From Fluviicola sp. (GTDB lineage Bacteria > Bacteroidota > Bacteroidia > Flavobacteriales_D > Crocinitomicaceae): a stretch of DNA of 64,000 nucleotides. This document shows, in pieces, positions 1-64,000 of the stretch. The first letter of the stretch is position 1. Every line of letters begins with the position of its first letter. Made by a program: the position numbers and the translations under genes. The stretch covers positions 124,001 to 188,000 of the forward strand of contig JARWZO010000010.1 in NCBI GenBank assembly GCA_029866325.1. Direction: 5' to 3'. The notes beneath the pieces were generated by a model. It made no database searches and had not been told where the DNA came from. It saw only the letters and a list, made by a program, of their open reading frames with translations.

Positions 1-1755
1 TGAACCACTACTCCAATAAATATCGTACGGACTTAAACCCTCTGTAATTGCTACCGCTGCACCACCATTGGCCGAATTACAATCTGCATCGGTCGTAGTA
101 ACGTTTAAAATAGGAGCCGGTGCAACAGTAACATCTACTGTGCTCGCAGCTGTACAACCATAAGCGTTGGTCTTGGTATACGAAAGTGTAATATTCGTTG
201 GTGAAGAGACAGGACTATATCCCGGATAGAGTATATTGTTCTGAACTCCCGGCCCAGACCAAGTTCCACCTTGCGGCACCACTTTATTGACCAGACTGAC
301 CGGTACTGCATTCTCACATACGGTTGCGTTAGGAAATACAAACTGAATATTCGGTTTTGGGTTAATGGTAATCGGAACAAAAAGAGAACCGACCTGAACA
401 CCGTTTTCAAAAAGAATCCATTCCAAATCGACAATTGTAGGCGCAGCCACCGCGTTGGTGGTAGAAACAGTAAGGTACCAGTATAAATTATCGGCTGAAG
501 GATAAATGGCGATTGCAGATTGTGGCAAAACAGCTGTATTTTGAGACGTACACGTCATGGTCATGTTCGTATGGCTGTAATTCGGGTCAAGGCAATAGAT
601 TGCATTGTCACCACCGTTGTTAAACGATGTTCCTTCACACATGGAAAGGTTATCGTAATCTTCAATATTGGCATTTTGGTTGTACTCTTTCACCAAACAT
701 TTTCCACTACTTACGTAAGCAATTACATGTACTCCGTAATACGTCTCGGCAGCCAATGATGTCGCATTTGTTGGTGCCAAGGTTGTTCCTGAAGTAATCG
801 TAGTTGAAGTTGGTGCCATGGTACCCGTAAGTTGTTTGAAATAGCAGGTAGTGCTGCTTCGGTAGAACACAAATGCGTTGTCATTCTGCGTATCGAAATC
901 AAAATCGGCCAGCAAAGTAGATGATTGAATGGTAAGTTCCGTTCCGAAGGTAGAACCATTGAAAGCTTTAAAATTCAATTGTGGAGTAGCGTCGGTGTTT
1001 TTCCATATCATACAGATATTATTGGTGCTTAGCCCTTTTTCTGCTTTCATTTTGGTAGCCCCGTCTGTTCCGGAAAGTGAATAACCATTCCAAACTGACC
1101 CGTTGAATTGATCGAAAGGCAAATAATCACCAATATCATTTTCCTCGTGTGCTACAGTCACATTGTTACCTGTTCCGGCCCAACTTGTAACGGCATTCCC
1201 GAAATTGCCCTGATCCAAATCAGCGGCAGAACCTGCGCCCAATTGGGTGAGCGTAGAAAGGTTAATGGTAATCAAACCTAAGGTATAGGTATTCGTGCGG
1301 TTGTAGTAAGTAATCATCAACTGACCGGATGCATTCGCACGAATGCTGTAATCATCTGCATGATAAGTCCACATAGGGTCACCGATTCCCTGAAACTGCC
1401 AGGCAGCACCCGACCATTTGTAAATATCAATTACCTCGTAAGTCGAGTACATACATTTGGCGCTTACCACTGGGAAATCTTCGTTGACAACCACCAATTG
1501 CAGATCGAATGAGTTAGCCGTTCCCTGCCCCGCAGTTCCAACCAATTGCCAAGCATTATTGACCCATTTGCGAACGGTAATTTTACTGCTATTGTCCGTA
1601 TCGATGTACGCCATGTAAAGCTGTCCGTTGGGTGTGATTTCAATATCTACCTCAGAGGCATTATAACCGACATTTGATCCCACAAAATTCCATGACTGAG
1701 CATTACCAATGGTAACGAGTGACAAAAATGTAATCAGAAAGACGAATTGTTTCAT
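1..1755 (-). CDS. Large T9SS-type secreted surface protein (3' end cut by window)
   Basis: The reading frame is open for 585 codons from the ATG at 1755 to the window edge, so the C-terminus is missing. The protein starts MKQFVFLITFLSLVTIGNAQ, a clear signal peptide ending in an NAQ-type cleavage site. Residues about 20-400 are a repetitive, aromatic-rich segment resembling beta-propeller-like surface proteins (Trp/Gly strands such as WVNNAWQLVG). A cysteine-containing Ig-like stretch follows, and near residues 565-585 a segment ending IYWSSGS looks like the first strand of an SprB-type repeat. It lies head-to-tail behind two similar large proteins. From these neighbours I infer a T9SS sorting domain beyond the window, but it is not seen. 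The function is unknown; a cell-surface adhesin or gliding-related filament is the best guess. Confidence 0.8.
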   Translation of the reverse strand, partial: MKQFVFLITFLSLVTIGNAQSWNFVGSNVGYNASEVDIEITPNGQLYMAYIDTDNSSKITVRKWVNNAWQLVGTAGQGTANSFDLQLVVVNEDFPVVSAKCMYSTYEVIDIYKWSGAAWQFQGIGDPMWTYHADDYSIRANASGQLMITYYNRTNTYTLGLITINLSTLTQLGAGSAADLDQGNFGNAVTSWAGTGNNVTVAHEENDIGDYLPFDQFNGSVWNGYSLSGTDGATKMKAEKGLSTNNICMIWKNTDATPQLNFKAFNGSTFGTELTIQSSTLLADFDFDTQNDNAFVFYRSSTTCYFKQLTGTMAPTSTTITSGTTLAPTNATSLAAETYYGVHVIAYVSSGKCLVKEYNQNANIEDYDNLSMCEGTSFNNGGDNAIYCLDPNYSHTNMTMTCTSQNTAVLPQSAIAIYPSADNLYWYLTVSTTNAVAAPTIVDLEWILFENGVQVGSLFVPITINPKPNIQFVFPNATVCENAVPVSLVNKVVPQGGTWSGPGVQNNILYPGYSPVSSPTNITLSYTKTNAYGCTAASTVDVTVAPAPILNVTTTDADCNSANGGAAVAITEGLSPYDIYWSSGS

Positions 1756-1898
1756 AAGTTCTTTTATTAAGACTACTTATTACTTTTAGAAAGCAATGCA
1801 AGTAGCGAACGCAAAGTAAAGAAAAACAAAGCAATACGTCAACTACTTCCGATTCGTTGGTGGCTTCTTATGAGTGAAATTCGGTGTTGACTTCTTAA

Positions 1899-2042
1899 TT
1901 GATGTTGGATGCTTGATTTTTGATGCTATGATGGGCTTATACTCCTAAACTAAAATTAGCCCTCTAATTAGTTAATTGTTTCCCAAAAAACTGTTTCTAA
2001 CTAACGCTCTTATCAAAAATCAAGCATCAAACATTCAACATT
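1899..2042. repeat. Inverted-arm heptamer repeat element, empty
   Basis: The left arm (1899-1933) is built from 7-bp units of the form GATGTTG, GATGCTT, GATTTTT. The right arm (2012-2042) carries the reverse complement. A 17-bp core, GATGCTTGATTTTTGAT (1908-1924), is matched perfectly by ATCAAAAATCAAGCATC (2012-2028). About 85 bp of AT-rich DNA without an ORF separates the arms. The right arm ends 3 bp before the stop codon of the gene at 2046-5534. The rest of the 1756-2045 gap shows no gene. Confidence 0.75.
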
Positions 2043-2045
2043 TAC

Positions 2046-5000
2046 TTATAGTTTGATAAACTGCATTGTATGAGACTCTCCTACTTTCACCATGTAAATT
2101 CCCGCCTGCAAATGCTCTAGGTTCAAGACATTGGTTCCATTCATAAAGTTGCCGCTATACTGCAATTGTCCGTCAACACTGTAAACCGTTACAGAAATTT
2201 CACTGGTTGCGTCGGCAATACGAACAGTCAATACATCGGTAAACGGATTCGGATAAACAGCTACCAGCGCATTTCCGATCAACTCATCAATGGAGTTATT
2301 CGAATCACCTGTTCCGTTACCTGTAGAGAATTGTCCTTTGTCTTTGTTGGAACGAGCCGAGTTGAAATCCTGTGCTTTTTCTGCCGAACAAGGTGTAGCA
2401 ATATCCATATCCACATAATAATCGATTCCGGTAAAACCAGCCGGGGGGACATCGTTATAAACGCTTGTTCCGAAAGGTACAGTCGGACTCAATACTTCCC
2501 AACCAGTTTGGTCTGTATGTCGGTAAACAATGTATTCTACTTCTACCAAACCTTCGTAATCATCCCAATAAATATCGTTTGATCCATTTCCTAGATTCAC
2601 TATCGAATTCAAATGCATCGTTTTGTGTGCTTCAGAAATAGGTCCTTCAACACCACAATCGTTTACGGCTGAAATCTTGTAACGCCATGAACGATCAATA
2701 GGCGAGGCTACTACGTCATTGAATAACGACTCGCTTGAAAATTGTACGGTATCAATCAACATAAAATTACCTGCTACGGCATTTTCGCGGTAGATATTGT
2801 AATGGTCGATGCCGGAAGTTTCTACTTTTTCCCAAACAACCAAGTTAGTGGTAGTAGCCGTATCAACCGTTACAAGACAAATCGATTGTAATACCGGAGC
2901 TCGCACACCAACTTCCATTGTTTTTGCGGAATGACAGATTTGATTGTTGAACGGACTAGGCCCACTTTCAACTGTAATGGTATAACTTCCCGAAGCAAGG
3001 TTATAGTTGTCTTTGAGCAGGTTTCCGTTTGACCAAACAAATGATGAAGCTGCAGCAGGTCCACCATTCTGGTCCATTTGAAACTTGATCAAAATGGCTC
3101 CATTATCCGTATTACAAGTCGCCGGAATAATACTATCGATGATATCTACCGCTTGATAATCGTTGAGTTGGAAATCAAATAACTGCGGACAGCCGTTAGC
3201 GTCGGTAACTTGTACTTGGTACAAACCGTAAGGAACGTTATTCAAGTCAGCACTTGTTTGTCCTTGACCGATCCAATCGAAGGTATATCCTCCGGCACCT
3301 CCGTTATAAACACCATAAATATTTCCATTGCTGACACTACAATCCGGTTCAAACGTTGTGAAACTCGCAGTTATAGGTGACGGTTCGGTAATGGTATACG
3401 AATAAGTAGCTTGACAACCTGAAACATCATAAACGGTGACTTCGTAATTGCCTGGTGCAAGACTGGTAAGCGAGGTTGTAGAATAGCCGTTTGACCACAA
3501 TACTGCATAATTGGCGCTACCTGTCACGTTTAATGTGATACTTCCGTCATTCGCACCATTACAGGTAACATTACTTACGTTGGCCGTAGCACTGATTCCG
3601 GAAATATCCACGTTCGCAAAACCGGTAACATTACAACCGAATTCATCTTTTACGGCGTAATAATATGCACCGGGAATCAGATTTGTGATTCCATTTGTGG
3701 TTTCTCCCGTGCTCCATTCTACCGTTGTATTGGTCGAAGTACCCGGTGCAAAGACTACATCAGCTGCGCCAGTTGCTGAACCACACGCGCTTGGAGTAGC
3801 ATTTGTTGTTGCAGTTCCTACGGTTGCGAAAGAAAAGGTTACTCCTGTTTCAACGATACATCCTCCAACACTTACACGGTAATAAATGGTTCCGTTTGGA
3901 TTGGTCAATGACATCTCTCTTCCGTCGATTACCGAACTTGGCAAGTCATACCCGTTGAGTGTAAACATTCCCTGATCAACATAACTCACATAATTGGCAA
4001 GATCGATCAGGTTTTCATTGTTACACAACGTAAGCGGACTGGAAGAAAACGTAACATTCGGTGCCGAAACTGAGGTTGAAATTACCGGCAACGTATCATT
4101 AAATTGTTTCCAGCCATCTGTGTACGTAATAATCACAGCGTCATTCGATGAAGATGTGAATGTTCCGTAGATTTTAAATTTCGAAGTGGAAGGAAGTCCC
4201 GGATAGTGACCGAACGGAACTGCAGACATGTTTGAAATAACTCCAAACTGAGAATACACATTCAAAATACGAACTTTGTCGTTGTCATCATCCATGTATT
4301 CCAATTGCGGATAAATTTCGTTTTGATTCCCCACACAAATACCGGAGTTAGATGTTTCAGATCCCGGGTTGATGTATGGCTTTCGATTCAAAACGGAATA
4401 TTCATATTCACCGTTATTCAAACCACTTGCCCATTGAACAGCCATGTGTTGCTCGTTAATATCGAGTGACATGGAACACGTGCCGCTATTCAGAAACGGA
4501 TCTCCGAATACAATCTTAGGTCCGATAGAATCCCAGATTCCGGTGCTAATATCTTTGCGATAAACGTAAAACTTATCCGCTGCCCCACCTCCGACAGGCT
4601 GAAAGCTCGACATGAGGTAGGCATAATTGACGTTGTTCAAGGTTGAATACGCTCCTTGATACACGTTGAAATCAATATTGGGAGTCATGGTTGAAATCGC
4701 GTTAATATCTGTGTTTCCAATAGAAAACTCCCAGGACTTCACTGCCGAAACTTCTTTCACATGCACCATGGGAGCATTTACACCGTCGCCCACAAAATAA
4801 AACTGGGTACTGCTTGATAAACTTCCGTTAAGGTAAATTCCACCGTTATTGGAACCAGCCGTATTGTATGGGGTAAGCGTTCCTAAGCTAGAGGGGTTTG
4901 TTATTCCAATACGATCATCTGTAGATGAAGCTCCACAATAAATATTAGTTGAGGAAATATACAATTCCATTTGTTCGGAAGCAACGGACATTCCACCCGA

Positions 5001-5534
5001 TGGATTCAAAAGGCCACTGTAATCAACATTATTGGTTATTAGACCCGAAGACAAATCAAAACGTGTAAGATAGACTTGGCTGTAGTTTTGAACCCGCAAT
5101 AAATATAAATCGTTATTCTGACCGACTTTCATTTGCCAATTGGAATTCATCATTCCTGCTGTGATGGATGTTGAAAGTGTTGCAAACGTATTGTCCGCCG
5201 GATTGAACCTATAAAGCGCTAAATCACTTGTTGACGAAGCAACAAAATAAAGCAGGTTGTTTTTATACACTGTCTGAATGCGGCTTGCCGACAATGCAAG
5301 GTTCATTTGGTTTAAAAACGTCCAGCTGCCTGTTTCAGGATTATATACACTGGCACGAACCGCGTTTGAGCCACCGGCATAGATGTGGTACAATTTACCG
5401 TCGACCATGGTAACGGTTGACGGTTGACTGGAGGCCCCATAATCAGGATTATTGAGTTGAGCCCAAGTATATTGTTGTGACCAACCGAAACCAGCGTTCA
5501 GTAAAAGAAATGCGACTACAAGTAGTTTTTTCAT
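2046..5534 (-). CDS. SprB-repeat, T9SS-sorted surface protein (1162 aa)
   Basis: Starts MKKLLVVAFLLLNAGFGWSQ, a signal peptide. Residues about 20-390 are a propeller-like region. About 560-860 carry SprB-type repeats, recognisable by repeated WSNGYSTTSL and WSTGETTNGI strands, each followed by LxxGxYxxxVxDxxGC. About 880-1060 hold a fibronectin-III-like segment (TNLVVWEKVETSGIDHYNIY). The last 80 residues form a T9SS type A sorting domain (VAVYPNPFTDVL to the C-terminal MQFIKL). It is a paralogue of the next gene upstream: both share NDVVASP, RSWRYKISAVN and a serine/glycine-rich linker with QFSTGNGTGDSNN before the sorting domain. It lies 8 bp downstream of that gene, so the two are probably co-transcribed. 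Likely role: cell-surface adhesin or motility-associated filament; the exact function is unknown. Confidence 0.85.
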   Translation of the reverse strand: MKKLLVVAFLLLNAGFGWSQQYTWAQLNNPDYGASSQPSTVTMVDGKLYHIYAGGSNAVRASVYNPETGSWTFLNQMNLALSASRIQTVYKNNLLYFVASSTSDLALYRFNPADNTFATLSTSITAGMMNSNWQMKVGQNNDLYLLRVQNYSQVYLTRFDLSSGLITNNVDYSGLLNPSGGMSVASEQMELYISSTNIYCGASSTDDRIGITNPSSLGTLTPYNTAGSNNGGIYLNGSLSSSTQFYFVGDGVNAPMVHVKEVSAVKSWEFSIGNTDINAISTMTPNIDFNVYQGAYSTLNNVNYAYLMSSFQPVGGGAADKFYVYRKDISTGIWDSIGPKIVFGDPFLNSGTCSMSLDINEQHMAVQWASGLNNGEYEYSVLNRKPYINPGSETSNSGICVGNQNEIYPQLEYMDDDNDKVRILNVYSQFGVISNMSAVPFGHYPGLPSTSKFKIYGTFTSSSNDAVIITYTDGWKQFNDTLPVISTSVSAPNVTFSSSPLTLCNNENLIDLANYVSYVDQGMFTLNGYDLPSSVIDGREMSLTNPNGTIYYRVSVGGCIVETGVTFSFATVGTATTNATPSACGSATGAADVVFAPGTSTNTTVEWSTGETTNGITNLIPGAYYYAVKDEFGCNVTGFANVDISGISATANVSNVTCNGANDGSITLNVTGSANYAVLWSNGYSTTSLTSLAPGNYEVTVYDVSGCQATYSYTITEPSPITASFTTFEPDCSVSNGNIYGVYNGGAGGYTFDWIGQGQTSADLNNVPYGLYQVQVTDANGCPQLFDFQLNDYQAVDIIDSIIPATCNTDNGAILIKFQMDQNGGPAAASSFVWSNGNLLKDNYNLASGSYTITVESGPSPFNNQICHSAKTMEVGVRAPVLQSICLVTVDTATTTNLVVWEKVETSGIDHYNIYRENAVAGNFMLIDTVQFSSESLFNDVVASPIDRSWRYKISAVNDCGVEGPISEAHKTMHLNSIVNLGNGSNDIYWDDYEGLVEVEYIVYRHTDQTGWEVLSPTVPFGTSVYNDVPPAGFTGIDYYVDMDIATPCSAEKAQDFNSARSNKDKGQFSTGNGTGDSNNSIDELIGNALVAVYPNPFTDVLTVRIADATSEISVTVYSVDGQLQYSGNFMNGTNVLNLEHLQAGIYMVKVGESHTMQFIKL

Positions 5535-5542
5535 AATGGTTG

Positions 5543-8500
5543 TTATTGCTTGACGATTCGAATGGTTTGACGAACCGCATTCAAGTTAAAGGTGATGAAA
5601 TAAATTCCTTTGGAATAGCCATTCATATCGAACTGCGTTTCCAACGAACTAATGGCGCTTGTGTGTAGTAATTGACCATCAACAGAACGAACTTCCATGT
5701 CCATTTTTCGAGTATCTAATTGTGAAATGGTAAGCATTCCATCAGTTGGATTGGGAGCAACAGTGATACCGTCCAAATACATTTCGTCCATCCCGTTATT
5801 GGAATCCCCGGTTCCGTTACCGGTAGAGAATTGACCTTTTTCTTTGTTGGAACGGGCAGAGTTGAAATCTTGCGCTCTCCAAACAACTGCTGTACAAGTT
5901 ACATCAAGCTGAAATTCCACCATGTAATCCAACCCTGGAGTTGTAATTGGCACGTTATCCGTGTACGAAAACTGTGTTGTTGGAACAGTTGCAACTATTT
6001 CCCAGCCATTGACATCTGTGTAACGCGAAACGATATAATTGCTAAAAACTGCTCCTTCATAAGCGTTCCAATTAACAGTAACATCCACTCCGCCATTGTC
6101 AATAACATCCAAATGAATGGTTTGATGCGCAGCAGAAATAGGTCCTTCTACCTCGCAAGCATTTACAGCAGAAATTTTATAACGCCAAGAACGAGAAAGT
6201 GGCGAGGCTACCACATCATTGAATAAAGACAGGTTTGTAGCTTGAACCGTATCGATCAAGGCATATTCGCCTTGGATAGATGTTTCTCTGTAAATCTTGT
6301 AGTAAGAAATGCCAACCGGCTGAACAGGCTCCCAAACAACCAAGTTAGTGGTAGTAGCACTGTCAACTGTCACTACACAAATATCATTGCGCAATGGCTT
6401 CACTACAGGGATATTCCATCCTTTGATCGCTTGACAGTTGTTGGAAATACTTAAGGTACAAATGTAAAGGTTCGGCAAAAGACCCTCAATGTCTTCGGTA
6501 GTTTCACCGTTCGACCAATCAATGGCAGTGATTGTTTCACCAACAGGAATATCCGAATATGTATCAATTGCTCCTGTTGCAGCTCCGCAGTCGGTTCCGG
6601 TAACCGTTCCATATATATTTCCACCGCCCAATTCACTGATGTAAACTGTATTGACAGTGGTGCAATTGTTTCCATCAGTTGTAGTTAAAGAATAAATCCC
6701 CAACGGTAAGTTGGCTGTTGTTGGACCGGTATCTCCGTTACTCCATGCATAGCTGTAAGAAAGCGTTCCACCATACGTTGTATCTACATCGATTGACCCT
6801 GTTGATGCCTGACAAGCAGTAAATGTTTCCAATACTTCTGTCACTAGTGGCTCCGGTTCGGTAATGGTAAATGTTTTGGAAAGTGAACAACCCGTAGCAT
6901 CGGTAATGTTCACCGTATAGTTTCCGGCAGGAACCGCTGTAAGGTTCAACGTTGAATGACCGGAACTCCAGATTACCGTTAATGGTGCTACCAACCCAAC
7001 AGGTGTTAGTGTAATGGATCCGTTTGACTGACCGTTGCAGATTACATCAGTAACCACGGCTGTTGCGTCAGTACCCGAGGTCACAATTTCGAAAAAGCTG
7101 TTAACAACACAATTATTTGCATCGATGAGTGTATAACTGAACTGTCCGGCAGGAAGATTACTTACGTTGTTGATGTTTTGCTCACCCGAACTCCATTGTG
7201 ACAACTGATAAGGAGTTGCACCACCGGAAACCAAGGCAGATGCTGTTCCCGAATTACCATTACAAACAGTTGGCGTTTGTGTGATATTTACATCCGGAGA
7301 AATGTGGTAGGTAATCGGCACATCGATGTTATAATAACAAACACCATCATTGTAATCATACGAAAGTGTGTAGGCCGTTTCAGCAGCAATCGGACTGTTG
7401 TCCGTATCAAAGATACCGTTAGGGAAGCCGATTTCTAACAAATTTTCGTAGAAAGTACCCCCAGGAAGAGAAACATAATCATTTAAGTTGATTTCACCCT
7501 GACCTGAGCAAACATCAATAGCAGCAACATTATAAACAGGTGGATTAGAAGATGTGACTGTAATCTCGGGTAATGTTAGAATTATGGTATCAATTCCGTC
7601 CGTAACTTCAATACTTAATGTAACCATTCCAGGAATATCAGCCGTTGCATACAAACTAAAGGCATTGGCTCCAAGTGGTGTAAACCCTGCATTTGCAGGA
7701 TTAATAATGGAAACATCCGAAGAGAAAATGTTCAGAATTGTTACAACATCACTATTTTCATCAATTATACCAAGGTTACCGAAAACAGTGTTGGATTGTC
7801 CTTCACACAAAAGTGGTGTTTGATCTAGGCTGTTTTGATCAAGGTAAGGAATGTTATTCGACAAACGAACTAATCGTTCCTGAAGAATAGGGTCGTAAAA
7901 ACTAACCGCAAAACGCTTGTCTGAAAGAGAGAATCCCATTCGGTGTTCTTTAGGCGAATTGCCTGCCAATGAATAATTCGTCGGCGCGCCCAATGTATCG
8001 TAAACCCCGGTATTTACATCCCGAACGGAAACGTAAGTGGTGTAGGGATTGGCGTTGGAAGGACTGTAATTATTAAGATAATAGGCGTTTTGAGGTGTCG
8101 AAATAGTAGCTCCAGGTGAATAATACTCGGCTAAATTGCCCGAATAAGGAAAACTAGTAAGTATTCCTGCTTCGTACATTTTTTCTACACCTGCAATATT
8201 CCCTTGATCGTATCCAAGAATAAACACCTTACTGATTCCATCAGAGTTGATCATCGTGTTGTGTGTTGTAATCGGCTGACCACCGTTGAAGATTTCACCG
8301 GTACTAGATGATGAAATGTATGGAATGAGAGAGGCCGATGCAAGATCAGATTTCAACAACAACAATCCTGCAGGAACACCTGTACTCACTACCGCAAAAA
8401 GTGTGTCGCCCGCAATGGTCATGTCAAATCCATCGATAGAAGTTGCTGAAATTATAGGTGCTTGAATCGATACGACAGTTGTTACATAATCGATCTTCGT

Positions 8501-9004
8501 AAGTTTCACCAAATTTCCGCCTGTATTGCGGTAAAGTATGTAGCCAAAATTGGCATCCGTACCCATTTCAAAATCAAACCCTGTAGCATCGTTATAATCA
8601 GCCAATTGAAAAGAGACCATTTCAATTACGCCTCCTGTATTTACTTTAAAGATTTTGAAAATCGGTTGCAAACTCGCATTTCCTGTTTTTACAAGAACAA
8701 ACGCATCGTTTCCAACTTTTCTGGATTTTATCATTTTGAGGTTCTCGTAAACCGTTTCGGAATACAATGGAACCCATCCGCTTGCTTGCGTATATTGCTC
8801 AAAGTAAATTTTATAGCCGGAACCGTCGTCCCAGATATAAGAGGTGAAAATAGAACCGTCATCAGTCATTACAACATCACCAGCCTCGGGAGCTACCGAA
8901 CCGGCACTTGGAGCAACAGGTGTATTCGGCAAATCGTGCCAAACAAACTGGGCAATACTAATAGAACTAACGAAGAATGTACAAATAAGTAGTAATTTTT
9001 TCAT
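5543..9004 (-). CDS. SprB-repeat, T9SS-sorted surface protein, paralogue (1153 aa)
   Basis: Signal peptide MKKLLLICTFFVSSISIAQ, then a long beta-rich N-terminal part (about 20-490) and an Ig-like block. SprB-type repeats lie at about 570-860 (IWSSGHSTLNLTAVPAGNY and AWSNGDTGPTTANLPLGIY are typical). A fibronectin-III-like region with the conserved string ATTTNLVVWEPVQPVGISYY lies at about 870-1050. The type A sorting domain starts near ITVAPNPTDG and ends IRIVKQ. It is close in architecture and length to the gene directly downstream, which points to a tandem duplication with divergence of the N-terminal half. A TAGATTTG -7 element stands just upstream. No enzymatic motif is visible; a surface or adhesion role is inferred. 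Confidence 0.85.
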   Translation of the reverse strand: MKKLLLICTFFVSSISIAQFVWHDLPNTPVAPSAGSVAPEAGDVVMTDDGSIFTSYIWDDGSGYKIYFEQYTQASGWVPLYSETVYENLKMIKSRKVGNDAFVLVKTGNASLQPIFKIFKVNTGGVIEMVSFQLADYNDATGFDFEMGTDANFGYILYRNTGGNLVKLTKIDYVTTVVSIQAPIISATSIDGFDMTIAGDTLFAVVSTGVPAGLLLLKSDLASASLIPYISSSSTGEIFNGGQPITTHNTMINSDGISKVFILGYDQGNIAGVEKMYEAGILTSFPYSGNLAEYYSPGATISTPQNAYYLNNYSPSNANPYTTYVSVRDVNTGVYDTLGAPTNYSLAGNSPKEHRMGFSLSDKRFAVSFYDPILQERLVRLSNNIPYLDQNSLDQTPLLCEGQSNTVFGNLGIIDENSDVVTILNIFSSDVSIINPANAGFTPLGANAFSLYATADIPGMVTLSIEVTDGIDTIILTLPEITVTSSNPPVYNVAAIDVCSGQGEINLNDYVSLPGGTFYENLLEIGFPNGIFDTDNSPIAAETAYTLSYDYNDGVCYYNIDVPITYHISPDVNITQTPTVCNGNSGTASALVSGGATPYQLSQWSSGEQNINNVSNLPAGQFSYTLIDANNCVVNSFFEIVTSGTDATAVVTDVICNGQSNGSITLTPVGLVAPLTVIWSSGHSTLNLTAVPAGNYTVNITDATGCSLSKTFTITEPEPLVTEVLETFTACQASTGSIDVDTTYGGTLSYSYAWSNGDTGPTTANLPLGIYSLTTTDGNNCTTVNTVYISELGGGNIYGTVTGTDCGAATGAIDTYSDIPVGETITAIDWSNGETTEDIEGLLPNLYICTLSISNNCQAIKGWNIPVVKPLRNDICVVTVDSATTTNLVVWEPVQPVGISYYKIYRETSIQGEYALIDTVQATNLSLFNDVVASPLSRSWRYKISAVNACEVEGPISAAHQTIHLDVIDNGGVDVTVNWNAYEGAVFSNYIVSRYTDVNGWEIVATVPTTQFSYTDNVPITTPGLDYMVEFQLDVTCTAVVWRAQDFNSARSNKEKGQFSTGNGTGDSNNGMDEMYLDGITVAPNPTDGMLTISQLDTRKMDMEVRSVDGQLLHTSAISSLETQFDMNGYSKGIYFITFNLNAVRQTIRIVKQ

Positions 9005-9025
9005 AACCTATGTGGATATCAACAA

Positions 9026-9033
9026 CAAATCTA
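9026..9033 (-). promoter_or_regulatory. Bacteroidetes -7 element for the surface-protein pair
   Basis: On the minus strand this reads TAGATTTG, a match to TAnnTTTG. A TTTC stands 19 bp further upstream, close to the TTTG -33 box. The predicted transcript would start about 16 bp before the ATG at 9004. Confidence 0.5.
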
Positions 9034-9121
9034 GTGAAAGCCACCAACAATAGAAAGAAATCGACCTATCCAATGAATAATTCGACGGACTAATTGACTA
9101 AATGGGGATTTTGATCCCTTT

Positions 9122-10483
9122 TTAAGCAAAAAGTGCCCTTACTACCTCATCAATTCGGGTGCATTGTACTAATTCGATTTTGTAATTGGTTTGATCAAGT
9201 CCCTTATTGTAAGCAGATACCACGATTTTTTCGAAACCTAGTTTTTCGGCTTCCCGAATACGTTGGTCAATGCGGTTTACCGGTCTTATTTCACCCGACA
9301 AACCCACTTCGGCTGAACAACAAATTGATCGATCAATGGCAATATCGGCATTGCTTGAAAGTACGGCAGCTACCACGGCCAAATCAATTGCAGGATCATC
9401 CACACGGATTCCTCCGGCGATATTCAAAAACACATCTTTGGCGCCGAGTTTGAATCCGCAGCGCTTTTCCATGACCGCCAACAACATATTGAGGCGTCTG
9501 AGGTCAAAACCGGTTGATGAACGTTGTGGTGTTCCATAAGCTGCTGTGCTTACCAAGGCTTGTACTTCGATAAGTAAAGGTCTTAATCCTTCCAAAGTAG
9601 CCGCAATGGCAACGCCGCTTAAGCCCGAGTCACCGTTCGAAATTAGAATTTCCGACGGATTTTCAACGGCACGTAAGCCACTTCCGCTCATTTCATAGAT
9701 TCCCAATTCATTGGTGCTTCCGAAACGGTTCTTGATACCTCGCAGAAGTCTGTAGACATGATGTTGATCGCCCTCAAACTGAATGACACAATCCACCATG
9801 TGTTCCAACACTTTCGGCCCGGCAAGTGATCCTTCTTTGGTAATATGTCCTATAATAAACACCGGTACTTCGGTCATTTTCGCGTAGCGGAGTAATTGAG
9901 CCGTACATTCTCTTACCTGAGAAATACTGCCCGGCGCACTTTCTATAGCTGAACTGAAGAGTGTTTGAATGGAATCGATAATGATGAGCTCAGGCGTGGT
10001 TTCTTCCGCTTGTTTGAAAATATTCTGAATGTTTGTTTCGGTAAGAATAAAGCAGGCATCGTTTTGCTGACCAATGCGTTCTGCCCGCATTTTGATCTGC
10101 TGGTCGCTCTCTTCGCCGGAAACATACAACACACGAAGCTGAACCTGCACGGCAAGTTGCAGCAACAAGGTTGACTTCCCGATTCCGGGTTCTCCACCAA
10201 ACAACACCAATGATCCGGGTACCAAACCATTGCCCAATACGCGGTTTATTTCAGGGTCCGGAAGTTGAATGCGCCGTTGGCCATTGCTTTCGATGGATTG
10301 TAATGACTGTGCTTTGGCACTTTTTCCGGAAGAAGTTGAGAACGCTACAATTTGCGGAAGTTGCTTTTCAACGATTTCCTCCACAAAGATGTTCCATTCG
10401 CTACACGACGGACATTTTCCCAACCATTTCGGGGTTTCATAACCGCAGTTTTGACAGAAAAAAGCCGATTTTACTTTTGCCAT
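9122..10483 (-). CDS. radA: DNA repair protein RadA/Sms
   Basis: RadA is a RecA-like ATPase and DnaB-type helicase that processes recombination intermediates in the cytoplasm. At 453 aa it has the usual family length. All hallmarks are visible: an N-terminal C4 zinc finger (Cys10, Cys13, Cys24, Cys27), Walker A GEPGIGKS at 97-104, Walker B LIIIDSIQT near 166, the RadA-specific KNRFG motif at 251-255, and a C-terminal Lon-protease-like domain from about 275 (LEGLRPLLIEVQALV). The start MAKVKSAFFCQNCG matches the family start. The gene stands alone; its upstream side is occupied by a heptamer repeat array that begins about 12 bp from the start codon. Confidence 0.97.
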   Translation of the reverse strand: MAKVKSAFFCQNCGYETPKWLGKCPSCSEWNIFVEEIVEKQLPQIVAFSTSSGKSAKAQSLQSIESNGQRRIQLPDPEINRVLGNGLVPGSLVLFGGEPGIGKSTLLLQLAVQVQLRVLYVSGEESDQQIKMRAERIGQQNDACFILTETNIQNIFKQAEETTPELIIIDSIQTLFSSAIESAPGSISQVRECTAQLLRYAKMTEVPVFIIGHITKEGSLAGPKVLEHMVDCVIQFEGDQHHVYRLLRGIKNRFGSTNELGIYEMSGSGLRAVENPSEILISNGDSGLSGVAIAATLEGLRPLLIEVQALVSTAAYGTPQRSSTGFDLRRLNMLLAVMEKRCGFKLGAKDVFLNIAGGIRVDDPAIDLAVVAAVLSSNADIAIDRSICCSAEVGLSGEIRPVNRIDQRIREAEKLGFEKIVVSAYNKGLDQTNYKIELVQCTRIDEVVRALFA

Positions 10484-10495
10484 GGGGATAAAGAT

Positions 10496-10562
10496 AGTTA
10501 TTAGTGCTAGTTATTAGTGACTAGTGGTTAGTGACTAGTGGTTAGGACTAGTGGTTAGTTGC
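10496..10562. repeat. Single-arm heptamer array (TTAGTGA/CTAGTGG units)
   Basis: Tandem 7-bp units TTAGTGA, CTAGTGG, TTAGTGA, CTAGTGG follow each other almost without a break, one unit having lost a base. The same vocabulary flanks the four-helix-bundle gene at 24049-24417. No inverted partner is visible in 10484-10662, so this looks like half an element. It covers the region where the -33 box of radA would be expected. Confidence 0.7.
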
Positions 10563-10611
10563 TCGGGTAGTGGTGTGTCGGATTTCAAGGTAAATGACTC
10601 TAACAAAAAAG

Positions 10612-10638
10612 GGGTCGTCAGCCTAAGGCTGACGACCC
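10612..10638 (-). terminator. Rho-independent terminator of the protease gene
   Basis: A perfect 12-bp stem GGGTCGTCAGCC / GGCTGACGACCC with a 3-nt loop. On the minus strand it is followed by CTTTTTTG. It lies 24 bp beyond the stop codon of the gene at 10663-12945. Confidence 0.9.
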
Positions 10639-10662
10639 AACAAACATAAAATTGAAATCAAT

Positions 10663-12945
10663 TTATTTTACTACAACCGTTTTGGTAGTTGTGCCTTTAT
10701 CAGATGTCAAACGTACGAAGTAAACTCCTTTTGCAAGGCTTGCAACTTCAAAGCTTGCCTGACCCTGAGCCGAACGAATTGTCGATACAACCTGACCTGT
10801 CGGACTCATTAAGGTAATTTCTTTCACGCCCTCGATAGACGACATTTCGATATTTACTGCTTTATCAGCCGGATTCGGGAAAACCACCCATTCTTGCTGC
10901 AATGCCGTCATTTCCTGTACATTGTTTGGACCAACACAGAATGTTTGAGTATTGCTGTTTCCGAAATTCGATTGAGCCTGAGTTAAACCGGCAACCTGAA
11001 CTGAATTGGCATCAACAATTGTATATGAACCATCGCCGTTGGTACAATCCGTGTTGGAAAGACCATCACCCCATGTATCATCGATCACAAATTTGTAACA
11101 ACCGGCTGCCAAGCAGAACGATTCATTGATTGTTTGGCCGGCGTTAACATCCGCATACGAACCACCGCTGTAATACACAATAGAAGCATTTGTAGGATCT
11201 TGTACTTCCCAAGAAATCTCTGTTCCATAGCAGTCAAGGACCAATGTTAAATCAGCCGTTTCAGCATTTACTACCACTGTAAAGCTTGAAGAAACAGCAT
11301 TATTTCCCGCATTTTGATCCGCACTTCCATTTGGATTGGTAACGTTTGCGTCAAACGTATGTGCGCCACCAGCTAATGTTGCAGATGGCAATGTTACCAC
11401 TTCTGAGGCATATTGTACCAAGTTACCTGTCCAGTTATATACTTGATTGATATTTCCATCATATCCGTAATTGATTGTTGCAGAAGTTAAAGGATCAGAT
11501 CCGCTATTTGTAATGGTAAATTGTGGTGTAACCGATGCAGAACAAAACGTTCCTGAAACTCCCAACAAACTTCCAACACCTGCATCAGTGGTGTTTCCCG
11601 GACCTGCAGGATCGACACCATCAATGAAGTCAACACCTGTATTTCCCGGATCGAGCCAGTTGCTTAAGCGTGATGAATTAGCTCCGCCGCCTGTCCAAGA
11701 AGTGAAGAATTTACCATACTCATCAGACAAATTACCACCGCCACAAGCCGATGCACCACCGTGCAACTGACCGACAGTACGGTGATTTTGATCAAACAAA
11801 GGAGATCCCGATGAACCACCTTCCGTAACACCATTGTCCCAATCTGTAACACCCCAATGGCTGTTTGCCGGAGAACCACCGAATGTAGTTGAGATCAAGG
11901 CTTGGTTTTCAAACGAAATCTTCATAATGTCTCCCGAAGGGTGGTGAATTCCAACAGCTGAAGTAGCTGCCACATTAGTGCGGTTCCAACCGTTGTAATA
12001 AATTCCCCAAGCTGCATTAGGTGCAGAATTTAACTCTGTTAATGTAAAGTCGGAAGGTGAATAATTGGCACGAAGTGTACCTCCGTTTACCGTCATATTC
12101 GTAGGGCCGTTTACCGAGTTTGCTGCTGTGGCGCAATCTGCTTGTCCTGCGGGAGATTCCCATCTGAAACGAAAAACCCATGCTGCCGGAGTAGTACCAC
12201 AGTGGTTCGCCGAAAGAAAGTATGGAATGATTGTTCCACTGGTATTGTTTACCAACGAACCGGTACAAAAGCCACCACCATCAACCATCATGGCTACTGA
12301 ATTGCGTTGGTTTTCCCAACCGGCACCAATCGGGCAATTGACGTCGTACATACAATCACCTGAATCGTTTAAGGCTTTGAGTTCTTTTTCCAGATCGAAG
12401 TATCCGTGAACAACTGTCCCAAGAACCAAGGTAGATTGGCCCGCAACTGCTGCAGGTTCAAGCACTTCAATCACCATCTCATCACTGTGAATCAGTTCTG
12501 TACCCAATACACGATTCGCATTGTTGTTCAAAGAAGTGTGTGCCCCGATAAATTCGGTTTTTTGTTTGTCAAATAAATACAAACGTGTTCCCTGTGCCAA
12601 TTCAAATTGAGAAAAAATCACATTTAATGAAAGTGCTCCTTCTGAATGAATGATTAACTGACGAAGTACATTTCCATTTGGAAGCACTTGCATTTCAGCT
12701 TCCTGCATCACGTTAATGTTGACTTGTTGTTCAACACCGAAGCGCAGGTTCTTTTCAAAGCTGTTTGCTCTTCGATCGAGCTCAGCTGTTTGTGCTGCAA
12801 GGTTATCCACCAGCGGCATTTCAATGGTTTTTTTGGATGAAGTCACCTTTCCGTTCCAGGAGATTGGTTGACCAAGCTGTTCTGTCTGTGCCGACAATTG
12901 GAGGGCCGACAAAAAGAACGCACCTAAAAGTAGTTGTTTTTTCAT
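10663..12945 (-). CDS. T9SS-exported trypsin-like serine protease (lysyl-endopeptidase-like)
   Basis: I place the start at the ATG at 12945 because the protein then begins MKKQLLLGAFFLSALQLSAQ, a normal signal peptide. The 33 extra codons upstream run into the preceding gene. The protein has 760 residues: a propeptide-like region (21-195), then a chymotrypsin-fold domain with the triad His248 (LSANHC), Asp299 (SDFTL) and Ser379 (GGSSGSP), plus paired cysteines as in Achromobacter lysyl endopeptidase. A CARDB-like Ig domain lies at about 480-580. A Cys-rich beta domain follows, and the last 75 residues are a type A sorting domain (WVVFPNPADKAV to KTVVVK). Inference: a secreted or surface-anchored peptidase that feeds on extracellular protein. 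Lys specificity is suggested by family only. Confidence 0.88.
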   Translation of the reverse strand: MKKQLLLGAFFLSALQLSAQTEQLGQPISWNGKVTSSKKTIEMPLVDNLAAQTAELDRRANSFEKNLRFGVEQQVNINVMQEAEMQVLPNGNVLRQLIIHSEGALSLNVIFSQFELAQGTRLYLFDKQKTEFIGAHTSLNNNANRVLGTELIHSDEMVIEVLEPAAVAGQSTLVLGTVVHGYFDLEKELKALNDSGDCMYDVNCPIGAGWENQRNSVAMMVDGGGFCTGSLVNNTSGTIIPYFLSANHCGTTPAAWVFRFRWESPAGQADCATAANSVNGPTNMTVNGGTLRANYSPSDFTLTELNSAPNAAWGIYYNGWNRTNVAATSAVGIHHPSGDIMKISFENQALISTTFGGSPANSHWGVTDWDNGVTEGGSSGSPLFDQNHRTVGQLHGGASACGGGNLSDEYGKFFTSWTGGGANSSRLSNWLDPGNTGVDFIDGVDPAGPGNTTDAGVGSLLGVSGTFCSASVTPQFTITNSGSDPLTSATINYGYDGNINQVYNWTGNLVQYASEVVTLPSATLAGGAHTFDANVTNPNGSADQNAGNNAVSSSFTVVVNAETADLTLVLDCYGTEISWEVQDPTNASIVYYSGGSYADVNAGQTINESFCLAAGCYKFVIDDTWGDGLSNTDCTNGDGSYTIVDANSVQVAGLTQAQSNFGNSNTQTFCVGPNNVQEMTALQQEWVVFPNPADKAVNIEMSSIEGVKEITLMSPTGQVVSTIRSAQGQASFEVASLAKGVYFVRLTSDKGTTTKTVVVK

Positions 12946-12976
12946 GGTTTTATTTTTGGAGAGTATATACGGAGAA

Positions 12977-13615
12977 TTATAAAATGCGCTTGATGCTGCA
13001 TCCGCGCGGAGGAGTGGTGTTTTCAGAAACTTTTTTCCCGGCAACGTGATCGCTCATGGCTTGCTGAAGGTAATTTTTGTCTTCTTTTCGTTTACCGTCA
13101 ACGGTGTTATCAATAGCACCCTGGTAAATCAATTCGCTATTTTCATTGAAGAAATAAACGTGCGGCGTTGTCTTGGCACCGAAAGCATCAGCTAAAGCTG
13201 CGTTTTCATCTACCAAATATGGCATGGTATATGCTTTTTCACCCGATCTGGTAATCATTGCTTCCATGGAATCATCGCCTCCGCGTTTTGCGGCATTCGA
13301 ATTAACAAGTACAAACCCAATACCGGCATCCTTCGCAAGTTGGTGTAGTGTGTTGTATTGTACTTCCCATCCGGCGAAACTTTCACTACCAACAACAAAC
13401 GGACAAGTATTGCAAGAAAAAACAACTACAAGTCCCTTTTTACCCATAAGTTTGTATAAGGTGTGCGCGCTTCCGTCAACACCATTCATGTCTGAGTCAG
13501 CCATTGGCAGCTTATCACCGATCTTTAGTCCGGCTTTATCGTCGGGGGTAGAAAAAGTAAATGCAGCGCTCACAAGCGCAATTAAAGCAACAGCAAAGAG
13601 GTTTCTCGTTTTCAT
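12977..13615 (-). CDS. Thioredoxin-like redoxin family protein, exported
   Basis: 212 aa with an N-terminal signal or anchor segment (MKTRNLFAVALIALVSAAFT). A redoxin/AhpC-TSA-like thioredoxin fold follows, with the redox pair Cys68-Asn-Thr-Cys71-Pro and the cis-Pro segment KTTPHVYF. A C-terminal PPRGCSIKR tail carries a third cysteine (Cys206) and is shared by many Bacteroidetes relatives (family knowledge). Likely a periplasmic thiol-disulfide or peroxide-handling protein; the substrate is not visible. The protease gene starts 31 bp downstream on the same strand, so the two may be co-transcribed, which would fit disulfide handling of a secreted cysteine-rich enzyme (inference). Confidence 0.85.
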   Translation of the reverse strand: MKTRNLFAVALIALVSAAFTFSTPDDKAGLKIGDKLPMADSDMNGVDGSAHTLYKLMGKKGLVVVFSCNTCPFVVGSESFAGWEVQYNTLHQLAKDAGIGFVLVNSNAAKRGGDDSMEAMITRSGEKAYTMPYLVDENAALADAFGAKTTPHVYFFNENSELIYQGAIDNTVDGKRKEDKNYLQQAMSDHVAGKKVSENTTPPRGCSIKRIL

Positions 13616-13702
13616 TCGTTTGAACTTTTATCTTATGATTGGAAATCCGATAAATTTACCCAATCTTTGTTTTAAACTCACAATTTACAATAAATTGCTT
13701 TT

Positions 13703-14923
13703 ATGAGAGTACTATTTAGTTCACTTTTTTTGCTGTTTACAGGATTCCTGAATGCGCAAACGTTTGAAATTCCGGCTGAAGGATTCCCCTTTTACGACGT
13801 GTTAGAATGGAAAGGACAAGGAGCCATTTTATTGAATCGCGACCCGTCGTTTAACCAGAAACAAGTTTATCTAACACTGGTAGCAAATGATGGAAAGAGT
13901 TCATGGAACGAGAATTTTAGTCCAGGTGGTAAAGAGTTTTTCTACATTTCGGAAGATGCCGGCAGATACGTTTACTTTTTAGAGCATTTGGAATTGAAAA
14001 GTGGTAAAATCAGCTTTCACCAACTCAATATTGCCGGAAATATTAAAAGCAATTCCGTTTCGTTTTCAGCAGCATTGAAAAAAATCGGTGATTTTCCTGC
14101 AGATGAATTGACGTTATTAGACATCGTTACTTCCGAAAAAGCACTGATTTACCTTTTCTCGCATACCGACAACGCCAGTAAGAAAAAATCGACCATTGCC
14201 ATTACCATGACACACAACAACTTTTTGGTGTATGCAACACTGGTAGCGCAAAACGTGACCAGTTCCAACAAAGTAGAAGATCAGGTTTCTTGGTACATGG
14301 CTGGTGAAACAGGCGAATCGATCGTATACGCAGCCCGCACACACGCCGGGAAAGATGCAGGTTGGCTGGTAAAGCAATTTACACCAAAAGGCGTTTTGCA
14401 ATCCGAATTTACCATTAAGGCCAACAAAATGGTATTTCTAGAGCACGCTCGTGTTGGTTTTGGAACCCGTGGAAGTGCCCTGCTAAAACGCGTTGAACCG
14501 ATGGAAAAAGGAACATTGGTTGTAAACAACGGCACGTATTATGTGGGCGGTGTGGAAATGTCAGGCAGTACAGCCAATCTTGTTACGTATATCTTAAAAG
14601 ACAATGAATGGGTGAAATCGGCTAGTTCTCCGGTAAGCGGATACAACACAAAAAAAGGCCTTGAAGTCGGTTATTACCCAATGTTGGAAGGTATTGGCTG
14701 GTATGTAAAATCCACTACTGCAGAAGGGCACTTTCATTCTTACACAAACGCTACCGGAATTGTTTCAGGTTCCGTGAGTCAACAAACAAATAATCCAAGT
14801 AGGTTACTTACAGCCGAATTTACCGGTAAATTTGTAGCCAGTCTAGCAACGCGCTGGTTGGTGTTTGCAGCTTCGCAACTGCCAAGCAAGGGTGCCGTTT
14901 CTTTTGAATACGTGGAAAAATGA
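13703..14923 (+). CDS. Secreted protein of unknown function (406 aa)
   Basis: Signal peptide MRVLFSSLFLLFTGFLNAQ. The rest is beta-rich with no motif I recognise and no T9SS domain at the C-terminus (it ends GAVSFEYVEK). It diverges from the thioredoxin-like gene across 87 bp. Its stop overlaps the start of uridine kinase (ATGA), and that gene in turn overlaps a sensor kinase, so the three form one operon. The operon link does not reveal a function. A periplasmic or surface location is inferred from the signal peptide only. Confidence 0.75.
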   Translation: MRVLFSSLFLLFTGFLNAQTFEIPAEGFPFYDVLEWKGQGAILLNRDPSFNQKQVYLTLVANDGKSSWNENFSPGGKEFFYISEDAGRYVYFLEHLELKSGKISFHQLNIAGNIKSNSVSFSAALKKIGDFPADELTLLDIVTSEKALIYLFSHTDNASKKKSTIAITMTHNNFLVYATLVAQNVTSSNKVEDQVSWYMAGETGESIVYAARTHAGKDAGWLVKQFTPKGVLQSEFTIKANKMVFLEHARVGFGTRGSALLKRVEPMEKGTLVVNNGTYYVGGVEMSGSTANLVTYILKDNEWVKSASSPVSGYNTKKGLEVGYYPMLEGIGWYVKSTTAEGHFHSYTNATGIVSGSVSQQTNNPSRLLTAEFTGKFVASLATRWLVFAASQLPSKGAVSFEYVEK

Positions 14924-15537
14924 TTATTGGAATTTGTGGCGGTAGTGGTTCCGGAAAAACCACCTTATTGAAACGTTTGGCCGCTCATTTCGAGCACATG
15001 AAACCAACCGTTTTTTCTATGGATAATTATTATTTACCCATTGAAGAACAATTCCTTGATCAAAACGGTCAGGTGAATTTTGATTTGCCAACCGCACTCG
15101 ATGAGCAACAGTTAATTTCAGATTTGAGACGTCTCAAAAACGGCGAGGCGATTGAGGTAAAAGAATATCATTTTAACGCACCTCCCGGCAAAAACGTACT
15201 GATTACATTGGAACCCTCGCCTGTTATTATTGTAGAAGGACTCTTCCTTTTCCATTATAAAGAAGTGCGCGAAATGCTCGATTTTACCGTTTTTATGGAT
15301 GTAGATCCACAAACTCAACTGGACAGACGATTGTACCGCGATCAGGAAACGCGTGGCTATTCCAGAGAAGCGATTCTATACCAATGGGAACACCATGTTA
15401 TTCCGTGTTTCGAACAATTTTTAATGCCTTACGAAGACATTGCCGACTTTCATTTTAAGAATGATAATCTAGCCGATCAGGAATTTGATCGATTGCTGGA
15501 AAGCCTCAGTCATAAACTCGAATGTTCAAACGTGTAA
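14920..15537 (+). CDS. udk: Uridine kinase
   Basis: Phosphorylates uridine (and cytidine) to UMP/CMP in pyrimidine salvage, in the cytoplasm. The 205-aa length fits. The P-loop GGSGSGKT lies at residues 7-14, followed by a nucleoside-binding segment (DNYYLPIEEQ) and the conserved VEGLFLFHYKEVR and DRRLYRDQETRGYS motifs of the PRK/Udk family. Its ATG overlaps the stop of the secreted unknown by 4 nt. Its own 3' end overlaps the histidine kinase gene by 16 nt, so translation of all three is coupled. Confidence 0.93.
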   Translation: MIIGICGGSGSGKTTLLKRLAAHFEHMKPTVFSMDNYYLPIEEQFLDQNGQVNFDLPTALDEQQLISDLRRLKNGEAIEVKEYHFNAPPGKNVLITLEPSPVIIVEGLFLFHYKEVREMLDFTVFMDVDPQTQLDRRLYRDQETRGYSREAILYQWEHHVIPCFEQFLMPYEDIADFHFKNDNLADQEFDRLLESLSHKLECSNV

Positions 15538-18500
15538 GTCACTTTTTCAAGACCTTTGGGCTTCAGGCCGCCATTGCAGTTACTGCATTATTCATTATTA
15601 TTACTTATAGTCACATTCAGCAGGATGTGCACGCCGATTTTAAAGACTTTCAGGGCGAGTTTTCCAAGCTGGAAGAACAACTCAATGATTTTACCTCCAA
15701 AGCAAACAACTGTTTAAAGCGGCAAGGTCAGGCAGGACTTACAGAACACTACAGTGATTCGGAAAACGAGAACTTTTTTCTGCACGTTTACCAAGGCGAT
15801 TCACTTGTTTTCTGGAATACCAATCACTTGCCCGTTTATTCGTTTGCCGAACTGCATTTCCCGATTGAAGGAGTGGTTCGTCTGCAAAACGGCTGGTATT
15901 ATACCAAGATTATAAAAAACAAAAACACGCTCTGCGCAGGTTCTTTCTTGATTCAACATGCCTATTCGTATGAAAACGATCAGCTGAAGAACACCTTTAA
16001 TAGCAACTTAAGTTCATCGATTGGCACCATTTCACTTGATTCAACCAAGGGAATTACTGTTAAAAACCTCGAGGGCGATTTTCTGTTCAATTTACAGCAA
16101 ACACTCGAAGATGCAGACAGAGGCTTAGAAGAAACCTCTTTGTTTGGAGGCTTTCTGTTGATCCTGATTTTGTTCTGGATTCAGTTGAATCGGTGGTTTC
16201 CGAGCATTTGGATGCGAATCTTGCTGGTTACCCTTCTTACCGGACTCAGATTGTGGAGCTTGCAAGCCAATTTTTTTGAAAGCTTCGTTCACAGCGATTT
16301 ATTCGACCCAACGGTACTCGCTTTAGGTGAGTGGACTCCGAATCTGGGTGAATTGGTGATTTCCTTTGTCTTGTTTTTACTGATTGTCAACACGATACTG
16401 CATGCGTTGAAGAAAGTACAACCCGACAACCGGTTTTCCAAAATTTCCATCCTATTCCTGCTCATCACTTTTCCGTTCTTGTCATGGTGGATGGGCTCTG
16501 TGGGGCAACAAATCGTTGAAAACTCATCTATACCATTGCAGTTAGACCAGCTTTTTTCGCTGACGCGCTTTTCGCTCTTCGTATTGCTAATTGTAGGTGT
16601 AGCCGGGTTTGCATTCTTGCTGCTTTTCTTTGAGTCGATTATTGCTTTTCTGCGGGCAGGATGGAGCAAACGTTTATTATTTATTATCTGGGTGATTTCC
16701 AGTTTGATATATATCCTTATTGGCTGGTATATCGAAAGCAATTGGAATGCCATTTGCTGGCCCGTGTTGTTGTGTGGAATTATCCTGCTTGCTGTTTTAC
16801 GCAACTTACAAGCTTGGAATTTTTCGCTTGTTTTGTTGTTATTGCTCATTTATTCCGTGGGAGCCACTTCTAGTTTTTACACCTTTTCGCAAACAAAAGA
16901 ACGAGCAGAACGTGAGCTTTATGCCAATCAGCTGGCCGATGACCGTGATATCAATACGGAAATCGAATACCTAAGCACCAAACAGCATTTGCTGGAAGAG
17001 CCTTACTTGCAACGCTTGACCTCATTAAAAGACCGTCCGAATCCGTCGGCATTGAAAGAAGCACTCGAGCGTCGCATTTTCAATGGCTTCTGGGAACGCT
17101 ATGACATTGATTTCTACTACTATCAGCTTACCGACTCGATGTCAAAAATCAACGGCGAAAGTCAGCGCGATTTAGAGCTGTTGATCAACCGGCATGGAAT
17201 GGTTTCTGAATTGGATTCCTGTGTTTTTCTGATCAAGGATTACACCAGTCAGTACAGTTACGTGATCCGCGAAAAAATTCAAACACCAACTGCCAGTATT
17301 TGGTTGTATTGCACGCTCAAATCGAAGAAAATTCCGGAAGAAATCGGTTTCCCACGTTTGTTAATCTCGGATAAAGCCAAGGTTTTTGAATCGTTGGAGA
17401 ATTTTTCAATTGTGAAATACTACAACGGAAAATTGGTCAATAAATACGGAGACTACAGCTTCCCCTACTCAGCTGATGCTTGGAAAGAAACCCGAAAAGG
17501 ATCTAAGCGCTTTTTCAACAAAGACGGATACAATCACTTTATGCTCAAGCGCGGAACAAGTGATATGATCATTCTTTCAAAGCAAGATTCGAGCTGGGTA
17601 AACGGAGTTACAACAATGGCTTTCCTATTCGTGTCTTTTGGTTTGTTACTGGCTATTTACAGCTGGTTCAAAGCAAAAAACAAACGCTTGGCTTTCAAAC
17701 GACTTTCATTAGCTGTAAAAATTCAAGTGGTATTGGTTGGATTGGTTTTTCTTTCCTTGCTTGGATTTAGCATCGGCAGTGGCACCTTCGTAAAAAACCA
17801 ATACGTGCAGTATACCGACGATGTGATCCGTGAAAAACTGCAATCTGTTGGAACAGTAGGAAAATTGCGTCTGGGTAATTTTGTAGACATCAACGACACA
17901 TCCAACAGCGGCGAACTGGAATATTACTTACGTAACTGGTCGCAGATTTTCGTGACGGATGTGAACGTGTATGACATCAAAGGTCAACTCATCGGTTCTT
18001 CCCGCCCAAAGATTTACAACATCGGATTGCTGAGCGAACAAATGAATCCGCTGGCGCGCAAAGCGCTTATGTTCGACAAGAAAAGCGAGTACATTCATCA
18101 GGAACGGATCGGTTCGTTGAATTACCTTTCGGGCTACATTCCGTTTTTCAACGATGAAGGAAAACTGATTGCCTACCTCAATATTCAACACTTTGACCAG
18201 CAAAATGAGTTTGAAAGTCAGATTCAACATTTCCTGGTGGCCATCATCAATGTATTCATGATTTTGTTGGCGCTATCCATCGTTGGTGCCATTTTGGTTT
18301 CAAACTGGCTTACATCGCCTCTACGAATGATTCAGCGGAGTTTTTCGAGCATGGAGTTGGGGAAAAACAATCAGGCAATCGATTATCAAAGTAATGATGA
18401 ATTGGGCGATCTGGTGCGTGAATACAATCAGAAATTGGTAGATCTGGAAACAGCAGCGGTGCAATTGGCGCAAAACGAACGCGAAAGTGCTTGGCGTGAG

Positions 18501-19145
18501 ATGGCGAAGCAGGTGGCGCACGAAATCAAGAATCCGTTGACACCGATGAAACTCTCCATTCAGCAATTGCAACGTGTTTTTGATCCGAACGATCCGCAGT
18601 CGAAACAAAAAATAGATCGTGTTGCGCAATCCATTATTGAACAAATAGATGCGTTAACCTCTATTGCAAATGCCTTTGCCAACTTTGCCAAAATGCCGCA
18701 ACCGGTGGTGGAAAAGCTGGAATTCAGGTCGTTTTTGGAATCGATTGTTGCCGTGTTTGAGGCGCAGGAAAGTTGCAAGGTCAGTTTGACAGCCGTTCAG
18801 GAAGCGATTTACGTGGAAGGTGATAAAGAAATGCTCTTGCGGGTAATCAATAACCTGATTACAAACGGTATTCAAGCCATTCCGAATGATCGGGAAGGAA
18901 ATGTGAGCATTCTTTTGACAGCAGACGATGAATTGGTTTCAGTGACCATTACTGACAACGGCTGTGGCATTCCTGAAGAACAATTGTCGACCATATTTGA
19001 ACCGTATTTCACCACAAAATCTACCGGAACCGGACTTGGGTTGGCGATGGTAAAACAGATTGTAGAAGGTCATTACGGCACCATTGAGGTGAAACACACC
19101 AGTGAGTCGGGAACTACAATGGTATTGCAGTTTCCGCGGGTTTAG
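15522..19145 (+). CDS. Very large membrane sensor histidine kinase (NtrY-like)
   Basis: 1207 aa. One membrane segment (about 12-32) precedes an extracytoplasmic domain. A block of about eight hydrophobic helices lies at roughly 205-465, then a second soluble region. Two further helices lie near 690-760, followed by a Cache/PAS-like sensor segment and a last helix near 905-930. HAMP follows (SNWLTSPLRMIQRSF), then HisKA with the phospho-acceptor His1000 in HEIKNPLTPMKLS and HATPase motifs (NNLITNGIQAI, DNGCGIPEE, GTGLGLAMVKQ). The HEIKNPLTP box is typical of NtrY/PilS-type kinases. No response regulator is adjacent, so the partner must lie elsewhere. The gene starts inside udk. The unusually large multi-helix N-terminal part suggests a membrane-state or transport-linked sensor (inference). 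Confidence 0.88.
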   Translation: MFKRVSHFFKTFGLQAAIAVTALFIIITYSHIQQDVHADFKDFQGEFSKLEEQLNDFTSKANNCLKRQGQAGLTEHYSDSENENFFLHVYQGDSLVFWNTNHLPVYSFAELHFPIEGVVRLQNGWYYTKIIKNKNTLCAGSFLIQHAYSYENDQLKNTFNSNLSSSIGTISLDSTKGITVKNLEGDFLFNLQQTLEDADRGLEETSLFGGFLLILILFWIQLNRWFPSIWMRILLVTLLTGLRLWSLQANFFESFVHSDLFDPTVLALGEWTPNLGELVISFVLFLLIVNTILHALKKVQPDNRFSKISILFLLITFPFLSWWMGSVGQQIVENSSIPLQLDQLFSLTRFSLFVLLIVGVAGFAFLLLFFESIIAFLRAGWSKRLLFIIWVISSLIYILIGWYIESNWNAICWPVLLCGIILLAVLRNLQAWNFSLVLLLLLIYSVGATSSFYTFSQTKERAERELYANQLADDRDINTEIEYLSTKQHLLEEPYLQRLTSLKDRPNPSALKEALERRIFNGFWERYDIDFYYYQLTDSMSKINGESQRDLELLINRHGMVSELDSCVFLIKDYTSQYSYVIREKIQTPTASIWLYCTLKSKKIPEEIGFPRLLISDKAKVFESLENFSIVKYYNGKLVNKYGDYSFPYSADAWKETRKGSKRFFNKDGYNHFMLKRGTSDMIILSKQDSSWVNGVTTMAFLFVSFGLLLAIYSWFKAKNKRLAFKRLSLAVKIQVVLVGLVFLSLLGFSIGSGTFVKNQYVQYTDDVIREKLQSVGTVGKLRLGNFVDINDTSNSGELEYYLRNWSQIFVTDVNVYDIKGQLIGSSRPKIYNIGLLSEQMNPLARKALMFDKKSEYIHQERIGSLNYLSGYIPFFNDEGKLIAYLNIQHFDQQNEFESQIQHFLVAIINVFMILLALSIVGAILVSNWLTSPLRMIQRSFSSMELGKNNQAIDYQSNDELGDLVREYNQKLVDLETAAVQLAQNERESAWREMAKQVAHEIKNPLTPMKLSIQQLQRVFDPNDPQSKQKIDRVAQSIIEQIDALTSIANAFANFAKMPQPVVEKLEFRSFLESIVAVFEAQESCKVSLTAVQEAIYVEGDKEMLLRVINNLITNGIQAIPNDREGNVSILLTADDELVSVTITDNGCGIPEEQLSTIFEPYFTTKSTGTGLGLAMVKQIVEGHYGTIEVKHTSESGTTMVLQFPRV

Positions 19146-19148
19146 CAT

Positions 19149-19230
19149 GCGGGATAAATCCCGACCCCATACATTATCCCTGATAATCCATTTTAATCTA
19201 TAACACAAAACCGCGGGATAAATCCCGCGG
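19149..19230. repeat. Two copies of a CGGGATAAATCCCG hairpin
   Basis: The 14-bp palindrome CGGGATAAATCCCG occurs at 19150-19163 and again at 19214-19227. The second copy is extended to a 20-bp perfect palindrome, CCGCGGGATAAATCCCGCGG (19211-19230). It lies just after the kinase stop, between convergent genes. It may act as a transcriptional barrier or be a dispersed palindrome; there is no U-run after it. Confidence 0.7.
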
Positions 19231-19333
19231 CTACAATACTCATGTGTAAGTGAAGGTCTCATTCTATTCTAAAACAACAACTAAAAAAGCCACTAGATAA
19301 ATCACGGGGCAACAGAAATGTTCCCCAAAAAAC

Positions 19334-19376
19334 AAAGGGCCTGCAGTTACGTTATCACGCAGCCACAAGCCCCTTT
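19334..19376 (-). terminator. Terminator of the PA-domain gene
   Basis: On the minus strand the RNA folds into a stem of about 18 pairs, AAAGGGGCTTGTGGCTGCGT against ACGTAACTGCAGGCCCTTT, with several G-U pairs, one bulge and one mismatch. GTTTTTTGG follows. It is 24 bp beyond the stop at 19400. Confidence 0.75.
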
Positions 19377-19399
19377 ATTGTTGAGAAAACAATATTCTA

Positions 19400-21076
19400 T
19401 TATCTTGTCACAACCACTTTGAATTGGCTGCTTGTTCCATCAGCATAGTTCAATGAGAACACATACGTTCCTGCTTTGAAGGCAGCAACATTTGTCGTGA
19501 ATTGTCCGTTAGCGATGCTTACTTCTTCAGCATTCACCACACGACCCGACAAATCTGTCACTTTCAATGTAGCTTTTCCGTTTGCATTCAATTTTACAGT
19601 TACCACATCTTTTGCCGGATTCGGGAAAGAAGATGTTTCAATCACATTTTCATTTACAGTCAAATCGTTCGCGTCGAAAACACGTACTGATAATGACGGA
19701 ACATCACCTCCTTCAAAACCACTTGAATATGCATTGTCGCTTTCAACCGGGTAAAGCGGCTGGGCTTCAGTAGCTTCGTTTAGCAAATAAGAAGACTCTG
19801 TATCATAACCCAAGAATACCGAAGTATTGTAAGTAGTTGCACAGAACAGGTAGCGTTGGTTGTCTTCCATCACAAACGGTTGCGTAAATGCCTGATATTT
19901 TGGAACGTTCTGTTCGTTTGCTTCAAAATAGTAGTTTCCTGAAGCCATTGAATTCAATGATGTGAAACCATAGTTTGCATCGTTCAAATCAACAAATGCA
20001 TCATCCCAGCGATAAGCCGTGATTTCAATTTCCTGTCCTGTTAATGAATCGTCAGTTGCCGTTGAAGCATTGAAGTACATTCCAGCTGCTGCCAAACGGC
20101 TTCCGTTTGCATTGTTGAACACGATACAAGAAGAATACGAGTTGTTGTTTGTACTCGGACGAATACCACCATCGCTGACAGGCATTTTTTGCGCGTCCAA
20201 ACGACAAAGAGAGTAAATCGAATCATTTACATAGAAATTGATCGCAACTGTGTTGTCGCTAATGTATTCGTCAACAGCAGGATTACTTACCTCGTAGGTC
20301 AATGTGTAATCACCGGTAGGGTAAGTTGCCAAACTGAATGTAGGCATTGCGATGTAAGCACTATCACCTGAAAGCAAAGAAAACGAAGAAGAAGTGTTGT
20401 CGTACACATTCGCTCCGTTATTAACGGTTACATTCAGGGTAATGTTAGTTTGGTCATTGGAACCGTAGTTGTAAACCCAAGCACCTAAATCTGTGCTAAA
20501 TTCACTTGCGCTTTGCGCTAACAATGCAGGGATTCCTGTTCCATTTACACGCAATACGTTTTTAGCGTAGAAACCTAAATCATCTGCATAATAGTCTGAT
20601 TTATTACCGATAAAGACGATAACATCATCTCCGGCTTCCATGGCATCGTGAATAGCATCACCATCGGCTTGAGAGATCATTACCGTAGGAATGGTAACAG
20701 ATCCGCCTACGGCACCCGCGCCCATAGCAATCGGTGCACCAGCAATGTTGTTAACGATGATCACTGCAATTGCTCCGGCATTTTGAGCTTCCAAAGCTTT
20801 TGCACCGAATTCACAAGTACCGCGGTAAACCAAGGCTATTTGCCCTGTAAGATCAACACCATTGGTAAGTGTAGAGCAAGCCAATGAGTCATCAGCAAGC
20901 ACTACCGTGTCTAAAACAGCATTTGCCGGATTAGTCATATCGGCAGCCCAACCAGTGGTATAGGTAAAGTTTTTAGCGCCAGCGATCGGAGCCGGTTCTT
21001 CAACCGTAAAGATCACCTGTGCAAATGAAAAGGCACTAAAAAGTGCCAATCCAAAGGAGAGTAGCATTTTTTTCAT
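19400..21076 (-). CDS. PA-domain T9SS-sorted secreted protein (558 aa)
   Basis: Signal peptide MKKMLLSFGLALFSAFSFAQ. Residues about 35-155 are a protease-associated (PA) domain: LTGQIALVYRGTCEFGAKA then AQNAGAIAVIIVNN and IPTVMISQADGDAI. A beta-rich middle part follows, and then a type A sorting domain (SSFPNPAKDVVTVKLN to FKVVVTR). No protease catalytic motif is present although PA domains often accompany peptidases, so the PA domain probably serves binding here. It is a tandem paralogue of the gene at 21248-22930. Both have their own terminator and the same upstream string GTGTTAAAGATA, so each is probably transcribed separately under the same control. Confidence 0.87.
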   Translation of the reverse strand: MKKMLLSFGLALFSAFSFAQVIFTVEEPAPIAGAKNFTYTTGWAADMTNPANAVLDTVVLADDSLACSTLTNGVDLTGQIALVYRGTCEFGAKALEAQNAGAIAVIIVNNIAGAPIAMGAGAVGGSVTIPTVMISQADGDAIHDAMEAGDDVIVFIGNKSDYYADDLGFYAKNVLRVNGTGIPALLAQSASEFSTDLGAWVYNYGSNDQTNITLNVTVNNGANVYDNTSSSFSLLSGDSAYIAMPTFSLATYPTGDYTLTYEVSNPAVDEYISDNTVAINFYVNDSIYSLCRLDAQKMPVSDGGIRPSTNNNSYSSCIVFNNANGSRLAAAGMYFNASTATDDSLTGQEIEITAYRWDDAFVDLNDANYGFTSLNSMASGNYYFEANEQNVPKYQAFTQPFVMEDNQRYLFCATTYNTSVFLGYDTESSYLLNEATEAQPLYPVESDNAYSSGFEGGDVPSLSVRVFDANDLTVNENVIETSSFPNPAKDVVTVKLNANGKATLKVTDLSGRVVNAEEVSIANGQFTTNVAAFKAGTYVFSLNYADGTSSQFKVVVTR

Positions 21077-21101
21077 AGCATAAGTAAATTTAAAGACGTG
21101 T

Positions 21102-21109
21102 TAAAGATA
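21102..21109 (-). promoter_or_regulatory. Probable -7 element shared by the PA-domain paralogues (copy 1)
   Basis: On the minus strand this reads TATCTTTA, one base off TAnnTTTG. The surrounding AAAGACGTGTTAAAGATA is also present before the second paralogue, which supports a functional element. Confidence 0.45.
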
Positions 21110-21177
21110 GTTAAACGAACTTAATAATTGCAAAAAAAGACAAGTCATCTATCTTAACATTAAGAACACAAACCAAA

Positions 21178-21201
21178 AAAGGGGCGCCAAAGCACCCCTT
21201 T
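21178..21201 (-). terminator. Terminator of the second PA-domain gene
   Basis: A 10-bp stem (AAAGGGGTGC / GCGCCCCTTT on the minus strand, one G-U pair) with a 4-nt loop, followed by TTTTTTGG. It is 46 bp beyond the stop at 21248. Confidence 0.85.
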
Positions 21202-21247
21202 CGTTCAAAAGAACTATTGAACTAACTGTAGAACAGCTGTCGGAATT

Positions 21248-22930
21248 TTATTTAGATACAACCACTTTAAACTGACTCTTTGTACCGTTTGAGTAATCAA
21301 GCGAGAAGATGTATGTACCGGCTTTAAATCCATCTACGTTTGCAGTGAATTTTCCGTTTACGATGTTTACATCTTCAGAAGAAACCGTTCTTCCAGCCAA
21401 ATCAGTGATTGTTAATGCAGCCGTTCCGTTGGCGTTTACTTTCACAGTAACTACGTCAACAGCAGGATTCGGGAAAGTAGATGTTTCGATGCTGTTTTCA
21501 TTTACAGTCAAATCAGCAGCATCAAATACATTTACTGCAATCGATGGCACCGCACCGGAAGTAAATCCATCACGGAAGAAAGTACCATTTGATTCAATCG
21601 GGTGGAATACCTGCAAATCTTGAGTAATGTTTTCATCGTAATTTGATTGTTCATCGTAACCCAAGAATATTTTTGTGTCGAATGTTTGAACACAGAACAA
21701 ATAACGTTGTCCATCTTCTAATAAAACCGGTGTATCAAAAGCAACATATTGATCAACTCCATTCAAGCTAGGAATACTTGGAGGATAGTTATAAATAGCT
21801 GAAGCCACTTCTGTTAAACTTGTAAATCCAAATCCAGCATCATTAATATCTACAAACGCATCATCCCAACGACGAGCGCTAATCAATATTTCACGACCAT
21901 CTAATGAATCAGGAGCATTGATCGAGGCGGCAAAGTGCATCCCCGCAACACCAATACGACTAGCATTATCATTCGCAAAAGCAATACAGCTTGTGAAAGA
22001 ACCGTCATTTGGTGAGGGCATAAAACCAATCGTATTCAACGGTTTATTATTCGCATCCAAACGAGCCAAAGAGTAAATCGAATCCTGAATATTGAACGTT
22101 GTTGCAATGGTATTATCAAGTGAATATTGATCGGTAACACCATAAGCAATGGCATAAGTAAGTGTATAAACACCCGTTGGGTAAGAAGCCAAATTGAAGT
22201 CCGGTAGGTTGATAAATGCACTGTCACCCGCCAACAAGCTGAATGAAGTAGATGTGTTATTATATACACCCGCACCGTTGTTAACAGTTGCATTCAAGGT
22301 AATTCCGGTTTGATCTTGTTGTCCGTAATTAAATACCCAACCACCGATAGTTGTGTTGAATTCAGCGGCATTTGCGGCTAATTGAGAAGGTATAGCGCTT
22401 GCATCAGCACGCAAGATATCAGCAATTTTAAACCCTAAGTCATTGTCATAATATCCGTTTTTCTCACCGATGAAAGCGACAACATCATCTCCGGCCAAGA
22501 TAGCGTCATGAATTGCATCACCATCCACATCGGAAATCATGACTACAGGAATTGTAACAGATGCACCATCCACACCAATACCCATTGCAACCGGAGCTCC
22601 AGGGATATTGTTTACAATGATACAAGCAATTGCGCCTGCGTTTTGAGCAGCCAATGCTTTAGAGCTGAAGTTACACGTACCACGATAAACCAATGCAATT
22701 TTACCGGTAAGATCATTGGTTAACGGAGCACAAGCCAATGAGTCATCCGCAATCATTACCGTATCCAATACGGCATTTGCCGGGTTTGACATATCAGCCG
22801 ACCAGGTAGTAGGATTTGTGATTTGAAGACCTCCAACTAATGCTACAGGAGCTTCAATAGAGCAAATCACTTGTGAAAATGAATTGGCGGCAAAAAGCAC
22901 CAATCCAAAAGAAAGTAATAGTTTTTTCAT
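21248..22930 (-). CDS. PA-domain T9SS-sorted secreted protein, paralogue (560 aa)
   Basis: Signal peptide MKKLLLSFGLVLFAANSFSQ. The PA domain at about 35-155 (LTGKIALVYRGTCNFSSKA, AQNAGAIACIIVNN, IPVVMISDVDGDAI) aligns without gaps over long stretches to the gene at 19400-21076. So does the sorting domain (STFPNPAVDVVTVKVN to FKVVVSK). The middle regions share repeated strings such as RRWDDAFVDINDA and RYLFCVQTFDTKIFLGYDE. This is a clear gene duplication. No catalytic residues are recognisable. Inference: abundant exported proteins with a ligand- or protein-binding role. Confidence 0.87.
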   Translation of the reverse strand: MKKLLLSFGLVLFAANSFSQVICSIEAPVALVGGLQITNPTTWSADMSNPANAVLDTVMIADDSLACAPLTNDLTGKIALVYRGTCNFSSKALAAQNAGAIACIIVNNIPGAPVAMGIGVDGASVTIPVVMISDVDGDAIHDAILAGDDVVAFIGEKNGYYDNDLGFKIADILRADASAIPSQLAANAAEFNTTIGGWVFNYGQQDQTGITLNATVNNGAGVYNNTSTSFSLLAGDSAFINLPDFNLASYPTGVYTLTYAIAYGVTDQYSLDNTIATTFNIQDSIYSLARLDANNKPLNTIGFMPSPNDGSFTSCIAFANDNASRIGVAGMHFAASINAPDSLDGREILISARRWDDAFVDINDAGFGFTSLTEVASAIYNYPPSIPSLNGVDQYVAFDTPVLLEDGQRYLFCVQTFDTKIFLGYDEQSNYDENITQDLQVFHPIESNGTFFRDGFTSGAVPSIAVNVFDAADLTVNENSIETSTFPNPAVDVVTVKVNANGTAALTITDLAGRTVSSEDVNIVNGKFTANVDGFKAGTYIFSLDYSNGTKSQFKVVVSK

Positions 22931-22954
22931 ATTTCATTTAGATTAAAGACGTGT

Positions 22955-22962
22955 TAAAGATA
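22955..22962 (-). promoter_or_regulatory. Probable -7 element shared by the PA-domain paralogues (copy 2)
   Basis: Reads TATCTTTA on the minus strand inside the conserved string AAAGACGTGTTAAAGATA, about 25 bp before the start codon, as for copy 1. The remaining gap up to 23170 shows no gene or strong structure. Confidence 0.45.
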
Positions 22963-23171
22963 ATGTAAATGAATGTGATATGGAAAAAAAAGACAAACCG
23001 ATCCTTTCAATGATTTTTGATTATCACCTTATTTATCAATGCTACCCCATGGAATAATGTCCATGAAACAAAGGCACTTCACAAAAAACAACTAATCAAC
23101 GCTCTTCTTTCTGATACACAACTCAAATGAGATCCGTAAACCGAAAACTGTTAAATTAACGACACAAAAAA

Positions 23172-23192
23172 AGGGAAGCGTAAAACTTCCCT
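23172..23192 (-). terminator. Terminator of the sdh operon
   Basis: AGGGAAG / CTTCCCT stem with a 7-nt loop. On the minus strand it is followed by a run of Ts (the plus strand carries seven As before the stem). It is 26 bp beyond the sdhB stop. Confidence 0.85.
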
Positions 23193-23217
23193 AATTTCCA
23201 ACAATAGTTGAAACGCT

Positions 23218-23982
23218 CTATTCGGCGCTTACCATTGCTTTTAAGTATTCACGATTCATACGTGCGATGTTTTCCAACGAAATTTCTTTCGGGCATTCAA
23301 CAGCACATGCACCGGTGTTGGTACAGTTTCCGAATCCTTCTTCATCCATTTGTTTTACCATGTTCAACACGCGTTGTTGTGCTTCCACTTTTCCTTGTGG
23401 CAACAATGCCAGCTGAGAAACTTTTGCCGAAACAAACAACATAGCTGATGCGTTGACACAAGATGCTACACAAGCTCCGCAACCAATACAAGTTGCTGCC
23501 TCGAATGCTTTATCAGCAGCTGCTTTTCCAATCGGAATGGCGTTCGCATCTATGGTATTTCCGGAAGTATTTACCGAAACGAAACCACCGGCTTGTTGGA
23601 TGCGGTCGAATGAACTTCTATCAACTACCAAGTCTTTGATTACCGGAAATGCTTTCGCTCTCCATGGTTCCACGTAGATCGTTTCGCCATCTTTGAACTT
23701 ACGCATGTGCAATTGGCAAGTAGTTACCGCACGATCCGGGCCGTGAGCTTCACCGTTGATGAACAACGAACAACTTCCGCAAATTCCTTCACGACAGTCG
23801 TGGTCGAAAGCAATCGGCTCTTTGCGCTCATTTACCAACTGTTCGTTCAACTGATCCAACATCTCCAAGAAAGAACTGTCGGTTGACACATTGTCTAATT
23901 TGTATGTTTCCATACTCCCTTTCGAATTGGCATTCTTCTGACGCCAGATTTTGAGGTTGATGTTTATTGTTTTTGAGGCCAT
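23218..23982 (-). CDS. sdhB: Succinate dehydrogenase/fumarate reductase iron-sulfur subunit
   Basis: SdhB passes electrons from the FAD subunit to the membrane quinone site through three Fe-S clusters. At 254 aa it has all ligands: Cys63, Cys68, Cys71 and Cys89 for 2Fe-2S ([10 protein letters not shown]), and Cys165, Cys168, Cys171, Cys175, Cys220, Cys226 and Cys230 for the 4Fe-4S and 3Fe-4S clusters. It is the last gene of sdhCAB. It is separated from sdhA by an inserted four-helix-bundle gene. A heptamer array ends only 6 bp before its start codon, so the translation initiation region of sdhB lies next to the repeat. Confidence 0.97.
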
Positions 23983-23988
23983 GTTATT

Positions 23989-24020
23989 TTAGTTATTAGT
24001 GGTTAGTTATTAGTGGTTAG
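23989..24020. repeat. Heptamer arm downstream of the four-helix-bundle gene
   Basis: Units TTAGTTA, TTAGTGG, TTAGTTA, TTAGTGG, TTAG in perfect 7-bp phase. The arm is in inverted orientation to the array at 24437-24460 on the other side of the small gene. Confidence 0.8.
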
Positions 24021-24048
24021 ACCACGTAACACCAAACCAACGTTTTGA

Positions 24049-24417
24049 CTACAATTTTTCTTTTAATTTATTGATAAACGAATTAATCATCTTACCCATT
24101 TCCTGAATCTCTAGTTCTAAAGAACCGATCAATTCAGTATTTGCTGAAAGTTCAAGTTCTCTTGTCAGTACCAATTGGGTATCCAATTCGTAAAGTGAGC
24201 CTCTTGCGATCTTCAGGAAATTCAAAAAACTCAATGTGCTTCTTCCAAAGCCTTCTGCTATATTACTTGGAACAGAAACAGAGCAACGTCTCATTTGACT
24301 TGTAATACCGTATACTTCCTCTTTTGGAAACGACATTGTCAATTCATAGACTTGTTTACTCAGCAAGATTCCTCTTTGCCAAATTTTCAAGTCTCTGTAT
24401 GATTTTACTTCACTCAT
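24049..24417 (-). CDS. Four-helix-bundle protein (23S rRNA-IVP / S23 family)
   Basis: 122 aa, all-helical. The family signature is present: SYRDLKIWQRGILLSKQVYE at the N-terminus, FPKEEVYGITSQMRRCSVSV with PSNIAEGFGR, then LNFLKIARGSLYELDTQL. This is the family encoded in 23S rRNA intervening sequences, and it is related to Avd of diversity-generating retroelements (family knowledge). The protein is thought to bind nucleic acid as a multimer; its job here is unknown. It sits between sdhA and sdhB on the same strand, flanked by inverted TTAGTGA-type heptamer arrays, which marks it as an insertion into the operon. No reverse transcriptase or variable repeat is nearby, so it is not a DGR accessory gene here. 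Confidence 0.9.
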   Translation of the reverse strand: MSEVKSYRDLKIWQRGILLSKQVYELTMSFPKEEVYGITSQMRRCSVSVPSNIAEGFGRSTLSFLNFLKIARGSLYELDTQLVLTRELELSANTELIGSLELEIQEMGKMINSFINKLKEKL

Positions 24418-24436
24418 TTTCTATACCATCCAGCAA

Positions 24437-24460
24437 CCAATCACTAGTCACTAATATCAC
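24437..24460. repeat. Heptamer arm upstream of the four-helix-bundle gene
   Basis: Units CCAATCA, CTAGTCA, CTAATAT, CAC. On the minus strand they read as TTAGTGA/CTAGTGA units directly continuing from the sdhA stop. The sdhA TGA itself falls inside the array. Confidence 0.7.
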
Positions 24461-26469
24461 TTATAATTTCTAGCCGCAATCTTAATAAACTCGTAATTCA
24501 ACGGTTCTTTGTGTAACTCGGATTGGTTAATGTCCATTCCTTTGTACTCCCATGCACCAACAAATTTGAAGTTTTCATCGTCGCGCAATGTTTCACCTTC
24601 TGCATCCTGGTATTCTTCACGGAAGTGACCACCACACGATTCGTTACGTTGCAAGGCATCGCGCGCCATCAATTGGCCCAATTCGAAGAAATCTGCTACA
24701 CGCAACGCTTTTTCCAATTCAGGATTCAACTCATCGGCATCGCCCGGAACGTAAACTTCTTTGTAGAACTCATCTCGCAAGGCTGCAATTTCGGCTATAG
24801 CTTCTTTCAAGCCTTGTTCGCTGCGACCCATTCCTACTTTGTTCCACATGATCAAGCCCAAACGTTTGTGGAAATGATCTACGGTTTTGGTTCCGTTGTT
24901 GGTTAAGAATTGATTGATGATGGATTTCACGCTGTTTTCAGCTTCGTTGAACTCCGGTGAGTCCGTCGGAATCGTTCCGGTACGAATTTCGTTCGCCAAA
25001 TAATCGGAAACAGTATAAGGCAACACAAAATAACCGTCGGCCAAACCTTGCATCAATGCCGAAGCACCCAAACGGTTGGCTCCGTGATCGGAGAAATTGG
25101 CTTCACCAGCTACGAAACAACCCGGAATGGTTGACTGCAAGTTATAATCAACCCAAACGCCACCCATGGTGTAGTGAACAGCCGGGTAGATTTTCATTGG
25201 CGTTTCGTAAGGGTTTTCGTCGGTAATTTTTTCATACATCTGGAACAAGTTTCCGTACTTGCTTTCGACCCATTTTTTACCCAATTCCAAGATTTTCTCA
25301 TCGGATGGGTTGTGATCGCCTGAAGCGAAAGCTGCTTGTTTTCCTTTTGCTTTGATCTCGGAAGAGAAATCGAGGTAAACACCTTCGTTCGTCGCGTTCG
25401 CTTCAATTCCATAACCGGCATCGCAACGCTCTTTGGCAGCACGAGAAGCTACGTCGCGAGGCACAAGGTTACCAAACGCCGGATACCTTCTTTCCAAGAA
25501 ATAATCTCTATCGTCTTCTGCTATTTGCGTTGGTTTCATTCTTCCTTCACGAATGGCTTCAGCATCTTCTATTTTCTTTGGTACCCAAATACGACCTGAG
25601 TTACGCAATGATTCCGACATCAAGGTCAGTTTCGATTGGTTGGTTCCATGAACAGGAATACACGTCGGGTGAATTTGTACAAAGCAAGGGTTCGCAAAGT
25701 AAGCTCCACGTTTGTGTGCTTTCCAAGCTGCCGTAACGTTACTTCCCATGGCATTGGTAGAAAGGAAGTACACATTTCCGTAACCACCGGAAGCGATAAT
25801 TACAGCGTGTGCAGAATGACGTTCGATTTCGCCGGTAACCAAGTTACGAGCAATGATTCCTCGGGCTTTCCCGTCAACTTTTACGATGTCGAGCATCTCG
25901 TGACGGTTGTACATTTGCACACGGCCTAAACCGATCTGACGCGAAAGAGCCGAGTAAGCTCCGAGCAACAATTGTTGTCCGGTTTGACCCGCAGCATAGA
26001 ACGTACGTTGTACTTGTGTTCCGCCGAATGAACGGTTGTCAAGCAAACCTCCGTATTCACGTGCAAACGGAACACCTTGTGCTACACATTGATCAATGAT
26101 GTTACCGGAAACTTCTGCCAAACGGTGAACGTTGGCTTCGCGGGCACGGTAGTCACCACCTTTGATGGTATCGTAAAACAAGCGGTAAACACTGTCGCCA
26201 TCGTTTTGGTAATTTTTAGCGGCATTGATACCACCTTGTGCTGCAATAGAGTGTGCTCTTCGCGGAGAATCCTGAAAACAGAATGCTTTTACGTTGTAGC
26301 CCATTTCACCAAGAGAGGCAGCAGCAGCAGCACCTGCAAGACCTGTTCCCACAACGATAATATCGATTTTAGGGCGGTTATTCGGTGCAACTAATTTTAA
26401 ATGATTTTTATGATCGGTCCATTTTTCTGAAATAGAACCTTCAGGTATTTTGGAATCTAACTGAGACAT
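24457..26469 (-). CDS. sdhA: Succinate dehydrogenase/fumarate reductase flavoprotein subunit
   Basis: SdhA oxidises succinate to fumarate with covalently bound FAD. At 670 aa it shows the dinucleotide-binding [20 protein letters not shown] near residue 43, the FAD-linkage region [18 protein letters not shown], and catalytic segments HPTCIP and [10 protein letters not shown]. The [10 protein letters not shown] segment is also typical. The length and motif spacing match the Bacteroidetes form that works with a single five-helix SdhC. It starts 27 bp after sdhC on the same strand. Its last codon and stop lie at the edge of the heptamer array that begins the inserted element. Confidence 0.97.
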
Positions 26470-26496
26470 ATCTTTTCGTTTTAAAAATGAATCTGA

Positions 26497-27360
26497 TTAT
26501 TTAACGTATCCAATGAAAATGAGTACCGGAATAATGGCGAACAAGAAAGGCACCACAATAGCGAATAATTTTCCTGTTACTGCGATAATCGGTGTGTAAC
26601 GTTTGTGACGCAGACCCAACGACTGGAACGCCGAGGCGAATCCGTGCCATAAGTGGAATGCCATTACTGCCATTGAAATCACATAAAGAATCGTTGCCCA
26701 AAGTGCCAGTGAGTTGGTAACAAAACCGTTTTTCGACTGACCGAAGAAGGCCATTACTACTGAATGTAAGTCTTTATAACCCTCTCCTAATTTGAGATCA
26801 GTATTTTCCAAATAAAGGTTGGTTTCATCTCTCACAACCACGACTTTATCAACTTGAATAGGAATAAGGCTATGATTGTGTGTGTAATAAACCATTTCCG
26901 GATTTGTCTGTTGGGGCAATGTAACCTCATACGTATGCAATGGAATATGTTCGAAGTGCATTTTGGCCCAGAAATTCACCATGTGTGTAACGATGAAGAT
27001 CAAAACGATACTGCCCAACAAAGCCATTTGACGTGAAGCCGTTGAAGAATTGGCACCGGCATTGTTGTAGGCATATTTCTGCGGACGTGCCTTTTTGTTT
27101 TGCACCGCCAACATCAATCCATCGATTGCGTGGAATAGGATGGAAATGTAGGTTACATAAGACAATACCTTGATAAAGATATTGTGTTGCATGAAGTAGG
27201 CATATTCGTTGAATGCTCTTCTGCCCTCTTCACCATGAATGAAAATCAATTGAAGATTCCCAATAAGGTGTCCGATAAGGAACGTGCACAAAAACAGTCC
27301 CGTCAATGCCATCCAGTATTTTTTGGCGATGGATGATCTTAAAATTGCCGATTTACTCAT
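26497..27360 (-). CDS. sdhC: Succinate dehydrogenase cytochrome b subunit
   Basis: The single fused membrane anchor of the Bacteroidetes-type complex, with five hydrophobic helices and histidines for two hemes (FLIGHLIGNL, LFHAIDGLML, FIVTHMVNFW, FHLWHGFASA). I choose the ATG at 27360 (MSKSAILRSSIAKKYWM) rather than the longer frame from 27387, because a TAAATTTG promoter element overlaps the longer start. It has 287 aa. It is the first gene of the operon, followed by sdhA. It diverges from the lipoprotein gene at 27508. Confidence 0.92.
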   Translation of the reverse strand: MSKSAILRSSIAKKYWMALTGLFLCTFLIGHLIGNLQLIFIHGEEGRRAFNEYAYFMQHNIFIKVLSYVTYISILFHAIDGLMLAVQNKKARPQKYAYNNAGANSSTASRQMALLGSIVLIFIVTHMVNFWAKMHFEHIPLHTYEVTLPQQTNPEMVYYTHNHSLIPIQVDKVVVVRDETNLYLENTDLKLGEGYKDLHSVVMAFFGQSKNGFVTNSLALWATILYVISMAVMAFHLWHGFASAFQSLGLRHKRYTPIIAVTGKLFAIVVPFLFAIIPVLIFIGYVK

Positions 27361-27387
27361 GTTTGGTTTTTTATAAAAACGATTCAC

Positions 27388-27395
27388 AAATTTAA
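27388..27395 (-). promoter_or_regulatory. -7 element for sdhCAB
   Basis: TAAATTTG on the minus strand, a full TAnnTTTG match. It stands 27 bp before the chosen sdhC start. No convincing TTTG -33 box is visible at the usual distance. Confidence 0.5.
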
Positions 27396-27507
27396 CAGCT
27401 ATACCAACCTAATGTTCACCTCACCCTTATTTAGATTGAATTTAGATTGTTGATTTTTTAGAACATTCACAGATTCATGTATATTCGCAGTAAGCAAACC
27501 TATACGC

Positions 27508-28110
27508 ATGAAGTCTACACTACTTGTTTCATCGGGCATTCTTGCCCTATCTCTTTTCGCGGGTTGTATTCCGGGCGGCTCGGTAAAAGAAGGACCGACA
27601 GAAAAAATAGTTGCCGGCAGGGTTCAGGGAACGGTTTATACCAATTCCTATTTCGACATTACGGTTCATTCACCCGAAGGATGGGACATTCAGGATCAGG
27701 CTCCGCTTAAAAAAGTCAATCCGTTTCAGGTTGATTTGTTTCAGGCATTTGAATATCCGTTGGATTCCGGTTACATTGATAACGGTAATATTTACCTAAC
27801 AGCCGAACGTCGTAATCATAACCCATTAATGGATGATGGCGGAGATTATTTGCAGGAATTGAAAGACGGTTTGGAAATGTTGGCTGTGGAAACCGACGAG
27901 ATCAGTGATATAACTACAACAACTGTTGGCGGCAAGAAGTTTCACCGATTGTCAACCTACGGCATAGATACCGATAATGATCTCGAAACCGTTCAGGAAT
28001 TCTACGCCACACCGATCAAAGATTATTGGTTGATGATCACGCTTACCTATTGTGATGAAGGACAAAAAGAGGCTCTGAAGACCACGCTGGAAGGGATAGA
28101 GTTTGAATAA
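27508..28110 (+). CDS. Lipoprotein of unknown function (200 aa)
   Basis: N-terminal lipoprotein signal with lipobox LFAGC (cleavage before Cys20), so the mature protein is probably lipid-anchored. The remainder is alpha/beta with segments VYTNSYFDITVHSPEGWDIQ and KDYWLMITLTYCDEGQKEAL. These recall the PsbP-like fold of small bacterial lipoproteins that bear on surface or membrane stress, but the resemblance is loose. It stands alone between sdhC (divergent) and the MFS gene (convergent). A repeat element begins at the base after its stop codon. Confidence 0.8.
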   Translation: MKSTLLVSSGILALSLFAGCIPGGSVKEGPTEKIVAGRVQGTVYTNSYFDITVHSPEGWDIQDQAPLKKVNPFQVDLFQAFEYPLDSGYIDNGNIYLTAERRNHNPLMDDGGDYLQELKDGLEMLAVETDEISDITTTTVGGKKFHRLSTYGIDTDNDLETVQEFYATPIKDYWLMITLTYCDEGQKEALKTTLEGIEFE

Positions 28111-28226
28111 AGTTTCTTGAGTTTTTTAAGTTTTTGAGTTATTACGTTTTTGAAGTTACGACAACTCAGAAACTAATAACTTACAAACTCTCTAACTTCT
28201 CCAACTGTCAAACTCAACAACTTCTA
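28111..28226. repeat. Inverted-arm octamer repeat element (AGTT units), empty
   Basis: The left arm (28111-28158) repeats AGTTTCTTG, AGTTTTTTA, AGTTTTTG and so on, with AGTT recurring every 8-9 bp. The right arm (28161-28226) is the inverse: AACTTACA, AACTCTCT, AACTTCTC, CAACTGTC, AAACTCAA. The element fills the whole gap between two convergent genes and includes the TAG stop of the MFS gene. Confidence 0.7.
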
Positions 28227-30047
28227 GTGACTTCCACCTACATCATCCAACGAAACACCTTGCTTTTTGAGTAGTTTGTTGACGAATATCGCGAAGAAGG
28301 TGATGTATAAAAAACAGATGGTTCCTACAATAAATGATGTTTGAATACCGATAATGTCGGAGAGTTTTCCTTGCAATGGAGGAATAATGGCCCCACCTAA
28401 AATCATCATGACCAAAAATGCCGAACCTTGTGCCTGATACTTACCCAATCCGGCAAGTGAAAGTGAGAAAATGCATGGCCACATGATGGAGCAGAACAAT
28501 CCGGCACTTAAGAAAGCGTAAACGGAAACAATTCCGGTGGTTGTCAAACCCACCACTGTAGCGGCTACACCTAAAATCCCGAAAACGGTCAAGGTCAACG
28601 CGGGTTTGTCATTGGTGAGGTAAAACGCGATTATTTGCACCAACACACATCCGATATACCAGTAAAGCGCATCGATGTTGTAGCCGGCAAGTTTTGTAAA
28701 ACCGAGTACCACAGCAAAAGCGACCAATGGTGCAATAAATCGCAAGATCATTTTGGTTTGAGCAGCAAGGTTGAATGCGTTTATGGAACCCGCCCATCGA
28801 CCTATCATTAAACTTCCCCAGAACATCGAAACAAAAGGTGTGGTTTCGGAAGATTCGTAACCACCAAAGGCTGGTTGTTTCAACAATTCACTGAGGTTGC
28901 TACCGATGGCTACTTCTACACCAACATAAACAAAAATGGCGAGCATACCCAGTGTGAGTTGTGGAAACTGCATGGCTCCCCAACCTTCTTTCTGACGAGA
29001 CCCTTTTCCGTAAGCGAATAAAATTCCGGCTACTACAGCGATCAATCCGCCTGTCCAGCAAATAATACGCATTCGGTTTAAGGGTTTTTGAATGACATCT
29101 ATTTCGTGTTGAATCGCAGCTTTTGTTTCTAATTGTGCGGAACTCAATTCTGCCATTTCCACTCCTTGCTCATCCAAAGAAACTTGTTCGAGGTCGTGAT
29201 TCAATTCTACCAATTGTTTGGCTTCGTCGGTTCGATAACTATAAAACACCGGCGAAAAACAAGCAATCAACAATCCGGTAATGATCAATAAGGTTACCAG
29301 CGCTTTTTTAGCGGATTCTGCTTTTTCAACAATCGCTTCTTTAACAGGATTGTCAATTAATTCATCATTTGTGACTGTAACCTCATCTGTTGTTTTACCA
29401 TCCGGAACGCGTTTTGAGAAGCCGAATAATGCCGCAACCCCAATGAATAAACATCCAACAGCTGAATACAGCATAATGATTTTGGAAAGACTTAATGCTT
29501 GGATCATTTTATCATCGACTGCGGCAGCAGTGCCAAAAAGAGCTAACGAAATAATAACCGGCCCGATAGATGTTCCCAAACTATTGATAGATCCACCGAG
29601 GTTAATTCGATTACTTCCGGTAGATTCATCACCTAAAGAAATCATAAACGGGTTGGCGGAAGTTTGTTGCAGTGAAAAACCCAACGCCACGATGAACAAT
29701 CCGAACAACATTCCGGCAAAGACATTCAAATAAACTGATACAATCATGGCAACGGCACCTAGTGCAGAAAACAATAATCCGTAGACAATACTGCGTTTGT
29801 AACCCCAAGATCCGACCAAATCGCGGCCGCTTGCGGTACTAAACACAAACAATCCCAAAGCACCTAAATAATAAGCACCGTAAAACGCGAAATCTATGAG
29901 CTGACTTTGGAATTGATCAAGGTGAAAATAATGCTTACAAAACGGAATGAAAATGCTGTTTCCCGCGGCAATAAATCCCCAAAAAAAGAAAACGGTTGTC
30001 AAGGTTGACAAGGCTCCGTAATTGGTCGGCTTGATCGTTTTTTCCAT
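28224..30047 (-). CDS. Sugar:proton MFS permease (FHS/GluP-FucP type)
   Basis: 607 aa with 12 or more membrane segments. The N-terminal half has the fucose/glucose-galactose permease pattern (FFFWGFIAAGNSIFIPFCKHYF, LGFSLQQTSANPFMISLGD with NRINLGGSINSLGTSIGP). The C-terminal half has MFWGSLMIGRWAGS and SIMWPCIFSLSLAGLGKY. This family imports sugars such as glucose, galactose or fucose with H+. It is longer than usual (about 420-440 aa) because of a charged insertion with two extra helices at about 230-350, a variant seen in Bacteroidetes. The specific sugar cannot be read from the sequence. It stands alone; the stop lies at the edge of a repeat element. Confidence 0.85.
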   Translation of the reverse strand: MEKTIKPTNYGALSTLTTVFFFWGFIAAGNSIFIPFCKHYFHLDQFQSQLIDFAFYGAYYLGALGLFVFSTASGRDLVGSWGYKRSIVYGLLFSALGAVAMIVSVYLNVFAGMLFGLFIVALGFSLQQTSANPFMISLGDESTGSNRINLGGSINSLGTSIGPVIISLALFGTAAAVDDKMIQALSLSKIIMLYSAVGCLFIGVAALFGFSKRVPDGKTTDEVTVTNDELIDNPVKEAIVEKAESAKKALVTLLIITGLLIACFSPVFYSYRTDEAKQLVELNHDLEQVSLDEQGVEMAELSSAQLETKAAIQHEIDVIQKPLNRMRIICWTGGLIAVVAGILFAYGKGSRQKEGWGAMQFPQLTLGMLAIFVYVGVEVAIGSNLSELLKQPAFGGYESSETTPFVSMFWGSLMIGRWAGSINAFNLAAQTKMILRFIAPLVAFAVVLGFTKLAGYNIDALYWYIGCVLVQIIAFYLTNDKPALTLTVFGILGVAATVVGLTTTGIVSVYAFLSAGLFCSIMWPCIFSLSLAGLGKYQAQGSAFLVMMILGGAIIPPLQGKLSDIIGIQTSFIVGTICFLYITFFAIFVNKLLKKQGVSLDDVGGSH

Positions 30048-30089
30048 AGAAGAAGTTTAAGGGCGAAAAATAGGGAGAATAATTGTAAT

Positions 30090-30176
30090 GATGTTGGATG
30101 CTTGATTTTTGATGTTGGATGATGCTGAAATTTAACGGGAACTCCATCAAAAATTCAGCATCAAGCATCCAACATC
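30090..30176. repeat. Inverted-arm heptamer repeat element (GATGTTG units), empty
   Basis: Left arm GATGTTG, GATGCTT, GATTTTT, GATGTTG, GATGATG from 30090. The right arm (30146-30176) is its inverse. GATGTTGGATGCTTGAT (30090-30106) is matched exactly by 30160-30176. It lies between two minus-strand genes and ends 4 bp before the SCO1 stop. Confidence 0.8.
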
Positions 30177-30180
30177 TATT

Positions 30181-30837
30181 TCACTCCTCAACTAATCGCT
30201 CCATATCTTTCATCAAACGATCCACCTCCGTTTCCGATGTCCCGTCATAATAACCCCGAATACGCAATTGCCGATCGACCAATACAAAATTATTGGTATG
30301 TATAAAATCGGAACCAACATCTCCTTGGTTTTGAACGGCAGCAGGTTTCAGCACAAAAAACGACTTTCGGGCAACTTCGTACAATTTCTCCCTTTTACCC
30401 GTTAAAAAATGCCATTGCTTCGAATCGGCATGGTGCAATTGGGCATATTCTGCCAATCGGGCAACCGAATCCGTTTCAGGATCAACAGTAAAACTCAGAA
30501 TCTCAACTTGATTGTTTTGTTTGAAATGGTGGTGAACACGCTGCATTTGGGCAGTCATTTTCGGACAAATAGTACCACACGTGCTGAAAAAATACTCGGC
30601 TACAAACACTTTACCTTTTACATCTTTCAAGCTAAAGGTCTTGTTGTTTTGATCGGTAAATGAAAAATCACCTATTTTATGTCCGAAACCTTGCCGCACT
30701 AAATCAGGATCTACCATTTCGGAATTGAGATCGACAGGATTGATAACAGGAAGCGGTTTTTCATCTGATGGTTTCGTTATCAAATAAGCTGTTATGATTC
30801 CGACAACTGCAATAACCAAGAGGATAATAACACGCAT
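30181..30837 (-). CDS. SCO1/SenC copper chaperone for cytochrome oxidase
   Basis: SCO proteins deliver copper to the CuA site of cytochrome c oxidase or act as its thiol reductant, on the outer face of the inner membrane. I choose the ATG at 30837 because a TACTTTTG promoter element at 30857 would lie inside the longer frame (start 30888), and because the protein then begins with a clean membrane anchor (MRVIILLVIAVVGIITAYLI). It has 218 aa. The copper ligands are in place: Cys87 and Cys91 (FSTCGTICPKM) and His180 (DFIHTNNF). No oxidase gene is in the window. Confidence 0.92.
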   Translation of the reverse strand: MRVIILLVIAVVGIITAYLITKPSDEKPLPVINPVDLNSEMVDPDLVRQGFGHKIGDFSFTDQNNKTFSLKDVKGKVFVAEYFFSTCGTICPKMTAQMQRVHHHFKQNNQVEILSFTVDPETDSVARLAEYAQLHHADSKQWHFLTGKREKLYEVARKSFFVLKPAAVQNQGDVGSDFIHTNNFVLVDRQLRIRGYYDGTSETEVDRLMKDMERLVEE

Positions 30838-30856
30838 GTTTTCTACATTTTGACTA

Positions 30857-30864
30857 CAAAAGTA
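30857..30864 (-). promoter_or_regulatory. -7 element for the SCO1 gene
   Basis: TACTTTTG on the minus strand, a full TAnnTTTG match. It stands 20 bp before the chosen ATG and is the main reason for that start choice. Confidence 0.5.
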
Positions 30865-30920
30865 CATCGAATATGCGCACGAAATCATGATATTTATCAG
30901 CGAAATAGTATATTTGATTC

Positions 30921-31595
30921 ATGCGTACATTCATTTTTGGGTTGATCATTTTTCTGGCCGTTCCTAGCGCTCATGCACAATTGACAGAGGGTGACGGACA
31001 TGTATTTCTGAAATACAGTTATGGTGGTGTTGATTCGGCGCGTTACCACAATTATTCCGTTTCGGGTGAGTTTTTTCTGAATCCCTATATCGGATTGAAC
31101 TACAATTTCGACCTGATGTTTCGCAACGACAATATCCGTCAATTTCACTCTTCCGTTGGAGCATTAGTTGGGCCGCCACTAATTGTCATTGGACTTATTA
31201 CAGCGGCTTCTAACAATAATGACAACGATGATTCGCAGTTCAACTTAGGCGGGTTGGGCGCGTTACTTGGTTTACTTATTTTGGTGGCTCCTGACGGAGT
31301 CAGTTTTCACATTCCGGTTTCCTATAAATGGGATATTTCTCCGTACGCCAATGTATTGGGAATTGATTTTGTGCGGAACAAAAACACCAACCACAACAAC
31401 TTCAAGTATGCAATGTCATTCGGATGCAAGACCACTTATCTTACTTACAGTCATTTTACGTTGAATGCTTTTGTGGAAACCCGCAAAGTAGCCGGAATGG
31501 GTTGGAGTTTCGGCGGCGGTTTCGGTATTGGTTATGCTATCGGTCAGGGAGAAGAAAATGATGATTTCATCCCGCAAGAAGGCACTGAATTCTAA
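30921..31595 (+). CDS. Exported protein, probable outer-membrane beta-barrel (224 aa)
   Basis: Signal peptide MRTFIFGLIIFLAVPSAHAQ. Alternating amphipathic strands follow, typical of small outer-membrane barrels (YIGLNYNFDLMFRND, VSYKWDISPYANVLG, GWSFGGGFGIGYAIG). One more hydrophobic glycine-rich stretch lies near 75-120. No named family recognised. It diverges from the SCO1 gene. TATATTTG at 30909 could be its -7 element, but it lies so close to the ATG that the mRNA would be nearly leaderless. The stop is 8 bp from the stop of the convergent AMP nucleosidase gene. Confidence 0.7.
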   Translation: MRTFIFGLIIFLAVPSAHAQLTEGDGHVFLKYSYGGVDSARYHNYSVSGEFFLNPYIGLNYNFDLMFRNDNIRQFHSSVGALVGPPLIVIGLITAASNNNDNDDSQFNLGGLGALLGLLILVAPDGVSFHIPVSYKWDISPYANVLGIDFVRNKNTNHNNFKYAMSFGCKTTYLTYSHFTLNAFVETRKVAGMGWSFGGGFGIGYAIGQGEENDDFIPQEGTEF

Positions 31596-31603
31596 GGCTC
31601 CTT

Positions 31604-32374
31604 TTAAAACAACAAGTGTTTTACCGTATTACCGTTATTAATGAGTTGTTTCAACGATTCAATGCCTATTGTAATGTGTCGGTCTACAAACACAGAAGTT
31701 ACTTTGCTATCACTTTCGCTGGTTTTTACACCTTCAGGAACCATCGGTTGATCTGAAACCAACAACAAAGCTCCAGTAGGAATTTTATTTGCGAACCCAA
31801 CCATAAAAATAGTAGCGGTTTCCATATCGATGGCCATGGCGCGAATGGAACTCAAGTAATTTTTGAATGCATCGTCATGTTCCCAAACCCTGCGATTGGT
31901 GGTATAGCAGGTTCCGGTCCAGTAATCAAATCCGTGATCTCGAATGGTTGTTGAAATTGCTTTTTGCAGAGCAAAGGCCGGTAAAGCAGGAACTTCAGGT
32001 GGAAAATAGTCGTTGCTGGTTCCTTCACCACGAATGGCAGCTATGGGTAAAATCAAATCGCCGACCTCGTTTTTCTTTTTCAAACCACCACATTTCCCTA
32101 AAAACAATACGGCTTTGGGTTTGATAGCAGAAAGTAAATCCATACACGTGGCAGCAGAAGCGCTTCCCATTCCGAAGTTGATGATCGTAATGCCATTGGC
32201 AGTTGCGCATTGCATCGGTTTGTCTTTACCAATCACAGGAACGCCGTGTAGTGCAGCAAATTTGTCGACATAATTGTGGAAGTTGCACAACAAAATATAC
32301 TTACCAAAATTTTCCAGTAACTCACCCGTATAGCGTGGCAACCAGTTTTCTACGATTTCCTGTTTTGATTTCAT
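31604..32374 (-). CDS. amn: AMP nucleosidase
   Basis: Hydrolyses AMP to adenine and ribose 5-phosphate in purine salvage and adenylate control. At 256 aa it is the short Bacteroidetes-type enzyme, a nucleoside-phosphorylase fold without the extra N-terminal domain of E. coli Amn. Visible motifs: ATANGITIINFGMGSASA, VLFLGKCGGLKK, the purine-site MAIDMETATIFMVGF, and the SDQPM loop. A TATGTTTG promoter lies directly upstream. Nucleoside phosphorylase or MTA/SAH nucleosidase are less likely because of the MxxGxxGGLK and IDMETAT pattern of the AMP nucleosidase subgroup. Confidence 0.88.
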   Translation of the reverse strand: MKSKQEIVENWLPRYTGELLENFGKYILLCNFHNYVDKFAALHGVPVIGKDKPMQCATANGITIINFGMGSASAATCMDLLSAIKPKAVLFLGKCGGLKKKNEVGDLILPIAAIRGEGTSNDYFPPEVPALPAFALQKAISTTIRDHGFDYWTGTCYTTNRRVWEHDDAFKNYLSSIRAMAIDMETATIFMVGFANKIPTGALLLVSDQPMVPEGVKTSESDSKVTSVFVDRHITIGIESLKQLINNGNTVKHLLF

Positions 32375-32393
32375 GCGTTTTGTTCTTATAGTT

Positions 32394-32401
32394 CAAACAT
32401 A
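32394..32401 (-). promoter_or_regulatory. -7 element for AMP nucleosidase
   Basis: TATGTTTG on the minus strand, 20 bp before the ATG. The region of the -33 box is taken up by the arm of the repeat element at 32412. Confidence 0.5.
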
Positions 32402-32411
32402 CAATTTTTTG

Positions 32412-32503
32412 GGGGAACTAGGTATTAGGGAGCTGGGGAACTAGAACGTGCTCGGTTCAGAACGCCCTAGTTCCCCATTTCCCAAGTTCCCTATTTCCTA
32501 GTT
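32412..32503. repeat. Inverted-arm octamer repeat element (AGTTCCCC units), empty
   Basis: The right arm (32467-32503) consists of AGTTCCCC, ATTTCCCA, AGTTCCCT, ATTTCCTA in 8-bp phase. The left arm (32412-32444) is its inverse with one unit fewer (AACTAGGT, ATTAGGGA, GCTGGGGA, ACTAG). The last two codons and the TAG stop of the downstream-ending gene (32491) are inside the right arm. Confidence 0.8.
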
Positions 32504-33615
32504 AAAAGGCTCAAAAACGTCGAACGATTGATTCCCGTGGTTTTGATTTCCGGATAATAGTCGGTAAAACTGGCTGGAATCTTGATCTTTTTGCGTTTAT
32601 CCCATTGCATTTTATACGCATTGATTCCTGTTTCGGAAACTTCGATGTAGTCCATTTCCTGTTTGGTATGCGTTTTCCAGAAATACGAAGCCACGTTTCT
32701 TTCAGCAAGTGAGTTAGCTTTTCTGCGCTCAGAAATCACCCAATTTTTCCATAGCAAGTCAAGATCATTGCGGAACTCCAGAGGTTGAAACTGCCGGATG
32801 AGTGCATTTCGCAGACCATTGTCAACAAAATAAACCGTGTGACTCTTTTTCAACTCATAACGATGATCATTGAAATAGCTAGGCAACACAAACAACAGCT
32901 GCGTTTTTTCCAATAACTGAATGTAACGCTCAACCGTTTCGTTGTCCAAGCCGCATTTTCCACCCAATTCATTGTAACTGATTGCCTGACCGATGTTAAA
33001 CGCCAACAATCGCAATAGCTGAATGAGTTGCTCGCTTTTATTAATGCGATCTGCTGCTCCCAATTGCGTAAAGACGCTTTCCTCCAACAAACGGATGAGC
33101 AAGGTTTCTGCATTTTGGGGATCAGCTACAATTTCGGGATAATAGCCGAAAATCAGCCGTCGTTCCACTTCACTTTCTTCTTCGCCCATGCCGGTAGCCT
33201 GAACCATTTCAGGATAGGAATACGGAAAAAGCACCAATTCCAGTCCCTGATAACGCAAGGCTTCCCACAATTCTTCCTGCAATGCCGGTTCAAACGAACA
33301 ACAAAGAACCAGATTTTCAACAGCGTCATTCGCCAAAACGGCATCAATAATGGCTTGCAATTGACCAAGGTACTGCGCTTCTTCCAATACGATAATGGAA
33401 TAACCTGCAGTTACGGTTTGAAAATCGGCCACCTCGGCGATTGTTTTGCGTTGTTTTTTGTCGGCACAATCGATGGTAATTGTCTGTTGGCTTTTTTCAC
33501 TCAAAACTTCGGCAAGAAGCGTTTTTCGTCCGGCTTTTCGCGGTCCGCGCAGCACCACAATTTTACTTTCGCTTAGTTTCTCCTGAAGAATGGGTTGAAG
33601 AGCTCGTTTGATCAT
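32491..33615 (-). CDS. DUF4143-type AAA ATPase with degenerate P-loop
   Basis: 374 aa from the ATG at 33615; the longer frame uses a TTG overlapped by the promoter. The N-terminal AAA domain matches the DUF4143 family (usually LRGPRQVGKTTLL), but the Walker A reads GPRKAGRKT at residues 24-32, with Arg in the lysine slot and Lys-Thr shifted by one. Walker B is IIVLEEAQYL, Glu replacing the usual Asp. The C-terminal DUF4143 domain (winged helix about 195-245, then a PD-(D/E)XK-like core with YFWKTHTKQEMDYIEV) looks intact. The function of the family is not established; it is often described as a Swiss-army-knife ATPase of mobile or defence regions. The C-terminus LLTRK is encoded by the adjoining repeat element. 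Confidence 0.82.
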   Translation of the reverse strand: MIKRALQPILQEKLSESKIVVLRGPRKAGRKTLLAEVLSEKSQQTITIDCADKKQRKTIAEVADFQTVTAGYSIIVLEEAQYLGQLQAIIDAVLANDAVENLVLCCSFEPALQEELWEALRYQGLELVLFPYSYPEMVQATGMGEEESEVERRLIFGYYPEIVADPQNAETLLIRLLEESVFTQLGAADRINKSEQLIQLLRLLAFNIGQAISYNELGGKCGLDNETVERYIQLLEKTQLLFVLPSYFNDHRYELKKSHTVYFVDNGLRNALIRQFQPLEFRNDLDLLWKNWVISERRKANSLAERNVASYFWKTHTKQEMDYIEVSETGINAYKMQWDKRKKIKIPASFTDYYPEIKTTGINRSTFLSLLTRK

Positions 33616-33631
33616 TGATTGCAATTTTGAG

Positions 33632-33639
33632 CAAAACTA
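33632..33639 (-). promoter_or_regulatory. -7 element for the DUF4143 ATPase gene
   Basis: TAGTTTTG on the minus strand, 17 bp before the ATG at 33615. No TTTG -33 box at the expected distance. Confidence 0.45.
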
Positions 33640-33707
33640 GACCATTTATCGATTTATTGTGTTGATTTCTGCGGAAAAGAATGCTCAGAAGGATGTTGAT
33701 AAAAATT

Positions 33708-33860
33708 GATGTTGGATTTTTGATGCTTGATGTTGGATGGAGTTCGTGGTAAATTAAACGTTCATGGAACTGAAACCTAGAATAATCTGAATTTTGTTGG
33801 TTTTCTTTAAACGCTTAGGAAAAACCTAATCAAAAATCAAGCATCCAACATCAAAAATCC
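33708..33860. repeat. Inverted-arm heptamer repeat element, shuffled units, empty
   Basis: The left arm (33708-33740) reads GATGTTG, GATTTTT, GATGCTT, GATGTTG, GATGG. The right arm (33829-33860) reads, inverted, GATTTTT, GATGTTG, GATGCTT, GATTTTT. The same three heptamers are used in a different order. The right arm runs into the last codons and the TGA stop of the TraB-family gene. Confidence 0.8.
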
Positions 33861-35068
33861 TTCAAAACGAGTCGATCAAAATACTTCTTCGGTCTGTCTG
33901 AGTGCATGAATTTATTCCCTCCGTAACACACCAGAATATAGGCTTTGTTGTCGTAGATAAAGATCCGTCGCCATTGCAACCCTTTCCATTCGTCTTGCAC
34001 CATTCCTTCAATTGCCTGAATACCAGTTGGAAGTGTGAGTTCAACCGGACGCTGGCGCTGATTGTCGATGAATTGTTTTTTGTAACTGTTTAATGTTTCA
34101 TCCGCCGAACGAATGATTAATTCGTAGGTATTTCCCTGACCCAATTCCTGATAGACAAAGCGGTAATCTTCTTCGGAAGCAAACTCAAGCGGTTTACCGG
34201 AAAGCGGAATGGAAAAACCAAACGTATCGTTTTCAACCGTATAAACCCGCCAACTGTTCACCATTTGCTGAGCAGGAATCGGTTCTGTACTATAAGTTGC
34301 TTTTACCGGTCGCACAGAATAACCATTTGATTTTAGTAACTGCAAAATACCATCCGTGCCGTGCAAATGACCCGATCCGACAGCGCAAAAAACCGATTGT
34401 TTCCGCATCAGAGTATCCAGTCCGTTGAACATCACCACATTTCTGCGCGAGATCAACGCATCATAAGCACCGGGAACGTTTTCCAATTGCGATTTCAACA
34501 TTTTGCTCAGTGTAGCGATATCGCCCTGAATGTAGGATTGTACAAACGCTTCTTTCGAAAACAGCAAACTTGAAAGTGCAGTGCGCGCGGTAATATTGCT
34601 GATTTTCTCGACGGCTTTCAGTTGATCTTCCAAACCTTCAAGCGGATAAAAGTCCTTTCCTGCACAATATCCTGTTTGTTGCAACCACGCGTCGATGAAT
34701 TGCGGTCGACCGTCTTCGTTTCCGTAAACCGTTGTTGTTGCTTCGCGCGAATTGGTATAAGGTCTGTTTTTGGAAAGAATTTCGAGGTTAAAAAGATCCA
34801 GACGCACATCGTATTCATCAAACAGGGCCGAAACATCAGTTTCCAACACCACTGCTTCCGCTTTTTCAAAAGCAACATACAAACTGTCAGGAAACTGAAA
34901 CAAGCGCGGATCGTTGGAATGCATACTCCCGAATAAATAACTTGTTTTTTTCAAGCCTTTACCCTTAATTTCCCACAATAGCTGATACTCGGGTGTGTCT
35001 TGCGCAACCAACAATTTCCCTGTTAAAAGGACTGCTATGAGGAGTAACTGTTTCACTTCTTTATTCAA
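33851..35068 (-). CDS. TraB/GumN family protein with C-terminal extension (405 aa)
   Basis: Signal peptide MNKEVKQLLLIAVLLTGKLLVAQ. Residues about 30-285 are a TraB/GumN domain: LLWEIKGKGLKKTSYLFGSMH with the family GSMHSNDP motif, then FEKAEAVVLETDVS and later VFCAVGSGHLHG. The family is related to Tiki-type metallopeptidases, with the GxxH and GxxHLxG elements as likely metal ligands. A second beta-rich domain (about 290-405) has no recognised family. The product is exported or periplasmic. Its 3' end is formed by the arm of a repeat element (final residues KDF and the stop lie in a GATTTTT unit). hutI lies upstream on the same strand with an 84-bp gap. Confidence 0.85.
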   Translation of the reverse strand: MNKEVKQLLLIAVLLTGKLLVAQDTPEYQLLWEIKGKGLKKTSYLFGSMHSNDPRLFQFPDSLYVAFEKAEAVVLETDVSALFDEYDVRLDLFNLEILSKNRPYTNSREATTTVYGNEDGRPQFIDAWLQQTGYCAGKDFYPLEGLEDQLKAVEKISNITARTALSSLLFSKEAFVQSYIQGDIATLSKMLKSQLENVPGAYDALISRRNVVMFNGLDTLMRKQSVFCAVGSGHLHGTDGILQLLKSNGYSVRPVKATYSTEPIPAQQMVNSWRVYTVENDTFGFSIPLSGKPLEFASEEDYRFVYQELGQGNTYELIIRSADETLNSYKKQFIDNQRQRPVELTLPTGIQAIEGMVQDEWKGLQWRRIFIYDNKAYILVCYGGNKFMHSDRPKKYFDRLVLKDF

Positions 35069-35152
35069 CTAGACGTTTAAACCGCTCAAACGTATGCATT
35101 ATTCGATTGCACGGCGGAAATTTTCACCTGTTTTAACACTCTAAGAGCTTCT

Positions 35153-36391
35153 TTAATTTCCACCGATCAAACGATCCACATGCACATCCCCGAATGCATA
35201 GGGGATGTAGGCAAGTGAAGGAATTTTTTTAGTGAGAATAACCGGAGTAGTTTTGCCCAACGAAATTGTTCCGTGGGTATTCGATAATCCCATCGCGTAG
35301 GCTGCATTTATCGTAAGGGCATTGAGTGCTTCTTCCGGTGTCATTTTCATCTTGACGCAGCCTAAAGAAAAAATCATGCCTAAATTATCGCAAGGGGTTG
35401 AACCCGGATTAAAATCACTCGCCAACGCAACGGGAAGTCCGGCATCCATCATACCACGGGCATTCCCGAATGGAATACTCAAGAAATGCGAACAACCCGG
35501 AAGTAAGGTCGGCATGCAACCACTGTCTTTTAATGCAGCGATATCCGCTTCATCGCATTCTTCCAGGTGATCTACAGACAATGCGCCACATTCAACGGCT
35601 GCTTTCACGCCACCCAATATTGAAAACTGATTCACATGCACTTTCGGAGTCAAACCATGTGCTTTACCCGCTTGTAAAATGCGGGTCATTTCTTCTACCG
35701 AGAAATAATTGCGTTCGCAAAACACATCGATGTAATCAGCTAAGTTTTCTTCGGCAATTTTCGGAAGCATTTCATCAACAATCAGTTTGATGTAAGCTTC
35801 ATGGTCTTCTTTGTAAGCTTTCGGAAAAGCATGCGCTCCTAAAAAAGTTGCTTTAATGACAATTCCCGCTTCGGTTTTTAGGCGTTTAATTACACGCAAC
35901 ATTTTCAACTCGGCGTCCACGCTCAATCCATACCCCGATTTGATTTCCAGGGCTCCTGTACCATATGTTTTCATACGTTGAATGCGCACAAGCGCCTCTT
36001 CAAACAACTGATCTTCCGACATCCCTGCCAATTTTCCGGCCGAGTTCAAAATTCCACCGCCTTTTAGGGCAATTTCTTCGTACGAAAGTCCATTGATGCG
36101 ATCTACAAATTCTTCTTCGCGGCTGGCTGCAAACACGGTATGCGTATGTGCATCACAAAATGCAGGAAACACAAAACAACCTTCGGCGTCAATGATTTCC
36201 AAATCGCGCCAATCGGTGATTCCACCCCATTCACTCATTGGTCCGTAAGCCACAATGACTCCGTCTTCCAACGCTAAAAAAGCATCGTCAATAGCAGGAA
36301 CGGTTTTCATTGCCGATCCAGCCACGTAGGCCGGGAAATCTTCGCCGACTTGCAGCAAGGACTTGATATTTTTGATTAAGATTTTCGCCAT
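35153..36391 (-). CDS. hutI: Imidazolonepropionase
   Basis: Third step of histidine degradation: hydrolyses imidazolone-5-propionate to N-formimino-L-glutamate. 412 aa, amidohydrolase fold. Metal ligands are visible as His82 and His84 (FCDAHTHTVF), with further family motifs EIKSGYGLS, ATFLGAHAFP, KVHVNQFSILGG and the metal aspartate in ASDFNPGS. No other hut gene is in the window, so the pathway genes are dispersed, as is common in this phylum (family knowledge). The gene start is 35 bp from the left inverted repeat of the GxxExxY element, so its promoter may lie in or across that repeat. Confidence 0.96.
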   Translation of the reverse strand: MAKILIKNIKSLLQVGEDFPAYVAGSAMKTVPAIDDAFLALEDGVIVAYGPMSEWGGITDWRDLEIIDAEGCFVFPAFCDAHTHTVFAASREEEFVDRINGLSYEEIALKGGGILNSAGKLAGMSEDQLFEEALVRIQRMKTYGTGALEIKSGYGLSVDAELKMLRVIKRLKTEAGIVIKATFLGAHAFPKAYKEDHEAYIKLIVDEMLPKIAEENLADYIDVFCERNYFSVEEMTRILQAGKAHGLTPKVHVNQFSILGGVKAAVECGALSVDHLEECDEADIAALKDSGCMPTLLPGCSHFLSIPFGNARGMMDAGLPVALASDFNPGSTPCDNLGMIFSLGCVKMKMTPEEALNALTINAAYAMGLSNTHGTISLGKTTPVILTKKIPSLAYIPYAFGDVHVDRLIGGN

Positions 36392-36426
36392 GATGGTGCA
36401 ATTTTACGGAATATCTGTCTATGTCT

Positions 36427-36965
36427 CCCACAGATTCACAGATTTCCGCGTTCCTAACGGCAGCGCTTTTTTCGTGTTGGATTGACAAATTATATTATTC
36501 AACCGCTTTGGATAAATCATCTTTTTGAGTAAATTAAATGGAATGAAAACATTTATTCTTAAAGAAGAGACTTATCAAATTATTGGTCTTTGCATGGATG
36601 TCCACTCTGAATTGGGCAGTGGTTTTACTGAAATTGTATACAAGGATGCTCTTGAGTATGAGTTCAAAATGAGAAAAATCCATTTTGAAAGAGAAAGGGA
36701 GTTTACAGTTCGCTATAAAGACATCTTTTTACCTCATAAATATTACGCTGATTTTGTAGTCATGAACAACATTGTTTTAGAGGTTAAAACGGTTAATTCA
36801 TTGGTTAAAGAACACATGGAACAAACGATAAATTATTTATGTGTTTCCGGATTAAATGTCGGTTTGCTTGTCAATTTCCGCAACAGTAAACTTGAATATA
36901 AGCGCTTGGTTTATTAATCTATTTAGCGCTGCCGTTAGGAGCGCGGAAATCTGGGCATCTGTGGG
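36427..36965. mobile_element. GxxExxY cassette with 41-bp terminal inverted repeats
   Basis: The 41-bp ends 36427-36467 and 36925-36965 are inverted copies of each other with 38 of 41 positions identical (mismatches at three sites only). The outer part contains two octamers, CACAGATT CACAGATT. The inner part is TCCTAACGGCAGCGCT. The 539-bp element holds one gene (GxxExxY) and no transposase. It lies between hutI and an unrelated membrane-protein gene; its right end is 13 bp from that gene's stop. The same architecture, with other unit sequences, is seen around the four-helix-bundle gene. Confidence 0.8.
36543..36917 (+). CDS. GxxExxY protein (PD-(D/E)XK-like)
   Basis: 124 aa from the ATG at 36543; an upstream TTG would add six residues. 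The family-defining motif is present as GSGFTEIVY at residues 25-33. A PD-(D/E)XK-type core follows: Asp70 in YYADFVV, then Glu80-x-Lys82 in LEVKTV. The family is widespread in Bacteroidota and of unknown function; a nuclease fold is expected from the motif (family knowledge). It lies in opposite orientation to hutI and is enclosed by 41-bp inverted repeats, so it is the cargo of a small element. No toxin or antitoxin partner is adjacent. Confidence 0.9.
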   Translation: MKTFILKEETYQIIGLCMDVHSELGSGFTEIVYKDALEYEFKMRKIHFEREREFTVRYKDIFLPHKYYADFVVMNNIVLEVKTVNSLVKEHMEQTINYLCVSGLNVGLLVNFRNSKLEYKRLVY

Positions 36966-36978
36966 GAAGCTGTGCCTA

Positions 36979-37629
36979 TCATTTCAACTCCTCCAACTGC
37001 ATGCGGTAAACCCGTTGCAGGTTCGTATCGCAGGGTTCCTTCAGGAATTTTTCAACCAATTGTTTGAATGCGCGTTTGTTGCTGGAGTTTGTCTTGTCAA
37101 AATTATAAGTCGCCTGTGCCGAAACCATTTCCTGCAGCAATTTCGTACAATTGATCTTATTGGAAAAGCCGTTTTTCTTATCATTGGTAAGGATGATAAA
37201 ATTCTCTTCATCGCCCTCGATGTATTTAACCGAAAACGATTCCCCGATTTGAGGCGGCATTTCCAGTTCGTTTGCCGGATAAAAAGCATCACCGCTGTTT
37301 TCGAAATAGGTTTTCACGGTTTTTCCTTCCTTGGTTTTGATCAAACAATGATAATTGACCACCTGAACGTGATTGATGTAACTATTGGTATTCTCAACCC
37401 GTACAATCACACCGGTTCCCTTCACTCCATGGTTGTAAACGTATTCGGCGTTCCAATCGCCTCCGTAAATTAAGTTAATCACACCCCAAACAGGCAGCAA
37501 TAACGCTAGTTTTGAAGCTTTCGGGAACCGTTTTCTGCCCAAATACAAAATAAGGAGCATGAGAATGATGCTACAAGGCAAGATCAAAAAAGGATGCAAA
37601 GCACCAAAACGTAAGAAGCTAGAAGTCAT
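36979..37629 (-). CDS. Membrane protein of unknown function (216 aa)
   Basis: Two hydrophobic segments at the N-terminus (about 10-27 and 35-52: FLILPCSIILMLLILYLG, ALLLPVWGVINLIYG). A soluble region follows with KGTGVIVRVENTNSYINHV and KTYFENSGDAF, reminiscent of DUF3592-like proteins but not convincingly so. The C-terminal 70 residues are helical and charged. The likely location is the inner membrane with the soluble part on one side. Its 3' end is 13 bp from the GxxExxY element; its 5' end diverges from the CotH protein gene at 37775. Confidence 0.7.
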   Translation of the reverse strand: MTSSFLRFGALHPFLILPCSIILMLLILYLGRKRFPKASKLALLLPVWGVINLIYGGDWNAEYVYNHGVKGTGVIVRVENTNSYINHVQVVNYHCLIKTKEGKTVKTYFENSGDAFYPANELEMPPQIGESFSVKYIEGDEENFIILTNDKKNGFSNKINCTKLLQEMVSAQATYNFDKTNSSNKRAFKQLVEKFLKEPCDTNLQRVYRMQLEELK

Positions 37630-37774
37630 TGTTTGTAAGTATGGCGTTGAACATCAAATGTATCAAATTAGCGTCATTAGTCGTCAATCTAGGTGTTTTC
37701 AGCTAATAAAATTGTTGATAAAGTACAACCAAACAACTTTTTTGTACATTACATCACTGAATTGTTACTTCAAC

Positions 37775-39853
37775 ATGAACAAACTATTAACTACACTTCT
37801 GCTACTAGCCGGAAGCACCTCTGTTTTCCATGCTCAAACGTATACCGGTGCCGGCGGAAACATTCTTGATAATCAAACTGTAGACATTCCGATTAACGTA
37901 TCAGGATTATCGCCCGCAACGATTGATACAACCAATTTCGGACTCGAGCAGGTGTGCATCAACTTGACCCATACGTGGGATGCCGATTTGACCATTCGCA
38001 TCGTTGCTCCCGATGGCACAACAGCTGTTCTGGCTGATGGCGTGGGCGGTGATCAAGACAATTTTACCAACACTTGTTTTCGTTGGGATGCAGCAACAAG
38101 CATCGTAGCAGGAACGGCGCCATTTTCCGGAACCTACAAACCCATGGGACAAATGGGATTGGTGAACAATGGACAAAACGGGATTGGAACCTGGAAAATC
38201 AGTGTTTCAGACAATGCCGGTGGTGATCAGGGAACAGTCACAAATTGCTCGATTACCTTTGGTAACAATCCGGCGACCTATTTTGCTTTCACGGAATCTG
38301 ATTTACCCATCGTAATCATCAATACCAACGGTGGAACGATTGTAAACGATCCTAAAATCATGGCGGATATGGGAATTGTTGACAACGGTCCCGGAGTTCG
38401 GAATCATGTAACAGATCCGAAAAACGATTATAACGGAAAAATCGGGATCGAAATTCGTGGTAACTATTCTGCTTCGCTTCCGCAAAAACCCTATTCATTT
38501 GAATTGTGGGATGTAAACGGCATTACAATTGACTCATCCATTTTGGGAATGCCGGTTGAATCGGAATGGTTGTTATTGGCTACATACAACGATAAATCGT
38601 TTGCCCGAAACGCACTGCCCTTCCATTTATACGATTCCATGGGACACTATTCCGTCCGTTCGCGCTTGGTAGATGTAGTGATCAATGGCGAATACCGCGG
38701 AATTTATCAATTGGCGGAAAAAGTCAAACGCGATTCCAGCCGCGTTGATGTGTCTAAATTAACCGCAACAGAAATTGCCGGAATTGACGTAACAGGAGGT
38801 TATATCTTGAAAATCGATTATTGGGACAACACCAATTCTTGGCAATTAAACAATAGCCCTATCGGTTTTCCCGGATTAGATGTTCACATGGTCTATTATT
38901 ATCCGAAACCTGAAGATTTGGTCATTCAGCAGAAAACCTACATTCAGGGCTTCATCGACGCCTTCGAAACGGCACTTTACGGACTTAATTTCGACGATCC
39001 TGTAAACGGCTACCGTCAATACATCAGCACCTCTACGTTTGTGGATTATTTCATCATCAGCGAGGTGACCAGAAACGTGGACGGCTACAAAAAAAGTCGT
39101 TTTTTCTTCAAAGACAAAGACCATGCAGACGGAACCTTCCGCAAGCTGAAAGCCGGGCCGGTTTGGGATTTTGACTGGTCGTTGAAAGACATCGACGCAG
39201 GTTCGGAAGACGGATCAGGCTTTATGTATGGATTATCCGATCAAGACGTGAACGCACCGGGCTGGTACATTCGTTTGTTGGAAGACACTGTTTTTGCCAA
39301 TGAATTGCGTTGTCGTTACGATGATTTGCGTCGCAGCATTTTGAGTGAAGCCTACTTGTACGGCAAAGTCGATTCGATTACGGCATTGGTGAATGAAAGT
39401 CAGGTGTGGCATTACCAAACATGGGGACACATGGGTCAATCTTCGGGAACTCCGGAAGTGCAAGCTCCAAGTCAAACGTATGCTGAAGAAGTACAACGTT
39501 TGAAAGATTGGTTGGATCGTCGATTGACGTGGTTGGATGCCAACATGCCGGGAACCTTAAACGGTTGCAGCATGGCCGGATTGAACCAATTGGCTGGAAA
39601 CGCACAGATTGTTGCCTACCCGAATCCGTTTGATAACACCCTACTCATTGAATGGCCAACAGGTGATTTAACAGGTTGCACGCTTCGTTTACGCGATGAA
39701 ACAGGCCGTCTTTTTCGCGAAACGGTCATCAATAACAGTGATTTGTTTAACGGTTCTTTTGGTTTGACCGGTTTATCCGATCTTTCACAAGGTGTTTATT
39801 TTGTGGAATTAACTCGTGGTGAAGATCAGCGTGTGTTGAAGGTGATGAAGTAA
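37775..39853 (+). CDS. CotH-kinase protein with P-domain, T9SS-sorted (692 aa)
   Basis: Start at the ATG at 37775, which gives a signal peptide (MNKLLTTLLLLAGSTSVFHA); 72 extra upstream codons of the open frame are not signal-like. Residues about 25-155 resemble a proprotein-convertase P domain (DIPINVSGL, INLTHTWDADLTIRIVAPDG, GTWKISVSDNAGGDQGT). About 170-520 are a CotH kinase domain, the atypical protein-kinase fold first known from spore coats, with GIEIRGNYSASLPQKPYSFE, YQLAEKVKRDSSRVD and WDFDWSLKD. A type A sorting domain closes the protein (VAYPNPFDNTL to RVLKVMK). Inference: an exported kinase-like protein that phosphorylates or binds surface proteins. A strong terminator follows. 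Confidence 0.87.
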   Translation: MNKLLTTLLLLAGSTSVFHAQTYTGAGGNILDNQTVDIPINVSGLSPATIDTTNFGLEQVCINLTHTWDADLTIRIVAPDGTTAVLADGVGGDQDNFTNTCFRWDAATSIVAGTAPFSGTYKPMGQMGLVNNGQNGIGTWKISVSDNAGGDQGTVTNCSITFGNNPATYFAFTESDLPIVIINTNGGTIVNDPKIMADMGIVDNGPGVRNHVTDPKNDYNGKIGIEIRGNYSASLPQKPYSFELWDVNGITIDSSILGMPVESEWLLLATYNDKSFARNALPFHLYDSMGHYSVRSRLVDVVINGEYRGIYQLAEKVKRDSSRVDVSKLTATEIAGIDVTGGYILKIDYWDNTNSWQLNNSPIGFPGLDVHMVYYYPKPEDLVIQQKTYIQGFIDAFETALYGLNFDDPVNGYRQYISTSTFVDYFIISEVTRNVDGYKKSRFFFKDKDHADGTFRKLKAGPVWDFDWSLKDIDAGSEDGSGFMYGLSDQDVNAPGWYIRLLEDTVFANELRCRYDDLRRSILSEAYLYGKVDSITALVNESQVWHYQTWGHMGQSSGTPEVQAPSQTYAEEVQRLKDWLDRRLTWLDANMPGTLNGCSMAGLNQLAGNAQIVAYPNPFDNTLLIEWPTGDLTGCTLRLRDETGRLFRETVINNSDLFNGSFGLTGLSDLSQGVYFVELTRGEDQRVLKVMK

Positions 39854-39875
39854 TTTAGCAATGCTAATAATGAAT

Positions 39876-39906
39876 AAAAGCCTTTGGAGATTCCAAAGGC
39901 TTTTTT
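39876..39906 (+). terminator. Strong terminator, works on both strands
   Basis: Stem AAAAGCCTTTGGA / TCCAAAGGCTTTT with a 3-nt loop, followed by Ts. On the other strand it is also followed by Ts, so it can end both the CotH gene and the convergent tRNA-Leu transcript. Confidence 0.92.
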
Positions 39907-39912
39907 AGATTT

Positions 39913-39997
39913 TGGTACCTCGGGCCGGAATCGAACCGGCACACCCGAAAGTACAGGATTTTGAATCCAGCGCGTCTACCAGTTCCGCCACCGAGGC
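39913..39997 (-). tRNA. tRNA-Leu (anticodon CAA)
   Basis: 85 nt on the minus strand, including an encoded CCA. Acceptor arms GCCTCGG and CCGAGGT pair. The anticodon loop is TTCAAAA with CAA at 34-36. A long variable arm (CTGTACTTTCGGGTG) shows a class II tRNA, and the T arm GCCGGTTCGATTCCGGC is perfect. The gap 39998-40201 beyond it has no further feature I can support. Confidence 0.96.
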
Positions 39998-40201
39998 ATG
40001 TATAATTGCTGTCCGACTGACAGCCACTTACCGATGTAAGCGGGTGCAAAAATAGGCAATAAATTGAATTTTACAAGGGCTGAATCAAAAAAGTAAACAC
40101 TGGCGTCTTATTTTACATCAAAAACGAAAATCAAAATTCCCTATCTTAACCAACCACGGCTCAATTTTTGCAGAAAGTCAACCACTTCTAAACAACAGCC
40201 G

Positions 40202-41425
40202 ATGAAACACGTACTTCTCACCGCCCTGCTTTTACTACTTTCCTTTGCTACCTTTTCTCAAAAAACATTCTGCGACGGCTGGGAAGACGGTTACTTAGCC
40301 GGAAAAACGGCGAAGAACGAATATCCGGGAATTACACCGCTTTGCCCGCTTCCACAAATCAATGCTGACACTTACGAAATCGGTTATCAGCTTGGTTATG
40401 AGCGCGTAACAGGAAAGACAAAAAGCGTTATTCTAACTTCTTCGGAAAACGATAAAACCTTTTGTGAGGGTTGGGAAGACGGTTACATAAGCGGAAAAAC
40501 GGCGATTAAACAATACCCGGGACTTCCTCCGCTTTGCCCCCTCCCACAAATCAATGCCGACACTTACGAAATCGGTTATCAGCGTGGTTATGAACGCGCA
40601 ACAGGAAATACAAACAACAACGTTATAAAAGTCTACGAAGAAGAAGAAAAAACCTTTTGTGACGGTTGGGAAGAAGGATATTTAAGCGGAAAAACGGCGA
40701 TGAAAGAATATCCGGGAATTACACCGATCTGCCCTATTCCACGCATCAACGCCGACAGCTACGAAGATGGTTATCAACTTGGCTATGAGCGCGGTACAGG
40801 AAATACAAACAACCACATACTAAAACTCGAAAAAGAAGAAGAGGAAGAAAAAACCTTCTGCGATGGCTGGGAAGACGGTTACATAAGCGGAAAAACGGCC
40901 TTGGAAGAATATCCGGGAATTACACCAATTTGTCCCATCGCCCGCATCAATGCCGATACTTATGAAATTGGTTATCAGCTTGGTTATGAACGCGCAACCG
41001 GAATTGCAAACAGTGTCATTCTAAAAGCTTCGGAAACGGAAAACACCTTTTGTGACGGCTGGGAAAAAGGTTATTCCAATACCATGAGCAAAAACGGCAA
41101 ATTGGTCTTTAACGTGCCGAACTGTCCTGTGCCAATGCTCACGGAAGACAATTATGAATCAGGATATATCAAAGGTTTGACTTACGCCAATCGCCAGCTT
41201 GGGATAGAAACCGATGAAATTGTGGGCTATGATCCGGAAGCCGAATTCTGCGACGGTTGGGAAAAAGGTTATGCGGTCGGGTTGCAATTGTGGGCCGAAA
41301 AACACAAGGTCACTACTCCGCTTCGCATCACGCCTATTTGTCCTTTCCCCGACATGAATCAAGACAATTATGCCAGTGGTTTTGAAAGAGGAAAAAACAA
41401 AGCGCTCGAAGATCTGGGCGATTGA
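40202..41425 (+). CDS. Secreted protein with six tandem FCDGWE repeats (407 aa)
   Basis: Signal peptide MKHVLLTALLLLLSFATFSQ, then nothing but repeats of 60-67 residues starting at 21, 85, 150, 217, 281 and 348. Each repeat begins with FCDGWEDGY, contains a Tyr-Pro-Gly-Ile-Thr-Pro turn before a CP dipeptide, and ends NADTYEIGYQLGYERATG. Each thus has two cysteines (probably one disulfide) and two related GxxxGYxxG half-units. Between repeats lie acidic linkers of variable length (EEEE, EKEEEEE). Repeats 1-4 are nearly identical in protein and DNA; 5 and 6 have diverged. No family recognised. There is no T9SS domain, so it is probably periplasmic or loosely surface-bound. Confidence 0.82.
   Translation: MKHVLLTALLLLLSFATFSQKTFCDGWEDGYLAGKTAKNEYPGITPLCPLPQINADTYEIGYQLGYERVTGKTKSVILTSSENDKTFCEGWEDGYISGKTAIKQYPGLPPLCPLPQINADTYEIGYQRGYERATGNTNNNVIKVYEEEEKTFCDGWEEGYLSGKTAMKEYPGITPICPIPRINADSYEDGYQLGYERGTGNTNNHILKLEKEEEEEKTFCDGWEDGYISGKTALEEYPGITPICPIARINADTYEIGYQLGYERATGIANSVILKASETENTFCDGWEKGYSNTMSKNGKLVFNVPNCPVPMLTEDNYESGYIKGLTYANRQLGIETDEIVGYDPEAEFCDGWEKGYAVGLQLWAEKHKVTTPLRITPICPFPDMNQDNYASGFERGKNKALEDLGD
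40262..41041 (+). repeat. Intragenic tandem repeat, four near-identical units of 192-201 bp
   Basis: Units begin at 40262, 40454, 40649 and 40850, with conserved blocks such as GGAAAAACGGC and AATATCCGGGAATTACACC. Two more, diverged units follow at 41042 and 41243. Unit gain or loss by recombination is expected. Confidence 0.8.
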
Positions 41426-41518
41426 ACCATACTACATGATAGCTGTATGAATGTTTCGTTGATTTTTGCTCAAATCATCCACATGGAGTAATTTCAATCG
41501 CAAAACCGGCTTGTTTCA

Positions 41519-43726
41519 ATGAATCAACTCTTACTCTTTATAACGCTTTCCTTATGTTTCTCGGGCTTTTCTCAGAAATACAAACCCGATGTGTTTGGAC
41601 ATGTTAGCGACCCAACCTTTCTGCAATTGGTAAAAACCCGCAACTACCAATTGGTTGGTGCGTTTGATACCTTGCCCGATGCACAAAAAACCATGGCCGC
41701 TCAGGTCCTAAAAAACGACAACTGGATTTACCTGGATTGGAACGGAACAGAATACTCCGATTACAACACTATGGGACTTGCCTTGGGTTTTATTCACGAA
41801 GAGGTCATGATGGAAGTAGATCCCGGAGAGCGGGTGAAAGATCCGATGGAGATTCAACCAATACCCGTGGTCACTAAATTTGGGAAAACAGGGGTTTTTA
41901 GCGAGAACGGTAAACAAGGTTATTATTACCACGATCAGGTGGTTTTGAAACCTGAATACGAATCGGTTACAGAATTGTACCAAGACAACCTCTTGTTTTT
42001 GCGCATTCAAAAAAACGGACTTTATGGTGTTTGTGATTATCAAGGGAAAGAACTGGCAACTCCACGCTATCAACAATTGGAAAATACAATGCTTCCAACG
42101 GCTGCTTGTGCATTTAAAGTAAAACTCAACCAAAAACAGGGTGTTATTTCCCGCAACGGAAAGGAAACAATACCACCGATTTACGATCAGGTCAGAGAGG
42201 AGTTTCAGGCGCCGTATAGTTTGATTCTGGTCACAAAAAATGGTCTTTCAGGCATTTTTAATTCTTCTGGAAAAGAGATCATTCCGTGCGAGTATGAAGA
42301 ACTGAACCGCATTTGGCACAGAACTCCCCGATTGGCGTTTCAGGCAAAACGAAACAACACGTACGGAATTTTAGGCATTAACGGAGAAGTGACCATTCCT
42401 TTTAACTACACTTCTCCTATTTATTACCAGGAAGACACAGGCATTATTTTGTTTACCAAACCTTGGCGTGATACGTTTAAATCCGGCGCGATGGATACGT
42501 TAGGAAATCGCATTCTGGACGCTGAATACTATGAAATTACACAACCCGAGGGCGGGAATTGTTTGTTTGTGCGCGAGGCAATCAATCAACCGGTGGCCAT
42601 TTATAGCTTGAAAGGCAAAAAAATAACGGAACCGTTGTACAATTCGTATGAAAAATTCGGCTACAACCGTTTCAAAATCATGATTCCAACGTATTATATA
42701 CTTCAGCAAGGCGATGCACGCACCGGAAAATACGGATTATTCAATGTTCGAACACTGACATGGGCTTTTCCGTGCGACTATGATTTAGCGGTAAAAGGCG
42801 GTGAGTACCTAAAAATCGGGAAACAAGTAGGTGGTGACTATTGTTACGGAATAGTTGATACAACAGGCAACATGCTCATTCCTGTCAACTATACGTATTT
42901 GCAACTAAATGATGTTGAGCGGAATGCGGTGGTGCAAAAAAACGCACTGTATGGAGTGATTGATTTTTCGGGCAAAGAATTGATTCCGTTCACTTATAAA
43001 AAATTGGTCTCATTAGGTAATGCTCCGGTAGACGGCCATCTTAGACCGTTTCTGAAAGCACATTACTTGTTTAATGAAAACGATAAAATCGGACTCATCA
43101 ATGAGCAACAAAAAATCATCATACCAGCCACATACCGAAAACTGATTCCCGATCGAACAGGAGTTCTAGGTTTGTACAATGACAGTTCGTTGGTGTTAAG
43201 TTATTCAGGAAAAAAACTGATTGGACCGGTTGCAGCGATTATCATTCCGGAGGTTCCTGGTGTTTACGTTTGGTCGGATGAAAATGGCGTGATTACGCAT
43301 GTTGATTTGTACGGAAATAAGACGATAGAGGGTCCCGGACTCATTCAAGAAGTATCCAAATCGGAACTAAACAAGCCGGAGTTGTTGCCTGAGAAATCAG
43401 ATCAGACTATTCATCAAATTGTTGATGAAAACGCCAGGTTTACTGAAGGCGACGCGGCGTTGAAACAATTTATCGCCACCAACCTAAAATACCCCGAAAA
43501 CGCGAAAGAACTAGGCATTCAAGGGAAGTGTTATATAAGATTCGTTGTTTCCGAAACAGGTCAATGTTCCGATTTTGAAGTCGTGCGTGGTGTTCCGGAT
43601 TGTAAGGAATGTGACAAAGAGGCCATTCGAATACTGAAATTGATGCCCGATTGGAAACCCGGAAGACTCAACGGGAAAAACGTTCGCTCCTACTACAATC
43701 TTCCGGTGAAATTCAGTTTGGATTAA
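41519..43726 (+). CDS. WG-repeat protein with C-terminal TonB domain (735 aa)
   Basis: Signal peptide MNQLLLFITLSLCFSGFSQ. Residues about 120-630 are WG-type beta repeats (typical: QKNGLYGVCDYQGKELATPRY, LTKNGLSGIFNSSGKEIIP, QKNALYGVIDFSGKELIPFTY). The last 85 residues are a TonB C-terminal domain (YPENAKELGIQGKCYIRFVV to NLPVKFSLD) with a Cys pair in DCKECDKEA. In this phylum TonB_C domains occur on many exported proteins, not only on energy transducers. Lacking an N-terminal membrane anchor, this one cannot be a classical TonB. The sensor or binding function is unknown. The next gene starts 48 bp downstream and is probably co-transcribed. Confidence 0.85.
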   Translation: MNQLLLFITLSLCFSGFSQKYKPDVFGHVSDPTFLQLVKTRNYQLVGAFDTLPDAQKTMAAQVLKNDNWIYLDWNGTEYSDYNTMGLALGFIHEEVMMEVDPGERVKDPMEIQPIPVVTKFGKTGVFSENGKQGYYYHDQVVLKPEYESVTELYQDNLLFLRIQKNGLYGVCDYQGKELATPRYQQLENTMLPTAACAFKVKLNQKQGVISRNGKETIPPIYDQVREEFQAPYSLILVTKNGLSGIFNSSGKEIIPCEYEELNRIWHRTPRLAFQAKRNNTYGILGINGEVTIPFNYTSPIYYQEDTGIILFTKPWRDTFKSGAMDTLGNRILDAEYYEITQPEGGNCLFVREAINQPVAIYSLKGKKITEPLYNSYEKFGYNRFKIMIPTYYILQQGDARTGKYGLFNVRTLTWAFPCDYDLAVKGGEYLKIGKQVGGDYCYGIVDTTGNMLIPVNYTYLQLNDVERNAVVQKNALYGVIDFSGKELIPFTYKKLVSLGNAPVDGHLRPFLKAHYLFNENDKIGLINEQQKIIIPATYRKLIPDRTGVLGLYNDSSLVLSYSGKKLIGPVAAIIIPEVPGVYVWSDENGVITHVDLYGNKTIEGPGLIQEVSKSELNKPELLPEKSDQTIHQIVDENARFTEGDAALKQFIATNLKYPENAKELGIQGKCYIRFVVSETGQCSDFEVVRGVPDCKECDKEAIRILKLMPDWKPGRLNGKNVRSYYNLPVKFSLD

Positions 43727-43774
43727 TACCACTTCGTACGAAAATTTCTTAACTTTAAAGAAAATCAACAATCT

Positions 43775-44242
43775 ATGAAACAACTCTTACTCCTTCTTTT
43801 TCTGAGTATTAGCGTAATCACCATTGCTCAAAAACAAAAAATTTCGCTCGAAGAAGACACCATTATGGTGGACAGTAAACCGTATGCCATTTTGGAGAAA
43901 AAACGGGGAATGACAATGGCTTTCACCCTAAAATCACTTACCGGAACAGAATTGGGTTACTTCAACCTGCAGGAATTCAACGACCCGAAAGCAGCCAACA
44001 ATGCCAATTCCAACGGAAGAGTTACCTACTTTGAAGTCACGTTTTTTAACGACAGCCGTCAATGCGAAATCAACATTCCCGCAAGCAAAAAATCTGTTGC
44101 CAAAGAAATCGTTGAAAACAACCTGGTGAAAGAAAATGCGATTGATGTTGAGGCAGAATCGAAATTCATTCTCATCAACGGTATGAAATTTACAGAACGG
44201 AGAAAAGCCTTGGGTGGAACGGTGATTATAATTAATAACTAA
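43775..44242 (+). CDS. Small exported protein of unknown function (155 aa)
   Basis: Signal peptide MKQLLLLLFLSISVITIAQ. The mature part is an alpha/beta protein with segments DSKPYAILEKKRGMTMAFTL and CEINIPASKKSVAKEIVENN. No family recognised. It follows the WG-repeat gene in the same direction. The last 80 bp of this gene, stop codon included, occur a second time at 47204-47283 with three differences. The intact copy is this one, since only here does the frame continue upstream to a start. Confidence 0.75.
   Translation: MKQLLLLLFLSISVITIAQKQKISLEEDTIMVDSKPYAILEKKRGMTMAFTLKSLTGTELGYFNLQEFNDPKAANNANSNGRVTYFEVTFFNDSRQCEINIPASKKSVAKEIVENNLVKENAIDVEAESKFILINGMKFTERRKALGGTVIIINN
44163..44242 (+). 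repeat. 80-bp direct repeat, copy A (3' end of the small exported gene)
   Basis: 77 of 80 bases match copy B at 47204-47283 in direct orientation. The repeats bound a 2.96-kb segment that carries the RNA ligase, HD-Pnk and barrel-protein genes. Confidence 0.85.
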
Positions 44243-44271
44243 GTTCGATAACAAGCCTTTAGCTAGCCCGG

Positions 44272-44304
44272 TTTTTGTCAAACCACAATTTATTTCTAGT
44301 TTTG
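44272..44304 (+). promoter_or_regulatory. Promoter of the RNA-repair operon
   Basis: TTTTTG at 44272-44277 and TAGTTTTG at 44297-44304 are separated by 19 bp, which fits the Bacteroidetes consensus TTTG-N19-TAnnTTTG. The predicted leader up to the ligase ATG is about 140 nt. Confidence 0.6.
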
Positions 44305-44403
44305 TAACACTATTCTCAAGCTGTTCGGTTAACGGTAATTGGGAATCAACATTTTTTTGATGACAGGAAACCATGTAATTTTTCTTCCGATACACTAATT
44401 CGT

Positions 44404-44425
44404 CCTTTCGCCTCAGGCGGAGAGG
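44404..44425 (+). promoter_or_regulatory. Hairpin in the leader of the RNA ligase gene
   Basis: CCTTTCGCC and GGCGGAGAGG pair around the loop TCA, with one bulged base and one G-U pair. It ends 26 bp before the ligase start codon. Confidence 0.4.
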
Positions 44426-44451
44426 AATTGTATTATCTAAAAAGATTAATT

Positions 44452-45153
44452 ATGTCAATATCAAGAAAATATGGGAGAACCTATCATTATCCGTTTTCTC
44501 CCGGAACAACAAGCGACGATAGAATCAATACCGAATACTGGGAAAATCTTTCTCGCTTAAACGCTGTTATCCACACCGAAAAACTAGATGGTGAAAACAA
44601 TTGTTTGAGTCAATACGGTGTTTTTGCGCGTTCGCATGCAGCACCCACAGTTTCACCTTGGACGCGTGCTTTGCGCGAAAAATGGAACCTGCTCAAAAAC
44701 GATTTGGGCGATTACGAACTCTTCGGCGAAAATCTCTATGCGATCCATTCGATCATTTATCCCGAAATAACAGAGCATTATTATGTTTTCGGTGTAAGGG
44801 TGCTCGATAAATGGCTTTCGTGGGAAGAAACGGCTTTCATTGCCAATTGTTTCGATTTTCCTACTGTACCATTGTTGACGCAATGTGGTGACTTTTCGGA
44901 TCGTCAGACTTACGAAAACGACATTTTGGCTCTGGTCAATCAACCGAGTTTTTTTGGTTCTATTGATACACAAACACAGCAACCGTGTACCATGGAAGGA
45001 ATTGTGACACGCAATATCGAGGAGTACGACATCACCGATTTTCAGCAAAACGTAATGAAGTACGTTCGTAAAGGGCATGTGAAAACAGACGAGCATTGGA
45101 TCCGTAATTGGAAACGTGCTTCACTTAAAACCGAGCGTCATGTGGAAGATTAG
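44452..45153 (+). CDS. ATP-dependent RNA ligase
   Basis: Joins 3'-OH and 5'-phosphate RNA ends by way of a lysyl-AMP intermediate. 233 aa from the ATG at 44452. The longer frame starts with TTG inside the leader. Nucleotidyltransferase motifs in order: I, KLDGEN with the nucleophile Lys44; III, ELFGENLYAIHSI with Glu93; IV, MEGIVTRN with Glu182; V, MKYVRKGHV with Lys203 and Lys207. The family is the RNA_ligase group of single-domain enzymes. It overlaps the HD-Pnk gene by 14 nt, so the sealing and end-healing enzymes are translationally coupled. The pair sits in a segment bounded by an 80-bp direct repeat. Confidence 0.93.
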   Translation: MSISRKYGRTYHYPFSPGTTSDDRINTEYWENLSRLNAVIHTEKLDGENNCLSQYGVFARSHAAPTVSPWTRALREKWNLLKNDLGDYELFGENLYAIHSIIYPEITEHYYVFGVRVLDKWLSWEETAFIANCFDFPTVPLLTQCGDFSDRQTYENDILALVNQPSFFGSIDTQTQQPCTMEGIVTRNIEEYDITDFQQNVMKYVRKGHVKTDEHWIRNWKRASLKTERHVED

Positions 45154-46240
45154 TTCAAGTTACGATTGGGAAATGCTTCGGCAATTCTCTTGGGTGCGCG
45201 ATATGGAAGGCGTTCCCCAAAGTCCGGTACACCATGCCGAAGGCGACGTAGCAATCCATACACGCATGGTCATAGAAGCATTGCAACACTTGCCGGAATT
45301 CGTGTTGCTTTCTGAGCAGGAACAACACATCCTGATGGCTGCAGCGCTGTTGCACGATGTGGAAAAAAGATCAACCACTCAAACCGATGAAAATGGTGAC
45401 ATTGTATCGCCGGGTCACGCAAAAAAAGGTGCACAAACCACACGCGGAATCTTATACCGCGAGGTAGAAACCCCTTTTATTATCCGTGAAGCAATCGTTG
45501 GGTTGGTACGTTATCATGGTTTACCTCTTTGGGTTTTTCAGAAAGAAGAGCCTATAAAATACTTGCTTCGAGCAAGCTTGGAAGTAGACACGCGATTACT
45601 GGTTTTACTGGCAAAGGCGGATGTTTTAGGTCGAATTTGTAGCGATCAGGCTGAGTTACTTTACCGTATCGATTTGTTTCGAGAATTATGCGTTGAACAA
45701 AATTGTTATGGCATACCAAAAGCTTTCTCAAACGATTTATCGCGGTTTTCGTACTTCAGAAAAGAAGATCAATCTCCTGATTACGAACCGTTCGATGATA
45801 CGACCTCGGAGGTCATCGTTTTGTCGGGAATTGCCGGAAGCGGAAAAGATTATTACATCAAACAGCAACTTGCGGATTACGCTGTGATTTCGTTGGATGA
45901 ATTACGTCGAAAAGCCAAGATAAGTCACAACGATGCGCAGGGAAACGGTCGCATTATACAAGAAGCAAAAGAAATGGCCCGCGAATACTTGCGCAAGAGG
46001 AAACATTTTGTGTGGAATGCCACCAACATCACCGCTCAAATGCGGACTCAGTTGATTGACTTGTTTGCACTCTATCATCCGCGCATTCGAATTGTTTATT
46101 TGGAAGTTCCTTACAAAAAATTGATCTCCCAAAACAACAATCGCGACTTTCCGATTCCAATGAATGCCATCGAGCGGATGATCAACAAACTGGAAGTGCC
46201 CAAAACTTGGGAAGCGCATGAGGTAGTTTATGTTGTGTGA
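45140..46240 (+). CDS. HD-Pnk: HD phosphoesterase fused to 5'-OH polynucleotide kinase
   Basis: 366 aa from the ATG at 45140; a GTG eight codons earlier is less likely. The N-terminal HD domain has His40, the His72-Asp73 pair (LLHDVEK), His93, His126 and Asp161. The C-terminal kinase domain has a P-loop GIAGSGKD at 230-237, then SLDELRRK and a lid region NNNRDFPIP. In Runella slithyformis HD-Pnk, the HD domain removes 2',3'-phosphates and the kinase domain phosphorylates 5'-OH ends (established, Shuman group). Together with the ligase just upstream this gives a complete RNA end-healing and sealing system. The substrate is unknown; tRNAs cut by a toxin are a plausible target (inference). Confidence 0.92.
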   Translation: MWKISSSYDWEMLRQFSWVRDMEGVPQSPVHHAEGDVAIHTRMVIEALQHLPEFVLLSEQEQHILMAAALLHDVEKRSTTQTDENGDIVSPGHAKKGAQTTRGILYREVETPFIIREAIVGLVRYHGLPLWVFQKEEPIKYLLRASLEVDTRLLVLLAKADVLGRICSDQAELLYRIDLFRELCVEQNCYGIPKAFSNDLSRFSYFRKEDQSPDYEPFDDTTSEVIVLSGIAGSGKDYYIKQQLADYAVISLDELRRKAKISHNDAQGNGRIIQEAKEMAREYLRKRKHFVWNATNITAQMRTQLIDLFALYHPRIRIVYLEVPYKKLISQNNNRDFPIPMNAIERMINKLEVPKTWEAHEVVYVV

Positions 46241-46344
46241 CGCGGTGATGTTGATCGTTTACTAACTTGCAGACAATTGAGGGCGATGGTTTATTACACT
46301 AATTATTTAGCTTGTTAACTATTTGATTTACAATGTCTTTGATT

Positions 46345-46376
46345 TTTGAGTGTTCGCAAAATTGCGAACACTCAAA
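46345..46376. repeat. Perfect 15-bp palindrome arms (TTTGAGTGTTCGCAA)
   Basis: TTTGAGTGTTCGCAA and TTGCGAACACTCAAA face each other over a 2-bp centre. It lies about 105 bp after HD-Pnk. No U-run follows on the plus strand, so a terminator is not clear; it could equally be a protein-binding site or a cruciform. Confidence 0.75.
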
Positions 46377-46420
46377 TTTGCGAATTCTAAACATTCATTT
46401 CGGAAAACCGATCAAAAAAA

Positions 46421-46455
46421 CGTTCGTCAAATCATTTATACCGTTCGTCAAATCA
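46421..46455. promoter_or_regulatory. Paired direct repeat CGTTCGTCAAATCA upstream of the barrel-protein gene
   Basis: Two exact 14-bp copies at 46421-46434 and 46442-46455. The period is 21 bp, two helical turns, so two protein monomers would bind on the same face. They lie 47-80 bp upstream of TACCTTTA (46502-46509), the probable -7 element of the next gene. Nothing else is seen in the gap 46241-46531 apart from the palindrome. Confidence 0.5.
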
Positions 46456-46531
46456 ATGTTAACGGTAATGCAACGAACCAGTTTAACAACAATGCTTTCT
46501 TTACCTTTAACCACAATTAAAATCAATTGTC

Positions 46532-47146
46532 ATGAAAATTACATTGACAACATTTATGCTTGTGATCGGACTATTGAGTCATCTAAGCGCCCAAACAACT
46601 AAAACCAATTACATTGGATTGAATCTACCACCGATGTTAGGAACAGCCTTGGATATTGGAATTGAGCGCAATATAACGCCGAATTTTTCAGTTGACCTCT
46701 ACACCGGATATGTATTCAACAGCAAGCTTGATAGTCCTTTGAAAAAAGGATCTCGGTTTGATGTATACAAGAAAAGTGGTTTTTTCTTGAAGCTTGGTGC
46801 ACGCACTAATTTCAGAAAAGATCTAAGCAAATTTGCCCCATTTTTAGGATTGAGCATTGTCAACGCAGTTGGTCTTGAAGAAGGAACCTTTGTTGGCGAA
46901 GATACTCCCAGCATACCCTATCCTGATCCAATCGTCAATAATTCTTATAATTTCGGCATAAGTGGAATCATTGGCCTCACATCACCCGCTGATAAAAAAC
47001 TAAACGTTGATGTCGGAATTCAGGTGGGAACATTATTGGTAAATAATTTACTTGATTTTCATAGTTATATGCCTGGAATGGGTGTTAACTATGGTGCAGG
47101 ATTAAGATTGCAAGGCATCTTAAGAATAAAATATAGATTAAACTAA
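46532..47146 (+). CDS. Probable outer-membrane beta-barrel protein (204 aa)
   Basis: Signal peptide MKITLTTFMLVIGLLSHLSAQ. Amphipathic strands follow (TPNFSVDLYTGYVFNSKL, SGFFLKLGARTNFRKDL, NYGAGLRLQGILRIKYRLN), with a terminal aromatic/hydrophobic strand as in small outer-membrane barrels. No named family. It lies within the segment bounded by the 80-bp direct repeats, after the RNA-repair pair, but has its own upstream region with paired direct repeats, so it is probably regulated separately. The function is unknown. Confidence 0.72.
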   Translation: MKITLTTFMLVIGLLSHLSAQTTKTNYIGLNLPPMLGTALDIGIERNITPNFSVDLYTGYVFNSKLDSPLKKGSRFDVYKKSGFFLKLGARTNFRKDLSKFAPFLGLSIVNAVGLEEGTFVGEDTPSIPYPDPIVNNSYNFGISGIIGLTSPADKKLNVDVGIQVGTLLVNNLLDFHSYMPGMGVNYGAGLRLQGILRIKYRLN

Positions 47147-47203
47147 GGTTTATCCTGCGACTATTCCGGTAATTGGAAAACCATGCTTCATTTTAGGGTT
47201 GAC

Positions 47204-47283
47204 AATTCATTCTCATCAACGGCATGAAATTTACAGAACGGAGAAAAGCCTTGGGTGGAACGGTGATTATTATTAATAATTAA
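47204..47283 (+). pseudogene. 80-bp direct repeat, copy B (orphan 3' end of the small exported gene)
   Basis: Matches 44163-44242 at 77 of 80 positions, including the in-frame TAA. Upstream of it the similarity stops abruptly and there is no start codon, so only the gene's tail is present. It lies 57 bp after the barrel gene and 50 bp before the carbamoyltransferase gene. Confidence 0.85.
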
Positions 47284-47333
47284 ACATTCCGCCTTTTTTC
47301 GCTTCTTTGCTCCTGCAAACCAATCATGATTTC

Positions 47334-49022
47334 ATGCAACAACCCATTTACGTGCTCGGTACCGGACTTTCACACAACGGATCGGCTGTTTTATTGAAAG
47401 ACGGAAAGGTCTGCGTTGCCATTGAAAAAGAACGGCTTACACGTCTTAAACACGATGGCGGGAACGATTCGGCGGCCATAACCTATTGCTTGGAAGCCGA
47501 GGGTATTTCTCTAAATGATGTGGCTGTAGTGGTGCAATGCGCCAATTTCGAAGTGCCGGATCGCGAACGATTTCACGGAAAACGTTTGTTCGGAAACACC
47601 GAAAAACCGCCTTTGGTTAGTATTTCTCATCAGTTGGCCCATGCCTACAGTGCGGCCGGAACCTGCGCTTTTGACACCTGCAATATCATGGTAATCGACG
47701 GTTGCGGAAGTCCGTTTGATCAATGCACCGATATCGCCGAAAACACGCTTTTGCCCGACAATATCAACGTCCATTCGAGCCAGCAATTGTGGTGCGAAAA
47801 AGACAGTTTTTACCACTTCGACGGGCAAAAAGTAACAGCCCTTTACAAAGATTTTAGTCCGATGGTTGTGGGTAACGGACATGCAATACGCCTTTCCACA
47901 ACACAACATTCCATCGGTGGATTTTACGCTGCCATTAGCCATTACGTTTTCGGAAACCTTGATGATGTAGGAAAACTCATGGGTTTGGCACCTTACGGAA
48001 AACCTGATCAATTCGAACTGGAAGCCTTTTCCATGGAAAACGGAAGATTGTTTGTGCGTGACGAATGGAAAACACAACTGACACGACCCTCGGGCAGTTA
48101 CGACGATTTTAAGACACATTTTCAGTATTATGCCAATGTGGCATGGTGGGCGCAACAACAAGTGGAACAAGCGGTAACCAGCTGTTTTACAGAACATTTG
48201 AACCGATTTCCGCACACCAATGTCTGTTATTCGGGTGGTGTAGCGCTCAATGCCGTTGCCAACGCACAATTACTCGAAAACAACGTGGTGAAAAACCTTT
48301 ACATGGAACCGGCTGCAGGCGATAACGGCTTGGCGCTCGGTTGTGCGTTTTACGGTTGGCTCGAAGTGCTCAATCAACCCAAAGTTCCACACGATGGAAA
48401 CACTTGTTTTGGTAAAACCTATACTTCCGAAGAAATAGAACAGGCACTTCACAGTGTTTCATTTTCTCATCAAAAACTTTCAACCGAAACAATGATCACA
48501 ACCACAGCGCAGTTATTGGCGGAAGGAAAAACCGTAGGTTGGTTTCAAAGCGGTGCAGAATTTGGTCCGCGGGCGTTGGGTCACCGCAGTATTTTGGCAC
48601 ATCCGAGTATTTCAGGAATCGGTGATCACATCAATGCCAACATCAAATTTCGCGAAGATTTTCGTCCGTTTGCTCCGGCAACGCTGCCCCACTCAGCCGC
48701 GACGTTTTTTGTTTCGGGCAGGAAAAGTCCGTACATGATTCTGGTCGACAAAACGCGCCCGGAATACCTGGAACGACTTAAAAATGTGACACATGTAAAC
48801 GGCACAGCTCGTGTTCAAACAGTGGATCAACGCTGGAATCCGGAGTTTTACAAATTAATAGAGACTTTTGGACAAATCACCGGAATTCCTGTATTGCTCA
48901 ACACCAGTTTCAACAAAAAAGGAATGCCAATTGTTGAAACACCTCCGGAAGCGTTGGCATTATTCGCAGAAAGCGCGTTGGATGTATTGGTGATGGGAAA
49001 TTACATCATACAAAAACCGTAG
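47334..49022 (+). CDS. Carbamoyltransferase (NodU/CmcH/TobZ family)
   Basis: 562 aa from the ATG at 47334; the frame also extends to a TTG nine codons upstream. The N-terminal Kae1-like domain has VLGTGLSHNGSAVLLKDG, the carbamoyl-adenylate metal site ISHQLAHAYSAA, and later CYSGGVALNAVANAQLL. The C-terminal YrdC-like domain has SGAEFGPRALGHRSILAHP and NTSFNKKGMPIVETPPEAL. Enzymes of the family transfer a carbamoyl group from carbamoyl phosphate to a hydroxyl of a sugar or antibiotic. No biosynthetic cluster is adjacent, so the acceptor cannot be named; a surface glycan is a fair guess (inference). Confidence 0.92.
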   Translation: MQQPIYVLGTGLSHNGSAVLLKDGKVCVAIEKERLTRLKHDGGNDSAAITYCLEAEGISLNDVAVVVQCANFEVPDRERFHGKRLFGNTEKPPLVSISHQLAHAYSAAGTCAFDTCNIMVIDGCGSPFDQCTDIAENTLLPDNINVHSSQQLWCEKDSFYHFDGQKVTALYKDFSPMVVGNGHAIRLSTTQHSIGGFYAAISHYVFGNLDDVGKLMGLAPYGKPDQFELEAFSMENGRLFVRDEWKTQLTRPSGSYDDFKTHFQYYANVAWWAQQQVEQAVTSCFTEHLNRFPHTNVCYSGGVALNAVANAQLLENNVVKNLYMEPAAGDNGLALGCAFYGWLEVLNQPKVPHDGNTCFGKTYTSEEIEQALHSVSFSHQKLSTETMITTTAQLLAEGKTVGWFQSGAEFGPRALGHRSILAHPSISGIGDHINANIKFREDFRPFAPATLPHSAATFFVSGRKSPYMILVDKTRPEYLERLKNVTHVNGTARVQTVDQRWNPEFYKLIETFGQITGIPVLLNTSFNKKGMPIVETPPEALALFAESALDVLVMGNYIIQKP

Positions 49023-49267
49023 GTGTGGGACGCACTTGTCCGCCAAAGGCATGATCCCATTCCTGTTAAAATCATCCTAGAAATCATCAAAAACCCTGAC
49101 ACAGGCAACTTTGGCAAGATAATTGAATATCTACTTATGATTTAGGTGGTTAGGTTGAATGTGAATGGTACGGAGACGCCTGTTTCTGTGCCATTCGCTC
49201 TTTTAGGAAAATCCTGTTTTCAGAACACAAATTTTCAACAACTTTGCGATCAAACAACAACTGAATC
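49023..49267. other. Intergenic region with a weak hairpin
   Basis: The only structure I see is GAATGGTAC against GTGCCATTC at about 49163-49196, eight of nine pairs. It could be a weak terminator, though it is far from the stop. No gene or clear promoter is visible. Confidence 0.35.
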
Positions 49268-49711
49268 ATGCGATCAAAAAAGGTCCTATTTGTCGTCTTA
49301 CTAATGGCTCTGTTTTCGTGCAATAGAATAGACAAACCAACACCTTCATCATTTATCAAGCAATACCACGAATCGTTTGATCCTTTCTTTGATCGTTTCA
49401 ATACAGATTCTACTTTTCAACGAAGCAGGATCGTGTTTCCGCTTGATAACTATCTCATTCCAATGGAAGAATTGAATTATGAAATGGTTAATCAACCCAT
49501 TGATTCATTGGACTATTGCATACTCGATTTAACCTACCATGATTCACTGGCAAAGCGTCAATTTGATGCCTATAAGCGTATCATTCAAACCAAAAAAGAC
49601 ACTACTTGGGTTAAGTTTACGGGTGTAGACAATGGCATTCACGAGGAATTTATTTTCGAACGCCGAAAAGGAAAGTGGTTTTTGGTGAAAGTAATGGATG
49701 GATCGACTTGA
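49268..49711 (+). CDS. Lipoprotein of unknown function (147 aa)
   Basis: Lipoprotein signal peptide with lipobox LFSC (cleavage before Cys19). The mature part is a small alpha/beta protein with YHESFDPFFDRFNTDSTFQ and DGSTKWF-like ends; VKFTGVDNGIHEEFIFERR is typical of the DUF4348-type lipoproteins of Bacteroidetes, but I am not certain. It converges with the Fic gene, with only 4 bp between the stops. Confidence 0.75.
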   Translation: MRSKKVLFVVLLMALFSCNRIDKPTPSSFIKQYHESFDPFFDRFNTDSTFQRSRIVFPLDNYLIPMEELNYEMVNQPIDSLDYCILDLTYHDSLAKRQFDAYKRIIQTKKDTTWVKFTGVDNGIHEEFIFERRKGKWFLVKVMDGST

Positions 49712-49715
49712 TGAA

Positions 49716-50843
49716 CTAATCCTTCGTGAATAGATCCAAATACGCTTTAAAAGCATACAACTTATTGCGTTGAGCTCCGGATATTTCAGTAAGAATATCC
49801 AGGTTTTCTAAACTAGACAATAGTTTATACGCCGTAACATTTGATTTTTTTAATAACTCCTCTACCTTATTGACCTCAATCACCGGTTGTGTATACAGAT
49901 AATCAATAATCTTTTTGGCATCAGCACTTCTATTTCCCAAACTCTTGATCTTCAACTCCATATTCCGCTGCAATTGCATGATTCCATCAAAAGTGGTGAC
50001 TCCTTTTTTTGCGGTTTCTATTATTCCTGTGAGAAAAAACTTAAGCCATTGATTTAAGTCATTATGGGTTCTTGTTCGCATCAAATTGTCATAATAAAGC
50101 AGTCTGTTCTTTTCAAAAAAATCAGATAAATACAAAATGGGTTGTTTTAAAATTCCTTTGCCCACCAAATACAGTGTGATCAATAATCTACCAACGCGAC
50201 CGTTTCCGTCTAAAAATGGGTGAATTGTCTCAAATTGGTAATGAATGATTGCTATCTTCAATAAATCCGGCAAAGGATTTAATTCATCATTGGCAAACCG
50301 TTCCATATCAGACATTAACTCACCAATACTTGTGTGGGTAGGCGGGATAAAAACAGCGTCATTAATTGTCGCTCCGCCAATCCAGTTCTGCGAAAGCCGG
50401 TACTCGCCCGGGAGTTTGTTGGTTCCGCGAACACCTTGTAACAGTATTTTATGTGTTTGCTTTATTAATCGTGAAGAAAATGGGAGTGTGTGTAACAACC
50501 TTACCGCCTCTTTCATAGCACTAATATAGTTTTGTACCTCCTCCCAGTCATCTCTTTTTTCTGTAGCAATTTCATCTTTGTTTAAGAACGCCTCTTCCAT
50601 ATTGGTTTGTGTACCTTCTATCTTAGAAGATTGTGTTGCTTCCTTCGCAATGTGCATTCGAATAAATAAATCAATGTTCACGTATTCTGAATACATATCC
50701 AATCTACCCAATTGCCTGTCTGCTTTACTCAATAAACCGATAATTTCCATATTGGTTATCTTCCAATTACGATTGATGGTTGTTGGCTGAAAACTTTTGT
50801 AGTAGCCTTGATTGATATACGTTCCTGATTTGAATGATTCCAT
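49716..50843 (-). CDS. Fic-domain adenylyltransferase with built-in inhibitory helix
   Basis: 375 aa from the ATG at 50843; a TTG three codons earlier is the alternative. An N-terminal Fic_N region carries the inhibitory motif S/TxxxE(G/N) as SSKIEG at 72-77, so this is a class II, self-inhibited Fic protein. The Fic core follows with the active-site motif HPFLDGNGR at 208-216. A winged helix-turn-helix closes the protein (VNKVEELLKKSNVTAYKLL, residues about 310-370). Fic enzymes transfer AMP to hydroxyls of target proteins. The DNA-binding tail and the operator-like array directly upstream suggest self-regulation (inference). No separate antitoxin gene is present, which fits class II. Confidence 0.92.
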   Translation of the reverse strand: MESFKSGTYINQGYYKSFQPTTINRNWKITNMEIIGLLSKADRQLGRLDMYSEYVNIDLFIRMHIAKEATQSSKIEGTQTNMEEAFLNKDEIATEKRDDWEEVQNYISAMKEAVRLLHTLPFSSRLIKQTHKILLQGVRGTNKLPGEYRLSQNWIGGATINDAVFIPPTHTSIGELMSDMERFANDELNPLPDLLKIAIIHYQFETIHPFLDGNGRVGRLLITLYLVGKGILKQPILYLSDFFEKNRLLYYDNLMRTRTHNDLNQWLKFFLTGIIETAKKGVTTFDGIMQLQRNMELKIKSLGNRSADAKKIIDYLYTQPVIEVNKVEELLKKSNVTAYKLLSSLENLDILTEISGAQRNKLYAFKAYLDLFTKD

Positions 50844-50873
50844 TTTATTCAACTTTCTTAAACAAATATATCC

Positions 50874-50965
50874 TTATTTAAGAAAACAACCAATAAAGTT
50901 AAATAACAAGTTTTTTATTTAAGAAATATGCTAAAAAAGTTAAATAGCATACTTACTATTTAAGG
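50874..50965. promoter_or_regulatory. Operator-like array with 41-bp period upstream of fic
   Basis: Two units, 50874-50907 and 50915-50948, each have TTATTTAAGAAA, a 10-bp spacer and AAGTTAAATA(A/G)C. A third half-site, CTATTTAAGG, starts at 50956, exactly 41 bp further. Within each unit TTATTTAA and TTAAATAA form a dyad. It lies between 30 and 125 bp upstream of the fic start and within 270 bp of the metG start. Confidence 0.65.
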
Positions 50966-51094
50966 TTTACATCAATTCATTTGCACGTTGGCCTCAGAAT
51001 CATCGAAGAAAGAAAAGAAGTTATTCGAACAATCAGATTACGAAGTTGAACCTAATTCCATTATTCCGGAGGTCTTTTCTTCCACTTTTCCTGC

Positions 51095-51102
51095 TAATTT
51101 TG
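51095..51102 (+). promoter_or_regulatory. -7 element for metG
   Basis: TAATTTTG, a full TAnnTTTG match, 17 bp before the ATG. The rest of 50966-51094 shows nothing I can name. Confidence 0.5.
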
Positions 51103-51119
51103 CGCTATAGTTCAGAATC

Positions 51120-53183
51120 ATGAGTAAAGCCAAATATACCGTCACGGCAGCATTGCCTTATGCCAACGGGCCACTTCACCTCGGTCACGTAGCCGGAGTG
51201 TACCTTCCAGCTGATATTTTCGTACGCTTTTTGCGCAAAAACGGACATGACGTAGTATTTATTTGCGGTTCAGATGAACACGGAGCGGCCATTACATTGC
51301 GTGCCAAAAAAGAAGGCATTACTCCGCAGGAAATTGTAGACAAATACAACAAAATCATTGGCGATTCATTCCGTCAGTTCGCTATTTCATTCGATATTTT
51401 TCACCGGACATCCGAACCGCTTCACCACGAAACAGCACAGGAATTTTTCAAGGTGCTCGAGGCAAAAGGCAAGTTTATTCAAGAAACTACCGAGCAGTAT
51501 TACGACGAAGATTTCCAGCAGTTTCTAGCCGATCGTTACATTACAGGTGAATGTCCGAATTGTCAAAACCCGAGCGCTTACGGTGATCAGTGCGAAAAAT
51601 GTGGTTCCGATTTGAGTCCGACCGATTTGAAAAACCCGGTTTCTACTTTGAGCGGAAAATCACCTGTTCTGCGAAGCACTTCACACTGGTTTTTGCCGAT
51701 GGATCGCCACGAAGAATGGCTGCGTCCGTGGATCAAAGAAGGAATATTAGACGGAAAACAGCAGCACGACCCGAAAACTTGGCGAAATCAGGTTATTGGT
51801 CAATGCATGTCTTGGATCGACGGAGGTTTGCACCCACGCGCCATGACCCGCGATTTGGATTGGGGAGTTCCCGTTCCACTTCCCGGCGCCGACGGAAAAG
51901 TATTGTACGTATGGCTCGATGCGCCTATCGGTTACATTTCGGCCACCAAACAATGGGCGCTCGACAATGGAAAAGACTGGAAAGATTATTGGGTAACAAA
52001 CGGCACAAACGACCGCAAATTGGTGCATTTTATCGGGAAGGACAACATCGTGTTCCATGCCATCATCTTCCCGATTTTGTTGAAAGATCACGGCGGCTTT
52101 ATTTTACCGGACAACGTACCCGCTTACGAATTCCTGAATCTGGAAGGCGATAAATTCTCTACTTCCCGCAATTGGGCAGTTTGGTTGCACGAATATTTGG
52201 AACGCTATCCGGATAAAATAGACGAGTTGAAATACACACTTACCTGTATTGCTCCCGAAAACAAAGATTCGGAATTTACTTGGAAAGAATTTCAAGCTCG
52301 CGTTAACAACGAATTGGCCGATATACTCGGAAATTTTGTAAATCGAGCCTTGGTTTTGACGCAAAAATACTACGAGGGCGCTGTGCCTGCATGCGGTGAA
52401 TTGACCGAAGCCGATCAAGCAGTATTGGCTGATATGAAAGCCATTCCGCAACGTATCGCCGATTTGGTATATCAATACAAACTCCGCGACGCACAAGCCG
52501 AAGCCATGCAACTGGCACGCCTCGGAAATAAATACTTAGCAGATAACGAACCGTGGAAATTGGTGAAAACCGATTCGAAACGGGTGGAAACAATCATGCA
52601 CATTGCCTTGCAGATTACCGCAAACCTCGGTTTGGTATTGGATCCGTTCTTGCCTGAAACTGCGGCTAAACTGCGTGCCTTTATGAATATAGAACCACAA
52701 GATTGGGACGCTTCCGGTAATTTACTTGTGTCTGCCGGACATCAAACAGCTGCTCCAACCATCTTGTTCCCAAAAATCGACGATGAGTTTGTGGCACGTG
52801 AAGTAGAATTTTTGAACGCTTCACAACCCGTAGCAAGCAATTTTCCACCCCAAAAAGAAGAAACGTCGTTTGATGATTTCACCAAAATGGATATTCGTTT
52901 GGGAACAATCGTTGATGCCATTCGCGTACCGAAAGCCGATAAATTGTTGCAACTAACCGTGAATACCGGTTTGGACACACGCACCATTGTTTCAGGCATT
53001 GCCGAGCATTATGCGCCAGAAGAAGTGGTTGGAAAAACGGTTGCGGTACTGATGAATCTGGCTCCACGTAAAATTCGCGGAGTTGAATCACAAGGAATGA
53101 TCTTAATGGCCGAAAACGAAGAAGGAAAACTGAGCTTTATGATCCCGGAAAAGGGATTTGATGCTGGTGGTGAGATTCGCTAA
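51120..53183 (+). CDS. metG: Methionyl-tRNA synthetase
   Basis: Charges tRNA-Met with methionine. 687 aa, the long form with a C-terminal tRNA-binding domain. HLGH (HIGH motif) at 20-23, a zinc-binding knuckle CPNCQNPSAYGDQCEKCG near 145-163, and KFSTS (KMSKS motif) at 345-349. The C-terminal EMAP-II/Trbp111-like domain from about 585 begins FDDFTKMDIRLGTIVDAIRV, and its NLAPRKIRGVESQGMILMA motif is complete. The gene stands alone, divergent from fic and convergent with the PhoH-like gene. Confidence 0.97.
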   Translation: MSKAKYTVTAALPYANGPLHLGHVAGVYLPADIFVRFLRKNGHDVVFICGSDEHGAAITLRAKKEGITPQEIVDKYNKIIGDSFRQFAISFDIFHRTSEPLHHETAQEFFKVLEAKGKFIQETTEQYYDEDFQQFLADRYITGECPNCQNPSAYGDQCEKCGSDLSPTDLKNPVSTLSGKSPVLRSTSHWFLPMDRHEEWLRPWIKEGILDGKQQHDPKTWRNQVIGQCMSWIDGGLHPRAMTRDLDWGVPVPLPGADGKVLYVWLDAPIGYISATKQWALDNGKDWKDYWVTNGTNDRKLVHFIGKDNIVFHAIIFPILLKDHGGFILPDNVPAYEFLNLEGDKFSTSRNWAVWLHEYLERYPDKIDELKYTLTCIAPENKDSEFTWKEFQARVNNELADILGNFVNRALVLTQKYYEGAVPACGELTEADQAVLADMKAIPQRIADLVYQYKLRDAQAEAMQLARLGNKYLADNEPWKLVKTDSKRVETIMHIALQITANLGLVLDPFLPETAAKLRAFMNIEPQDWDASGNLLVSAGHQTAAPTILFPKIDDEFVAREVEFLNASQPVASNFPPQKEETSFDDFTKMDIRLGTIVDAIRVPKADKLLQLTVNTGLDTRTIVSGIAEHYAPEEVVGKTVAVLMNLAPRKIRGVESQGMILMAENEEGKLSFMIPEKGFDAGGEIR

Positions 53184-53225
53184 TCAAGAATCAAACGAAC
53201 TTCGTAAACAATTACGGACAATGAA

Positions 53226-53261
53226 GCATAGCCAACACAGGAAACCCTGTATCAGCTATGC
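53226..53261. terminator. Hairpin between convergent metG and PhoH-like genes
   Basis: GCATAGC / GCTATGC as outer stem with ACAGG / CCTGT inside. A long U-run is missing on both strands, so it may be a weak, two-way terminator. Confidence 0.45.
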
Positions 53262-53275
53262 AATCCAAAAAGCTT

Positions 53276-54601
53276 CTATAACAAATCGTTCGCCAGATTC
53301 GCCAATTCGGAGCGTTCGCCTTTTTCCAAACGGATGTGAGAAAACAACGGCTGACCTTTCAAACGATCGATCAAATAAGCTAAACCGTTACTGTTTTCAT
53401 CCAAATAAGGCGTATCAATTTGGTGAACATCTCCTGTAAACACAATTTTGGTTCCTTCTCCGGCACGGGTAATGATGGTCTTCACTTCGTGCGGCGTAAG
53501 GTTTTGCGCTTCGTCAACAATGAACAGAATATTCGATAAACTTCTACCGCGAATGAATGCCAGCGGTGTAATCAAAATACGTCCGCTTTCTTCCATTTCC
53601 ACAATAGCCTTGTGTTTTTTCTCATTTTCACCGAATTGCGATTTGATGAATTTGAGGTTATCCCACAACGGCTCCATATACGGACCAATTTTGTCTTTGG
53701 CATCTCCGGGAAGAAACCCAATTTCTTTGTTGGAAAGCGGAACCAACGGTCGCGCCAGAATAATTTGCTGAAATTGCTTTTGCTGTTCGAGCGCTGCAGC
53801 TAATGCCAGTAAGGTTTTTCCGGTTCCGGCCACACCCTGCAACGCAACAAGCTTAATGTTGTTATTCATCAGGGCATTTACCGCGAATGCTTGTTCTGCA
53901 TTTTTAGGTTTGATACCGGATGTGTATTCTTTTTCAACACGGTGTAAGGTATCTGTCAACGGGTCGAAATATGTAAGTGACGAACTTTTTCCGTTCTTCA
54001 AAATGTAATACCCGTTGGCTACTTTTAGGTTTCCCAACACACCGTTTTCTTCAATACTTCCTTTCAGAAACAATTGTTTGATGACATCGCTATCGATGTC
54101 TTCAATGGTGGTGGTACTTGACGTACGTAAATCCGTATCGTCTACCTTACCCGTTTCATAATCTTCGGCATGAATTCCGAGCGCTTTGGCTTTGATACGC
54201 AGGTTGATGTCTTTGGTCACCAAAATAACATCGCGCTTGTTATCTTCTTCCTTTACAGCCAGGGTTGCGTTGATGATCTTATGATCGTTTTTACCCGATC
54301 CGTACATCTCTTCGGCGTCAATTCCGGTTGGACTCTGGTTCAGCAAAACCTTGAAAGACCCCATGGTTTTACCCAAACTGATCCACGTTTGTAAACCGCC
54401 CGTGAGCGAAATACGATCGATGAACCGGATTACTTCTCGTGCTGAAAAGTTCTTGGTATCGTTTCCGATTTTAAACTTATCCAATTCCTCCAAAACGGTA
54501 ATCGGAATGGCTACATCATGACGTTCAAAGTGCATGATAGCGTGGTGGTCGTGCAACAAAACGGATGTGTCGAGCACAAATAATTTTTGTTTTTTGGACA
54601 T
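53276..54601 (-). CDS. PIN-PhoH ATPase (PhoH2-like RNA helicase/ribonuclease)
   Basis: 441 aa. The N-terminal PIN domain (about 5-150) has the acidic residues Asp11 (FVLDTSVLLHD) and Glu38/Glu39 (VLEELDKFK) and later VILVTKDINLRIKA. A linker follows. The PhoH ATPase (about 225-441) has Walker A GVAGTGKT at 256-263 and Walker B FIVDEAQNLT, with RPLVPLSNKEIGFLPGD and VFTGDVHQID motifs. In mycobacteria PhoH2, which has the same architecture, is a sequence-dependent RNA helicase and RNase (established). Its start MSKKQKLFVLDTSVLL fits the family. Confidence 0.93.
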   Translation of the reverse strand: MSKKQKLFVLDTSVLLHDHHAIMHFERHDVAIPITVLEELDKFKIGNDTKNFSAREVIRFIDRISLTGGLQTWISLGKTMGSFKVLLNQSPTGIDAEEMYGSGKNDHKIINATLAVKEEDNKRDVILVTKDINLRIKAKALGIHAEDYETGKVDDTDLRTSSTTTIEDIDSDVIKQLFLKGSIEENGVLGNLKVANGYYILKNGKSSSLTYFDPLTDTLHRVEKEYTSGIKPKNAEQAFAVNALMNNNIKLVALQGVAGTGKTLLALAAALEQQKQFQQIILARPLVPLSNKEIGFLPGDAKDKIGPYMEPLWDNLKFIKSQFGENEKKHKAIVEMEESGRILITPLAFIRGRSLSNILFIVDEAQNLTPHEVKTIITRAGEGTKIVFTGDVHQIDTPYLDENSNGLAYLIDRLKGQPLFSHIRLEKGERSELANLANDLL

Positions 54602-55224
54602 GTATTATTCTTTGGTTCAAGATACTCAATCAACCAAATCTGCAAGAGGCGTGCCACCAAACTTATTGACAGTGATTTGTGCGAAAAGAGGTCTAAAAAT
54701 CCAACATTCTTTAACACAAAATGAAGATTCAGTTCACATGAAATAATCATTATGGAACCAAATCGAAATTTTCGGGTAATATTGCAATATTACTATGTTT
54801 TTGAAAAACAGGTGTTTACGTTAAAATTAATCGAAATAGAAGGTCTGTTTTCAGCTGAAAACTGCTCTTTTTAGCCGCCATTTTTAATCCTATACCGGTT
54901 GATCTCTGCAGAACTCATCAAACTGATAACGCTCTGTTTTAAGGGCTTTTAGCGTAATTTCTATACAAAAATTTTACTGGTTTTCTTTACAAAAATCAAC
55001 CCCGATACACTGCGTTGTGAAAAGCAACTTGTTATCGGGACAAATTGTTGCAATATTACTATGTGTTTGATTTACAGATTATTAAAATAAATCAACACCC
55101 TATTAATATACTTGAATAGCCCTTCAACACCCTAAAAAACTATAATTCTGATGATTAAAGCATTTTTTTACCTTTGCAAAGCGAGATAAACCATCTTGCA
55201 CGGTACTAATAAAGAACTCAGCTT
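54602..55224. repeat. Non-coding region with TTGCAATATTAC direct repeats
   Basis: This 623-bp stretch has no gene. It carries an 18-bp perfect palindrome, GTAATATTGCAATATTAC, at 54776-54793. The motif TTGCAATATTACTATGT plus a near-identical tail recurs: 54782-54804 and 55048-55070 match at 22 of 23 positions, 266 bp apart. A related sequence stands after the TonB-receptor gene at 58658-58720. This is a likely regulatory region for the PCMD/TonB-receptor operon. Confidence 0.6.
55169..55176 (+). promoter_or_regulatory. -7 element for the PCMD/TonB-receptor operon
   Basis: TACCTTTG, a full TAnnTTTG match, with TTCTG 18 bp upstream as a weak -33 box. It stands about 49 bp before the ATG at 55225 and 99 bp after the second TTGCAATATTAC copy. 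Confidence 0.5.
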
Positions 55225-56172
55225 ATGAAAAAAATTGTACTTACACTTAGTATTATCGGTCTTACACAGGCTTTTGTTGCCCAACAACAAGTTGGTAATA
55301 GTGGTTTTGAATCCTGGGAAACGGTTGCGTCTGGTGAAGAACCGGTGAACTGGAATAGCTTTTTGACGGCAGGTGGAACATTTAGTTTTGCTGCCGGAGA
55401 TCAATTGAATAGCGCGACAGATGTTCGTCCCGGATCGAGTGGCACAAAATCGGCTCATCTATTTTCGAACAGTACACTCGGTGTGATTGCAAACGGAAAC
55501 CTTACTGTTGGAAAAATCAACATGGGAAGCGCTACACCTGCCAACTCAAACAATTATAACTCTTCTATTACATCAGACGCCGACTTTTCAGAAGTATTAA
55601 CCGACTCACCTGATTCATTGGTGTTCTGGGCAAAATTCACCCCAGCAAATGGTGCAGGAAACGATTCTGCCCGTGTACGCGCGGCTATTCATGATAATTA
55701 CGCTTTCAGAGACCCAACTGATGCAACATCTGCTACGCATTTAGTGGCTTCAGCTACACGAAATTATGCCAATACAAATGGTAACTGGGTGCGTATTTCG
55801 GTACCGTTCGATTATTCAGGCCCGGCATCAACTCCGGCTTTTTTGTTGATTACATTTACAACTAACAAAACACCGGGTGGTGGTAGCGATAACGACGAGG
55901 TTTGGATCGATGATATGGAATTGATTTACAATTCGAATGTTTCCGTTGCTGAAAACACAACTGATTTTGCACAAGTAAGCATCCAAAACCACCAATTGGT
56001 GATTAAAACACAAGAAAATGTAACCGGTGAAGTTGCCATTTATCAGGCCAACGGTCAATTGGTGCACGAAGGAACAATCGGAGAATCATTCACATTTGAT
56101 CAATCGGGCGTTTATTTTGTGAAAGTAGCTTCCAATTTGGGAGTAATCACCAAAAAGGTTGTTAACTATTAA
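55225..56172 (+). CDS. PCMD-type T9SS-sorted protein (315 aa)
   Basis: Signal peptide MKKIVLTLSIIGLTQAFVAQ. The body (about 22-235) resembles the PCMD (putative carbohydrate metabolism) domain: VGNSGFESWETVASGEEPVN with GWN-like strand, SLVFWAKFTPANGAGNDSAR, and the closing strand DDEVWIDDMELIYN. A short type A sorting domain follows, ending ITKKVVNY. The next gene is a TonB receptor 60 bp on, so the two are one operon. In Bacteroidetes this pairing is typical of surface binding plus uptake of a polymer or metal chelate (family knowledge); the ligand is not visible. Confidence 0.82.
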   Translation: MKKIVLTLSIIGLTQAFVAQQQVGNSGFESWETVASGEEPVNWNSFLTAGGTFSFAAGDQLNSATDVRPGSSGTKSAHLFSNSTLGVIANGNLTVGKINMGSATPANSNNYNSSITSDADFSEVLTDSPDSLVFWAKFTPANGAGNDSARVRAAIHDNYAFRDPTDATSATHLVASATRNYANTNGNWVRISVPFDYSGPASTPAFLLITFTTNKTPGGGSDNDEVWIDDMELIYNSNVSVAENTTDFAQVSIQNHQLVIKTQENVTGEVAIYQANGQLVHEGTIGESFTFDQSGVYFVKVASNLGVITKKVVNY

Positions 56173-56232
56173 TCGACACTGCACGAACACGCAGGCATTT
56201 TCGGTTTAAAAAAATTGGTCGGTTTCAAGCCT

Positions 56233-58632
56233 ATGAAACATCTTGTTTTACTGCTACTCTTAATGGTGGTGACTTCCGGTTTTGCCCAAATGGGAAAAGT
56301 GGTGGGAAAAGTACGCGACACCGGTGGTGAAGAACTCATCGGAGCCATTGTCGTATACAAAAAAGACGTGTCTATCGGTGCCGTAGCCGATGAATCGGGC
56401 AATTACATCATTGAACTCCCTGCGGGGAAATGTCAGTTGATTTGCCGATTTACCGACATGAAAACCGATACGTTTGAAGTCACTGTTTTTGAAAATCAAA
56501 CCGTTCAGCACGACATTACACTTGAAAGCATCAATGTTACGGATCTGGAGGAGTTTGAAATCAAAGTAGGAAAATTCGACACGCCGTATGAAGATCAAAC
56601 GGTTTCGATGGAAATTCTGAAGCCGAAAATCATTGAAAACAAAAACACCCGAAGTATAGAAACCGCTTTGGATCAAACTCCCGGACTCAATATCCTTGAT
56701 GGCGAGCCACAAATCAGAGGAGGAAGCGGATTCACCTTTGGCGTAGGCTCAAAAGTAGCGGTAATCGTAGATGATATACCCATGCTTTCGGGTGATGCCG
56801 GAAGACCGGAGTGGGGATTTATTCCGGTAGAAAATATTCACCAAATCGAAGTAATCAAAGGTGCCGCGTCAGTATTATCGGGAAGTTCCGCTCTTTCAGG
56901 ATCTATTCACATTCGTACTGCCTACCCCACTTCCAAGCCGCTTACGAAAGTGAATATCTATAGCGGTTTGTACAGCACTCCCGATGGTCAAAGCTCTAAT
57001 TGGTATTCGAATGTTCCGCTTATTTCCGGTGTAAATCTCTTGCATTCGCGCAAGATCAAGAATTGGGACGTGGTATTGGGAGGAAACGTCAATTACGACC
57101 ACGGTTACACCGGCCCACCGATTACAGGTCCGTTGGTGATCGAAGATTCGGTGACTAAATTCTCGAACAAAAACATGTCGAGCAAGCGTGCGCGAGTCAA
57201 TTTCAACTTGCAACACCGGTCAAAAAAATACAAAGGCTTGGCTTATGGTGTCAACGGGAATTTCATGTACGCGCAAACCAACATGATTTTTGCTTGGCTC
57301 GACGACACTTCCGGTTTGTACCGAGCTTATCCGGGTGCAATGTTTTTGCAAAACCAACTTATTTTTAACGTTGATCCGTTCCTTACGTTTTACACCACAA
57401 CTTCTGGTAAACACAGTTTTCGCTCACGCTTGCTACGAACCGTCAACGATATGTCTGCGAATCAATCGAATCAATCAACAGTGATTTACGGTAATTACGA
57501 GTTCCAGAAAAAATACAGTGTTTTAAACGGCTTTGAGTTCATTGGCGGGTTGACCGGAACAAACACCCACTCCTACTCCAACATCTACGCCGGTTCGGGC
57601 AATGCGATCAATCAATTACTCAACATTTCTGCGTATGCGCAAGGTGAGAAAAAAATCAAGAAAACGGTCAACTTTTCAGTCGGAGGACGCTTGGAATACT
57701 TTCAGCTCAACGACAGTATAACAGCATTGAAACCCATTTTCAGAGCCGGATCGAGTATTAAAATTTACCAGGAAACATACCTGCGTTTATCCTACGGACA
57801 AGGTTATCGTTTCCCTACCATTGCCGAGCGATTCATCAAAACAGGAATCGGAAACTTTGGCGTTTTTCCCAATCCGCAACTAAAGCCTGAAAGCAGCTGG
57901 AATGCCGAAGTCGGGGTGAAACAAGGGTTGAAATTCGGGAAACTGATGGGTTATTTGGATGTAGCCGCTTTTTGGCAGGAATATGAAAACACAATCGAAT
58001 ACATGTTCGGTATTTGGGATGCGGCCAGCACGACTTCCTTTGCGGGATTCAAATTCCTCAACACCGGTAAATCGCGCGTTTTGGGAATCGATGTTTCGTT
58101 TTCAGGAATAGCAAAAGCGGGTAAAAATCACGAAATAACGTTCATGACCGGTTACAATTACATTGTTCCAAAAACCCTGAATCCGGATTACGTGTATGCC
58201 ATTGACGATTTTAACCGCGTGTTTAGCTACAATTCCACTTCACTCGATTCGGCCAGCAGGGTGTTGAAATACCGTTTCCTGCATAACGTAAAAGCTGATG
58301 TAGAATGGGCGTATAAAAAGAAGATTGCGGTTGGTGTAAGCGTTAAATACTTCAGCAAGATTGTGAACATGGACCGCATCATCAAAGAATTTGAAGAATT
58401 TACTGCCGGCGCTCCTTATGTACAGAACATCCGTTACATGGATTATTTTGACAACCATCGTTTTGGAAACATCATTTTCGACGCACGTGTTTCATATAGC
58501 TTTAACGCCAAACACAAACTGGCGCTCATTGGGAGTAATATTCTGAACCGCAGTTATTCGTTGCGACCACTGAAAATAGAACCTCCGCGTACCGTTATGT
58601 TGCAGTATACGTATAAATTGGGCGGAGAATAA
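56233..58632 (+). CDS. TonB-dependent outer-membrane receptor
   Basis: 799 aa from the ATG at 56233 (MKHLVLLLLLMVVTSGFAQ signal peptide); the open frame extends to a TTG six codons upstream. An N-terminal carboxypeptidase-regulatory-like domain (about 22-105: VVGKVRDTGGEELIGAIVVY) precedes the plug (about 125-245: TPGLNILDGEPQIRGGSGFT, IEVIKGAASVLSGSSALSGS) and a 22-strand barrel to the end (MLQYTYKLGGE). The size and the short plug resemble siderophore or vitamin-type receptors rather than SusC, which is longer and has SusD beside it; no SusD is here. It is co-transcribed with the PCMD protein. Confidence 0.9.
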   Translation: MKHLVLLLLLMVVTSGFAQMGKVVGKVRDTGGEELIGAIVVYKKDVSIGAVADESGNYIIELPAGKCQLICRFTDMKTDTFEVTVFENQTVQHDITLESINVTDLEEFEIKVGKFDTPYEDQTVSMEILKPKIIENKNTRSIETALDQTPGLNILDGEPQIRGGSGFTFGVGSKVAVIVDDIPMLSGDAGRPEWGFIPVENIHQIEVIKGAASVLSGSSALSGSIHIRTAYPTSKPLTKVNIYSGLYSTPDGQSSNWYSNVPLISGVNLLHSRKIKNWDVVLGGNVNYDHGYTGPPITGPLVIEDSVTKFSNKNMSSKRARVNFNLQHRSKKYKGLAYGVNGNFMYAQTNMIFAWLDDTSGLYRAYPGAMFLQNQLIFNVDPFLTFYTTTSGKHSFRSRLLRTVNDMSANQSNQSTVIYGNYEFQKKYSVLNGFEFIGGLTGTNTHSYSNIYAGSGNAINQLLNISAYAQGEKKIKKTVNFSVGGRLEYFQLNDSITALKPIFRAGSSIKIYQETYLRLSYGQGYRFPTIAERFIKTGIGNFGVFPNPQLKPESSWNAEVGVKQGLKFGKLMGYLDVAAFWQEYENTIEYMFGIWDAASTTSFAGFKFLNTGKSRVLGIDVSFSGIAKAGKNHEITFMTGYNYIVPKTLNPDYVYAIDDFNRVFSYNSTSLDSASRVLKYRFLHNVKADVEWAYKKKIAVGVSVKYFSKIVNMDRIIKEFEEFTAGAPYVQNIRYMDYFDNHRFGNIIFDARVSYSFNAKHKLALIGSNILNRSYSLRPLKIEPPRTVMLQYTYKLGGE

Positions 58633-58657
58633 TTAACATGAGTTTGGATCAAAAATT

Positions 58658-58720
58658 CGTTCGTAATATTGCGAATTTACGTGTGTTTATTTGATATGCC
58701 AATTTGCAATATTACGAACG
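58658..58720. repeat. 20-bp inverted repeat with TTGCAATATTAC core, after the TonB receptor
   Basis: 58658-58677 and 58701-58720 are inverted copies with one mismatch, around a 23-nt loop containing TACGTGTGTTTATTTGATAT. The right arm contains TTGCAATATTAC and the loop has the GTGTTTATTTGA tail, so it is a relative of the repeats at 54776-55070. It lies between convergent genes and could also end transcription. Confidence 0.7.
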
Positions 58721-58729
58721 TATTTTCCA

Positions 58730-59251
58730 CTAGTTTATAGTGAGTTCTGTACCGCCTTGCCGCAACCAATGCTTCATTTTCGGATACGCATTCGGTGAAC
58801 CTTTTGGCTCGGTGAGACCCATCCATTCCAACAATGGTAAACCGATATACGATCCGGATTCAAACGTTTCGATCAACCATTCTGAATCGCCTTTGTAGCC
58901 TTCAGGATGAAAGAGAACTTCAAGAGGCAATTCTATGTGTTTGGCCGCAGCATACGACCATAAAAGCGTCACGATTTCCTCGCCATCGGTTGGCCAAGGT
59001 TGGTTCTCAATCGTCAAACCTGTTCCTGCAATTAGACGTTGCTCAGGCGTAGTGACTGCCAAATGACCCGCTTCGTGTAACAGATCTCCCGGATATTTCA
59101 GTTTATCGTAATCGACATAAACGCAGCCCGGACCCAATTCCAGACCTGGAAGAAAGGTGTCATCTGATAAGGGTTTTTCATTTACAGCGATGCCGATTTC
59201 CGACAAAAAACCGATAATTTTCGGCAAATAGTGGTGATTGTTTGTTAGCAT
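58730..59251 (-). CDS. Minimal HEAGH metallopeptidase-like protein (173 aa)
   Basis: No named family. A zincin motif is clear: His59-Glu60-Ala-Gly-His63 in DLLHEAGHLAV, with Glu91 or Glu92 (TDGEEIVTLLWSYAAAKH) as a plausible third ligand. No signal peptide and no membrane segment, so it is cytoplasmic. It begins 3 bp after the stop of the DAACS symporter gene and is surely co-transcribed with it. Inference: a small zinc protease or inactive relative; substrate unknown. Confidence 0.75.
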   Translation of the reverse strand: MLTNNHHYLPKIIGFLSEIGIAVNEKPLSDDTFLPGLELGPGCVYVDYDKLKYPGDLLHEAGHLAVTTPEQRLIAGTGLTIENQPWPTDGEEIVTLLWSYAAAKHIELPLEVLFHPEGYKGDSEWLIETFESGSYIGLPLLEWMGLTEPKGSPNAYPKMKHWLRQGGTELTIN

Positions 59252-59254
59252 AAA

Positions 59255-60490
59255 TTACAGCTTGGGTTCTACAAATTCTTTTTCGCTTTTTGAAATCACA
59301 ATGGTGGCTACGGTATTTCCGATCAGGTTGGTAATGGAACGGGCTTCTCCCATAAACTTATCTACTCCCCACAAAAAAGTCAAGCCTTCAATTGGGATTT
59401 CCGGAAATGCTGTCAGAGTTGATGCTAACACAATGAACCCACTTCCTGCCACACCAGCCGCGCCTTTTGAGGTCACCATTAAAACACCTATAATGCCCAA
59501 AATCGCGGCAAAAGATAAGTCAACATGATATAATTGAGTCATAAAAATCACCGCCATGGAAAGGTAAATCGATGTTCCATCCAAATTAAAAGAATAACCT
59601 GTTGGAATAACTAACCCAACAACAGATTTACTGCAGCCCATACCTTCCAACTTGGTCATAATCGTAGGAAGTGCTGTTTCAGAAGAAGAAGTTCCTAATA
59701 CTAGCAATATTTCTTCCTTAATGTAACGAAGAAGTTTAAAAATACTGATCTTGTAAAACCGTAAAATACCTCCGAGAATCAGGAAGATGAACAAGAACAT
59801 GGTTATGTAAACCGTTCCCATGAGTTTTCCCAATGGTACCAACGTTTCTAACCCATATTTTCCAATTACGGACGCCATTCCGGCAAATGCGCCTACAGGA
59901 GCCAAATACATCACATATTTAAGACCGGTAAAAACAATTTTAGAACCTTGACTCAGTAAAACAATCGCTTGTTGACGTTTTTTGGAATAATTCAGCAGGA
60001 TGCCTGTGATTATTGAACCAACCAATACCTGCAAGGTCAAATTTGTTAGGAAAAAATTCAACCAGCTAAAAGCCTCCCCTTTTGGCAACTCATTTGGATC
60101 ACCTATTGTAAGAGAATTACGGTCAATATTTCCGGGTTGAATCCAATACGCCATCGCGATCCCGATGATCAGCGCAAAAGTGGAAACCACTTCAAAATAC
60201 AGCAAGGACTTGATTCCGATACGTCCTACCTTTCTCATGTCTCCCATTCCGCTAATGCCTAATACAATGGTGAAGAAAATGATTGGTGGAATAAAGAGCT
60301 TAATAACATCAATAAATCGCTTACTTGTCCATTCCATTTTTACACCAATTTCCGGAGCAAAATGCCCCACCAAAATACCGGCAATAATGGCAATGAGTAC
60401 CCAAAATGTAAGATTACTGAGAATGCGTTGCCAAAGTGGCTTTTTGGGCGAATCCGGTGCTTTAGTGTTGAAGTCGTGCAGTGCAGCCAT
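59255..60490 (-). CDS. Dicarboxylate/amino acid:cation symporter (DAACS, GltP/DctA type)
   Basis: Takes up glutamate, aspartate or C4-dicarboxylates with H+ or Na+. I place the start at the ATG at 60490 (MAALHDFNTKAPDS), so the first membrane helix starts near residue 25; an upstream ATG at 60520 adds ten residues. 411 aa. Family motifs: the HP1 loop with SSSETALPTIMTKLEGMGCS, then GYSFNLDGTSIYLSMAVIFM (NLDGT, usually NMDGT) and the HP2 region MVTSKGAAGVAGSGFIVLA. The single-gene neighbourhood gives no specificity. A short HEAGH protein gene follows in the same operon. Confidence 0.92.
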   Translation of the reverse strand: MAALHDFNTKAPDSPKKPLWQRILSNLTFWVLIAIIAGILVGHFAPEIGVKMEWTSKRFIDVIKLFIPPIIFFTIVLGISGMGDMRKVGRIGIKSLLYFEVVSTFALIIGIAMAYWIQPGNIDRNSLTIGDPNELPKGEAFSWLNFFLTNLTLQVLVGSIITGILLNYSKKRQQAIVLLSQGSKIVFTGLKYVMYLAPVGAFAGMASVIGKYGLETLVPLGKLMGTVYITMFLFIFLILGGILRFYKISIFKLLRYIKEEILLVLGTSSSETALPTIMTKLEGMGCSKSVVGLVIPTGYSFNLDGTSIYLSMAVIFMTQLYHVDLSFAAILGIIGVLMVTSKGAAGVAGSGFIVLASTLTAFPEIPIEGLTFLWGVDKFMGEARSITNLIGNTVATIVISKSEKEFVEPKL

Positions 60491-60829
60491 AGAGAAGATT
60501 TGTTGGTGCAATGTACACATTTTTGAATTTCTGCTACCGATTGACAGTTAAATAGCGCAACTCTTTCAGAATTTGACATACTGTGTGTTTTCCGCCACGA
60601 ATGCGCTAATAACACGCTATTTACCAATTACTTCGAATGACCCGCCAAAGCGGATCTTCACAGATTTGTGATGGAAACTTTGTTTCCGTCCATTCGCATT
60701 AAATTGAAGCGTACACATCAATTCGTGTATTCGTGAGAGACTAAGATGTGATCTTTAAATAGGAAATTACTCCTAAGTCTGATGGAAGTAACTCAAACGG
60801 CTCACCGGAATTTCTCTTAACTTTAGCTC
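60491..60829. other. Intergenic region with octamer remnants
   Basis: No gene. Two short repeat-like stretches: TTCACAGATTTGTGAT at about 60659, and AATTCGTGTATTCGTGAG at about 60719, the latter in 8-bp phase. TTCACAGATTT also occurs in the left end of the GxxExxY element, so this may be a decayed relative. Confidence 0.4.
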
Positions 60830-62293
60830 ATGCAAACTCCTGCCGAGCGTTTTACCCTGAAGCAAGTCGCAGATTCGATCCGGAAAACCATCGAATCACG
60901 CTACAACCGCACCTATTGGGTAACGGCAGAAATGCACAAACTCAATCAGACCAAAAAAGGACATTGTTACCCCGAATTGGTACAAAAAGAAAACGATCTG
61001 ATAGTGGTTGAAATGCGGGGAACAATCTGGAAAACACAATTTGAAAACATCCAACGGCGTTTTACGGAAGTGGTACAAGAACCGCTTCGCGACGGACTCG
61101 AATTGTTGTTTTTGGTGCGGGTAGTTTATCATCCTATTTACAACTTAGGGCTCGAAATCATTGACATCGACCCGAATTACACCTTGGGAGCTTTGCAGCG
61201 TGAACGTCAGGAAACACTGGAGCGCTTGCTCAAAGAAGGAATTCTGAATGCCAATCAAGAATTGGAAATGGCCTTGTTGCCAAAACGACTGGCTGTTATT
61301 TCACAAGCTGATAGCAAGGGTTATTCCGACTTTTCAATCTTGCTCAACGGACACCCGAAACGCTACCATTTCAACACGTTTTTGTTTGAAGCTACCTTGC
61401 AGGGCGATGCGGCAATTACCTCCATTACCAAACAATTGGAACGCATTCGACAACTCAAACATCACTTTGATGCAGTAGTGATTATTCGCGGTGGTGGTGG
61501 TGAAATCGGGATGCATTGTTACAACAATTACGAACTCGCCAAGGCGATCGCAACATTTCCGTTACCCATTTTAACCGGAATCGGTCACTCAACCAATATG
61601 ACGGTTTGTGAAATGGTTGCCTTTAATAACGGAATCACACCTTCGGATTTGGCCTATTATTTCCTGCACATTTTTGAGGAACTAGACGAACCGCTTGATG
61701 AAGCGTTGCTGGTGCTTCCAACAACCATCCTGCGACTGATACGGCAGCTAAAAACCGATTTTGAACGCACAACAAACGCGTTTCAAACCGAAACCAAGCG
61801 TGTGTTGCAAGCGCATCAAACCGTGAGCGGATCCTTGGTAAAAGATTTTCAACGTGTCACTTCTATTGCCGTTCAGCGCGAACGCAACGAATTGGTGAAC
61901 CAGCAAAACCTGTTGCGCTCATACACTACGCAATCTGTTCAAACCGGCTTGCTGAAAGTGGGGAATCTAAGCACAACCGTTGGCATTCACAGCAAAAATC
62001 AATTGAGTCAGCAAACAACCACACTCAACCATTTGCAGCAACAGCTTGGCCCACGCATTTCACCCTTGTTGCAACGTGAAACCACTCGTTTGGAAAACAT
62101 TGAACGCAACCTTCACCTCATCGATCCCATCCACGTACTCAAGCGCGGTTACTCTATTGTGACGAACGAGAAAGGGGTTATTTCAACGGAAAACATTCCT
62201 GAGGATGGAAGTGAAATTCGCATTATTCAAGCAGATTTAACGGTAAAAGCAAAAACATTATCCTCCAGCGTTCAAAAAGACACAAAGGCTTAA
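60830..62293 (+). CDS. xseA: Exodeoxyribonuclease VII large subunit
   Basis: Catalytic subunit of ExoVII, which degrades single-stranded DNA in both directions with XseB. 487 aa. An N-terminal OB fold (about 20-125: YWVTAEMHKLNQTKKGHCYPEL) precedes the catalytic domain with KRLAVISQADSKGYSDF, VVIIRGGGGEIGMHCYNNYELAKA and ILTGIGHSTNMTVCEMVAF (family GIGHxxD box, here with Asn-Met in place of Asp-xx). A long coiled coil follows from about 300, and the tail HVLKRGYSIVTNEKG is the family end. xseB lies about 1 kb downstream, separated by a convergent T9SS gene. Confidence 0.93.
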   Translation: MQTPAERFTLKQVADSIRKTIESRYNRTYWVTAEMHKLNQTKKGHCYPELVQKENDLIVVEMRGTIWKTQFENIQRRFTEVVQEPLRDGLELLFLVRVVYHPIYNLGLEIIDIDPNYTLGALQRERQETLERLLKEGILNANQELEMALLPKRLAVISQADSKGYSDFSILLNGHPKRYHFNTFLFEATLQGDAAITSITKQLERIRQLKHHFDAVVIIRGGGGEIGMHCYNNYELAKAIATFPLPILTGIGHSTNMTVCEMVAFNNGITPSDLAYYFLHIFEELDEPLDEALLVLPTTILRLIRQLKTDFERTTNAFQTETKRVLQAHQTVSGSLVKDFQRVTSIAVQRERNELVNQQNLLRSYTTQSVQTGLLKVGNLSTTVGIHSKNQLSQQTTTLNHLQQQLGPRISPLLQRETTRLENIERNLHLIDPIHVLKRGYSIVTNEKGVISTENIPEDGSEIRIIQADLTVKAKTLSSSVQKDTKA

Positions 62294-62300
62294 ACATAAA

Positions 62301-62332
62301 AAAGGCTGCCTCCAAACCATGAGACAGCCTTT
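62301..62332 (-). terminator. Terminator between xseA and the convergent T9SS gene
   Basis: AAAGGCTG / CAGCCTTT stem, extended by CTC / GAG after one mismatch. On the minus strand it ends in TTTTTT; on the plus strand the U-run is shorter. Confidence 0.8.
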
Positions 62333-62352
62333 CAAAAAGATAAAAACCGCGA

Positions 62353-63162
62353 TTATTTCACTACTGTAAACGAGCGAGAAAACGGATTTGCATTTGCTTT
62401 TCTGAAGTCAATCATATAAACACCAGCATTCAAATCTGAAGTAGAAATACTTACTTTTTCTTTGGAAATATTCTCCAATGATTTGCTATAGATTTCTTTT
62501 CCGTTGACATCATAAATAACCATTGTTAAATCCGCCGCTTCAGGAAAACTTGTCTCAACAATCACCTCTTGATTCATCATGTTTTGCGTAATCGCAATGT
62601 ATTCATCAAGTATGAATTCTTGTGCATTTAATGCACCAACAAAAACAGAGATGTCATCAACCAATACATTGTTGGTTGCGCCTTGATTCTCCTGACCAAT
62701 AAAATCGATTGTATGTGCACCTGCAGTGATGTTTCCTAGTGGAACATTTACCTGAACGTAAGCGGTTTTATAGGCATTCGAATCAGCCGGAGTGGCAACA
62801 AATACAGAAGAACCATCAATATTAACAATTAACGAATCTCCAAGAACACCCGGAACAATCGGGGTTTTAAGATAAAATTGCAACGCCGCAACACCTGCAG
62901 TAGCCACGTTAAATGACTGAGACAATGTTCCTGTTTCGGAAAAACCGCCTGCTCCGCCAAACCATGCATAAAACGATCCGGTATTCGGCGAACACGGACC
63001 ACCACACGTTCCGCAATTGGCATCACAAATAACCGTTGGGAAATTTGTAGAAGTAGATGTCCAACCCGCACCTTCGATAGAAACATCATTTAACACTTGA
63101 GTTTGTGCCGTTAAAGCAAGACTTGAACAAGCGCTTAAAACTAAAAGTAGAACTTTTTTCAT
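62353..63162 (-). CDS. Small T9SS-sorted secreted protein (269 aa)
   Basis: Signal peptide MKKVLLLVLSACSSLALTAQ. The body (about 20-180) is one beta-sandwich with a cysteine-rich insert, CDANCGTCGGPC, near residues 48-59, and strands SFYAWFGGAGGFSETGTLSQ and AGAHTIDFIGQENQGATNNV. It resembles carbohydrate-binding or MAM/lectin-like sandwiches, but no family is certain. The last 80 residues are a type A-like sorting domain (MVIYDVNGKEIY, AGVYMIDFRK, FTVVK). It sits alone between xseA and xseB on the opposite strand. Confidence 0.8.
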   Translation of the reverse strand: MKKVLLLVLSACSSLALTAQTQVLNDVSIEGAGWTSTSTNFPTVICDANCGTCGGPCSPNTGSFYAWFGGAGGFSETGTLSQSFNVATAGVAALQFYLKTPIVPGVLGDSLIVNIDGSSVFVATPADSNAYKTAYVQVNVPLGNITAGAHTIDFIGQENQGATNNVLVDDISVFVGALNAQEFILDEYIAITQNMMNQEVIVETSFPEAADLTMVIYDVNGKEIYSKSLENISKEKVSISTSDLNAGVYMIDFRKANANPFSRSFTVVK

Positions 63163-63239
63163 AGCTTAAAATTAAAATTTAGGCTTAAAGTTACATGGAA
63201 TATTCCAAATAACTACCTTTCGAAAATCTTTTGAGAACT

Positions 63240-63431
63240 ATGACATACGAAGAAGCATACACCGAATTACAAGCCATTATTTCCGACATCGAATCGGGTG
63301 AAATCTCCGTTGACAGCCTTTCCGAGAAGGTAAAACGTGCAGCGGAATTGATTGCTTTTTGCAAGGAAAAACTTACTTCAACGGAAAACGACGTGCAAAA
63401 AATTCTGGATGACCTTTCTAAGAATTCTTAA
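63240..63431 (+). CDS. xseB: Exodeoxyribonuclease VII small subunit
   Basis: 63 aa from the ATG at 63240; the frame also extends to a TTG three codons upstream. Fully helical: MTYEEAYTELQAIISDIESG then SVDSLSEKVKRAAELIAFCKEKL, the standard XseB pattern. Its partner xseA lies upstream in the same direction. An AT-rich heptamer array begins at the base after the stop codon. Confidence 0.93.
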   Translation: MTYEEAYTELQAIISDIESGEISVDSLSEKVKRAAELIAFCKEKLTSTENDVQKILDDLSKNS

Positions 63432-63547
63432 TTTTTAATGTTGAATTTTTAATTGAAGTGCTTGGTAAATAGCCGTTATTGAGTTTATCAGATGAAAAAA
63501 ACATCTCAACTCATTCAACATTCAAAATCAAACATCAAGCATCCTAA
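63432..63547. repeat. Inverted-arm heptamer repeat element (TTTTTAA/ATTCAAC units), empty
   Basis: Left arm TTTTTAA, TGTTGAA, TTTTTAA, TTGAAG from 63432, directly after the xseB stop. Right arm ATTCAAC, ATTCAAA, ATCAAAC, ATCAAGC, ATCCTAA at 63513-63547, which is inverted relative to it and uses the GATGCTT-type vocabulary. The 195-bp gap to feoA has no gene. Confidence 0.65.
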
Positions 63548-63589
63548 AAATACCTTTTTCACGGTAGTTAACATTCACTTCATTTCAAT

Positions 63590-63597
63590 TACTTTTG
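63590..63597 (+). promoter_or_regulatory. -7 element for feoAB
   Basis: TACTTTTG, a full TAnnTTTG match, 30 bp before the feoA ATG. It supports the short FeoA start over the longer open frame from 63492. Confidence 0.5.
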
Positions 63598-63626
63598 CAC
63601 GTTACACACGTCATTACATTCCAGTC

Positions 63627-63854
63627 ATGAAAACGCTTGCACAGGCTAAATTGCACAAACGCACCATCATTACAGGTATTGCGGATAGCGATCTCAAACC
63701 CAAATTATTGGAAATGGGACTCTATGCTGGTAAAGTGGTTTCTATTTTGTTCCGTGCGCCGTTTGGTGATCCGATTGCCGTAGATGTAGACGGATACGTG
63801 CTTTCTATGCGGCTTAATGAAGCCAGTTTGGTGCAAATAGAAGAGGGTAATTAA
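63627..63854 (+). CDS. feoA: FeoA, ferrous-iron uptake accessory protein
   Basis: 75 aa from the ATG at 63627. The upstream frame of 45 codons is repeat-derived and lies before the promoter, so it is not part of the gene. SH3-like FeoA fold with [20 protein letters not shown] and the closing [13 protein letters not shown]. It works with FeoB, whose ATG overlaps the FeoA stop by one base. Confidence 0.92.
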
Positions 63855-64000
63855 TGAAAAAAGTTGGACTCTTTGGCAATCCGAATACCGGAAAAAGTTC
63901 GCTTTTTAACCGTTTGACGGGACTAAAACAGCGTGTTGGAAACTTTCCGGGCGTCACTGTAGACAAGCAATTGGGCAACCTCAAATTTGGGGACGAAACC
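63854..64000 (+). CDS. feoB: FeoB, ferrous-iron transporter (5' part only)
   Basis: The first 49 codons are in the window. They encode the start of the G domain: [20 protein letters not shown] with the G1 box GNPNTGKS (8-15), then the switch-I region [15 protein letters not shown]. FeoB uses this GTPase to drive Fe2+ uptake across the inner membrane. The gene runs off the right edge. Confidence 0.95.

Follow-up and report, generated by a model that had tools for sequence, protein, structure and literature searches.

The window, i.e., the whole stretch of 64,000 nucleotides of a Fluviicola sp. genome (G000; 4.68 Mb in 32 contigs) that was analysed, holds a small gene of the GxxExxY family (36543-36917, plus strand) between hutI (35153-36391, minus strand) and a gene at 36979-37629 (minus strand), to both of which it is antisense. 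A repeat search of the window showed that this gene is enclosed by two inverted arms of 41 nt each, at 36427-36467 (plus strand) and 36925-36965 (minus strand), which are 93% complementary (38/41) and lie 457 nt apart. The first-pass annotation had called this match far beyond chance, and our figures agree: left and right arm align with a score of 67, while the best inverted repeat at control places, computed with the same match/mismatch scores, reached 36 in 0/471 places of one locus set and 32 in 0/170 of another; moreover, the 17-bp tip ATCTGTGCATCTGTGGG with up to three mismatches has two sites in the window, which are the two element ends, for 0.12 expected. Each arm is bipartite, with CCCACAGAT-TCACAGAT as the tandem tip, followed on the inside by a 20-nt hairpin whose loop is GTTA. 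On the left, the tandem half-sites CCCACAGAT/TCACAGAT (36427-36443) precede the hairpin-forming stretch (36448-36467), and on the right the hairpin-forming stretch (36925-36944) is followed by the tandem half-sites (36949-36965), the inner one of which is degenerate (CCCAGAT), so that the strict tandem CAC motif used below fails on this arm. Both hairpins are of the type that we call B. The same annotation held that the ends enclose one small PD-(D/E)XK-like gene and nothing else, which stands: no other open reading frame of at least 70 aa in the ORF list of the window lies fully inside the arms. We chose the ATG at 36543 as the start codon, the ORF listing offering a TTG at 36525 as an alternative. 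In an Rfam scan of the window, a tRNA was the sole match and the CAC-repeat ends were unmatched. Finally, a probable second, gene-less element lies at 60594-60737 (ends set by eye), with the arms CACGAATGCGCTAAT / CACGAATACACGAAT of CACGAAT flavour, which is the commonest flavour of the sister species G003 among the matches listed.

The encoded protein is a clear member of TIGR04256/PF13366, with 135 bits against TIGR04256 (GxxExxY; cut-off 35; profile positions 2-116 of 116) and 126.8 bits against PF13366 (PDDEXK_3; cut-off 22; positions 2-116 of 117). The residues E31, D71, E81 and K83 (E81-x-K83; numbering of window positions 36540-36914) are invariant in 40/40 aligned proteins and, going by the motif of the PD-(D/E)XK superfamily, we take them to be catalytic. 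The predicted structure (pLDDT 96.2) has its closest fold in SSO0001 (4ic1; Foldseek E 6.3e-5 for 4ic1_B; VIA Z 9.9, 98 aligned, rmsd 3.5 for 4ic1_G), and further matches include many PD-(D/E)XK nucleases, among them BpuSI, MGME1 and Hjc, at Z 6-8. Matches to such a model establish a predicted fold, not a function; by this fold and the E...D...ExK site, the protein belongs to the PD-(D/E)XK superfamily, with nuclease activity as a prediction. Against the orthologue in G003, the window gene has a dN/dS of 0.07, and three other pairs gave 0.04-0.06 while two of the six pairs were saturated; the low values in four pairs out of six suggest that GxxExxY is under strong purifying selection. The protein matched no family of the anti-phage defence models of PADLOC-DB 2.0.0 at E 0.01 and had a weak match to PHROG 945, ‘endonuclease’ (E 6e-4). 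To our knowledge, this large family (PF13366) has no known function.

A search of the genome and of its relatives with the ends, as proposed in the first-pass annotation, returned copies both with and without the gene. Searched whole against G000, the window element gave 68 matches, nearly all of them on the 41-bp ends, while the 17-bp tip with up to two mismatches occurs at 128 sites (63 forward, 65 reverse; 0 + 0 for the reversed-pattern control); the idea that the ends are unique to the window locus was rejected on this count. In 53 inspected stretches around tip sites, which represent part of the 128, a script found 46 inverted end pairs, a few of them doubtful. The tip copies in these stretches are mostly gene-less inverted doublets of ~90-205 bp, built in the order CCCACAGATGCACAGATTTT, type A hairpin GCTCGGCTAACGCCCTCGCT, AT-rich spacer, type B hairpin AGCGCTGCCGTTAGGAGCGC and AAAATCTGTGCATCTGTGGG; the window element has a type B hairpin at both ends. 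By eye, the type B stem is changed on both sides in L021 (GCGTG/CACGC) and L014 (GCGTT/AACGC), and on one side in other copies. One doublet (L054, 339-468) is a hybrid with one CACAGAT and one CACGAAT end. Another palindrome, GTATCGGCTAGCCGATAC, adjoins with its variants the doublets L012, L013, L018, L020, L021, L023 and L024; its core CGGCTAGCCG has no occurrence in the window.

The genome search found three GxxExxY genes in G000, all three of them between inverted arms of tandem CAC-NNA[T/G] half-sites. Two have CACAGAT arms, i.e., the window gene, whose right arm includes the degenerate half-site, and the gene of a second element (L009, C17:8342-8961, 620 bp), which carries one type A and one variant type B hairpin. 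The third (L044), of the NNAG type, lies between ACACAAAGGCACAAAG and CTTTGTGCCTTTGTGG, the ends of another dispersed family, of which the end type CTTTGTGCCTTTGTGGT has 38 sites in G000 vs 3 in the control. Two other open reading frames are enclosed in the same manner: one of 204 aa in L045 (C21:96084-96979, 896 bp), whose 41-bp arms are 100% complementary, and one of 200 aa in L046 (C3:80500-81272, ends 773 bp apart), whose 35-nt arms are 86% complementary with one type A and one type B hairpin. Neither has a Pfam match above the cut-off. Both loci count against an element specific to GxxExxY and favour passive cargo, an explanation that we regard as unlikely, in which a different enzyme (RAYT or some other transposase) mobilises the doublets, or slippage or recombination copies them, and GxxExxY is one of several trapped genes. 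The homologues of the L045 frame speak against it: they occur in 11 other genomes (of 395), and in each case the CAC motif is missing within 900 nt; two of these 11 loci (L291 and L293) have another inverted repeat, with scores of 42 and 36. As for the enzyme, RAYT was tried as the mover and rejected, for none of the three Y1_Tnp matches in G000 has the CAC motif in its locus: the intact one (L164) lacks CAC arms, and L165 and L166 lack the motif.

To see how far the arrangement extends, we collected the best 80 of at least 521 confirmed relatives in genome contigs, a choice that makes these loci lean to the window's subfamily. In 64/79 of them (the 80th being too short), one or both arms of the best inverted repeat contain the tandem CAC motif. 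An inverted CAC motif lies on both sides within 400 nt in 60/80, compared with 0/206 other places in the same loci and 0/400 shuffles, but the motif of this count was written post hoc, after inspection of these very loci, and the fairer figure is a motif-free inverted-repeat score. With a threshold of 24, the latter is reached in 62/71 nearest loci vs 15/471 control places, and with a threshold of 32 in 46/71 vs 1/471, where the 71 loci are the 80 minus those with short flanks or N (L085, with runs of N and a false score, is thus excluded) and the control places mix GxxExxY and TIGR02436 loci. A first control, in which the upstream part of one locus was paired with the downstream part of another, had proved useless, since the motif is common to the loci, and was replaced by the other places in the same loci. 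In a second set of 70 loci from the window's family, picked by TIGR04256 score and from multi-copy genomes rather than by their arms, the score is at least 24 in 52 vs 4/170 control places, a lower rate of arms than in the nearest 80. With L146 and L158 added, the strict motif is present in both arms of 32/72 family loci and in neither arm of 25/72, and several of the motif-less loci carry other tandem arms (e.g., CACATAG or CGCAAAG). In most loci examined, the arms around GxxExxY are complementary.

According to their record titles, the nearest 80 come from Bacteroidota, Chlorobiota/Ignavibacteriae, Acidobacteria, Chlamydiota and Calditrichota, mostly metagenome bins with phyla as labelled. 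We did not count a locus labelled as gammaproteobacterial (L070, Glaciecola amylolytica CP034120) towards the breadth of the family, because its length equals that of G001, a genome of the window's own genus. Among eight plasmid records examined by eye, arms are clear in two, Bacteroides finegoldii (L333) and Bernardetia (L335), both with CAC-AGAG arms; they are weaker in Treponema (L329) and Fusobacteria (L331), while one flank of L332 and of L336 bears tandem repeats of CGC type and nothing convincing was seen in L330 and L334 (the gene ends of L330 and L332 being guessed). In viral contigs, 0 of 85 GxxExxY candidates were confirmed, and phages gave no GxxExxY match. An association of GxxExxY with CAC arms that spans many genera argues against passive cargo.

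Across these loci, an arm contains the 7-bp half-site CRC-NNA[T/G] in two or three copies. The commonest half-site tetramer is the same on the left and on the right in 54/79 loci (null mean 14.6, maximum 28 in 5,000 shuffles), and tandem half-sites are identical within an arm in 182/325 cases (null mean 51.6, maximum 71 in 2,000 shuffles), these tests resting on 113 loci, 79 of them with both arms, and on nulls that ignore the kinship between loci. Moreover, the last letter of the half-site, T or G, follows the GxxExxY protein tree. On a quick tree (151 proteins, 123 columns, with 77 of 148 inner forks open and two long branches meeting), it needs 3 changes over 121 labelled loci (shuffled mean 28.6, minimum 22), 4 over the 92 loci with both arms (mean 22.1, minimum 18) and 3 over 48 loci of the window's family (mean 13.7, minimum 10). 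Likewise, pairs of GxxExxY proteins from the same genome have a median identity of 61% when the letter is the same (18 pairs) and of 37% when it differs (18 pairs; p = 1.3e-5, with pairs that are not independent); as exceptions, two same-letter pairs within a genome are 32-33% identical. The middle letters look less stable, because the whole flavour requires 32 changes among 92 loci, a figure that comes with no shuffled control. A half-site letter that follows the protein tree is a further argument against passive cargo, while plain joint inheritance of ends and protein as one unit would also produce such a correlation. These two results, an end plan common to many GxxExxY genes outside G000 and a half-site tied to the protein tree, go beyond the first-pass annotation. 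The latter had described a non-autonomous element with a cargo gene; the shared ends, the gene-less copies and the variable sites described below bear out the element, while we do not favour cargo, since a gene linked in this way to its ends suggests a cognate pair.

In the genome of the sister species (G003, one contig of 4,551,443 bp), the window element occupies the same position (L146) and is 84% identical including the flanks. When the joined flanks of 14 elements of G000 were searched in G003, 10 sites were examined (L011, L012b, L027 and L030 being outside the ten). Sites L010, L013, L017, L019 and L021a are occupied in G003; at L010, the arms are CACAGAT in G000 and CACGAAT in G003 with nearly the same left junction, and at L019 the element is reversed. 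At L026, a 143-bp doublet in G000 corresponds in G003 to the same plan with a GxxExxY gene. Site L023 has a degenerate CACGAAT-like copy, while at L045, L020 and L024 the element is absent from G003, with unrelated sequence at the join and 0 motif sites at one mismatch. Elements bearing GxxExxY also differ, L009 of G000 being absent from G003 and L189 of G003 from G000. Element occupancy thus differs between sister species, and the ends are neither unique in the genome nor fixed in all relatives. The search for empty target sites suggested earlier was successful in part: there are sites occupied in one species and vacant in its sister, but no clean empty site was obtained, the flanks at the absent sites being too diverged to show the exact join. 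In G003, the counterpart of the L009 site (L349, 1690-1890) holds ~190 bp with a direct repeat near AAAAAGATAGTAATATTGCAATATTA at the two boundaries.

This variation also bears on a reading that we consider very unlikely, a host-serving system of fixed REP-like doublets (for folding, mRNA 3' ends, repair or defence) on which a domesticated nuclease acts, movement being rare or over. The strong purifying selection suggested by dN/dS, the window element common to two species at the same place and the conservation of arms but not of spacers would all suit it; several elements present in one sister species and absent from the other, as well as the lack of a match in PADLOC, speak against it.

In terms of copy number, the tandem motif has 128 sites in G000 (control 4) and 160 in G003 (control 2), twenty stretches of G003 (L227-L246) being outside all counts. 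GxxExxY is present in 51/80 genomes drawn from the family, and these have on average 12.1 tandem-motif sites vs 3.2 in the 29 genomes that lack it (controls 2.3 and 1.5), a difference with p = 4.6e-4, or 8.9e-4 minus G000 and G003, p-values that are not corrected for phylogeny or kinship. At least 10 sites occur in 14/51 genomes with the gene vs 3/29 without it (G027, G046 and G062). Few sites in most gene-bearing genomes and three site-rich genomes devoid of the gene argue against a strict dependence, and the three latter also favour passive cargo.

Junctions were studied in 37 elements, i.e., the 46 pairs minus nine with poor ends that were dropped by eye. None shows a direct duplication of 2-8 bp at its target, and we therefore rejected a MITE with target duplication; T is found at -1 in 36/37 and A at +1 in 34/37, and a YT before and an AR after the ends are conserved in the family. 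The spacers of 29 doublets are mostly unrelated (3/406 pairs alike), which is not expected from a simple cut-and-paste family. In three of the four pairs of gene copies compared within genomes, the similarity is confined to the gene itself or to the gene and a further ~60 bp (L113/L144, 85.5%; L112/L125; L065/L083), which again favours passive cargo, while in the fourth (L071/L073) the similarity extends ~85 bp downstream towards the arms, and the arms match in inverted order. The ends persist as the interior changes, a pattern not expected of plain transposon copies. As to the arms themselves, the two arms of a doublet share 3 private substitutions vs 2.6 expected from shuffled arms (46 pairs, G000). 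In the absence of any excess, the arms seem to decay independently, as they would if they drifted after insertion; this is evidence against a maintained stem, and arms conserved as a complementary pair are accordingly disfavoured for the doublets.

The same figure weighs on an RNA-level explanation, which we judge quite unlikely: the arms would form an RNA stem around the open reading frame and be cut by RNase III, as in the intervening sequences of 23S rRNA, insertion would be tolerated in operons, and the protein would serve the RNA or be vestigial. Complementary arms are a property of those intervening sequences too, and the arms considered here are complementary with flavours that agree. 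Furthermore, both neighbours are co-directed with GxxExxY in 72/133 loci, both opposite in 22 and mixed in 39 (p = 2e-7), same vs opposite orientation being 50 vs 8 in the nearest set and, more weakly, 22 vs 14 in the family set; co-directed neighbours favour either expression from host transcripts or this RNA-level account. TIGR02436, presumably the family of the 23S intervening-sequence ORFs, also has its genes between inverted arms, with an inverted-repeat score of at least 24 in 24/30 loci of the genus vs 15/471 controls. On the other side, the pairing of doublet arms is apparently not maintained in G000, the window gene is antisense to both neighbours, pairing explains neither the identical half-sites within an arm nor the link between letter and clade, and a low dN/dS makes a vestigial protein less likely. 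RNase III is reported to excise an intervening sequence (PMC4990558). With such elements carrying an S23 protein ORF, the GxxExxY loci share a small ORF in a short selfish element. The differences are that the elements studied here are not in rRNA, that their protein is unrelated and that the doublet arms show no sign of compensatory change.

The observations, then, are a gene that is repeatedly found with two inverted arms, in G000 and in many other genomes, and gene-less doublets that carry these arms and are dispersed across the genome. We give an even chance to the reading that GxxExxY and its arms form a minimal mobile element, similar to REPIN/RAYT except that a PD-(D/E)XK nuclease takes the role of the tyrosine transposase. 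The GxxExxY protein, probably in oligomeric form, would bind the tandem half-sites of both ends and cut there; through this cutting, any DNA flanked by two inverted arms would be excised and re-inserted into a YT|AR target without duplication, with host repair or recombination joining the DNA; the gene-less doublets would travel as non-autonomous passengers, in the manner of REPINs with RAYT transposases. We infer this binding, cutting, oligomeric state, joining and movement of the putative system from the arrangement of genes and ends, and the earlier suggestion that the protein acts on its own ends and that the unit moves by itself is likewise proposed here rather than established. We know of no lone nuclease with strand-joining activity, which counts against a self-sufficient mover, nor of a PD-(D/E)XK fold acting as lone transposase, TnsA of Tn7 working with a partner. 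With GxxExxY tied to its own DNA ends, a family with no known function gains a testable substrate; if the reading is true, the scattered single GxxExxY copies would be explained, the abundant CAC-repeat doublets would gain a meaning and a class of mobile elements would be driven by a nuclease fold.

A broader version, to which we give somewhat less than an even chance, holds that GxxExxY is the sole enzyme of very widespread minimal mobile elements: a nuclease of ~125 aa would read tandem CRC-NNA[T/G] at inverted ends, mobilise its own gene and swarms of gene-less doublets, and have split into groups of different specificity (NNAT, NNAG) that can be told from the ends, while a second family on the same plan would be the four-helix-bundle genes of TIGR02436, whose inverted arms consist of other tandem 7-8-mers. 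Such a gene lies in the window at 24061-24384 (minus strand), between inverted tandem repeats near TTAGTGGTTAG / TAGTGACTAGTGATTGG that score only 22, and G000 has seven TIGR02436 matches. None of the 30 TIGR02436 loci of the genus has the CAC motif on both sides, and TIGR02436 seems to be a second gene family on the same plan with other half-sites.

Among known systems, REPINs are doublets of ~100 bp able to fold as hairpins, with two inverted ends better conserved than the spacer, and REPIN-type ends also lie beside the partner RAYT gene (PMC3116915); inverted doublets, conserved ends, a less conserved spacer and ends beside the partner gene are all shared by the elements studied here. The latter differ in that the partner is a PD-(D/E)XK nuclease rather than an HUH tyrosine transposase, that the ends carry tandem CRC-NNA[T/G] half-sites and that G000 has three partner genes, each between its own arms. 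Given that the partner is not a Y1 transposase, the GxxExxY system is not a member of REPIN/RAYT. GTAG- and CGTC-tagged REPs are also dispersed palindromes, often close to each other and in opposite orientation, and RAYT genes can have long flanking inverted repeats unrelated to the GTAG repeats, the summary of PMC3733652 containing neither CAC half-sites nor GxxExxY. In G000, the intact RAYT-like gene of L164 (C3) has CGTCCC/GGGACG stretches on both sides (1313-1327 and 1989), distinct from the CAC ends. With MITEs and their parent insertion sequences, our elements share terminal inverted repeats and gene-less copies that have the ends of the gene-bearing element; unlike MITEs, they show no target duplication in 37 elements and have spacers mostly unrelated between copies. 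Literature searches, in which subscription journals were thinly covered, found no published account of arms around the GxxExxY family (TIGR04256/PF13366), which PMC8934634 and PMC12085832 name in passing. Finally, one genome (G031, C10; L168, 1200-2780) carries two DNA-identical GxxExxY copies in tandem, with a period of 699 bp, and between them lie short palindromes whose arms each contain about three half-sites.
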